Shown: piece by piece, positions 1 to 29,501 of the stretch
How positions within the stretch are numbered: the stretch's first letter is position 1
Layout: each line of letters opens with the position of its first letter
Source: a virus
Strand: one strand, 5' to 3'
Length of the DNA: 29,501 nt
Virus record (IMG/VR): IMGVR_UViG_3300032050_000593
Span: 1 to 29,501 of that record
The notes under the pieces: model-generated
Seen by the model: only the letters and a program-made list of their open reading frames with translations
The model's database searches: none
Told to the model about the DNA's origin: nothing
Translations under genes and position numbers: made by a program

Positions 1-8
1 AGTATAAT

Positions 9-194
9 ATGTTAAAAACAAATGTGGTTTCAGAAAGACGGTTACTGATTGCAGATGCCATGAAGGTATTTGAAGAAAAGAATGATTGGGCCTATATTGC
101 AGGATTTTATTCGTCAATCATCAAAGACCTGGCGGTGGATCGGCCAGATGATTTTCAAATGGTCCTGGCAACACTTAAACAATTAAGGAAATAA
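9..194 (+). CDS. Small hypothetical protein (61 aa)
   Basis: A soluble 61-residue protein with no membrane segment and no cysteines; I do not recognise a family. Its stop is 1 base from the next start, so it is probably the tail of a co-transcribed run of small genes entering from the left. A TATAAT string at positions 3-8 sits directly before the ATG, too close to serve this start, so that string is either chance or part of a signal cut by the window edge. Function unknown. Confidence 0.6.
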   Translation: MLKTNVVSERRLLIADAMKVFEEKNDWAYIAGFYSSIIKDLAVDRPDDFQMVLATLKQLRK

Positions 195-195
195 A

Positions 196-411
196 ATGAA
201 ATTACCTTTTAAAGATTTGTTTGTTGGTACGGAAGCAGAAATGATTACAAACCCATTTTCAGGTGAATCTTGCTTACTTTCACCTGAAGCCGTTGCGGTT
301 TATGATACAATCCGTGGATGCGAATTGTTTGGTGACTATGCCGGTGTTCGCAAAGGCCTGGACTGGTTTCGGCAACACTACCCTGCTGAATATATGGTTT
401 TATTGGATTGA
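196..411 (+). CDS. Conserved small phage protein (71 aa)
   Basis: The N-terminus MKLPFKDLFVGTEAEM followed by SGESC resembles a small protein I remember from T4-like cyanophages, with no known function. An AAGGAAAT ribosome site precedes the ATG. It is acidic and soluble with no transmembrane segment. It sits in the left-hand run of small genes. The reading frames that overlap it on both strands are shadows. Confidence 0.7.
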   Translation: MKLPFKDLFVGTEAEMITNPFSGESCLLSPEAVAVYDTIRGCELFGDYAGVRKGLDWFRQHYPAEYMVLLD

Positions 412-424
412 AAAGAATAAAATT

Positions 425-586
425 ATGGATAAAATTGAAGAAATGAATAAGGTTGTTGAGAGCATGATTTACCTCTGCGAAATTCGTGGTCAGCTGGATG
501 AGGCGAGCAATGCAAAGACGGAAAAGCGCCTTGAGCAATTGGAGAGACGGTATGCGGAGTTGCAAAAGACGGTAGTGCCTGCATGA
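425..586 (+). CDS. Small coiled-coil protein (53 aa)
   Basis: I start this gene at the ATG at 425, not at the upstream in-frame start at 263, which would overlap the preceding gene by about 150 bases. The product is highly charged and heptad-like (KIEEMNKVV, KRLEQLERRYAELQK), so a coiled coil is likely. Its stop overlaps the next start (ATGA). Function unknown. Confidence 0.6.
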   Translation: MDKIEEMNKVVESMIYLCEIRGQLDEASNAKTEKRLEQLERRYAELQKTVVPA

Positions 587-738
587 CCTATTTTTTGTTA
601 TTGATCAATGTATTCTTTGTCTGGTTCTTTTGGCGAAGTGCAGGTCTGGCCTTTGAAGAAGGTCGCAATGGTTCTGCCTACATTGATCTAACTTTATCGG
701 CTATGAATTTTGCTTTAATCATGAATGCTATACTATGA
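583..738 (+). CDS. Single-pass membrane microprotein (51 aa)
   Basis: The start overlaps the previous stop as ATGA and the end overlaps the next start. Residues 2-16 (TYFLLLINVFFVWFF) form a clear transmembrane segment and the rest is a short polar tail with a second hydrophobic patch. The translational coupling on both sides is the main support for a real gene. No family recognised. Confidence 0.6.
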   Translation: MTYFLLLINVFFVWFFWRSAGLAFEEGRNGSAYIDLTLSAMNFALIMNAIL

Positions 739-911
739 CAAACGACAATATCGAAACACGGCGGCAATATGCAAGAGCTTACTGGAACCTACCAATTGCT
801 TTTGTAGAAATTGATTTAGATGTATTAGAGATTTTGACCAATACAATGAAATCAGATGAAATGATGCTTGCAAGAAAACTTATGGATGAAAAGGTGCCTG
901 TATGGAAATAA
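735..911 (+). CDS. Small hypothetical protein (58 aa)
   Basis: The ATG at 735 overlaps the previous stop (ATGA), and the stop lies 10 bases inside the next gene. The product (MTNDNIETRRQYARAYWN...) is soluble, acidic in its second half and lacks recognisable motifs. It fits the coupled chain of tiny genes between 0.4 and 1.4 kb. Confidence 0.55.
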   Translation: MTNDNIETRRQYARAYWNLPIAFVEIDLDVLEILTNTMKSDEMMLARKLMDEKVPVWK

Positions 912-1156
912 TTGAATTTACAAAGCGTTGGCTTGTGATGGAAGTTGCCAATGTATTTAAATGGGTTGCAACTGCGGTAACATTGGCAGGCGCTATTTGT
1001 ACGGCCTTGACAATCGACCCTTTGAATGTTATACTACTGAATATAGGTTCGGCATTGTTTCTGGTATGGGGTGTTCTCATCAAAGACAAGGCCATGATTC
1101 TTGTAAACTCTGGCCTCTTGGCAATTTATGCATTTGGCATGTTTATAAGGTTATGA
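902..1156 (+). CDS. Small polytopic membrane protein (84 aa)
   Basis: After a short charged N-terminus the protein has three hydrophobic stretches at about residues 17-37, 41-60 and 64-83, so it probably spans the inner membrane two or three times. Length and topology recall small phage membrane proteins and, more distantly, half-transporter folds, but no diagnostic motif is visible and I assign no function. It overlaps its neighbours by 10 and 4 bases. Confidence 0.65.
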   Translation: MEIIEFTKRWLVMEVANVFKWVATAVTLAGAICTALTIDPLNVILLNIGSALFLVWGVLIKDKAMILVNSGLLAIYAFGMFIRL

Positions 1157-1287
1157 AAGTTCCTTTTTGGCAAAACATTAAGTACCAGCGATTCTTTCGT
1201 TGGTACTTTTCTTTTACTTTACTTGAATGGGTGATACTATGTTGGTTGTTCTACAAGTTGATGTTCCTCGCCGTAACTTTCTGGTAA
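1153..1287 (+). CDS. Membrane microprotein (44 aa)
   Basis: The ATG at 1153 overlaps the previous stop by 4 bases. The product has a basic aromatic N-terminus (MKVPFWQNIKYQRFFRWYF) and one transmembrane segment at about residues 20-43. Its last 49 bases also lie inside the next reading frame, so one of the two may be wrong. A longer in-frame start at 961 is rejected because it would lie across the well-supported membrane gene. Confidence 0.45.
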   Translation: MKVPFWQNIKYQRFFRWYFSFTLLEWVILCWLFYKLMFLAVTFW

Positions 1288-1394
1288 AGGATCTACGCAG
1301 CTCTAAATACAGGATGCGTGTTGCAAAGTCGAAGAAAATTTATGATCGTGCAGCACAGAAATCCCGTAGTCTAAAGGAGCGTTATGCTGAATGA
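1239..1394 (+). CDS. Small basic hypothetical protein (51 aa)
   Basis: This frame is open from 1239 and its stop overlaps the next start (ATGCTGAATGA). The product is rich in Arg and Lys (NFLVKDLRSSKYRMRVAKSKK), which suggests nucleic acid binding, but that is only inference. It fills what would otherwise be a gap of about 100 bases. No good ribosome site precedes the ATG, so it may depend on coupling to the gene it overlaps. Confidence 0.45.
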   Translation: MLVVLQVDVPRRNFLVKDLRSSKYRMRVAKSKKIYDRAAQKSRSLKERYAE

Positions 1395-1779
1395 TAAACC
1401 ACCGCAAAATTATGATGGTTTTTATTTCTTGCCAGGCCGTAGTGAGATAGAAAGTTTTAGTCTAGCATTCTTTAATCTAAAAGGTGAATTTGAAAATGGA
1501 AAACCGGTTAATGGAACTGATCTTGGTGATATGTATCATGTCGCCTTTTTTAAGCGTGATGCAAATGGCAACCCAGCATTTGATGATGCTTTTGAAGCAA
1601 TCTTTCGAGACCCTACAGTTTATGTCGAAGGTTTAGAAGGTGCGGAGATTTACGGCTGTATCGTAAGAAAGACAGACAAATCTGAAAAATGGTTTGCCGA
1701 GTATTTGGAAAAAACAAAAGGCGCATTGATGCTCAAGAAATTAATTAATGTTGCCAAATCAATTGCAGAAACAAAATGA
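1384..1779 (+). CDS. Hypothetical protein (131 aa)
   Basis: A good AAAGGAGC ribosome site precedes the ATG. The protein is soluble and acidic, with a hydrophobic core pattern that suggests a compact mixed alpha/beta domain, and it ends with a Lys-rich helix. No catalytic motif is visible and I recognise no family. It lies between the tiny-gene run and the Api92-like gene. Confidence 0.65.
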   Translation: MLNDKPPQNYDGFYFLPGRSEIESFSLAFFNLKGEFENGKPVNGTDLGDMYHVAFFKRDANGNPAFDDAFEAIFRDPTVYVEGLEGAEIYGCIVRKTDKSEKWFAEYLEKTKGALMLKKLINVAKSIAETK

Positions 1780-1795
1780 AGAAAGTGAGTATATT

Positions 1796-2383
1796 ATGCC
1801 TAACTGGTGCAGCAATACATTTGAGCTTATAGGTCCAAAAGAAAAAATACAGGAATTTGAAAAGTTCCTCGATGACAACAACGGCAAAGATTGGTTTAAT
1901 TTCTTTGCGCCATGTCCCGATGAATTAAAAAATGTTGGTGATGTAAACTTTCATCAAGAGCCCAATGAAAAACTTATAGAAAAATACGGTTATGCCGATT
2001 GGTATTCGTTTGGTATTGGCGAATGGGGTTGCAAATGGAATTGTGATGCTCAAGATTGGCAGGTAGATGAACATGCCGACTTTTTAATCATTAAATTCTG
2101 GTTTGATTCACCATGGGGTCCTCCCACCGAGTTATATCAAAACATTTACAACAACAAATACGGCGAAGATTACAATGTTTTCGCTGAATGGCATGAAGAA
2201 GGCATGGCATTTGTTGGCCGATTTGAAGATGGCGAAGTTGAAAACTATGAATATACTGATTTAGATTCGCTTGATTTCATTCCTGATGAATTATTAGAGA
2301 ATTGGAACATACGTGAAATGTTGGAAGATCGTGCCGAATGGGAAGATGAAGATGAGGATGAAGAAATTGAAGATGCCAAGTAA
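1796..2383 (+). CDS. Api92-like / DUF1281 ferredoxin-fold protein (195 aa)
   Basis: The start MPNWCSNTFELIGP is the hallmark opening of the Api92-like (DUF1281, YubB-type ferredoxin-fold) family, which is spread over phages and plasmids; no biochemical role is established that I know of. I choose the ATG at 1796 because the family begins at MPNWCSN and GAAAGTGAG stands upstream; the longer start at 1748 adds 16 unrelated residues. Aromatic residues are dense at about 75-110 (EWGCKWNCDAQDW, FWFDSPWGPP), typical of the family. The C-terminus is a run of Glu and Asp. It overlaps the next gene by 11 bases. Confidence 0.8.
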   Translation: MPNWCSNTFELIGPKEKIQEFEKFLDDNNGKDWFNFFAPCPDELKNVGDVNFHQEPNEKLIEKYGYADWYSFGIGEWGCKWNCDAQDWQVDEHADFLIIKFWFDSPWGPPTELYQNIYNNKYGEDYNVFAEWHEEGMAFVGRFEDGEVENYEYTDLDSLDFIPDELLENWNIREMLEDRAEWEDEDEDEEIEDAK

Positions 2384-2645
2384 AATTGATACGCCGGAAG
2401 GCAGAAAATGGCTTCGAGAAATGCTTCAATCACAAAAAATTGAAGTTTTCTTTACGAAAAAAGACGGAACTGAGCGAAAAATGTTGTGTACGCTCGAAGA
2501 AAATAAAATTCCTAAAGAAAAATTGCCAAAAAACAGCGGAAAATCACAATCAGATGAGGCTCTTGCTGTTTTTGATGTTGAAAAAAATGATTGGCGCAGT
2601 TTCCGTTGGGATTCTGTGACAAAAATTCAATTAAGTATTGAATAA
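2373..2645 (+). CDS. SH3 beta-barrel (DUF2693/WYL-like) phage protein (90 aa)
   Basis: The pattern DTPEGRKWLREML, then FTKKDGTERKMLCTL, then AVFDVEKNDWRSFRWDSV is that of a small protein common in T4-like phages and described as an SH3 beta-barrel-fold or DUF2693 protein; its role is unknown. The start at 2373 matches the family N-terminus; the longer start at 2313 would add residues read from the overlapping Api92-like gene. Good length match to the family (about 80-100 aa). Confidence 0.8.
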   Translation: MPSKIDTPEGRKWLREMLQSQKIEVFFTKKDGTERKMLCTLEENKIPKEKLPKNSGKSQSDEALAVFDVEKNDWRSFRWDSVTKIQLSIE

Positions 2646-2653
2646 TTTGACAA

Positions 2654-3037
2654 ATGCCTAAAAAATACTTTGATATTATCAATATAAATCTTACAAGTGC
2701 AAGAACTGATGAAGAAATTGCAGATGTTCCTTGTGGCACATGCTCTTTGTGTTGCCAACGATTGACACCATTTCTTACGGTCGAAGAATTTCAATCAGGT
2801 AAATATCCAATAAGTCTGATTAATCCAGATCCGAACGATTTAAAAATAAATCCAAATGTTGGACCTACAATTGCGATGTTCAAAGGTCCTACAGGTGGAT
2901 GCGGAATGTTTATTGATGGCAAGTGTTCAATCTATGAAATACGGCCAATTGCGTGCCGGCAATTCGATTGTCGTAAAGGTCATCACCCATCAATACCTGA
3001 TATGACAAAAAATGATTCCCAAGTTAGTCCATCTTAG
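2654..3037 (+). CDS. YkgJ-type Cys-cluster (zinc/iron-binding) protein (127 aa)
   Basis: Eight cysteines sit in the family arrangement: Cys27-x2-Cys30-x2-Cys33-Cys34 (CGTCSLCC), Cys83 (GGCGMF), Cys91 (KCSIYEIRPIAC), Cys101 and Cys106 (RQFDC). This is the CxxCxxCC metal-binding family represented by E. coli YkgJ; members are proposed to chelate zinc or iron, possibly in redox or modification roles. The protein is complete but ends about 20 residues after the last cysteine. It overlaps the next gene by 26 bases. Confidence 0.85.
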   Translation: MPKKYFDIININLTSARTDEEIADVPCGTCSLCCQRLTPFLTVEEFQSGKYPISLINPDPNDLKINPNVGPTIAMFKGPTGGCGMFIDGKCSIYEIRPIACRQFDCRKGHHPSIPDMTKNDSQVSPS

Positions 3038-3719
3038 CTGGAAAACAAAAGATATTTTAGAGGATAATCATCCTCTGATTACCAATGGCGTTGGTCGTTT
3101 ACAACAAATGAATCCTGATTGGAAATTTGTTGTAAGCGATGATGATGACATTGAACAATACCTCAAAAACAATTTAACACCAAAGGGATATGAATTAGTT
3201 CGTAATGTTCACATCGTACAAAAGAGTGATCTATGGCGGCTGTTTAAAATCTATAATGAAGGTGGCCTTTACATTGATATAGATCGCCTCTGTAATGTTA
3301 AATTGAATGATATATTTACTGATGAAATAAAATGGATTTTACCTACGTGCCGTGATTATGATTTTTCACAAGACATAATGATGAGTGCGCCAAGCAATCC
3401 AATTTTTGCTAAGACGATTGATTTGTTTATGCAAAGAAAAATGGAAGGTTGCGAGAATACATATTTTCTTGGGTCGCAAACATATATGCACGCTATAACT
3501 ATGATGTTATGTGGTCAATTGATCAATACAAATCCAGGTATAGAAATGATGAATGATATTAGGCAAAAAATATCAGAATTAAGGTTTATAAAAACGTATC
3601 GTGAAGATCCGCCAGTTGATACCCTTGTTTATCATGGAAACGATATAGATAATTGGGAAAGTACAAAAAGAGATTTTTATGCTAAATCAAAAATTAAACA
3701 TTGGACAGGTGAGTGGTAA
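3012..3719 (+). CDS. Glycosyltransferase with DXD motif (GT32/OCH1-like, 235 aa)
   Basis: The protein opens with IPKLVHLSWKT, the usual first strand of the Gly_transf_sug (GT32-like) family, and contains KSDLWRLFKIYNEGGLYIDID at about 71-91, where Asp89-x-Asp91 is the metal and nucleotide-sugar-binding DXD motif. Such enzymes transfer a sugar from a nucleotide donor to a glycan or protein. The start lies inside the Cys-cluster gene and no strong ribosome site is visible, so translational coupling is likely. A tRNA gene starts 1 base after the stop. The acceptor is unknown; modification of host surface glycan or of virion protein are both possible. Confidence 0.85.
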   Translation: MIPKLVHLSWKTKDILEDNHPLITNGVGRLQQMNPDWKFVVSDDDDIEQYLKNNLTPKGYELVRNVHIVQKSDLWRLFKIYNEGGLYIDIDRLCNVKLNDIFTDEIKWILPTCRDYDFSQDIMMSAPSNPIFAKTIDLFMQRKMEGCENTYFLGSQTYMHAITMMLCGQLINTNPGIEMMNDIRQKISELRFIKTYREDPPVDTLVYHGNDIDNWESTKRDFYAKSKIKHWTGEW

Positions 3720-3720
3720 A

Positions 3721-3795
3721 GCCTTCAAAACATAGGTAGCGATGTACCCGCCTTGTAAGCGGGAAAGTTCGGCGCAAGTCCGGATGAGGGCACCA
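3721..3795 (+). tRNA. tRNA-Thr (TGT)
   Basis: A full cloverleaf can be drawn by hand: acceptor GCCTTCA/TGAGGGC (one G-U), D arm ACAT/ATGT with a GG-bearing 8-base loop, anticodon arm CCCGC-CTTGTAA-GCGGG, 4-base variable loop, T arm TTCGG/CCGGA, then A-CCA encoded in the DNA. The loop gives anticodon TGT, reading ACA. The T loop is CGCAAGT, without the usual T54 and T55 but with C56 and A58 kept, so automated tools may score it low. It fits exactly between two coding regions. Confidence 0.8.
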
Positions 3796-3805
3796 AATAA
3801 AAAAT

Positions 3806-4480
3806 ATGAAACCAGTAATTCTACCAAAAATTTTTCAACCATACTATTGTGAAAACTTAGTTCGTCTAGGTAAAGATAATGATGGTGGTTATCTCGTAAA
3901 TAAATCTGATATTGAAAAGTCTAAAAAGTTAATTAGCTTTGGCATTAAAGATGATTGGTCTTTTGAGGAAGATTTTATCAAAATAAATGATTGTGCGATT
4001 GATGCATATGACGGTACAATTAATGCTGATGATGAAGTAAAACTTAAAACGTTTTTTGGTGGTAATAAAATATACATTCCGAAAAATATAGGAAATAAAC
4101 AAAATCAAATTAGTTTTGATTCTACTATTTCTGAAGATTGTTTTTTGAAATGCGATATTGAAGGATCAGAATACGACATTCTAGATGACATTATAATCAA
4201 TACGAAAAAACTTACTGGAATCGTAATTGAATTTCATGACATTCAGTATTACGATCAATTTAATTTGATAACAAATTTTATAGGTAAGATAGATCAGAAA
4301 TTAGTTCATGTGCATATCAATAATTGCTCATATGCAGAATCAGATAAAGGATGTATACCTTATGTTGTCGAATTAACTTTTACATCATCACAAAATATTG
4401 AATGGAAAGAAGTAAAATTACCTCACGTTTTAGATATGCCTAATTGTGCAGAACGTGACGATTTTAGAATTATGTTTTAA
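3806..4480 (+). CDS. FkbM-like methyltransferase-fold protein (224 aa)
   Basis: The sequence RLGKDNDGGYLV (21-31), LISFGIKDDWSFEEDF (42-57) and FLKCDIEGSEYDIL (113-126) match the S-adenosylmethionine methyltransferase-like FkbM group, where the DIEGSE motif is typical. FkbM-like proteins O-methylate sugars or small molecules; the real substrate here is unknown. It lies between two tRNA genes next to a glycosyltransferase, so glycan decoration is a fair guess. It is very AT-rich with many Asn, Ile and Lys codons, which hints at recent acquisition. The start has only a weak upstream ribosome site. Confidence 0.65.
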   Translation: MKPVILPKIFQPYYCENLVRLGKDNDGGYLVNKSDIEKSKKLISFGIKDDWSFEEDFIKINDCAIDAYDGTINADDEVKLKTFFGGNKIYIPKNIGNKQNQISFDSTISEDCFLKCDIEGSEYDILDDIIINTKKLTGIVIEFHDIQYYDQFNLITNFIGKIDQKLVHVHINNCSYAESDKGCIPYVVELTFTSSQNIEWKEVKLPHVLDMPNCAERDDFRIMF

Positions 4481-4557
4481 CGGAGTTTAGCGCAGTCTGG
4501 TAGCGCATCTGCTTTGGGAGCAGAGGGTCGGGGGTTCGAATCCCTCAACTCCGACCA
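4481..4557 (+). tRNA. tRNA-Pro (TGG)
   Basis: Clean 77-base cloverleaf: acceptor CGGAGTT/AACTCCG, D arm GCGC/GCGC, anticodon arm TCTGC-TTTGGGA-GCAGA, T arm GGGGG-TTCGAAT-CCCTC, then A-CCA in the DNA. The anticodon TGG reads CCA and other CCN codons by wobble. The gene begins directly after the stop codon of the FkbM-like gene. Confidence 0.95.
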
Positions 4558-4572
4558 ATTTTAGGAGATTGT

Positions 4573-4767
4573 ATGTCTGGCAAAGGAAGTAAACCAAGGC
4601 CGTTTTCCGTTTCACAGGAACAGTTTGCGGATAATTGGGATAAAATTTTTAAGAAACAACAATGGGATCATTACAGCGATTTACCTGGACCTGAATACTA
4701 TCAAGACATTTTATCGACTGAAGATTGTGTCTTAGATGCTTTGAACAAAGACGATAAACTTTCATAG
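4573..4767 (+). CDS. Conserved small phage protein (64 aa)
   Basis: The opening MSGKGSKPRPFSVSQEQF followed by NWDKIF is a pattern I recognise from small proteins of T4-like cyanophages, with no known role. An AGGAGA ribosome site lies upstream. The final base of its stop codon is also the first base of a tRNA-like 5' half. Confidence 0.8.
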   Translation: MSGKGSKPRPFSVSQEQFADNWDKIFKKQQWDHYSDLPGPEYYQDILSTEDCVLDALNKDDKLS

Positions 4768-4811
4768 CGGTTGTGGTGGAATTGGTAGACACAAGAGACT
4801 GTCAAAATCTT
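4767..4811 (+). pseudogene. Orphan 5' half of a leucine-type tRNA
   Basis: These 45 bases have the layout of a class II (Leu-type) tRNA 5' half: a 7-base acceptor-like start GCGGTTG, TGGTGGAATTGGTAGACAC as D arm, then a degraded anticodon arm around GACTGTCAAAATC. No T arm or matching 3' acceptor strand follows; a late promoter and the HNH gene begin instead. Aligned to the intact tRNA-Leu at 5270 it shares TGTGGTGGAA, ACAC, GACT and AAAATC, so it is best read as the displaced remnant of a tRNA broken by the HNH insertion. Confidence 0.7.
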
Positions 4812-4817
4812 ATGTTT

Positions 4818-4825
4818 TATAAATA
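4818..4825 (+). promoter_or_regulatory. T4-type late promoter for the HNH gene
   Basis: A perfect TATAAATA lies 18 bases before the HNH start codon, with a strong CGGAGG ribosome site in between. This is the T4 late promoter consensus read by RNA polymerase carrying the phage sigma gp55. T4 homing endonuclease genes are known to carry their own late promoters, so the placement makes sense. Confidence 0.65.
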
Positions 4826-4843
4826 AAATGAAACGGAGGAATT

Positions 4844-5305
4844 ATGACAGACCAAGAATTTATTTCTATTACATCATCATCTTCATCTATGGCAGAAGCA
4901 TGTTCGAAAATTGGAGTTCATTTCAACACCTTTAAGAGGCGTGCAATAAAATTAAATTGTTATGTTCCGAATCAAGGTGGAAAAAACACCAAAAAAAAGT
5001 GGATGGAAAATCGTTCTATCAGTCTCAACGAAATACTAGATGGAAAACATCCACAATATCAAACCTACAAGTTGAAACATAGATTATTCAAAGAAGGAAT
5101 CAAAACGAATAGATGCGAAGAATGTGAAATAGAATGTTGGAATGGTAAAAGTATTGAATGTGAACTGGATCATATTGATGGTAATAGTAATAATCACATT
5201 TTAAGTAATTTAAGAATACTGTGTCCAAACTGCCATTCACAAACTGAAACATTTCGAGCAAAAAATATTGCGAGTGTGGTGGAACGGAATACACATTTGA
5301 CTTAA
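4844..5305 (+). CDS. HNH homing-type endonuclease (153 aa)
   Basis: The N-terminal part (about 10-40) looks like a helix-turn-helix DNA-binding segment (MAEACSKIGVHFNTFKRRA). The C-terminal half is an HNH nuclease: Cys91-x2-Cys94, then ELDHIDGN with Asp109-His110, Asn122 in SNLRIL, and Cys127-x2-Cys130-His131. The protein would nick or cut a specific DNA target and spread by homing. It has its own late promoter and ribosome site. The last 11 codons and the stop lie inside tRNA-Leu (from 5270), so gene and tRNA share DNA. This matches a mobile gene that rebuilds the tRNA it inserts into. Confidence 0.9.
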   Translation: MTDQEFISITSSSSSMAEACSKIGVHFNTFKRRAIKLNCYVPNQGGKNTKKKWMENRSISLNEILDGKHPQYQTYKLKHRLFKEGIKTNRCEECEIECWNGKSIECELDHIDGNSNNHILSNLRILCPNCHSQTETFRAKNIASVVERNTHLT

Positions 5306-5353
5306 AATCAAACGCCGAAAGGATTGAGGGTTCGAATCCCTCCACTCGCACCA
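5270..5353 (+). tRNA. tRNA-Leu (TAA)
   Basis: Complete 84-base class II tRNA: acceptor GCGAGTG/CACTCGC, D arm GTG/CAC, anticodon arm TTTGA-CTTAAAA-TCAAA giving anticodon TAA, 13-base variable region, T arm GAGGG-TTCGAAT-CCCTC, then A-CCA. It reads UUA. The first 36 bases are also the end of the HNH coding region, whose TAA stop supplies part of the anticodon loop. Confidence 0.95.
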
Positions 5354-5355
5354 AT

Positions 5356-5431
5356 CTGACCGTAGTTCAGAGGATAGAACAACAGCCTTCTAAGCTGTGG
5401 GTCGCAGGTTCGATTCCTGCCGGTCAGGCCA
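5356..5431 (+). tRNA. tRNA-Arg (TCT)
   Basis: Clean 76-base cloverleaf: acceptor CTGACCG/CGGTCAG, D arm GTTC/GAAC, anticodon arm ACAGC-CTTCTAA-GCTGT with anticodon TCT, T arm GCAGG-TTCGATT-CCTGC, then G-CCA. It reads AGA/AGG, rare codons in many hosts but natural in an AT-rich phage. It lies 2 bases after tRNA-Leu, so both are probably cut from one precursor. Confidence 0.95.
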
Positions 5432-5436
5432 AATAA

Positions 5437-5513
5437 GCACCTGTAGCTCAGTTGGTTAGAGCAGGCGACTCATAATCGCTTGGTCGGGGGTTCGAGTCCC
5501 TCCGGGTGCACCA
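5437..5513 (+). tRNA. tRNA-Ile2 (CAT, probably lysidine-modified)
   Basis: Clean 77-base cloverleaf: acceptor GCACCTG/CGGGTGC, D arm GCTC/GAGC, anticodon arm GGCGA-CTCATAA-TCGCT, T arm GGGGG-TTCGAGT-CCCTC, A-CCA. Anticodon CAT could mean Met or Ile2. The anticodon arm with its flanks matches E. coli tRNA-Ile2 (ileX) as I remember it, and differs from elongator tRNA-Met, so I call it the AUA-reading Ile tRNA whose C34 would be changed to lysidine by host TilS. Elongator Met remains possible. Confidence 0.85.
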
Positions 5514-5606
5514 TCTTCACTAAATAGACATTAGATGTTTTTTATTGGTTTTACTATTTTTCCGTGGTTTGGCTGATTGATCCCTTAGGTCACTAAAAAT
5601 GGTAAA
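5514..5606 (+). promoter_or_regulatory. Short gap with a possible late promoter (ACTAAATA at 5519)
   Basis: The 93 bases between the tRNA cluster and the next gene contain ACTAAATA at 5519-5526, a variant of the T4 late -10 box, about 80 bases before the start codon. The same octamer is found before the genes at 24780 and 28055, but it also occurs inside the GalE-like gene at about 12552, so it is weak evidence alone. No clear terminator is visible after the tRNAs. Confidence 0.35.
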
Positions 5607-6047
5607 ATGGATCCAATATCTGGTATTTCTGGTGCCGCCAAAGGCATTAGAGAACTTACAAAAGCAGGTAAAGAACTAGACGGTGCTATTGGTGAATTAA
5701 ATGAATTCACTAACCAGCCATTAAAGGAACAACACAATCTCCGTGTTGAGGCTGAACGCCGTAAAAGATTAAAACCTTTACATACCGATCAGAAAGCTTT
5801 TGCTCGCCTTGTTGAAAAGAAAAACATGGAGGCTGAGCGTGAGAAGATAAAACAAGAAGCTCTCAAGCGATATGGTAAAACTGCTTATGATGAGTTGCGT
5901 ACTATAGTTTCTCAAATCGAAAAAGAAGAAGAATTAGAGAAAAAAGCTTTTGATAAAGATGCAGATAAGTTATTAGATTTGAAATTAATGTCCGTTGCTT
6001 TTGCTGTTATAGTGACTTATATACTTCACGCAGCGGGGTTAATTTAA
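5607..6047 (+). CDS. Coiled-coil protein with C-terminal membrane anchor (146 aa)
   Basis: Residues 1-30 (MDPISGISGAAKGIRELTKAGKEL) form an amphipathic start, 45-120 are highly charged and probably coiled coil, and about 126-145 is a single transmembrane segment at the very end. I recall similar MDP(V/I)SGIS proteins in T4-like cyanophages, of unknown function. It leads a five-gene run of membrane proteins and its stop abuts the next start with no gap. Confidence 0.75.
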   Translation: MDPISGISGAAKGIRELTKAGKELDGAIGELNEFTNQPLKEQHNLRVEAERRKRLKPLHTDQKAFARLVEKKNMEAEREKIKQEALKRYGKTAYDELRTIVSQIEKEEELEKKAFDKDADKLLDLKLMSVAFAVIVTYILHAAGLI

Positions 6048-6257
6048 ATGGAATTTTCTTTAAATGGGTTGATGAATGTATTTAATTCAGCACCCTTAGT
6101 AGTAATGTCGTTAGTGGGTGTTTTTACAATTGCAGCGTTAATATACAATGCTACTGAGTATAGGACACTTCAACAAGAACAAGATAATTCATTGGTGTTA
6201 TCTATTCTAAGTGGAATGTTAATACTTGGTATGTTAATTGTAGTAACACAACTATGA
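6048..6257 (+). CDS. Small two-pass membrane protein (69 aa)
   Basis: Two hydrophobic segments at about residues 15-33 and 48-68 are separated by a polar loop (NATEYRTLQQEQDNS). It follows the preceding stop directly and overlaps the next start by 4 bases (ATGA), so it belongs to the same translational unit. The arrangement is compatible with a holin-like or envelope role, but nothing in the sequence proves that. Confidence 0.65.
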   Translation: MEFSLNGLMNVFNSAPLVVMSLVGVFTIAALIYNATEYRTLQQEQDNSLVLSILSGMLILGMLIVVTQL

Positions 6258-6415
6258 ACAACTTTCATCAGTATGTGCAAGACTTACGAGACTATCGTGA
6301 TTCTTTAGTGAGAGCAAGAAAGGCTAGGCGAAACGAATACATAAAGCAGATACCGTATAAACCATGGTTTTGGATGGCATATTTTTTTATATTATTATTG
6401 ATTTATCCTTTTTAA
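6254..6415 (+). CDS. Basic membrane-anchored microprotein (53 aa)
   Basis: The start overlaps the previous stop as ATGA. The N-terminal part is strongly basic (RDYRDSLVRARKARRNEY) and about residues 37-53 form a transmembrane segment ending at the C-terminus (WFWMAYFFILLLIYPF). This is a tail-anchored layout like that of the gene at 5607. Unknown function. Confidence 0.65.
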   Translation: MNNFHQYVQDLRDYRDSLVRARKARRNEYIKQIPYKPWFWMAYFFILLLIYPF

Positions 6416-6430
6416 TTTAAGAAAGTGCCG

Positions 6431-6724
6431 ATGATGAATGATAAAAAATTACTCAAGTGGTTATTGTTACTGATCGTGTTGCCAATAGGTCTTGCAGTTT
6501 TTGGTGGAGATCGTTTTCGTTATCCTTGCCAAGATCCAGCAAATTGGGATAAAGACATGTGCCAAAAGCCAACTTGTGATGTAACAAGAACATGTCCAGA
6601 ACATGTATTCAAAGGTGGCCGTGATCCAAGATTAGGAGCTCCCGCTGATCAATTACCACAAGGATCTTTAACTCTATCACAAACACCAAATACACCTCAA
6701 CTGACAGGAGTGAATTGCAAATGA
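6431..6724 (+). CDS. Exported or membrane-anchored Cys-rich protein (97 aa)
   Basis: After a Lys-bearing start (MMNDKKLLKW) comes one hydrophobic segment (LLLLIVLPIGLAVFG), then a soluble part with a motif I remember from T4-like cyanophage proteins (FRYPCQDPANWDKDMC, with a second Cys pair and TCPE). The five cysteines suggest disulphides in the periplasm. I take the ATG at 6431; a GTG at 6425 is also in frame. Stop overlaps the next start as ATGA. Confidence 0.75.
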   Translation: MMNDKKLLKWLLLLIVLPIGLAVFGGDRFRYPCQDPANWDKDMCQKPTCDVTRTCPEHVFKGGRDPRLGAPADQLPQGSLTLSQTPNTPQLTGVNCK

Positions 6725-7275
6725 ATTTATTCAATAAAGAAGAAGAAAAACAAAAAGAGGAACAAACACCTTTCATGTACACCGAAGATCAGTTGATGGC
6801 TCGACTGAAATTCTTTATCGGCATTTGTTTATCATTGACACTAACAGGCATTGTATTTGTTGTACTGTATTCAATTATATTTGTTACACAACCACTCAAC
6901 GCTATGTCGCCAATTGATCAGAAGTTTTTCGAACTTCTAATTCCAATTTCAACATTTCTAACAGGCATTTTATCTGGCATTATGTTGGCAGGAAAAGATG
7001 ACAAAGAAGCAAAGATGAAAGCAATTGAGGCTGCAACACGACCAACAACTGTAAGTCCAAATCCGACAGCACCAACAGGTTTATCGAGTCCTTCTCCAAG
7101 ACCAATGATGCCATCACCAAGTGCTTCTTCAGTACCATTTGGTAGTGCGCCAACACCATTTGGCAGTTCACCATCTCCTTTTGGTGCACCACCAATGCCA
7201 CCTCCACCTAACGTTCCACCTGTTTCATCGGGACCACCAGGACCTCCAATTATTCCAAGAGGACCTGAGGTCTAA
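6721..7275 (+). CDS. Membrane protein with proline-rich tail (184 aa)
   Basis: Residues 1-30 are charged, about 33-55 and 76-95 are transmembrane segments, and the last 80 residues are a low-complexity tail rich in Pro, Ser, Gly and Phe (repeats of PFGS/PFGA, then PPMPPPPN). The tail is probably disordered and may bind a partner. It is the last main gene of the membrane run begun at 5607. The ATG at 6721 overlaps the previous stop. The open frames that run opposite the Pro repeats are artefacts of the repeat composition. Confidence 0.75.
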   Translation: MNLFNKEEEKQKEEQTPFMYTEDQLMARLKFFIGICLSLTLTGIVFVVLYSIIFVTQPLNAMSPIDQKFFELLIPISTFLTGILSGIMLAGKDDKEAKMKAIEAATRPTTVSPNPTAPTGLSSPSPRPMMPSPSASSVPFGSAPTPFGSSPSPFGAPPMPPPPNVPPVSSGPPGPPIIPRGPEV

Positions 7276-7276
7276 A

Positions 7277-7390
7277 ATGATCAAATGGTTTAGGCATCGG
7301 CCAGGAAAACATCCGCCGGCGCCTAAACCATTACCAAGCCCTAAAATTAAGTGTTGTTTTTATACAACAACTTACTTGACAATCTGTTGA
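7277..7390 (+). CDS. Possible microprotein (37 aa), doubtful
   Basis: An ATG directly after the preceding stop opens a 37-codon frame (MIKWFRHRPGKHPPAPKPLP...). Its first half lies on a 12-bp inverted repeat and its second half runs through the early promoter, so the coding reading may be accidental. The Pro/Lys-rich start resembles the tail of the gene before it. Kept only at low confidence. Confidence 0.25.
   Translation: MIKWFRHRPGKHPPAPKPLPSPKIKCCFYTTTYLTIC
7284..7332 (+). repeat. 12-bp perfect inverted repeat (large stem-loop)
   Basis: AATGGTTTAGGC at 7284-7295 is exactly complementary to GCCTAAACCATT at 7321-7332, enclosing 25 bases that can add an inner CGGC/GCCG helix (7298-7301 with 7315-7318). 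No T run follows, so it is not a standard intrinsic terminator. It sits between the end of the membrane gene run and the early promoter at 7376, where a boundary element or RNA-stabilising hairpin would make sense. Confidence 0.7.
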
Positions 7391-7404
7391 TTATGCTATA
7401 TAAT
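7352..7404 (+). promoter_or_regulatory. Early sigma-70 promoter with upstream inverted repeat (copy 1)
   Basis: TTGACA (7376-7381), 17 bases, TATAAT (7399-7404): a perfect consensus promoter. Upstream, TGTTG (7352-7356) and CAACA (7365-7369) form an inverted repeat with 8 bases between, ending 6 bases before TTGACA. The same layout recurs at 14008 and 15360. The predicted start (about 7411) gives a short leader with a GGAG ribosome site before the gene at 7434. Confidence 0.9.
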
Positions 7405-7433
7405 ACCAAGACTAGTGAAAATGGAGATTTGAC

Positions 7434-8513
7434 ATGGCTCGCATTACTGATGCAAACCTTGCATTTGCAGGACATGAACCTAAATTCTCGGTAGAATTAT
7501 CGCCGATTGATGTAATTAAAACTTTGTCATGGTATTCTCAAAACAAAGACACCAAAGACGCCTACAAATATGCTTCAGATTATTTTAAGAAGAAGCATAA
7601 ACTTGATGTATCAAATGTAATCAAACAATTTCCTCCCACATTTGGTTGGATCTGCCGTATCGTAACGAATGGTGGTCTACTTAATGTCAAAGATCAAATT
7701 TGGTTCGATGGTGAAATTACCAAAGTAAAAAATGTTTTAAGTGGGCTAAAAAATGTTGTTGAAGAAAAGCCTAAAGTAAATGTAATTAACATTCAAGACC
7801 GTATTCGTGCTAAGGCTGATGATTGTATTGCAGAACTAGAAGGTCAAGTTGATGAATTAATTGCATCTGGTTTTTCTGCTAATTCACAACCTTATGCCGT
7901 GTTTCATACTTTGCAAATCAAAGATGCTCAAACAAAATATATTGTTGAGTGGGCTAAGAGTAAACGAATTGAGTTTGACGATGTGATGAATACTGATGAC
8001 AAAGAATTGAAAGAGGCATATTCAAACTTTACCAAACCGCAGTTAAAAAAGATGGTTGCGTATTTTGATCAAGTGATTCTAGATTGCCAGAAAGTTTCAG
8101 GTGAGAAAACCAAATCACGCAAACCACGCAAACGGAAGGCAAAATCGCCAGATCAATTGGTAGCAAAGTTAAACTATTTACCTGAGTTTAAAGAATTGGG
8201 CTTGACTTCCGTAAAAGTTACTGATATAATTGGTGCTATGTCATTGTGGGTGTTTAATACAAAAACCCGTAAACTCGGTGTTTATCATGCCGAAGATGCA
8301 GGTGGTTTGTCAGTAAAAGGATCAACGATTTTAAACTTTGCAGAATCAAAAAGTATGCAAAAGAAATTGCGTAAACCTGAAGTTGTACTGCCTGAAGTAT
8401 TAAATGGTGGCAAAGTAATTCTTCGTAACTTATTAGATGGTATTAACTCCGTTCCGCATTGGTTGAATGGTCGTATTAACAAAGATACAATTTTATTGAA
8501 AGTAACAAAATGA
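7434..8513 (+). CDS. Large conserved hypothetical phage protein (359 aa)
   Basis: First gene after the strong early promoter. The N-terminal 100 residues look like an all-alpha region (VIKTLSWYSQNKDTKDAYKYASDYFKKK), the middle is charged and contains a Lys/Arg-rich linker at about 223-238 (KTKSRKPRKRKAKSP), and the C-terminal 120 residues form a probable beta-rich domain (LWVFNTKTRKLGVYH...KGSTILNF). I recall similar proteins of about 350 aa in T4-like cyanophages, of unknown function. The basic linker suggests nucleic acid contact (inference). The stop overlaps the next start. Confidence 0.8.
   Translation: MARITDANLAFAGHEPKFSVELSPIDVIKTLSWYSQNKDTKDAYKYASDYFKKKHKLDVSNVIKQFPPTFGWICRIVTNGGLLNVKDQIWFDGEITKVKNVLSGLKNVVEEKPKVNVINIQDRIRAKADDCIAELEGQVDELIASGFSANSQPYAVFHTLQIKDAQTKYIVEWAKSKRIEFDDVMNTDDKELKEAYSNFTKPQLKKMVAYFDQVILDCQKVSGEKTKSRKPRKRKAKSPDQLVAKLNYLPEFKELGLTSVKVTDIIGAMSLWVFNTKTRKLGVYHAEDAGGLSVKGSTILNFAESKSMQKKLRKPEVVLPEVLNGGKVILRNLLDGINSVPHWLNGRINKDTILLKVTK
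8202..8230 (+). promoter_or_regulatory. Possible promoter inside the gene at 7434
   Basis: TTGACT (8202-8207), 17 bases, TATAAT (8225-8230) is a near-consensus sigma-70 promoter within the coding region. It could add transcripts for the small genes from 8510 onward. It lacks the TGTTG/CAACA repeat seen at the three upstream-regulated promoters and may be fortuitous in AT-rich DNA. Confidence 0.35.
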
Positions 8514-8716
8514 AAGTGACAATGATTGATCCGCCAAGCGGTTGGATGTATGACTTTCCTAAAGCGATGCCTAAAAAGTTTGATACTTTTGAAGAACAGC
8601 GTGCATGGTTAGTTTCTGAGGGTTATCCTCAAAAATTAATTGATGAATTTGGCGATCATTTTTATTGCAGATATTGGGAAGAAGATGACCATGAACTTCC
8701 ACCACATACTGATTGA
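8510..8716 (+). CDS. Small acidic conserved protein (68 aa)
   Basis: The start overlaps the preceding stop (ATGA). The protein is acidic, with aromatic-rich parts (SGWMYDFPKAMPKKF and FGDHFYCRYWEEDDHE). It resembles a small cyanophage protein of unknown role. No membrane segment or catalytic motif. Confidence 0.65.
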   Translation: MKVTMIDPPSGWMYDFPKAMPKKFDTFEEQRAWLVSEGYPQKLIDEFGDHFYCRYWEEDDHELPPHTD

Positions 8717-8724
8717 GAATTGAC

Positions 8725-9258
8725 ATGACCATATATCTAAATGATGAACGTGATTATACACCAATCGTAGAAGAATGGGTTCGTTGGTTTTATGAAACTA
8801 TGGATATCAACGACCCATATCTTCGGCCAGGCAACGAATCAGGTGAGGCGCCAGATGGTGTCAAAATTATCTTTGATGGTTTTGGTGACTATGAAGGCGA
8901 AAATGAAAATGGTGAATATGTTTATGAAGAAGCTGGCAATAAGAATATGGTTAGTTTTGCCGTTTTCGTACATAAAACATCCTTGACGGAAGATTTTCCC
9001 GAACATGAACAAACACCATGGGCATTGATACATCGACCAAAAGAAGAAGTTTGTATCTATGCTTGGTATGATGTTGAAAATGACCAGTTAGATATTATAC
9101 CTTTTGAGGATAATAATTCTACTGAACTTGACCACGAATTTGTAACCGATTTAATTTTCAAAATTGCAGAGCGTGATGGTTTTGATTTTGATGATGACAA
9201 AGAAGAAAGACTACCTTCAAATGCTTGGCCATTTCCAACGAAAGCTAAAGATGACTGA
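8725..9258 (+). CDS. Acidic hypothetical protein (177 aa)
   Basis: I take the ATG at 8725; the in-frame TTG at 8713 lies inside the end of the previous gene. The protein is very acidic (GFGDYEGENENGEYVYEE; a DDD run near the C-terminus) and without membrane segments. Strong negative charge over its length could mimic DNA, but this is only an idea. Its end overlaps the next gene by 8 bases. Confidence 0.65.
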   Translation: MTIYLNDERDYTPIVEEWVRWFYETMDINDPYLRPGNESGEAPDGVKIIFDGFGDYEGENENGEYVYEEAGNKNMVSFAVFVHKTSLTEDFPEHEQTPWALIHRPKEEVCIYAWYDVENDQLDIIPFEDNNSTELDHEFVTDLIFKIAERDGFDFDDDKEERLPSNAWPFPTKAKDD

Positions 9259-9406
9259 AAAAGAAGAACAGAGATTATACCGAATCTTATTTGAAGATAG
9301 TGCTGAAGAAGTAGGTAATGAAGTTTATGAGTTGTACGATACAGTTACGGAAATAATTCAAAATAGAGCGCCAATATTGCCTCAAAAACAAAGAGTTTTA
9401 CACTAA
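9251..9406 (+). CDS. Small acidic helical protein (51 aa)
   Basis: The start ATG at 9251 lies just inside the end of the previous gene. The longer in-frame start at 9164 is rejected because it reads out of frame across that gene. The product (MTEKEEQRLYRILFEDSAEEV...) is mostly alpha-helical by composition. It ends 12 bases before the RNase H gene. Confidence 0.6.
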   Translation: MTEKEEQRLYRILFEDSAEEVGNEVYELYDTVTEIIQNRAPILPQKQRVLH

Positions 9407-9418
9407 AATATCCTTACT

Positions 9419-10267
9419 ATGATATTAATTGATTTTAATCAGGTAGCAATTTCAAATCTGATGGAACAAATCGGATCTTCCAAAACTGCGGTAGAAGAAG
9501 GTCTGGTTCGCCATATGATTTTAAATACTATTCGTACCTATGTGAAGAAGTTTAAAAATTCACATGGGCCGGAAGTTGTTATTGCCTGTGACAACAAAAA
9601 GTATTGGCGCCGAGAAATTTTCCCTCATTACAAAGCTGGTAGAAAGAAAATTCGTGATTCTTCTGGTCATGATTGGAATACCATATTTGAATGCCTGAAT
9701 AAAATTCGTGAAGAACTCAAACAATACTCGCCTTACAAAGTGATCGATGTTGATACTTGTGAGGCAGATGATATTATTGCGGTTCTTACAATGCGATATT
9801 CAGTACATGAAAAAGTAATGATTCTTTCTTCAGATAAAGACTTTGCTCAATTACAAAAGTTTCCTAATGTTGAACAGTATTCACCAATTTTAAAGAAATA
9901 TATTAAAGAACCATTACCAGCATTTCAACTCAAACAACTAATCATTCGAGGAGACAAAGGTGACGGCATTCCTAACATTCTGTCTATGGACTCTGTGTTT
10001 GTTACTGGTGGACGCCAGAAACCAATCACAGAAGCAAAAATCATCAAATGGATGAATCAAGAGCCTACAGAATTTTGTAATGAAGAAATGTTTCGCAATT
10101 ATACCAGAAACGAAATGTTAATTGATTTGACAAAAATACCTGAAAATCTGAAGCAATCTATTATAGATACCTATGAGAGCGCAAAAGGCCATTCAAAGCA
10201 AGAATTTATGAATTATATGATTGCGAACCGTCTCAAAAATCTTATTGAAGTGATTGATGAATTCTAA
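9419..10267 (+). CDS. rnh: T4 RNase H-type 5'-3' nuclease (282 aa)
   Basis: FEN-like nuclease with the expected series of metal-binding acids: Asp5 (LIDFNQ), Asp58 in ACDNKKYWRREIFPHYKAGRK, Glu115/Asp117/Asp118 in CEADDI, Asp139/Asp141 in SSDKDF, and Asp179/Asp182 in RGDKGDGIPN (helix-hairpin-helix entry). In T4 this enzyme removes RNA primers from Okazaki fragments at the fork and works with gp32. Length is close to T4 RNase H (305 aa). In T4, rnh sits next to dsbA-33-59-32; here it is about 16 kb away from that cluster. It overlaps the next start by 1 base. Confidence 0.92.
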   Translation: MILIDFNQVAISNLMEQIGSSKTAVEEGLVRHMILNTIRTYVKKFKNSHGPEVVIACDNKKYWRREIFPHYKAGRKKIRDSSGHDWNTIFECLNKIREELKQYSPYKVIDVDTCEADDIIAVLTMRYSVHEKVMILSSDKDFAQLQKFPNVEQYSPILKKYIKEPLPAFQLKQLIIRGDKGDGIPNILSMDSVFVTGGRQKPITEAKIIKWMNQEPTEFCNEEMFRNYTRNEMLIDLTKIPENLKQSIIDTYESAKGHSKQEFMNYMIANRLKNLIEVIDEF

Positions 10268-10686
10268 TGAGTGCAGAAAAACTATATTCAGAAATTTTTG
10301 AAGAATTTGAAAAAGCAGAAACAAAAGAACAACGAATTCAAGTTCTGAGGGCAAACTATCATCCCTCTCTCCGTGATTTTCTAATCATGGCATTTAATCC
10401 TAACATTAAATTTGATGTTGAGGTTCCTAATTACAGGCCTGCTCCTGAACCAGCCGGCCTTAATTACACATATTTGGACATGGAAGTGCCCAAACTCTAT
10501 CGTTTTATCAAAGATCATCCAAAGCGGTCACCAAACATAACTGAAAAGAAAAAGACACAAATTCTTACTGTTATACTTGAAGCGTTGCACAAAGATGAAG
10601 CTGATCTTTTGGTGAGACTACTCAAAAAACAATTCAAAATAAAAAACCTAACAGTAAAACTTATACAAGAAGCATACGGACTTTAA
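10267..10686 (+). CDS. DUF6433-like conserved phage protein (139 aa)
   Basis: Helical protein with N-terminal EIFEEFEKAETKEQRIQVLR, a central proline-rich strand (FDVEVPNYRPAPEPAGLNY) and a C-terminal helical part with ALHKDEADLLVRLLKKQF and LTVKLIQEAYGL. The whole matches a family common in T4-like cyanophages that I remember as DUF6433. No function is established. Overlap of the start (TAATG) with rnh suggests co-translation. Confidence 0.75.
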   Translation: MSAEKLYSEIFEEFEKAETKEQRIQVLRANYHPSLRDFLIMAFNPNIKFDVEVPNYRPAPEPAGLNYTYLDMEVPKLYRFIKDHPKRSPNITEKKKTQILTVILEALHKDEADLLVRLLKKQFKIKNLTVKLIQEAYGL

Positions 10687-10687
10687 T

Positions 10688-11434
10688 ATGAAGATTGTTG
10701 TGGTATCTGGAGGATTTGATCCTCTACATTCGGGTCATATTTCTTATTTAAATTCAGCAAAAGCACACGGCGACAAATTAATTGTCGGTGTAAATTCCGA
10801 TGAGTGGTTGATTCGCAAAAAAGGTCGAGCATTCATGTCTCTATTTGAACGTACTCGAATTTTACAACATATAAGAGAAGTTGACCATGTTGTTGAATTT
10901 GATGACTCAGATGGTAGTGCTAAACACCTTTTACAAATAGTAAAACAAACTTGGCCGAATGATGAAATCATTTTTGCAAATGGTGGTGATCGAACACAAG
11001 ATAATATACCAGAAATGTCGGTTGAAGGAGTAAAATTTGTTTTTGCTGTTGGTGGCGGAAACAAAATGAATTCGTCATCATGGATACTTGATGAGTGGAA
11101 ATCACCTAAAACTGAAAGGCCATGGGGTCATTATCGTGTACTGTATGAATCAGAAAATACCAAAGTGAAAGAATTGACGGTAAATCCAGGTCAATCGTTA
11201 AGTATGCAAAAACATGAATTCCGAAATGAACATTGGCATGTTGTTGAAGGCACAGGCGTATTGTATGAAGAACGTAAAAGTTCTAACGATACAATAACTT
11301 TATATAAACATAATCAAGTTACAATACCATGTGGTGTCTGGCATCGATTATCGAATGAATCAAATGATTTACTGAAAATTGTAGAAATACAATATGGCCA
11401 AAAATGTCAAGAAGAAGATATTGAAAGAAGATGA
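10688..11434 (+). CDS. Nucleotidyltransferase-cupin fusion for sugar metabolism (248 aa)
   Basis: Residues 1-130 form a cytidylyltransferase-like domain: SGGFDPLHSGHISYL has the HxGH nucleotide-binding signature (His14-Ser-Gly-His17) as in TagD and RfaE-type enzymes, and GRAFMSLFERTRIL supplies the downstream basic motif. Residues 144-245 form a cupin of the type II mannose-6-phosphate isomerase kind: ERPWGHYRVLYE, then NPGQSLSMQKHEFRNEHWHVVEGTG with His176, His182/184 and Glu187 as likely metal ligands, and His219 later. It would activate a sugar or alditol phosphate and perhaps isomerise it. The linked GT2 and GalE-like genes support a glycan role; exact substrates unknown. Confidence 0.85.
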   Translation: MKIVVVSGGFDPLHSGHISYLNSAKAHGDKLIVGVNSDEWLIRKKGRAFMSLFERTRILQHIREVDHVVEFDDSDGSAKHLLQIVKQTWPNDEIIFANGGDRTQDNIPEMSVEGVKFVFAVGGGNKMNSSSWILDEWKSPKTERPWGHYRVLYESENTKVKELTVNPGQSLSMQKHEFRNEHWHVVEGTGVLYEERKSSNDTITLYKHNQVTIPCGVWHRLSNESNDLLKIVEIQYGQKCQEEDIERR

Positions 11435-12186
11435 AAGTAGCCGTAATTACACCTACAATTGGAGCTGACCACTTTGCTAAATGTTTAGAATCAGTTCAAA
11501 ATCAAACATATGACAATCTTGTACATTATATTTTTGTTGACGGCAATCAGTATTTGGATATGGCTGATGGGCATATTAATAAAGTTGGAAATAGAAAACA
11601 AATATCAAGAATCACGCTTGAAGAAAACATTGGCAAAGGTTGGTACGGACATAGAGTTTATTCTGCTTGTTCTTTTTTGGTCAACGCTGACATTATTTGT
11701 TACCTTGATGAAGATAATTGGTACGAACCTAACCATGTTGAAGAATTGGTTAATGTCATTAAAGATGGAAATGATTGGGCATATTCTTTACGAAAAATTT
11801 ATGACAAGCAAGGTGAATACCTCTGTGAAGATAACTGTGAATCGTTGGGTAAATGGCCTGTATATTTTAATCATGAAGTATTCCATATTGATACCTCCTC
11901 TTTTGCTGTTAAGCGTGATGTTGCTACTCGTATAGGTCACGCATGGTACGGCCAATGGGGTGCGGACAGACAATTCTTTGGTGCGATTAAGCATCACTAT
12001 CCAAAATATGATTGTTCACGCCAGCACACACTATGTTACAGATTAGATGGAAATCCTAATTCTGTGACGAAAGATTTTTTTGATCAAGGCAATTTTACAA
12101 CAAACCAAAAATACAACGGTAAATATCCATGGAAAGAAGAACGGCTCTCATCACCGGGGGAAGTGGTTACCTTGGTAATCACTTAG
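11431..12186 (+). CDS. Family 2 glycosyltransferase (251 aa)
   Basis: GT-A fold: the start MKVAVITPTIGADHFAKCLESVQNQTY is the GT2 nucleotide-binding opening, and ICYLDEDNWYEPNHVE at about 89-104 carries the DXD metal site (Asp93-Glu-Asp95). A later GQWGADRQFFGAI segment would be the acceptor/catalytic base region. It transfers a sugar from a nucleotide sugar to an unknown acceptor. It overlaps the fusion gene by 4 bases and the GalE-like gene by 58 bases, an unusually long overlap. Confidence 0.9.
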   Translation: MKVAVITPTIGADHFAKCLESVQNQTYDNLVHYIFVDGNQYLDMADGHINKVGNRKQISRITLEENIGKGWYGHRVYSACSFLVNADIICYLDEDNWYEPNHVEELVNVIKDGNDWAYSLRKIYDKQGEYLCEDNCESLGKWPVYFNHEVFHIDTSSFAVKRDVATRIGHAWYGQWGADRQFFGAIKHHYPKYDCSRQHTLCYRLDGNPNSVTKDFFDQGNFTTNQKYNGKYPWKEERLSSPGEVVTLVIT

Positions 12187-13076
12187 CAAAAGACCTAAAA
12201 CAAAAAGGTTGGGAAGTAGTAACACTTGACCGAAAAACCTGTAGTAACAAATATGTTGATTCACATTTTCGTGGCGATGTTCGTGACGCCGATGTGTTAA
12301 TGCAGATATTTGAAACATATCAGGTCAATACAGTTTTTCATCTTGCAGGTCGCATTGAAGTTGGTGAATCATTTAAAGATCCAACTTTATTTTATGATGT
12401 GAATCTTGGTGGCACCTGCAAACTTTTACATATGATGAAATTATATGGTGTTAAAAACATTGTATATTCTTCATCTGCTGCAGTATATAAACAACAAGGT
12501 CGTAACTTAAAAGAAGATGATGAAATCGCTCACAATTCACCATATGGTTATACTAAATATGCGTCTGAATGGGCCATCCGTGATTCGAATTTAAATTACG
12601 TTATTTTCAGATATTTCAACCTAGCTGGCGCAGATCCAGACAATGAATTTGGTGAGTGTCACAATCCAGAAACTCATCTAATTCCACGAATTCTACAAAA
12701 TCTAAATAAAGTACAAATATATGGAAAAGACTATCTTACAAACGATGGAACGTGTATTCGTGATTACGTGCATGTTTCTGATGTTGCCTCTGCCCATGCT
12801 GATGGGGCAGATTACCTCAATGCAAGCGGGCAATCCGTTATTCTTAACTTGGGTACTGGGGTAGGATACTCGGTATTAGAAATAATTGGCAAAATTGAAG
12901 AAGTTACCAAGAAAAAGATTACCTATACCTTCCTCCCACGTAGACCTGGTGACCCGACCCGATTGGTTGCCGATGTTACTCTTGCCGAAAAAGTCTTGAA
13001 TTTTCGGCCAAAGTATGATATAATGAACATTCTACAAACAGCACATAACTGGCAAACTACACAAAATGGCAAGTAA
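12129..13076 (+). CDS. galE: GalE-like UDP-sugar 4-epimerase (315 aa)
   Basis: Extended SDR enzyme: TGGSGYLGNHLA at 9-20 is the NAD-binding GxxGxxG loop, VFHLAG at 69-74, SSSAAVY at 114-120 carries the catalytic Ser, and Tyr139-x3-Lys143 (YGYTK) is the catalytic pair. RYFNLAGADP and the C-terminal RRPGDP are typical of UDP-glucose/galactose 4-epimerases. It would interconvert UDP-sugars for the neighbouring glycosyltransferase. The start at 12129 is fixed by the NAD loop that begins at residue 9; it overlaps the GT2 gene by 58 bases and has no clear ribosome site, so coupling is likely. Family specificity (GlcNAc vs Glc) cannot be read. Confidence 0.9.
   Translation: MERRTALITGGSGYLGNHLAKDLKQKGWEVVTLDRKTCSNKYVDSHFRGDVRDADVLMQIFETYQVNTVFHLAGRIEVGESFKDPTLFYDVNLGGTCKLLHMMKLYGVKNIVYSSSAAVYKQQGRNLKEDDEIAHNSPYGYTKYASEWAIRDSNLNYVIFRYFNLAGADPDNEFGECHNPETHLIPRILQNLNKVQIYGKDYLTNDGTCIRDYVHVSDVASAHADGADYLNASGQSVILNLGTGVGYSVLEIIGKIEEVTKKKITYTFLPRRPGDPTRLVADVTLAEKVLNFRPKYDIMNILQTAHNWQTTQNGK
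12996..13024 (+). promoter_or_regulatory. Candidate sigma-70 promoter before the ClpP-like gene
   Basis: TTGAAT (12996-13001), 17 bases, TATAAT (13019-13024) within the end of the GalE-like gene, with a predicted start about 35 bases before the ClpP-like ATG at 13066. The -10 box is perfect and the spacing ideal. It would let clpP be expressed apart from the sugar genes. Confidence 0.5.
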
Positions 13077-13641
13077 AGAACCACAAAAACCCGAAGGTTT
13101 AGGTGCCGATGATGTTATCGGCCTCCGACTTTTAGATACCCATACTTTTGTTCTCAACGGTGAAATTGACGCTGATAATATCGCCGGCGCAATTCGCTGG
13201 TTGATCTATGAGAACGCAAGTGATGAAGAAAAGGAACTAACACTATACATTAATTCAACAGGTGGACTATTGAACGATGCTTTTGGTTTAATTGATATGA
13301 TGCGTAATTCAAAGCATACAATTAAAACCGTTGGTCTTGGTAATGTCATGTCATCTGCATTTTTAATTTTTGCAGCGGGCACTAGAGGTCACAGATATAT
13401 TGCCAAAAATGCAAGCATACTATCGCATCAGTATAGCGAAGAACTAAGTGAAGCAAAACACCATGATATTAAATCTTTTACAAAAGAATGTGATAATACG
13501 AATCAAAGAATGGTGACTTTGTTAAAAGAATGTTCTGATCTATCAACGACAGAAATCAAAAGAAAACTTTTGCCAGCATCCGATGTTTGGTTGACAGCAG
13601 AAGAAATTGTTGAACTAGGTATTGCTGATTATATCTTATAA
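13066..13641 (+). CDS. clpP: ClpP-like serine protease (191 aa)
   Basis: ClpP/crotonase-fold peptidase: LTLYINSTGGLLNDAFGLIDMM (58-79) is the oxyanion-loop region, GNVMSSAFLIFAAG (92-105) carries the nucleophile (Ser96), ILSHQY has His121, and ASDVWLTAEEIVELGIAD has Asp173, so a complete Ser-His-Asp triad is present. The nucleophile context is MSS rather than the usual ASM, so it is a diverged member. Phage ClpP homologues may reprogram the host Clp protease or process phage proteins; which is the case here is unknown. No ATPase partner is encoded nearby, so it would rely on host ClpA/ClpX. Confidence 0.9.
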   Translation: MASKEPQKPEGLGADDVIGLRLLDTHTFVLNGEIDADNIAGAIRWLIYENASDEEKELTLYINSTGGLLNDAFGLIDMMRNSKHTIKTVGLGNVMSSAFLIFAAGTRGHRYIAKNASILSHQYSEELSEAKHHDIKSFTKECDNTNQRMVTLLKECSDLSTTEIKRKLLPASDVWLTAEEIVELGIADYIL

Positions 13642-13659
13642 GGAGGATAACTTTCAAAA

Positions 13660-13815
13660 ATGTTAACAGGTGGAAAAAAGTTTGTAAAACCAGTAAAAAC
13701 GAAATTCAAAAAAGCCAAAGAACAACAAGGCAGTAAACACTTTGAAAAACCAAAACACCATGATAAATCATTTTATCGATTGGTGAAACAAGAGAAAGAA
13801 GATTATGTCGTATAG
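13660..13815 (+). CDS. Small basic protein (51 aa)
   Basis: A strong AAGGAGGATAA ribosome site follows the ClpP-like stop, 13 bases before the ATG. The product is very basic (GGKKFVKPVKTKFKKAKEQQ) with a His-rich middle (KHFEKPKHHDK), suggesting RNA or DNA binding. It overlaps the next gene by 11 bases. Reverse-strand frames here are shadows. Confidence 0.6.
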   Translation: MLTGGKKFVKPVKTKFKKAKEQQGSKHFEKPKHHDKSFYRLVKQEKEDYVV

Positions 13816-13978
13816 GGAAATTCTTGTAAAGCAGATTGCGGAACTGGAACAAAAGATCGCTTCGGATTCTGTTGAAAAAGAAGTTTTGCAAAAAGAATTA
13901 GCAAGACTGAAATTAGCAGAATATGAAGAAGATTGGAAAGAAGGCCAGGAGCGCAAATTATTACAAGAAGGATGTTAG
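13805..13978 (+). CDS. Small coiled-coil protein (57 aa)
   Basis: The ATG at 13805 is inside the end of the previous gene, with AGAAAGAAG upstream. The product is a heptad-like charged helix throughout (MSYREILVKQIAELEQKIASD...). Its stop codon TAG ends on the first base of the hairpin GTTAGT-ACTC-ACTAAC that opens the next promoter region. Function unknown. Confidence 0.6.
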   Translation: MSYREILVKQIAELEQKIASDSVEKEVLQKELARLKLAEYEEDWKEGQERKLLQEGC

Positions 13979-14060
13979 TTAGTACTCACTAACATACTAC
14001 CAGGTAGTGTTGTTTTAATACAACAAACCTCTTGACAATTTTCAGGCATTCCTGTAATAT
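13978..14060 (+). promoter_or_regulatory. Early promoter module with hairpin and inverted repeat (copy 2)
   Basis: In order: perfect hairpin GTTAGT-ACTC-ACTAAC (13978-13993), then TGTTG (14008-14012) and CAACA (14021-14025), 6 bases, TTGACA (14032-14037), 17 bases, TAATAT (14055-14060). The same elements with the same spacing recur at 15331-15412, and the TGTTG/CAACA part at 7352. The predicted start is at or next to the ATG at 14068. Confidence 0.85.
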
Positions 14061-14067
14061 TGGAAGA

Positions 14068-14490
14068 ATGGAGATTATTAGAGAAATCACACAATGGCAG
14101 GTCGAATTCCGCCAGCCAAATCATACCTATTTGATTAATGCAAAAAATCAAATTGTCGCATATGCCAAATGGCATTCAAAAACAGATATTCAGATATTCA
14201 AATCACGGAATGTATTAGATAAAAAATACCGCAAATTCGAAGTTGTAAAACATGCGGCATTATCTAAACTCATTTCTCGTTTCCAACACGAAGATAAAAA
14301 AGAAGCGGCAGAAAAAATTGTGCCGTCAGAAAATGTCCGTGTTTTCAATGTCAAATCAAAATCAAAAAATAAAACTTATACCGTATCATTTAATAAGTCG
14401 AGTAAACAAATTAGTTGTGGTTGTACCGGGTTTGGTTACAGAATGACCTGTAGCCATGTGAAAGCAGTTGCTAATAAACTAGGAGTTTAA
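14068..14490 (+). CDS. SWIM zinc-finger protein (140 aa)
   Basis: The C-terminus has Cys117-x-Cys119-x8-Cys128-x-His130 (CGCTGFGYRMTCSHV), the CxCxnCxH SWIM zinc finger found in DNA-binding and protein-interaction proteins. The N-terminal 60 residues form a probable beta-rich domain. I start at the ATG at 14068; the frame extends back to a TTG at 14032, but that TTG is the promoter -35 box. The -10 box ends 8 bases before the ATG, so the mRNA may be leaderless. Possible early regulator; the target is unknown. Confidence 0.8.
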   Translation: MEIIREITQWQVEFRQPNHTYLINAKNQIVAYAKWHSKTDIQIFKSRNVLDKKYRKFEVVKHAALSKLISRFQHEDKKEAAEKIVPSENVRVFNVKSKSKNKTYTVSFNKSSKQISCGCTGFGYRMTCSHVKAVANKLGV

Positions 14491-14492
14491 TT

Positions 14493-14807
14493 ATGAAATT
14501 TACCGTATATCAAATCAATTTGTCCGACAAAGATTATGAAAATAATGTTTTGCGTGAAATGTACCTTAACACAACTATGGATCCCACCACAGAAGCAATT
14601 GAGAAAGCAGCCGGTCTGTATGTTAAAGTAGCAGAGATTGACGCTCTTTCGTTTGACCATGTGTTTGAAATTGGCAACATTGGTCCCGAAGAAAAAATTA
14701 CTAGCTTTGACGATATGCACTCTGTTTCTGTTGGTGATATTATTAAAAGTGAAACAGGTGTAACCAAGTTTGTTGCACCTTATGGTTTCAAATCTATTGC
14801 ATTTTAA
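14493..14807 (+). CDS. YodL-like conserved protein (104 aa)
   Basis: The pattern MKFTVYQINLSDKDYE, then FDHVFEIGNIGPEEKI, then DDMHSVSVGDIIKSETG and FVAPYGFKSI is that of a small protein shared by plasmids and phages that I associate with the YodL domain; no biochemical function is known. It starts 2 bases after the SWIM gene stop, with AGGAG upstream. Probably early, from the promoter at 14032. Confidence 0.7.
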   Translation: MKFTVYQINLSDKDYENNVLREMYLNTTMDPTTEAIEKAAGLYVKVAEIDALSFDHVFEIGNIGPEEKITSFDDMHSVSVGDIIKSETGVTKFVAPYGFKSIAF

Positions 14808-14819
14808 TTGGAGTTTATT

Positions 14820-14993
14820 ATGATTCAAGTTATGAAAATTGCAAGTGAAATTAATGGACTTTCTGATCGTGATTTACGATTACTCGCAGAATGGATTAAA
14901 GATGATGCTGCCAATTCTCTAGCAAATTACCTTTCTTTTGAATTGCAAGAGCGTGACTCGCTTAATATCGAAGTACAAGAACCTGTTTGTTAA
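14820..14993 (+). CDS. Small helical protein (57 aa)
   Basis: I choose the ATG at 14820 because TTGGAG upstream is a good ribosome site; a TTG start at 14808 is the same triplet as that site. The product is an acidic helix-rich protein (ASEINGLSDRDLRLLAEWIKDD). It resembles small phage proteins without known function. Confidence 0.6.
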   Translation: MIQVMKIASEINGLSDRDLRLLAEWIKDDAANSLANYLSFELQERDSLNIEVQEPVC

Positions 14994-14994
14994 T

Positions 14995-15330
14995 ATGACA
15001 ATTATCTACACTTATCAGAGATCCAGAAAACGCAAGCCCACCGCTAAACAGCGTGAGCTTGCAAAACAATGGGAAGAATTGGTTTCTAAACATGCACCAA
15101 AATCCTCTAATCCAGCCGCTTCTCAGCACCTGCTGCAGCGAGTTGTACCGTATCGCCGTGAAACGCCAAATTACCCATCACTTAATACTACTGAATACAA
15201 CACCTATAAAAAAGACATTCAGCAATACACCGGTGATAAAATGAAAGGCATTGGTACTTTGCACAAATCAAATGCTGTACCTATTTTTACGGATGAAGAA
15301 GCCAAGGATCAAGCGAGTATGCGAAGGTAA
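14995..15330 (+). CDS. Basic conserved hypothetical protein (111 aa)
   Basis: The ATG at 14995 follows the previous stop by 1 base; the longer in-frame start at 14938 would overlap that gene. The start MTIIYTYQRSRKRKPTAKQRELAKQWEEL is basic and helical and resembles small phage proteins of unknown role. Its stop TAA directly precedes the second hairpin repeat at 15331. Confidence 0.65.
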   Translation: MTIIYTYQRSRKRKPTAKQRELAKQWEELVSKHAPKSSNPAASQHLLQRVVPYRRETPNYPSLNTTEYNTYKKDIQQYTGDKMKGIGTLHKSNAVPIFTDEEAKDQASMRR

Positions 15331-15412
15331 GTTAGTACTCACTAACCTGCACCTGGAAGTGTTGTTTTTCTGCAACAAACCTATTGACAATTATACCGAT
15401 TTTTGATATAAT
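15331..15412 (+). promoter_or_regulatory. Early promoter module with hairpin and inverted repeat (copy 3)
   Basis: Hairpin GTTAGT-ACTC-ACTAAC (15331-15346), TGTTG (15360-15364) and CAACA (15373-15377), 6 bases, TTGACA (15384-15389), 17 bases, TATAAT (15407-15412). The first 16 bases equal those at 13978. The leader to the ATG at 15443 is about 24 bases and contains GAGAGG as ribosome site. Confidence 0.9.
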
Positions 15413-15442
15413 GGTAGTATTGAAATTGAGAGAGGTTGTATT

Positions 15443-16207
15443 ATGAAATTATTATCGATTGGCAATCCCAAAGTCCTCAAAGGCATGAAACAAGGTTATA
15501 TGACCTATATTCTGCACCTTGCACCTGCTACTCTTTCAGGTTATAATGTTTGTGCGAAAGCTACCGCAGGTTGTATTGAATCCTGTTTGAATACATCAGG
15601 CCGTGGCGGCATGTTTAAAAAAGGCGAAACGACCAATGTAATTCAACAAGCTCGTATTCGCAAAACAAAATTCTTTTTTGAGAATCGTGCTGAGTTTATG
15701 ATGCAATTGGTCAAAGATATTGAATTAGCAATCAAACAATCCGCTAAGAAGAATTTGATTCCTGTTTTTCGCTTGAATGGCACCTCTGACCTTGCATGGG
15801 AAAAATACGAAGCAACGGTTACTGATAAAAATGGCCGTTCAATTGTTTTCAAAAATATCTTTGAAGCATTTCCTTTCATCCAATTTTATGATTACACCAA
15901 AATTCCTGGTCGCAAAGTGAACGGCATCGCTAATTATCATCTGACATTCTCCGAAGCTGATGGTAATGCTCTTGATACACTTAATGCGATTCGTGCAGGT
16001 ATGAATGTTGCAACGGTGTTTGGCATCAAAAAGAATTCACCAATGCCTGAAATGTGGAACGGTATGAAAGTTTTTAATGGTGATGAAAGTGATTTGCGCT
16101 TTCTGGATCCAAAAGGTGTTGTTGTTGGTCTATATGCAAAAGGCAAAGCCAAAAAAGACACCTCTGGTTTTGTGAAGTATCCTACTTTTATGATGAAGGC
16201 AGCTTAA
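15443..16207 (+). CDS. GP88-like phage protein (254 aa)
   Basis: The sequence GYMTYILHLAPATLSGYNVCAKATAGCIESCLNTSGRGG with three Cys, then ARIRKTKFFFENRAEFM and FRLNGTSDLAWEKY, is characteristic of the family called gene product 88 (GP88), widespread in phages and also seen in some plasmids. Its role is unknown. The clustered Cys (about residues 38, 46, 50) suggest a metal or Fe-S site (inference). It has its own strong early promoter with the TGTTG/CAACA module, which suggests a high early need. Confidence 0.8.
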   Translation: MKLLSIGNPKVLKGMKQGYMTYILHLAPATLSGYNVCAKATAGCIESCLNTSGRGGMFKKGETTNVIQQARIRKTKFFFENRAEFMMQLVKDIELAIKQSAKKNLIPVFRLNGTSDLAWEKYEATVTDKNGRSIVFKNIFEAFPFIQFYDYTKIPGRKVNGIANYHLTFSEADGNALDTLNAIRAGMNVATVFGIKKNSPMPEMWNGMKVFNGDESDLRFLDPKGVVVGLYAKGKAKKDTSGFVKYPTFMMKAA

Positions 16208-16208
16208 T

Positions 16209-16409
16209 ATGAATTATGACAAACGACATGGCGGCCCGTATGACCGTGGCTCTGCTGATGCATATTATTATCGTGGTTATAACCCACACTATTTTAAAGG
16301 CAGTAGTTATAACAGCGAAATGGTTGAATTGAAAGATATGACAGCCGAAGAAATTACAGCTTATACTGTTGGATTTCGTGATGAAAAAGATAGAAAGGCA
16401 TGGGATTAA
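16209..16409 (+). CDS. Conserved small protein (66 aa)
   Basis: The pattern HGGPYDRGSADAYYYRGYNPHYF, followed by DMTAEEITAYTVGF, is that of a small protein common in phages and bacteria, with no known activity. Rich in Tyr and Gly in its first half. It begins 1 base after the GP88-like stop and is probably co-transcribed with it. Confidence 0.7.
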   Translation: MNYDKRHGGPYDRGSADAYYYRGYNPHYFKGSSYNSEMVELKDMTAEEITAYTVGFRDEKDRKAWD

Positions 16410-16410
16410 A

Positions 16411-16653
16411 ATGATTACTGTTGATTCGTTTGAAAAATATAAAAGACCAAATCGTACTGCAATTTATACTCGCATACCAATTAGCGAGTTAGATTCTTTT
16501 CGCAAAGTGATGCAACAATACGATCTATATTTTAAGATGCGGTATCGTGGTCCTCGTTTTAATGTACCATCAGCCTCAAGGCGATTTGGTGTAAGTAAAC
16601 AGACCACATGTCTTAAAGAAGATGCAACACATTTTTCAGTTTATAATTATTGA
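16411..16653 (+). CDS. Basic hypothetical protein (80 aa)
   Basis: I take the ATG at 16411, just after the preceding stop, rather than 16369, which would overlap it by 41 bases. The product has a middle rich in Arg and Tyr (KMRYRGPRFNVPSASRRFGV) and two Cys, and may bind nucleic acid (inference). No family recognised. Confidence 0.6.
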   Translation: MITVDSFEKYKRPNRTAIYTRIPISELDSFRKVMQQYDLYFKMRYRGPRFNVPSASRRFGVSKQTTCLKEDATHFSVYNY

Positions 16654-16661
16654 GATTAAAA

Positions 16662-16895
16662 ATGGCAATTCGTAAACGCAATAAAAGCGATTTAAAGAAA
16701 AAGATTGTAATTGATTTGTCTGGTCCACAAGGTAATGCATTTTACCTGATTGGTGTTGTAAAACAGACTTTTCGCAGGTCAGGTGCAAGTGAACTAGGCG
16801 ATCAAATTGCCCAAGAAATGATGAGCGGTGATTATGAACACTTGCTTAAAACATTTGATTTGTATCTCGGCGAACATTTTGATTTGGTGAGGTGA
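16662..16895 (+). CDS. Small hypothetical protein (77 aa)
   Basis: GAGATTAAAA precedes the ATG at 16662. The N-terminus is basic (MAIRKRNKSDLKKKI) and the remainder looks like a compact alpha/beta domain with an acidic end (SGDYEHLLKTFDLYLGEHFDL). No family recognised. It ends 28 bases before the next early promoter. Confidence 0.6.
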   Translation: MAIRKRNKSDLKKKIVIDLSGPQGNAFYLIGVVKQTFRRSGASELGDQIAQEMMSGDYEHLLKTFDLYLGEHFDLVR

Positions 16896-16923
16896 ACATG
16901 AGCGGCAATTAACCTAAAAAGTC

Positions 16924-16952
16924 TTGACAATTAAACCGAAGTATGTTACTAT
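16924..16952 (+). promoter_or_regulatory. Early sigma-70 promoter for the histone H1-like gene
   Basis: TTGACA (16924-16929), 17 bases, TACTAT (16947-16952). The predicted start (about 16959) leaves a leader of about 27 bases with a GAGGT ribosome site. The TGTTG/CAACA inverted repeat of the other early promoters is missing here, which makes this a natural comparison point. Confidence 0.75.
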
Positions 16953-16985
16953 TATTATCCCTAAACTAAATGAGGTATCACTATT

Positions 16986-17447
16986 ATGGCAAAAACTATC
17001 AAACTCAAACCCTTTGAGAAACTCCTTACCGTTATGGTTTCTGGTAAGCCCGTAACAATCGAAGAAATCGATGCAACACTCGGCAAAGAAATTTACATGT
17101 ATCGCTTGTCGACCTACATTTGGCACATTAAAACATTCGCCAATGGTGTTGTGAAGGCAATCAAAGATGGTCGCCGTGTTACTGCTTATCAGGTCATCAA
17201 TGTGAAAGAAGTTAAAGAATACATGGATCGTGCTGGCGTGACCAAAGCTAACTTTGTTCCTGGTCAAGTCACCAAGAAACCGTCTATCGCTAAACTTGCT
17301 GACCTTGCGGCGAAGCCTGCTAAGAAAGCACCTGCAAAAGCACCTGCTAAGAAAGCTCCTGCCAAACCGGCGAAAGCACCTGCTAAACCCAAGAAAGTTG
17401 AAGCAGTTACCGCTGACGATCTGGAAATTGCAGAAGTTACCGAATAA
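16986..17447 (+). CDS. Histone H1-like protein with Lys/Ala/Pro tail (153 aa)
   Basis: Residues 1-95 form a compact domain (KPFEKLLTVMVSGKPVTIEEIDATLG...YMYRLSTYIWHIKTF), possibly a winged helix. Residues about 105-140 are a repetitive tail built from KKAPAKAPAK-type units, as in histone H1 and the bacterial H1-like proteins, and the end is acidic. Such tails bind DNA without sequence preference. I recall cyanophage proteins with a similar N-terminal domain. Strong promoter and ribosome site suggest high early expression. A role in compacting phage DNA or displacing host nucleoid proteins is possible but inferred. Confidence 0.8.
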   Translation: MAKTIKLKPFEKLLTVMVSGKPVTIEEIDATLGKEIYMYRLSTYIWHIKTFANGVVKAIKDGRRVTAYQVINVKEVKEYMDRAGVTKANFVPGQVTKKPSIAKLADLAAKPAKKAPAKAPAKKAPAKPAKAPAKPKKVEAVTADDLEIAEVTE

Positions 17448-17460
17448 TCTCTCTGTGAAA

Positions 17461-17536
17461 ATGGGGGAGTGAGCGCCACACATGGACGCCTATTCTTAAA
17501 TGACAGCGAATGTCGGGATGACATGCAAAGTGCCCC
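17461..17536 (+). ncRNA. Possible structured leader with two competing hairpins
   Basis: The gap 17448-17558 is visibly richer in G+C than its surroundings. GGGG (17463-17466) can pair with CCCC (17533-17536) to close the element. Inside, TGTC at 17511-17514 can pair upstream with GACA (502-505 of this kb) or downstream, as ATGTC-GGGAT-GACAT (17510-17524), so two exclusive hairpins share one strand. This could be a switch controlling the gene at 17559, or simply a processed 3' end of the H1-like mRNA. I recognise no known riboswitch class. Confidence 0.4.
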
Positions 17537-17558
17537 TTAACTTATTAAAGGAAATATA

Positions 17559-17738
17559 ATGATTGAAATGTTAAATGTAAGTGAAAAAGCTGCAAAGTTT
17601 ATGATGGCAAAACCAGGTTCTTTCTTTGTTGTGCCGAAGAATTCAGAAGTACCATTTGAAACTTGTGCAAAATTTGGTGTAAAATTGTTTGTTAAGAATA
17701 TGAAAGATAAACCGTTTAAAGTAATTAAACGGATTTAA
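17559..17738 (+). CDS. Small basic protein (59 aa)
   Basis: AAAGGAAAT precedes the ATG. The product is basic, without membrane segments (MIEMLNVSEKAAKFMMAKPG...KVIKRI). It is enclosed by two G+C-rich non-coding stretches, so its expression may be controlled by RNA structure. No family recognised. Confidence 0.6.
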   Translation: MIEMLNVSEKAAKFMMAKPGSFFVVPKNSEVPFETCAKFGVKLFVKNMKDKPFKVIKRI

Positions 17739-17740
17739 GA

Positions 17741-17950
17741 ACCCGCTGAGGTAACGCTTGGCTACTGTGACCCGCAGGAAGGAGAAGTGAGTTCGTAACT
17801 CACGGGTGGTTCTGGAACTGGAGTTCCACATCGAAAGATGCAGTCTAACCGAACTGGCGTTGGCAGTACGAAAGTCTCTGCGGTGAGCGAGTGGATGGAA
17901 GGTCAGTAGGTGTTACTACAGACTATAGTTACCACGGCCGCAGAGAAGCA
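17741..17950 (+). ncRNA. Structured non-coding RNA of unknown class (about 210 nt)
   Basis: No gene fits this stretch. By hand count it is about 53% G+C, well above its neighbours. Perfect helices can be seen: GTGAGTT/AACTCAC (17787-17803), TGGAAC/GTTCCA (17813-17828), CATC-GAAA-GATG (17829-17840, GNRA tetraloop), CTAAC/GTTGG (17845-17863), and a long nested arm CTCTGCGG/CCGCAGAG (17876-17883 with 17938-17945), GTGG/CCAC, then GTC-A-GTAG/CTAC-A-GAC (17902-17923). The element ends about 18 bases before the MazG-like ATG. It could be a leader, a small RNA or a ribozyme-like element; I can match it to no known class. Confidence 0.7.
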
Positions 17951-17968
17951 CCTTATTATGGAGTTGTG

Positions 17969-18256
17969 ATGAATAAAATTCAAAAAGAAGTTATGTTGAT
18001 TGCACAAGAAGAATGTGCAGAAGTGACGCAAGCAATTAGTAAATGTTTTCGTTTTGGTTTTGATTCTGAATATAACAATCGAACAAACCATGAACGATTA
18101 ACAGAAGAAGTTGGTGATTTGATTGCAATGATTGATTTGATGATCGAACACGATATTATAGATGAAGCATCTGCTCAAATGGCAGCTTCACAGAAAAAAA
18201 TCAAATTGAAAAAGTGGTCAAACATTTTTGATGAACAAATTGAAACGGTGAATTAA
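17969..18256 (+). CDS. MazG-like nucleotide pyrophosphohydrolase (95 aa)
   Basis: Single-domain all-alpha NTP pyrophosphatase: AQEECAEVTQAISKCFRFG (12-30) has the first acidic helix (ExxE type: Glu14, Glu15, Glu18) and LTEEVGDLIAMIDLMI (44-59) holds the EExxD motif (Glu46, Glu47, Asp50) that binds magnesium. Such enzymes hydrolyse (d)NTPs to monophosphates and are frequent in T4-like phages, where they are thought to change nucleotide or alarmone pools. The ATG at 17969 matches the family start and has GGAG upstream; the frame extends back to 17891 through the structured RNA. The next gene starts directly at its stop. Confidence 0.85.
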   Translation: MNKIQKEVMLIAQEECAEVTQAISKCFRFGFDSEYNNRTNHERLTEEVGDLIAMIDLMIEHDIIDEASAQMAASQKKIKLKKWSNIFDEQIETVN

Positions 18257-18469
18257 ATGAATTGGGTTCTCGTTATCTGGTTAGCAGTACCAAGTAATTA
18301 TACAGTTTATGATAAATTTGAAACGCTGAAAGCCTGTCAAGAAAAAAGAGATATGGTAACCAAAGCGTTGACGCAAGCGAATTCAGACATGCGTGTTACA
18401 TGCCGCCGATTAGAAGATTTGGTGAGTGAATATGATCCGAAAACTGTTACCTTTCCTATTTACCTTTAG
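18257..18469 (+). CDS. Small exported or membrane protein (70 aa)
   Basis: A short hydrophobic start (MNWVLVIWLAVPSNYTVY) is followed by a polar helical region with two Cys (KACQEKRD, RVTCRRLED). It resembles small cyanophage proteins with a one-helix N-terminus. It follows the MazG-like stop without a gap and overlaps the next gene by 38 bases. Confidence 0.6.
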   Translation: MNWVLVIWLAVPSNYTVYDKFETLKACQEKRDMVTKALTQANSDMRVTCRRLEDLVSEYDPKTVTFPIYL

Positions 18470-19151
18470 TGTTGCTAACGCTGCAACGATTGGCATCGGC
18501 GACTACAGGTATGGACCTGATACGACACAAAATTTCGCATGTAAAATGGCTGAAGATCGTGCCAAAGAACATGCGATTAGTCGTTTCTTAGGCGAGTCGA
18601 TTGATACGGTATCATTTGAATCGTGTAAAAATGGTGAATGTATTTTTCAAAAAGATACAATCAATGAAGCAAAAGGTATTGTAAAGAATATCGTAGATAA
18701 AAAAGTTGAGATAATTGAAAAACCTGGTTATCTAAATTGCATTGTGACAATTCAAGCCAATGTAGTGAAAATAACCAATAACATTCGATTTGTGATATTT
18801 GATGACAATCTTACATTTAAAGAAAACGATGAAGTGCGATTTTCAGGCATTTCAAACCGAGAAGGTAAAGTAGTGTTGTTTAATTTCTACAACGGCAATT
18901 ATTACCGAATATATGAACATAAGATTGCCACAAAAAATGAGAAATTTGTGTTACCTTCCTCCAACAATAAATTGGTGGCAAAATTACCCATCGGTGAAAC
19001 GCAGTCTAAAGAAATGGTAACATTTGTATTTTTTGAAAGTGAAGTAAAGGTGAAAGATTCATATACACAAAAAGATCTGAGAGAATTTTTCTCATCAGTA
19101 CCTTATGAATCTTATCGTGTTTTGAATCGTCATGTACATATTATGAGGTAA
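18432..19151 (+). CDS. Exported protein, FlgT/DUF4384-like (239 aa)
   Basis: The start MIRKLLPFLFTFSVANAATIG is a signal peptide with an ANA-A cleavage site at about 18/19. Residues 20-115 (ACKMAEDRAKEHAISRFLGE, then GYLNCIVTIQANV) look like the FlgT/LPP20-type domain, and 118-210 (EVRFSGISNREGKVVLFNFYNGNYYRIYE) like the DUF4384 beta domain, both known from envelope proteins. Likely periplasmic. ATG 18432 is chosen over GTG 18426 because GGTGAG sits at good distance. It stands 2 bases before an LPP20-like lipoprotein gene, and the two probably act together. Role unknown. Confidence 0.65.
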   Translation: MIRKLLPFLFTFSVANAATIGIGDYRYGPDTTQNFACKMAEDRAKEHAISRFLGESIDTVSFESCKNGECIFQKDTINEAKGIVKNIVDKKVEIIEKPGYLNCIVTIQANVVKITNNIRFVIFDDNLTFKENDEVRFSGISNREGKVVLFNFYNGNYYRIYEHKIATKNEKFVLPSSNNKLVAKLPIGETQSKEMVTFVFFESEVKVKDSYTQKDLREFFSSVPYESYRVLNRHVHIMR

Positions 19152-19153
19152 TC

Positions 19154-19753
19154 ATGAAAAAGTTATTAGTAGTTCCTATTGTTTTTGCATTGACCGCTTG
19201 TGGTACTTTTGAAACTAATACTAAGTTGGCTTTAAATGCACCAGAATTTGGTAGTAAACCAAGTCAAGGTGATGAAGTCAAATATCCTAAGTGGTTTACA
19301 GAAAAAGAAAAAGATGGTGCTTTGTATGCCGTTGCGACTGAGTATTCAAAAGATTTTCAATTCGCCGTTGACAAAGCCATGTTGTCTGCTAAGCGTGAAC
19401 TTGCATCGAACTTTTCATCACATGTAAGTGCCATGTTAAAAGATTATGCGGCTGAAGTTGGTGAATTAGATTCTACCGTTGTGCGTGAAATTGACCGTAC
19501 TACTAAATTGGTAATTTCACAAGTGAACCTTGTTGGTGTTCAGCGTACACAGTACCGTGTTCAGCATGAGAAAGATGGTTATCGTGCCTTTGTAAAATTG
19601 CGTTATGCTACTGACGATTCAAACAAACTTTTGATTCAAGAAATTAAACGCAATCGGCAATTGAACGCTAAACTACAGGCATCAAAATCATTTAAAGAGT
19701 TAGAAGCTTCAGTCGATAAAATTGAGGGAAAAAATGAAAAAAGTAATCCGTGA
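19154..19753 (+). CDS. LPP20-family lipoprotein (199 aa)
   Basis: The signal peptide MKKLLVVPIVFALTAC ends in a lipobox (LTAC, lipidated Cys16), so the protein should be anchored in the outer or inner membrane. The mature part matches the LPP20 family: YPKWFTEKEKDGALYAVATEY, then AVDKAMLSAKRELASNF and YRAFVKLRYA. LPP20 proteins occur in flagellar/envelope systems and in some marine phage genomes. Possible role: altering the host envelope or excluding other phages. It overlaps the next start by 20 bases. Confidence 0.85.
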   Translation: MKKLLVVPIVFALTACGTFETNTKLALNAPEFGSKPSQGDEVKYPKWFTEKEKDGALYAVATEYSKDFQFAVDKAMLSAKRELASNFSSHVSAMLKDYAAEVGELDSTVVREIDRTTKLVISQVNLVGVQRTQYRVQHEKDGYRAFVKLRYATDDSNKLLIQEIKRNRQLNAKLQASKSFKELEASVDKIEGKNEKSNP

Positions 19754-20060
19754 TGGCCATGTTGCAGTAATTTATTCACCAGGTTTTGGTGCTGGTTGGT
19801 ATACATGGAATCAATTGTTAGATAATGCTGAACAGTTGATTTATGATCCGATGATTGTTCAAATTTTAGAAGAACAATCTGATAATTGGCTGGATCAATT
19901 AGTGGAATATGTTACTGAAGAATATCCAGATGCATATGCTGGCGGTCTTGATGATTTGTGTTTTGATTGGTTACCTGTAGGAACTAGATTCAGAATTACA
20001 GAATATGATGGTTCTGAATCAATTGAAACGGAAAAAAATATACCATGGATGACCGCTTAA
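19734..20060 (+). CDS. Conserved phage protein (108 aa)
   Basis: The pattern VAVIYSPGFGAGWYTWN, a middle acidic segment and LPVGTRFRITEYDGSESIE is typical of a small protein that I have seen in many phages and some bacteria; its function is unknown. I start at the ATG at 19734, preceded by GAGGGAAAA. It is acidic and soluble. Confidence 0.75.
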   Translation: MKKVIRDGHVAVIYSPGFGAGWYTWNQLLDNAEQLIYDPMIVQILEEQSDNWLDQLVEYVTEEYPDAYAGGLDDLCFDWLPVGTRFRITEYDGSESIETEKNIPWMTA

Positions 20061-20236
20061 TCAATTACCTCAAATATAGCGGTGCATGTGTTACACTAAC
20101 GGTGAATCCATACCATTGGGCTTGGATTCCCGTTTTTAAATTTGAAAACTCGAATGAAATATGGTTCACAGATAATTTCCGTATTTCAATTTTATTTTTA
20201 ACTGTAAGAATTTGGATAGATGATGGGAGATGGTAA
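20045..20236 (+). CDS. Conserved small phage protein (63 aa)
   Basis: The motif NYLKYSGACVTLTVNPYHWAWIP and the end ILFLTVRIWIDDGRW mark a small family common in phages, without known function. The hydrophobic C-terminal stretch is short for a transmembrane helix. It overlaps its neighbours by 16 bases and 1 base. Confidence 0.75.
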   Translation: MDDRLINYLKYSGACVTLTVNPYHWAWIPVFKFENSNEIWFTDNFRISILFLTVRIWIDDGRW

Positions 20237-20505
20237 TGTCAGACATATTTGACTTAGAGCAATCGATTATGAAATGTTGGAATGTTGTTGATGATATTGA
20301 TTTGGTTTATAAAAATGTAATGGATAGGCAAAGACCATTTACAGAAGATGAACTTGCAAACATTCTACTTGGCATGAAACAATTATATCATTTGAGATTT
20401 GAAGAATGTTTTTCTCAATTCGAAGATATGTGCAGAGAATATCATCAGCTTAGAAAATTTAAAGAATCTAATCAATTTTCAGATATAAAACAACAGTACG
20501 AATGA
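20236..20505 (+). CDS. Conserved T4-like phage protein (89 aa)
   Basis: MSDIFDLEQSIMKCWNVVDDIDL and the region ELANILLGMKQLYHLRFEECFSQFE are recognised from T4-like cyanophages, where the role is unknown. It is an acidic helical protein. ATG at 20236 is preferred over 20230 because GGGAG is then spaced 6 bases upstream. The stop overlaps the next start. Confidence 0.75.
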   Translation: MSDIFDLEQSIMKCWNVVDDIDLVYKNVMDRQRPFTEDELANILLGMKQLYHLRFEECFSQFEDMCREYHQLRKFKESNQFSDIKQQYE

Positions 20506-21041
20506 ACATCTTTTATCTTGACCGTGACCCACGTATCTGTGCCGAAATGCACTTAGATAAACATGTGGTCAAAATGATTATCGAATATGCACAACTCATG
20601 TCTACAGCTCATCGTGTACTTGACGGTGATGAATACTTTGATAAAACAGCAAATGGTCGAAGAATCAAACGTTGGCGATTATATGATGAGCGTGAAGATC
20701 GCTTAATGAAAGCATCGCATGTTAATCACCCATCAGGTGTATGGGTTCGAGCCAATGTTGCGAACTACAGGTGGTTGTTTACAATGTGGGAATTTTTGTG
20801 TAAAGAATACACTTTTCGTTATGGTAAACAACACGCCTGTAGTCGCCTATTAAATTGTTTAGATGTAGCACCAAATAAAATACCTGGCGGAGATTTTTAT
20901 CCACCAACACCAGCGATGCCTGATGAATGTAAAATCGCCGGTAACTCCTTGGCGTCCTATCATAAATACTATATTGAGCGTAAAGCACATTTCGCTAAAT
21001 GGACAAAAAGAGAGATACCGTTGTGGTATAAAACTGCATGA
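20502..21041 (+). CDS. Conserved phage protein, possibly DNA glycosylase-like (179 aa)
   Basis: MNIFYLDRDPRICAEMHLDKHVVKMIIEYAQLMSTAHRVLDG is the opening of a protein common in many phages. I recall an annotation linking some members to a pyrimidine-dimer glycosylase-like family, but this is not certain and no catalytic residue can be fixed from sequence alone. Conserved His and Tyr (HLDKHVV, SLASYHKYYIERK) suggest a real enzyme. Overlaps the next start by 4 bases. Confidence 0.75.
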   Translation: MNIFYLDRDPRICAEMHLDKHVVKMIIEYAQLMSTAHRVLDGDEYFDKTANGRRIKRWRLYDEREDRLMKASHVNHPSGVWVRANVANYRWLFTMWEFLCKEYTFRYGKQHACSRLLNCLDVAPNKIPGGDFYPPTPAMPDECKIAGNSLASYHKYYIERKAHFAKWTKREIPLWYKTA

Positions 21042-21583
21042 GCATATTAAGAGAAGTAACGGATGAAAAACATCGCCGAGTAGAAAATTTACCTTTCATT
21101 CAGTATTTGTTGAGAGGTGAAATAACAAAAGAACATTACATATATTATTTGTATGAAATGTTGCAGGTGTATTCTGTGCTTGAAGATTTTTCTAAAAAAG
21201 CTGGACTGTTTGGTGGTTTAGATGGACTTGAAAGAACTTACAGAATACAACAGGATTTAAATGAGTTGAATCCTAATCATGAACATGTATTGGGTGATCA
21301 TACAGTAAGATATATGGATTATCTGTATGAATTATATCGATCAGAAAATAATCATCAGTTATTTGCTCATGTTTATGTCCGCCACCTTGGTGATATGTAT
21401 GGTGGAAAATTAATTTCTCGAATCGTTCCTGGTTCTGGTGAGTGGTATAAATTTGATAATCGTGGTGAGTTGGTAAAAGAATTTAATAAAAGACTGAAAC
21501 TTGAACATGCAGGTGAAGCATTAAAAGCTTTTGATTTCTGGGAACAAATTTTTACTGAAATGTGGATTAAATTACCTAAATAA
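21038..21583 (+). CDS. Heme oxygenase (181 aa)
   Basis: All-helical heme oxygenase: His12 in TDEKHRRVENLPF is the proximal heme ligand position, and YVRHLGDMYGG (113-123) is the distal-helix signature with the GDxxGG glycines that allow oxygen to bind. It opens heme to biliverdin, iron and CO using reducing power from the host. Length is typical of bacterial and cyanophage enzymes. No bilin reductase gene is present in the window. In cyanophages the enzyme feeds phycobilin synthesis; here iron recycling is an alternative. It overlaps the previous gene by 4 bases. Confidence 0.92.
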   Translation: MSILREVTDEKHRRVENLPFIQYLLRGEITKEHYIYYLYEMLQVYSVLEDFSKKAGLFGGLDGLERTYRIQQDLNELNPNHEHVLGDHTVRYMDYLYELYRSENNHQLFAHVYVRHLGDMYGGKLISRIVPGSGEWYKFDNRGELVKEFNKRLKLEHAGEALKAFDFWEQIFTEMWIKLPK

Positions 21584-21592
21584 CTTTACAAT

Positions 21593-21853
21593 ATGCCAAC
21601 ATATACGTTCCGTAATAAAGATACGGGTGAGATTTTTGAACATGTAATGAAAATGTCTGAATATGACGATTACATGAAATCAAACCCCTCAATAGAGCGC
21701 TACCATGAAGCGCCAGCTACCCTCGTTGATCCCACCACCGTTGGTGCTTTAAAGCCACCATCCGATTTTCAAAAATACGTAATAGGAAATATAGAAAGAA
21801 GAAACCCTGGTCGAGCACATTCGAAAAAATATAGTGTACCAAAAGAATGGTGA
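21593..21853 (+). CDS. FmdB-like small protein without zinc cysteines (86 aa)
   Basis: The start MPTYTFRNKDTGEIFEHVMKMSEYDDYM resembles the FmdB-type N-terminus shared by many T4-like phage proteins, but the two CxxC pairs of bacterial FmdB are missing; this is normal for the phage version. A proline-rich central part and a basic end follow. Function unknown. Confidence 0.7.
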   Translation: MPTYTFRNKDTGEIFEHVMKMSEYDDYMKSNPSIERYHEAPATLVDPTTVGALKPPSDFQKYVIGNIERRNPGRAHSKKYSVPKEW

Positions 21854-21893
21854 TGTTGTAATTATATCATGCTAACTTCCTGTAGGAGAAAGT

Positions 21894-22079
21894 ATGGCAA
21901 AACGAAAAGGTATTGAAACAAAAGCAGCACTTTTGCAACAACACTTTAAGGGAGAATTAAGAAAAGAAAATGAGAATGAATTGGGTGACTGGTCAAATGA
22001 AAATCTACAGAAAAACAGAGAAAGGTATATGCGACAACACTTCCCGTGGTTAGTGGAAGGACACAAATCGCCAGGATAA
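21894..22079 (+). CDS. Small charged protein (61 aa)
   Basis: A TAGGAGAAAG ribosome site precedes the ATG. The product is highly charged and helical (KAALLQQHFKGELRKENENELGDW) and resembles short phage proteins of unknown role. Its TAA stop overlaps the ATG of the nuclease gene (TAATG). Confidence 0.65.
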   Translation: MAKRKGIETKAALLQQHFKGELRKENENELGDWSNENLQKNRERYMRQHFPWLVEGHKSPG

Positions 22080-22756
22080 TGAAGAATTTTAATCATGTAA
22101 AATTGAGTGAACTTGATTTTGAATTAGAATCAGAAACAACAGAAACGGGTAGGACTTACAAGACACCAGGAGGAAAATCCTACCCGTCTATCACAACCGT
22201 ATTATCAAACTACAATAAAAAAGCAATTTACGAATGGCGCCAAAGAGTTGGTGAACAGGAAGCTAATCGCATTTCAAGAGCTGCATCTGGCCGTGGTACA
22301 AAACTGCACAACGCTGTTGAGAAATATCTTTTGAATGAAATGAGTGATCTAAAGTATCAATCGATGATGCCTGATACGAAAGAGTTATTTCTCAAAGTGA
22401 AACCTTTCTTAGATAATCATATCGGAAACATATACGGTATAGAACAACCGTTATATAGTGACAGATTGCGAATTGCAGGTCGTTGTGATTGTATTGCAGA
22501 ATGGGAAGGTGAGTTATCCATTGTTGATTGGAAAACATCGACTAGAGTAAAAGATAAAGATCATATACAGAATTATTTCATGCAATGTTCGGCATATGCA
22601 GAAATGTTTGAGGAAAGAACTGGTAAACCAATCAATCAAATCGTGGTAGCTATTGCGGTAGAAGATGCTTCATCACCATCTATTTTTATAGAAAATAAAT
22701 CTGATTATCTTTTGCCTCTCCAAGAATACATTTTGCGATATAATAGTCCCATATAA
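22079..22756 (+). CDS. PD-(D/E)XK family nuclease (225 aa)
   Basis: RecB/Cas4/MGME1-like nuclease core: RGTKLHNAVEKYL (72-84) with His77, IEQPLYSDRLRIAGRCDCIAEW with Asp137, IVDWKTS with the catalytic Asp150-x-Lys152, and QCSAYAEMF with the motif IV Gln169-x3-Tyr173. Probably a single-strand or 5' exonuclease used in recombination or DNA breakdown. I use the ATG at 22079, which overlaps the previous stop; 22046 is also in frame. The end overlaps a late promoter-like sequence. Confidence 0.85.
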   Translation: MKNFNHVKLSELDFELESETTETGRTYKTPGGKSYPSITTVLSNYNKKAIYEWRQRVGEQEANRISRAASGRGTKLHNAVEKYLLNEMSDLKYQSMMPDTKELFLKVKPFLDNHIGNIYGIEQPLYSDRLRIAGRCDCIAEWEGELSIVDWKTSTRVKDKDHIQNYFMQCSAYAEMFEERTGKPINQIVVAIAVEDASSPSIFIENKSDYLLPLQEYILRYNSPI

Positions 22757-22759
22757 ATA
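22752..22759 (+). promoter_or_regulatory. Late promoter-like TATAAATA
   Basis: A perfect TATAAATA overlaps the stop of the nuclease gene and ends 4 bases before the ATG at 22764. A transcript from it would begin at or just after that ATG, so it more likely serves the next locus, the tmRNA and the genes behind it, or the lipophilic-start gene from a later codon. A TATAAT (22738-22743) also lies just upstream. Confidence 0.5.
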
Positions 22760-22763
22760 GGTA

Positions 22764-23069
22764 ATGAAAAAATTATTGTCAACTTTACTGTTTCTTCCTG
22801 CGTTAGCTATAGCACAGGTCGAATATGTGCATTTTGAGACAATCTGTATTGATCAAAAAATGCTTGAAGAAACGACTGCAAAACATGGTGAAAAACCTTT
22901 TATAACTGCCGTAGGTCATAGATTAGTAGGCGATAAAAAAGTATTTCATCCTGTTGTGATGTTTATGAATCCAAATACTAAATCTTGGACTCTGGTTGAA
23001 AGAGTTGAACCAAATTCTTTTTGTGTCATTGGTGTTGGCACAAAGATGGAACCATTTTTTAGTAAGTAA
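22764..23069 (+). CDS. Exported hypothetical protein (101 aa)
   Basis: MKKLLSTLLFLPALAIAQ is a signal peptide with an AIA-Q cleavage site. The mature part (about 83 aa) has two Cys (TICIDQ and SFCVIG) that could form a disulphide, and a beta-rich look. No lipobox and no family recognised. It ends about 15 bases before the permuted tmRNA begins. Confidence 0.7.
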   Translation: MKKLLSTLLFLPALAIAQVEYVHFETICIDQKMLEETTAKHGEKPFITAVGHRLVGDKKVFHPVVMFMNPNTKSWTLVERVEPNSFCVIGVGTKMEPFFSK

Positions 23070-23083
23070 AAATTATTTTTTTA

Positions 23084-23200
23084 TGTGATGGTACGAACCG
23101 AGTATTCTGGTAGCAAAGGCGAAAGCTGACCATCACACCTAATTCGTTGAAGGTTGTAAAAAATGCGTTGGACGGCGGTGCGATTCCGCCCATCTCCACC
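23084..23200 (+). ncRNA. tmRNA acceptor piece
   Basis: Opens with a perfect 9-bp stem, TGTGATGGT (23084-23092) with ACCATCACA (23129-23137), probably a pseudoknot or end-capping helix. The P2 3' strand follows, then the T arm GGCGG-TGCGATT-CCGCC (23173-23189), acceptor strand CATCTCC and encoded A-CCA ending at 23200. The T loop has G at position 55 in place of the usual U. Processing would follow tRNA rules. The 5' end is approximate. Confidence 0.85.
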
Positions 23201-23291
23201 AAAAGCATATCTAGTTATGTGTTGAGGCAAAATGCCCTGCAACGGCACATAATGAACTTGCTATGTTGCAGTAGTATGGTATGCTTCTGAT
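23201..23291 (+). other. tmRNA intervening segment, probably excised
   Basis: Between the CCA and the GGGGATG of the coding piece. Outer pairs AGCATA/TATGCT bring the ends together, and an inner stem TTATGTG/CACATAA encloses GTTG/CAAC and GGCA/TGCC. Such a folded spacer is expected in permuted tmRNA precursors, where it is cut out to give two pieces. Confidence 0.7.
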
Positions 23292-23480
23292 GGGGATGAA
23301 ATAGTTTCGACAGCGTATGTAATGAACAACTGGAGAATCGGCAACGCCAAAGCCGTTAGGGTTGAGACTACTCGGCCGAAGAAGCAAACAAGTAAATGCA
23401 AACGATGAAAGATTTGCGCTGGCAGCCTAACCGCTGACCGGAGTTTTCGGTGATTGAACTTGGCAACAGAATCAATCACC
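23292..23480 (+). ncRNA. tmRNA coding piece with tag ANDERFALAA
   Basis: Starts GGGGATG, continues with TTTCGACA, P2 5' strand, a PK1-like element (CGGC 23339-23342 with GCCG 23352-23355), then the resume codon GCA at 23398 and the tag ending in CTG GCA GCC TAA at 23430 (LAA). After the stop ACCG/CGGT and a perfect 8-bp stem GGTGATTG/CAATCACC (23449-23456 with 23473-23480) close the piece. The tag ends with ALAA, the signal for ClpXP. The 3' end is approximate. Confidence 0.88.
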
Positions 23481-23502
23481 ATTCTTAATTAAGGAGATTG
23501 TA

Positions 23503-23679
23503 ATGACTAAAGTATTAAGCACAGTAGTAGCAACACTTTTTGCAACAGCAGTAATTGCAGCTGAGCCACCAAAAAAAGCTGGCCCGCCGAACATTCCTGA
23601 AAATCCAAATGCAAAAAAAGTAGAACCTAAAAAAGAAGCAGCAAAACCTGCTCCTAAGAAAGAAGCACAGAAGAAATAA
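23503..23679 (+). CDS. Secreted Lys/Pro/Ala-rich microprotein (58 aa)
   Basis: A good AAGGAGATT ribosome site precedes the ATG. MTKVLSTVVATLFATAVIAA is a signal peptide with an AIAA-E cleavage site near 20/21. The mature 38 residues are low complexity and strongly basic (PPKKAGPP, PKKEAAKPAPKKEAQKK). It starts about 22 bases after the tmRNA and its stop overlaps the next start (TAATG). Function unknown. Confidence 0.65.
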   Translation: MTKVLSTVVATLFATAVIAAEPPKKAGPPNIPENPNAKKVEPKKEAAKPAPKKEAQKK

Positions 23680-23846
23680 TGGCAAATTACAAGAGAAAGA
23701 AATCCAAACGCTCTTGTAGATGTACATTGTGTACAAAGTTTGCATGGATGGGTAATTCTAAACAACGCAAACATGTATCCGATATTCGTAATGATGATAA
23801 AGTGAAAAGTTATGCCTCTTATTTTGCAACCTATTCAGGAGATTAA
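23679..23846 (+). CDS. Small basic Cys-rich (zinc-knuckle-like) protein (55 aa)
   Basis: The ATG overlaps the previous stop. The product begins MANYKRKKSKRSCRCTLC and holds Cys13-x-Cys15-x2-Cys18 in a strongly basic setting, like a small nucleic-acid-binding zinc motif. It overlaps the next gene by 35 bases in another frame. Conserved small phage proteins with a similar KRSCRCTLC start exist in my memory. Confidence 0.6.
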   Translation: MANYKRKKSKRSCRCTLCTKFAWMGNSKQRKHVSDIRNDDKVKSYASYFATYSGD

Positions 23847-24033
23847 ACAAGCTTCTGAACCAATTATTGATAAGGTCGAAAACACACCGATTGATTTTGT
23901 AGCTTCTTTATGGATTGTGTTATTGTTTTTTGTGTTGTACATTTTTCGGAAACCCATTTTAGGTTTATGTGTTTTCTTCCTTAAATTTTTAGTATTATTC
24001 ATATTTGCTTATTTGACATACGTATTGACATGA
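23812..24033 (+). CDS. Membrane protein with amphipathic start (73 aa)
   Basis: Residues 1-28 (MPLILQPIQEIKQASEPIIDKVENTP) are amphipathic; two hydrophobic segments at about 29-48 and 50-71 are nearly continuous, so the protein probably forms a hairpin in the inner membrane. The layout is compatible with a small holin-like protein, but there is no specific evidence. It overlaps both neighbours. Confidence 0.6.
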   Translation: MPLILQPIQEIKQASEPIIDKVENTPIDFVASLWIVLLFFVLYIFRKPILGLCVFFLKFLVLFIFAYLTYVLT

Positions 24034-24722
24034 AAGTAAAAATCGGACCTTATAAAAATTGGATTGGGCCATATCAAATCGCCGAAAAGATTCTATTTTT
24101 TATTCCAAAATACGATAAAACAACATTTGAATACACGAAAGCGTATGACAAGTATGTTCACGGCTTTGGTGAATGGTTAACTCAAGACAAAAATGGAAAC
24201 CCTTCGTGGTTGACTAAACTTTGCCATTGGATTGAATCCAAACGCAAACGAACTATCAAAGTTAAAATTGACCGATGGGATACTTGGTCAATGGATCACA
24301 CATTGGCACTTATTATTTTGCCAATGCTAAAACAATTAAAAGAAACAAATCACGGTGCACCTTTTGTAGATGATGAAGATGTGCCAGAAGAATTGCGTAG
24401 TACATCAGCACCACCAAAAGAAAATGAGTGGGACACCGATGCCAATCATTTCAAAAGATTTGAGTGGGTAATGGATGAAATGATTTGGACATTTGAGCAA
24501 TTAGTTGATGATGACAATGATGCACAATTTCATTCTGGTAATTCAGATTTAAAATCTGTGCCGTGTGAGTGGGATGAAAAAGGTGAACCAAAAATGTATT
24601 CTTTAGAACATGGTCCTAATCACACCGCAGTATTTGATAAAGAAGGTTATGATAAACATAATAAACGAATACAAAACGGTCTAAGGTTGTTTGGTAGATA
24701 TTACCGCAATCTTTGGGACTAA
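24030..24722 (+). CDS. Large conserved phage hypothetical protein (230 aa)
   Basis: WSMDHTLALIILPMLKQLKETNHGAPFVDDEDVPEELRST is the highly conserved core of a protein found in many T4-like phages. The N-terminal part (IGPYKNWIGPYQIAEKILF, HGFGEWL) also fits. It is acidic and soluble, with many His and Trp. Function unknown. The start overlaps the previous stop (ATGA); the stop lies inside an ACTAAATA string that could be a late promoter for the next gene. Confidence 0.8.
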   Translation: MKVKIGPYKNWIGPYQIAEKILFFIPKYDKTTFEYTKAYDKYVHGFGEWLTQDKNGNPSWLTKLCHWIESKRKRTIKVKIDRWDTWSMDHTLALIILPMLKQLKETNHGAPFVDDEDVPEELRSTSAPPKENEWDTDANHFKRFEWVMDEMIWTFEQLVDDDNDAQFHSGNSDLKSVPCEWDEKGEPKMYSLEHGPNHTAVFDKEGYDKHNKRIQNGLRLFGRYYRNLWD

Positions 24723-24753
24723 ATAAGATACCAGCATACACACAACCGCTGGT
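24718..24753 (+). promoter_or_regulatory. Possible late promoter and leader hairpin
   Basis: ACTAAATA (24718-24725), a variant late box, is followed by a hairpin ACCAGC/GCTGGT (24730-24735 with 24748-24753) and then by CAGGAGAAAA and the ATG at 24780. The hairpin would lie at or near the 5' end of a transcript from this promoter and could protect the mRNA. Promoter strength cannot be judged. Confidence 0.4.
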
Positions 24754-24779
24754 GACACACAAACACACAGGAGAAAATT

Positions 24780-25055
24780 ATGTCAAATATGACACCGTTT
24801 GAAATACGGCTAGAGCTACTCAAAATGGCGAGAGATATGCTCAATGACGATTATTATGGTAAGCGTGAACAAATCGCCAATCAATGGTCAGTAGATTGTG
24901 ATACTGCCAAACTCAAAGGTGAGGACCCACCGAAACATCCAGGGTATCCACCATTTCCCTCTGAATCAGAAGTTATCGCCAAAGCAGCGACTTTGAATAA
25001 TTTCGTTTCGAATATAACCGTAGATACTAAAACAACAACTAAAAAATCTACCTGA
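24780..25055 (+). CDS. Conserved small phage protein (91 aa)
   Basis: The start MTPFEIRLELLKMARDMLNDDYYGKREQI and the segment GYPPFPSESEVIAKAATLNNFV are known to me from T4-like cyanophages; function unknown, often near structural genes. An excellent AGGAGA ribosome site precedes it. The end is Thr/Lys-rich. Confidence 0.8.
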   Translation: MSNMTPFEIRLELLKMARDMLNDDYYGKREQIANQWSVDCDTAKLKGEDPPKHPGYPPFPSESEVIAKAATLNNFVSNITVDTKTTTKKST

Positions 25056-25063
25056 TGGGACAA

Positions 25064-25081
25064 GGACGGCTTCGGCCGTCC
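25064..25081 (+). other. CUUCGG-type stable hairpin between genes
   Basis: GGACGGC-TTCG-GCCGTCC is a perfect 7-bp stem with a UUCG tetraloop closed by C-G, among the most stable RNA hairpins, known from T4 intercistronic regions. No T run follows, so it likely protects the 3' end or marks processing rather than terminating. Confidence 0.75.
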
Positions 25082-25102
25082 CCTAACAATTAAGGAGAAG
25101 TC

Positions 25103-25669
25103 ATGAAAAGAGCAATAGTGCTTTTCACAATTAGTTTGATTGCATTTACTATAGGATTTACCGCACTTTCGGTAACAAATGTTGTAAAAATACCTTACAA
25201 AGCTTATTACGCTTTTATGTCGCCTGATGCAAAAGAGCAAGTCGAATGTTTGGCAGAAAACATTTATTTTGAATCGGCACACGAGCCTACGAAAGGCCAA
25301 ATAGCGGTGGCATTTGTAACAATTAACAGAGTCAAATCTGGACATTTTGAGAATGATATTTGTGGTGTTGTTAAACAAAAAATTAGAGGCACTTGCCAGT
25401 TTTCTTGGTGGTGCGAAGAACGACCAAAGGCAATATCAGTCGCAAAGAGCTTGACAAACAGCAACAGTCCGTTGTATAATGATATTCGTAACTTAGCAGT
25501 TTATGTTTATGCGAACCATGATAAGATTGAAGATCCATCAAAAGGTGCTTTGTTTTATCATGCAGATTATGTTAACCCACAATGGAGAAATATGGAACAT
25601 TTAACAACAATTGGTCGCCATATTTTTTACATACGAAAGGATATGAAAAATTGGACAAATTCGATTTAA
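25103..25669 (+). CDS. SleB-type cell wall hydrolase (188 aa)
   Basis: Residues 6-28 are a signal anchor. The domain from about 48 (ECLAENIYFESAHEPTKGQIAVAFVTINRVKSG) is the SleB/hydrolase_2 signature with the catalytic Glu57, and CGVVKQKIRGTCQFSWWCE plus ALFYHADYVNPQW complete it. It cleaves peptidoglycan, so it is a candidate lysis enzyme (signal-anchored) or remodelling enzyme. GGAGAAG precedes the start. The gene contains a consensus sigma-70 promoter at 25451, and its end overlaps the next gene. Confidence 0.9.
   Translation: MKRAIVLFTISLIAFTIGFTALSVTNVVKIPYKAYYAFMSPDAKEQVECLAENIYFESAHEPTKGQIAVAFVTINRVKSGHFENDICGVVKQKIRGTCQFSWWCEERPKAISVAKSLTNSNSPLYNDIRNLAVYVYANHDKIEDPSKGALFYHADYVNPQWRNMEHLTTIGRHIFYIRKDMKNWTNSI
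25451..25480 (+). promoter_or_regulatory. Consensus sigma-70 promoter inside the SleB-like gene
   Basis: TTGACA (25451-25456), 18 bases, TATAAT (25475-25480): both hexamers are perfect. It lies about 170 bases before the TTG-start gene and about 450 before dsbA, so it could drive the replication/late-transcription cluster early, ahead of late lysis genes. The codons beneath it are SLTNSNSPLYN. Confidence 0.55.
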
Positions 25670-25917
25670 AAAAAGGTGATAATACGGTTGCTCTTTGTAT
25701 CACATCAGTAATTTTAACGGCACTAATTGCGATTGGTTGGTACAACATTCATGATCGCAGTTTAATGGCAGAAAACATTAATCGTGCCGTTGAAAAGGGA
25801 ATCGACCCATTATCAGTACGCTGTTCATATGTACAAAGTCAAGATATTATTTGTATCGCATTTGCAGCTTCAGCTCAATCACACAATGTAGCGCAACAAG
25901 CAACATCTAGAAAATAA
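25651..25917 (+). CDS. Small membrane protein (88 aa), probable TTG start
   Basis: An AAAGGA ribosome site stands 9 bases before TTG at 25651 and no ATG fits as well; the ATG at 25582 would overlap the SleB-like gene by 88 bases. The product MDKFDLKKGDNT... has one transmembrane segment at about 14-32 (ALCITSVILTALIAIGWY), then a periplasm-type tail with two Cys (RCSYVQSQDIICIAFAAS). This looks like a spanin- or holin-linked layout after a hydrolase, but that is inference. Confidence 0.6.
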   Translation: MDKFDLKKGDNTVALCITSVILTALIAIGWYNIHDRSLMAENINRAVEKGIDPLSVRCSYVQSQDIICIAFAASAQSHNVAQQATSRK

Positions 25918-25930
25918 GGAGTTTTATATT

Positions 25931-26200
25931 ATGGCAGTTAAACAAATGACAATTAATAAATTATCGGAACCAGATAAAGAAAAACTTTACAAGATCATCA
26001 AAGAATGTTCCGATTCGATGGCAAGAATTGATGGCGAACAAGACTTTATTCGTGAATCGATTGCAGAGACCGCAAAGAAAATGGAGTTACCTAAAAAACT
26101 GGTATCACGTTTGGTCAAAGTTTATCATAAACAAAACTATGATGAAGAAGTGGCAGTACACGAACAATTTGAAACTCTTTATGAATCGGTGGTAAAATAA
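25931..26200 (+). CDS. dsbA: DsbA-like late transcription DNA-binding protein (89 aa)
   Basis: The pattern ECSDSMARIDGEQDFIRESI, then LPKKLVSRLVKVYHKQNYDEEV and EQFETLYESV matches T4 DsbA, a double-strand DNA-binding protein near late promoters; length equals T4's (89 aa). It stands in the T4 order before gp33, gp59 and gp32, with one extra gene. AAGGAG precedes the start and the stop overlaps the next start by 1 base. Confidence 0.85.
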   Translation: MAVKQMTINKLSEPDKEKLYKIIKECSDSMARIDGEQDFIRESIAETAKKMELPKKLVSRLVKVYHKQNYDEEVAVHEQFETLYESVVK

Positions 26201-26685
26201 TGGCTCGTTATACTTTTACATGTGAACACTTTGATTATGATATTTTCCGTGGTGATGAAGAACATGCTTCATCAACTCATACCACAGAATTTAAGGCAGG
26301 TAGTTTAGATACTGTTTTAGAAAATTTCGAATCATTTCTGCGTGGTGCAGGTTTCCATTTTACTGGCGTTTTGGATATAGTTAAACCCGATGAAGAAATT
26401 GAAAGTGATAATCAATGGGATTTTTCTGGTATTCCACAAAATAATTTTCCTTTTGTATCTACACCTGAATCAAACGATATTACGCTTGACTTAGGTGCTG
26501 CACAACCTGCTCTTTCTTTTCCTTTAAATGATGATGTTATTCAATTTCCAACAGAGGCATCTGAAAGGTGTCCTATTTGTAAGATACCAAAGTCAGTAAT
26601 GAAATCTGAAAAATGTTATGATAATCAATGCCCAAAAACTTCATGGTTAATGGATTTAGATTATAAACTTGCAAGTGAGAAGTAA
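26200..26685 (+). CDS. Hypothetical protein with C-terminal zinc motif (161 aa)
   Basis: N-terminal part: MARYTFTCEHFDYDIFRGDEE...TTEFKAGSLDTVLENFESFLRGAGFHF, a probable alpha/beta domain. Middle is acidic and Pro-rich. The end has Cys124-x2-Cys127 (CPIC) and Cys139/Cys144 (CYDNQC), a likely zinc site. Inserted between dsbA and gp33 by position; similar genes lie there in other T4-like phages. Function unknown. Confidence 0.7.
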   Translation: MARYTFTCEHFDYDIFRGDEEHASSTHTTEFKAGSLDTVLENFESFLRGAGFHFTGVLDIVKPDEEIESDNQWDFSGIPQNNFPFVSTPESNDITLDLGAAQPALSFPLNDDVIQFPTEASERCPICKIPKSVMKSEKCYDNQCPKTSWLMDLDYKLASEK

Positions 26686-26909
26686 TGGCAACAAGAGAAG
26701 AAATGCGTAAGTTCGCTGTGAAGATAGAAGGTATGGTCGCAAACACGGATTATACTTATCTTGAAGCCATAGTAGAATATTGCAAACAAACTGGACTTGA
26801 AATAGAAGTTGCAGCTTCTCTCGTAAATTCAACACTCAAGGCTAAGATGCAAGAACAAGCAGAGAAAGCCAATTTACTCAAAGTGAAAACTTCTAGACTT
26901 CCGATATGA
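26685..26909 (+). CDS. 33: gp33-like late transcription co-activator (74 aa)
   Basis: YLEAIVEYCKQTGLEIEVAASLVNSTLKAKMQEQAEKANLL is the core of the cyanophage-type gp33 family. In T4, gp33 binds the RNA polymerase beta flap and the sliding clamp gp45, coupling late transcription to replication; the LPI end is where the T4 protein has its clamp-binding tail. Shorter than T4 gp33 (112 aa), as usual for this group. Gene order dsbA-x-33-59 supports the call. Confidence 0.8.
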   Translation: MATREEMRKFAVKIEGMVANTDYTYLEAIVEYCKQTGLEIEVAASLVNSTLKAKMQEQAEKANLLKVKTSRLPI

Positions 26910-27505
26910 ATGGTTATGAAACATTTGAAATCTTCCAATCACTAAAACTGCATTTTACAACCGACAAATACGATTATTTTAAGTATGGTGGTAAAACAAA
27001 CGTCAGTATAACCAACTTTGAAAATCGTAAAGACAAATACCATTATTACAAACTGTCAAGAAAATTTAATCAAAAAGAAGAATTAATTGACTTCATAGTT
27101 TCTAATTTTGTTGAAGATTCAGTAACATGGATTGGTGATTTACTATTAGATGATGCACAACAAAAGTATCTGAAAAGACAAAAGGTAATCCAGTCATTAT
27201 CGTATACCTTTGAGAATGATTGTAAAGATCTTTTTTCGCACATAAAAGATCCGAATCATTTACTTAGAGTTGTGAATGGTGAATACCCGATGTTGCTTAC
27301 AATGGGATTGCGTAAAGAAATAAACATAGAAACCATAATTATTTTAAATAAAATTTTACAATTCATTCCCGTTTGGACACAACAGATTACCGATACAATT
27401 CGATGGCCAGATTACCGAAGAAAACTTGAAAAGTATACCGCATTTTTACCAGAAGATGTAGTAAAATATAAGTTGATTTTGAAGAAAGTGATAAATGATA
27501 ACTAA
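26906..27505 (+). CDS. 59: gp59-like helicase loader (199 aa)
   Basis: The opening MNGYETFEIFQSLKLHFTTDKYDYFKYGGKTNVSITNFENRKDKY and the segments HYYKLSRKF and FVEDSVTWIGDLL are typical of T4 gp59, the all-helical protein that loads gp41 helicase onto gp32-coated single strands. Length (T4: 217 aa) and location fit. It overlaps gp33 by 4 bases and the next gene by 11. Confidence 0.9.
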   Translation: MNGYETFEIFQSLKLHFTTDKYDYFKYGGKTNVSITNFENRKDKYHYYKLSRKFNQKEELIDFIVSNFVEDSVTWIGDLLLDDAQQKYLKRQKVIQSLSYTFENDCKDLFSHIKDPNHLLRVVNGEYPMLLTMGLRKEINIETIIILNKILQFIPVWTQQITDTIRWPDYRRKLEKYTAFLPEDVVKYKLILKKVINDN

Positions 27506-27986
27506 GATTTACCTAGACATGGATGGTGTTCTCTGTGACTTTGAAAAGAAGTTTAGAGATTTGTATGGCCAAGAATCCTTAGAGAAGCGTGATAGAAAAG
27601 AATGGTCAAAGAATTGGGAAGATTTCATTCTGAATAAAAATGCTTTTGAAGAGCTTGAGTGGTTTCCTGGTGGAAAAGAATTATTATCTTACATACAGAA
27701 ACATCCAAAAATTCATGTAGAAATTCTTTCTTCTTCTGGTGGAGAAAAGTTTCATGGTGAAGTAACAGACCAAAAAATTAAATGGCTTCGCTCAAATGGT
27801 ATTCATTATAAAGTAAATATTGTGCCTGGCAGAAAACATAAGAAAGAATGGGCAACACCTGACGCTGTAATTATTGATGATACACCTGATGTAATTGTGG
27901 CTTGGAATAAAGCAAATGGTATTGGCATACTTCACAAAGATGTAAAAGATACCTTAAATACGCTTGATAATTTACTAAATAAATGA
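27495..27986 (+). CDS. HAD-family 5'(3')-deoxyribonucleotidase-like phosphatase (163 aa)
   Basis: HAD signature: Asp8-x-Asp10 in YLDMDGVLCDF (motif I), SSS at 79-81 after VEIL (motif II), and IIDDTPD with Asp128/Asp129 (motif IV). The DGVLCDF start and cap region resemble 5'(3')-deoxyribonucleotidases, which dephosphorylate nucleotides. It is inserted between gp59 and gp32, where T4 has no such gene, and may serve nucleotide recycling during replication. Confidence 0.85.
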   Translation: MITKIYLDMDGVLCDFEKKFRDLYGQESLEKRDRKEWSKNWEDFILNKNAFEELEWFPGGKELLSYIQKHPKIHVEILSSSGGEKFHGEVTDQKIKWLRSNGIHYKVNIVPGRKHKKEWATPDAVIIDDTPDVIVAWNKANGIGILHKDVKDTLNTLDNLLNK

Positions 27987-28042
27987 TATACTATGTTTTT
28001 GTGGATAAGTCGTTTATATACCGTTAATAATCCGTTTATACG
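27974..28042 (+). promoter_or_regulatory. gp32 leader: possible late box and three tandem 11-base AT-rich repeats
   Basis: ACTAAATA (27974-27981) overlaps the end of the HAD gene. Just before the ribosome site AAAGGAAA (28043-28050) stand three head-to-tail 11-mers: TCGTTTATATA (28010-28020), CCGTTAATAAT (28021-28031) and CCGTTTATACG (28032-28042). T4 gp32 represses its own translation by filling an unstructured AU-rich repeat region at its ribosome site; these repeats would suit the same mechanism. Confidence 0.5.
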
Positions 28043-28054
28043 AAAGGAAATACT

Positions 28055-28939
28055 ATGAGTAGTTTCGCAAACCTAAAACGTGGTCGTTCTGACCTCTCTA
28101 AACTTACCAAAGCAATCGAAGCAACAGCGCAACCTGCTGAAGGCGGTGGTGCAGATGATCGTTTTTGGAAACCTTCTGTTGATAAAGCAGGAAATGGCAT
28201 GGCAGTTCTGCGTTTTCTTCCTGCACCTCAAGCTGATGGTGATGATGCTCTTCCTTGGATTCGTGTGTTTTCACATGGATTTCAAGGACCTGGTGGTTGG
28301 TTAATTGATAATTGCTTGACAACAGTAAATCAAAATTGTCCTGTGTGTGAAGCAAATTCTACATTATGGAATTCAGGCATCGAAGCAAATAAAAACATTG
28401 CTCGTGACCGTAAACGTAAACTTTCATACATCGCTAATGTGTTGATTGTTTCTGATCCTTCAAATAAAGAAAATGAAGGTCAAATCAAACTGTTTAAGTT
28501 TGGTAAGAAAATCTTTGATAAGATTACGGAGGCTATGAATCCTGATCCGGCATTTGCTGATGAGAAACCAATGAATCCTTTTGATATGTGGGAAGGTGCA
28601 AACTTTAAACTGAAAATTCGTAAAGTTGATGGTTATCAAAACTACGATAAATCAGAGTTCGAAAGTCCTTCTGCAATATATGATGGTGACGATGACAAGT
28701 TGGAAGAATTGTGGAAGAAAGAACATTCTCTAAAAGAGTTTGTTGAACCAAAACAATTCAAGTCATACGATAAATTGAAAGAGCGCCTAGATAAAGTTCT
28801 TGGTACGGCAGTTCCTGCAGCAGTAGCAACTAAGGCAGCTGCCGCTTCTTTATCTGAAGATGATGATGTTCCGTTTGATACATCAGGTGCGGATGATGAA
28901 GATTTAGATTACTTCAAATCTTTGGCAAATCAAGACTAA
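28055..28939 (+). CDS. 32: gp32-like single-stranded DNA-binding protein (294 aa)
   Basis: T4 gp32 architecture: a basic N-terminal B domain (SFANLKRGRSDLSKLTKAIE), a core with OB fold and zinc site His74 (FSHGF), Cys87, Cys95, Cys98 (CPVC) with 13-8-3 spacing against 13-10-3 in T4, and an acidic C-terminal A domain (SEDDDVPFDTSGADDEDLDYF). It coats single strands during replication and recombination and recruits gp59 and other proteins. Length (T4: 301 aa) fits. A terminator follows. Confidence 0.95.
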   Translation: MSSFANLKRGRSDLSKLTKAIEATAQPAEGGGADDRFWKPSVDKAGNGMAVLRFLPAPQADGDDALPWIRVFSHGFQGPGGWLIDNCLTTVNQNCPVCEANSTLWNSGIEANKNIARDRKRKLSYIANVLIVSDPSNKENEGQIKLFKFGKKIFDKITEAMNPDPAFADEKPMNPFDMWEGANFKLKIRKVDGYQNYDKSEFESPSAIYDGDDDKLEELWKKEHSLKEFVEPKQFKSYDKLKERLDKVLGTAVPAAVATKAAAASLSEDDDVPFDTSGADDEDLDYFKSLANQD

Positions 28940-28957
28940 AAAATCCCATGCAAGTGC

Positions 28958-28982
28958 AACCCGGCCTAGCGCCGGGTTTTTT
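28958..28982 (+). terminator. Intrinsic terminator after gp32
   Basis: AACCCGGC (28958-28965) pairs with GCCGGGTT (28971-28978) over a 5-base loop, followed by a run of six T. The other strand has an AAC-ended stem after the lysozyme-like stop but a poor T run, so it works best for + transcripts. It lies between convergent genes. Confidence 0.9.
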
Positions 28983-29501
28983 ATGCTTGGCGGCTTACTA
29001 AACTTTCAAACATAAATGGATCGTATGCGTTCAATGCAGTAGTAGATGATGGTGCAGTTTGTTGGACATTTTTGCTATTATTAACATAGTTTACTGAAGG
29101 TGCTGGCGATGTGCTCAATTGCATACGCCCTTCTGCAACAGAACTTGACGCTGTTGCTACTTTTGAACCCATTGTTGGTTGTGTTGCCGCCAATGTTGGT
29201 GCTTGTTGTGTTGTTCCAGCAAACATGGCAAATTCTTGTGTTCGTCTTGCGGTCAATCCTCTTTCTTCAACAAGTTCGGTACCTTTACGGACTTTATTAT
29301 ATTCTAAAAGTTTTTTGGCTATTTCTTCATCAGACCTAGTTCCATTTGCTGTAAGTTGGCTTAGTGCGGCCGGTCCTAAATTGTAAGCAAATGATGTTAG
29401 TGCATCTATTTTCTTTTGATCCCAATTATAACCATGTTTCAAAGCATGATCGATTACACTCTTTTGTGATTTAGCAACTTCTTCTCTTAGGCGCCGATCT
29501 G
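28981..29501 (-). CDS. GH24 lysozyme-like protein, C-terminal part (cut by window edge)
   Basis: The open frame continues to 29501 without a stop or a credible start; the TTG at 29442 is only an in-frame codon. Readable are about 173 residues: a GH24-type C-terminal half (KKIDALTSFAYNLGPAALSQLT, then ARRTQEFAMFAGT), which in T4-type lysozymes follows the catalytic Glu-Asp-Thr part lying outside the window, and then about 75 residues rich in Ser, Thr and Ala (low complexity) ending in DPFMFESLVSRQA. The tail is unlike a free endolysin and suggests a virion-associated enzyme. This gene faces gp32. Confidence 0.8.
   Translation of the reverse strand, partial: DRRLREEVAKSQKSVIDHALKHGYNWDQKKIDALTSFAYNLGPAALSQLTANGTRSDEEIAKKLLEYNKVRKGTELVEERGLTARRTQEFAMFAGTTQQAPTLAATQPTMGSKVATASSSVAEGRMQLSTSPAPSVNYVNNSKNVQQTAPSSTTALNAYDPFMFESLVSRQA

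Follow-up and report, generated by a model that had tools for sequence, protein, structure and literature searches.

A predicted circularly permuted tmRNA gene with exchangeable intervening content in a T4-like aquatic phage

Analysis of the window, the whole 29,501-nt stretch of viral DNA studied here, indicated that positions 23084-23480 (plus strand) very probably form a functional permuted tmRNA gene, of the beta-/alphaproteobacterial two-piece kind, carried by a T4-like aquatic phage. ARAGORN called the locus a tmRNA of its "Permuted" class with the tag ANDERFALAA, and Infernal matched the Rfam family RF04321 at 23142-23430 with 120.2 bits (gathering threshold 47, E 3e-23) over model positions 1-213 of 213. 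Because this match spans the whole model, both halves of the gene scored; together with the ARAGORN call it bears out the initial annotation of a permuted tmRNA at this place and removes the concern that a covariance search might score one half only. The part of that annotation well supported by the sequence is the identity of the locus: a permuted tmRNA carried on a T4-like phage contig. Its suggestion that T4-like phages might so far have lacked a described case does not stand, a two-piece tmRNA having been published for the phage Melnitz in 2022 (PMC9004378).

The anatomy of the gene follows the permuted order. Positions 23084-23137 (fold z -2.2), a 5' leader or else the first portion of the acceptor piece, hold a three-way-junction motif; they are followed by the P2 strands of the acceptor piece (23142-23170), which pair across the permutation with 23311-23338 in the RF04321 alignment, by the T arm (23174-23190; GGCGG TGCGATT CCGCC), recognized by both ARAGORN and Rfam, and by the acceptor 3' strand CATCTCC (23191-23197) with ACCA (23198-23201). 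The intervening segment (IVS) of 90 nt (23202-23291) has a folded RNA content and is predicted to be removed at maturation. The coding, mRNA-like piece of about 189 nt (23292-23480), delimited by ARAGORN, RF04321 and folding, runs from the tRNA-like 5' end GGGGATG (23292-23298, RF04321 alignment) to a 3'-terminal hairpin (23449-23480, fold z -3.0), whose loop CTTGGCAACAGAA also occurs in the RF01849 (alpha) alignment. The acceptor 3' strand and CCA thus lie upstream of the 5' strand with which they form the stem, and the 7-bp pairing claimed initially was recovered in full (7/7), G3.U70 included; G3.U70 is the alanine identity pair. Both P2 helices proposed to cross the permutation are present in the RF04321 alignment, with a single mismatch per outer helix. 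The resume sequence AGTAAAT precedes the tag frame, which was located by ARAGORN at 23398-23430, encodes ANDERFALAA with its ClpXP-type signal and closes with a TAA stop, just as initially read; an identical tag occurs in a permuted tmRNA of bacterial origin (L505). The folded spacer of the initial annotation likewise proved real, having a 9-bp closing helix (23203-23211/23278-23286) and a z of -2.7 against dinucleotide shuffles, and the outer limits it gave, 23084 and 23480, coincide with two hairpins. The T-loop of the window (23179-23185) reads TGCGA for TTCGA, with G at the usual U55, as it does in a number of relatives (L045, L088, L194, L266).

For comparison, 144 distinct phage permuted tmRNAs were gathered by two tag-region patterns, a motif pattern, gp32 and ClpP; fetching by tag pattern biases the tag start, not the tag end. 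The acceptor stem takes 24 forms among these copies and is fully paired in 130 of the 144, and pairs 4-6 vary on both sides (GC/CG, AT/CG/GC/TA and TA/AT, respectively), so that the pairing read from the single sequence is accompanied by covariation in homologues. Tags occurred in 45 forms, with an AA end in 143/144 copies. Full-length model scores, conservation and covariation rule out chance folding of the locus. In three relatives (L126, L131, L145) the predicted tag, ANADTNDFTAMSFTGNTVTGKSKVALAA, has 28 residues, far above the usual ten. A consensus TTGACA-TATAAT (sigma-70) promoter was found within 260 nt upstream of 49 out of 142 phage tmRNAs, compared with 9.6% of control stretches, and often lies near enough for transcription to start at the acceptor piece or the leader motif; the window has no consensus sigma-70 promoter at its tmRNA gene.

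The contig, a 29.5-kb IMG/VR virus record, belongs to a lake-type virus of bacteria and carries the T4-type genes gp32, helicase loader, RNase H and exonuclease as well as four tRNAs detected by ARAGORN. The gene for the gp32 single-stranded DNA-binding protein (28055-28939, plus strand) is a T4-like hallmark and served as synteny anchor; the tmRNA lies about 4.5 kb upstream of it. Among gp32 relatives (68-100% identity), 29 had at least about 5.2 kb of upstream sequence, and in 23 of these ARAGORN placed a permuted tmRNA on the same strand, 2.8-5.2 kb upstream of gp32. Infernal added a permuted tmRNA upstream of gp32 in L067, L071 and L116 (the last copy being cut) and found none there in L070; L068 and L069, whose gp32 match scores are identical to that of L067, lay outside the Infernal scan. 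From the ARAGORN calls and these further matches, the tmRNA is close to universal and syntenic in the gp32 clade. At the DNA level, the only relative among isolates was BUCT-ZZ01, with 20% coverage.

The subtype of the window's gene is left open, since its score with beta_tmRNA (RF01850; 80.8 bits) falls just below the gathering threshold of 84 and alpha_tmRNA (RF01849; 80.1 bits) passes its threshold of 50, yet most relatives match the beta model (85-166.5 bits), which is the best model for most close relatives. With the Rfam permuted families (RF04321; RF01849 alpha, RF01850 beta, RF01851 cyano), the locus shares the order acceptor piece, IVS, coding piece, the G3.U70 acceptor stem, P2 across the permutation and the ALAA tag end, and with the alpha model also the 3'-terminal hairpin loop. 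It departs from them in being phage-borne, in its extra three-way-junction leader and in its beta score of 80.8 against 84 bits. Two-piece phage tmRNAs as such are already known: besides that of the Methylophilales phage Melnitz, described by its authors as T4-like, ARAGORN assigned 53 of 133 phage tmRNA types to the two-piece form in 2021, of which 50 were aquatic (PMC9004378). Melnitz and the window have in common a T4-like aquatic phage and a permuted tmRNA with a mature tag; the Melnitz ssrA has been assigned to the alphaproteobacterial type and linked with a glutamine riboswitch, whereas the window's relatives match the beta model, no riboswitch family matched the window, and its group carries other cassettes in the IVS, on whose content the Melnitz text, as far as consulted, is silent (PMC9004378). 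The Synechococcus phage BUCT-ZZ01 (ON615601) has a permuted tmRNA (ANDETFSMALAA) and a ClpP of the window's family; it differs in being a cyanophage whose 111-nt IVS bears no relation to the window's, and nothing is annotated in its record at the matched place. A 2025 tmRNA database holds 79 phage sequences, and the consulted parts of its 97,179-sequence survey name as IVS oddities one tRNA (tRNA-Ala) and one repeat and nothing else (PMC11915505). Those too are foreign elements within an IVS, but they are reported as isolated cases, each in one permuted tmRNA gene of a cellular genome (PMC11915505), whereas cassettes, protein genes included, are general in this phage group.

The initial annotation had overlooked the exchangeable IVS content, the sharing of a three-way-junction motif and ClpP as a frequent partner. 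The phage IVS has a median length of 76 nt (range 4-248), against 25-43 nt for the beta kind in bacteria (12 bacterial permuted tmRNAs; a 78-nt call in L532 was judged spurious), and the window's 90-nt IVS with its own fold contrasts with that short bacterial hairpin. Our comparison covered 124 distinct phage IVSs, L013, L151, L191, L193 and L212 being omitted because their ARAGORN IVS limits were apparently wrong. The closing helix has a mean length of 10 bp, compared with 3.7 bp when its strands are shuffled, and occurs as 106 distinct stems, from which we conclude that it is kept by compensatory change. Close relatives carry unrelated IVS contents, unrelated tmRNAs have contents in common (L016 with L054; L019 with L208 and L251), and some phages (L011, L180, L227) retain a bacterial-like 30-nt IVS.

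The IVS of the window is of the RNA type. It gave just weak, chance-level matches to Rfam and belongs to no Rfam family, and 18 relatives contained no Rfam family besides tmRNA and tRNA. A generally low folding energy was not found inside RNA-type IVSs (mean inner z -0.4). The glutamine riboswitch proposed beside the Melnitz ssrA had no match in IVS or leader. HDV-like and theta ribozymes are tRNA-linked in phages; neither matched the window IVS in Rfam, and the strand order does not fit them. Strands that could form an H-type pseudoknot are present in the window IVS, but the predicted fold is nested and no more than two near-identical sequences have this IVS, for which reasons no pseudoknot is claimed. 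A 23-codon GTG frame ending at the processing site has neither a ribosome site nor homologues and is therefore taken as chance.

In many relatives, the IVS is itself an open reading frame (ORF). A ribosome site frequently follows the CCA directly, and many of these frames end in a TGA or TAA stop adjoining the mature tmRNA 5' end. They include the families MNDDLTPLAIGVVVVLVVFAIVLL (L203, L214, L224), MKPYEVIVITLLTILILVHVFF-like (L077, L159, L110-L112) and MFENWHWQYLWGIA-like (L173, L225, L194, L268), in the last of which some frames continue into the coding piece. Several IVS ORFs show the signature of purifying selection, with pS/pN of 0.61/0.13 and 0.72/0.10 in the MNDDLTPLAIGVVVVLVVFAIVLL family and 0.46/0.08 for L173/L225. 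The IVS of L100 encodes a PGDYG protein (PF14083, E 3.4e-6; phrog_419, E 1e-11). A perfect acceptor stem with G3.U70 was present in 23 of the 24 ORF-bearing tmRNA genes checked. In L438, an ORF that starts in the IVS stays in frame across the coding piece and reaches the tag, giving 72 aa that end in ANDESYALAA.

The leader motif consists of CGAACCGAG...GGTAGC...GAAA within an 8-9-bp helix (P1, 23084-23092/23129-23137 in the window). Its 15 distinct phage copies are found in tmRNA leaders (the window, L077, L086, L141), in IVSs (L060, L088, L122, L125-L127, L171, L174), beside tRNA-Gly or tRNA-Met (L144, L162) and once elsewhere (L149), and the motif model never detected more than one copy in a virus record. 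Its covariation score of 0.385 exceeded that of shuffled alignments (0.222 ± 0.024; 0/500), with slid controls at or below 0.095. No copy was detected in 300 genomes of the same order as the comparator host, and the leader motif had no Rfam match at E<=10; this predicted three-way-junction RNA appears to be new. A second cassette, GATTGGTAAGCC, is shared by two IVSs (L216, L245) and the region upstream of a tRNA-Met in L162. In L144 and L162, a conserved stretch of about 68 nt (GCGGTGTGTAATAGTACGA...CACCGCTCCA), which looks structured or tRNA-like, directly precedes the motif.

A phage ClpP homologue of 191 aa (13066-13641, plus strand; PF00574, E 3e-31) is a possible functional partner of the tag. 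Its Ser and His align with those of bacterial ClpP; the catalytic Asp is not clearly conserved. ClpP of this family was present in 14 of 20 tmRNA-bearing phage records, and 8 of 20 ClpP-bearing records had a permuted tmRNA above cut-off, a pairing that is suggestive of a functional link and goes no further, since shared ancestry could explain it. Three large virus records (G006, G008, G009; 184-210 kb; loci L492-L494, L533, L534) combine a permuted tmRNA and ClpP with a ClpA-like protein of about 755 aa and an AAA_2 protein of ClpX size (about 408 aa), and would thereby possess a nearly complete tag-and-degrade set without SmpB. SmpB was not found in 18 phage records, from which it follows that the phage tmRNA would depend on host SmpB. 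Adjoining the ClpP gene of the window is a sugar nucleotide gene cluster (10688-13076) with a cytidylyltransferase/cupin protein, a glycosyltransferase and an epimerase.

The sequences themselves show the gene's anatomy, its pairing and covariation, the synteny, the turnover of the IVS and, in some IVSs, coding selection; processing, tagging, timing and benefit of the phage tmRNA we infer. Acceptor piece, IVS and coding piece would be transcribed as one precursor, from which host tRNA-processing enzymes could excise the 90-nt IVS, with RNase P acting at GGGG and 3' processing at the CCA. Pairing in the acceptor stem and P2 would keep the two pieces together. Once aminoacylated with alanine, and with SmpB supplied by the host, the molecule could rescue ribosomes stalled on broken mRNA, and the added ANDERFALAA would direct the product to host ClpXP or to a phage-assisted Clp protease. 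Since the IVS would be discarded, phages of this group could use it as a slot with freely exchanged contents, holding a folded RNA in the window and small protein genes in relatives.

That the gene is instead a passenger, derived from a host and decaying or neutral with no function in infection, we consider very unlikely. Phages do capture host RNA genes, and the atypical T-loop and the lack of an evident promoter in the window would fit such an origin; the acceptor stem, G3.U70 and tag are nevertheless kept across 144 diverged copies, the gene is nearly universal and syntenic in the gp32 clade, and many relatives have consensus promoters. Very unlikely too, and if anything less probable, is a decoy or inhibitor that competes with host tmRNA and carries out no trans-translation. 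Mycobacteriophage DS6A offers a phage precedent, its tag-less tmRNA-like RNA being reported as an inhibitory form (PMC11915505), and the failure to find SmpB in the 18 phage records would suit this role, but the resume sequence, tag, stop and ALAA end, with which an inhibitor could dispense, are all kept here.

For the IVS, the chances seem evenly divided that in many aquatic T4-like phages it is a dedicated cassette slot, through which one transcript would yield a tmRNA and a second functional product; its cassettes, in an equally balanced judgement, would comprise genes for small proteins (membrane peptides, a Trp-rich peptide family, the PGDYG protein) and compact structured RNAs, among them the three-way-junction RNA that also lies beside phage tRNAs. 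It is rather unlikely that the contents are random filler whose lengths and ORFs vary merely through absent constraint, a possibility to which the weak average folding signal in inner RNA-type IVSs (mean inner z -0.4) and the differences between close relatives lend some weight. Against it, the three-way-junction motif shows covariation and turns up at several positions, IVS ORF families show pS of 0.6-0.7 versus pN of about 0.1, one IVS gene is a recognized PGDYG protein, and ribosome sites precede several starts.

Exchangeable IVS contents in this phage group appear to be new. The slot would allow genes to be nested within the gene of a structural RNA, an arrangement not found in the literature searched, which included the consulted parts of the PMC11915505 survey. 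The wide occurrence of a tmRNA among these related phages suggests that the rescue of ribosomes or tagging may be limiting during infection, and the frequent phage ClpP, together with the ClpA-like and AAA unfoldases of three large relatives, points to a tag-and-degrade phage strategy.
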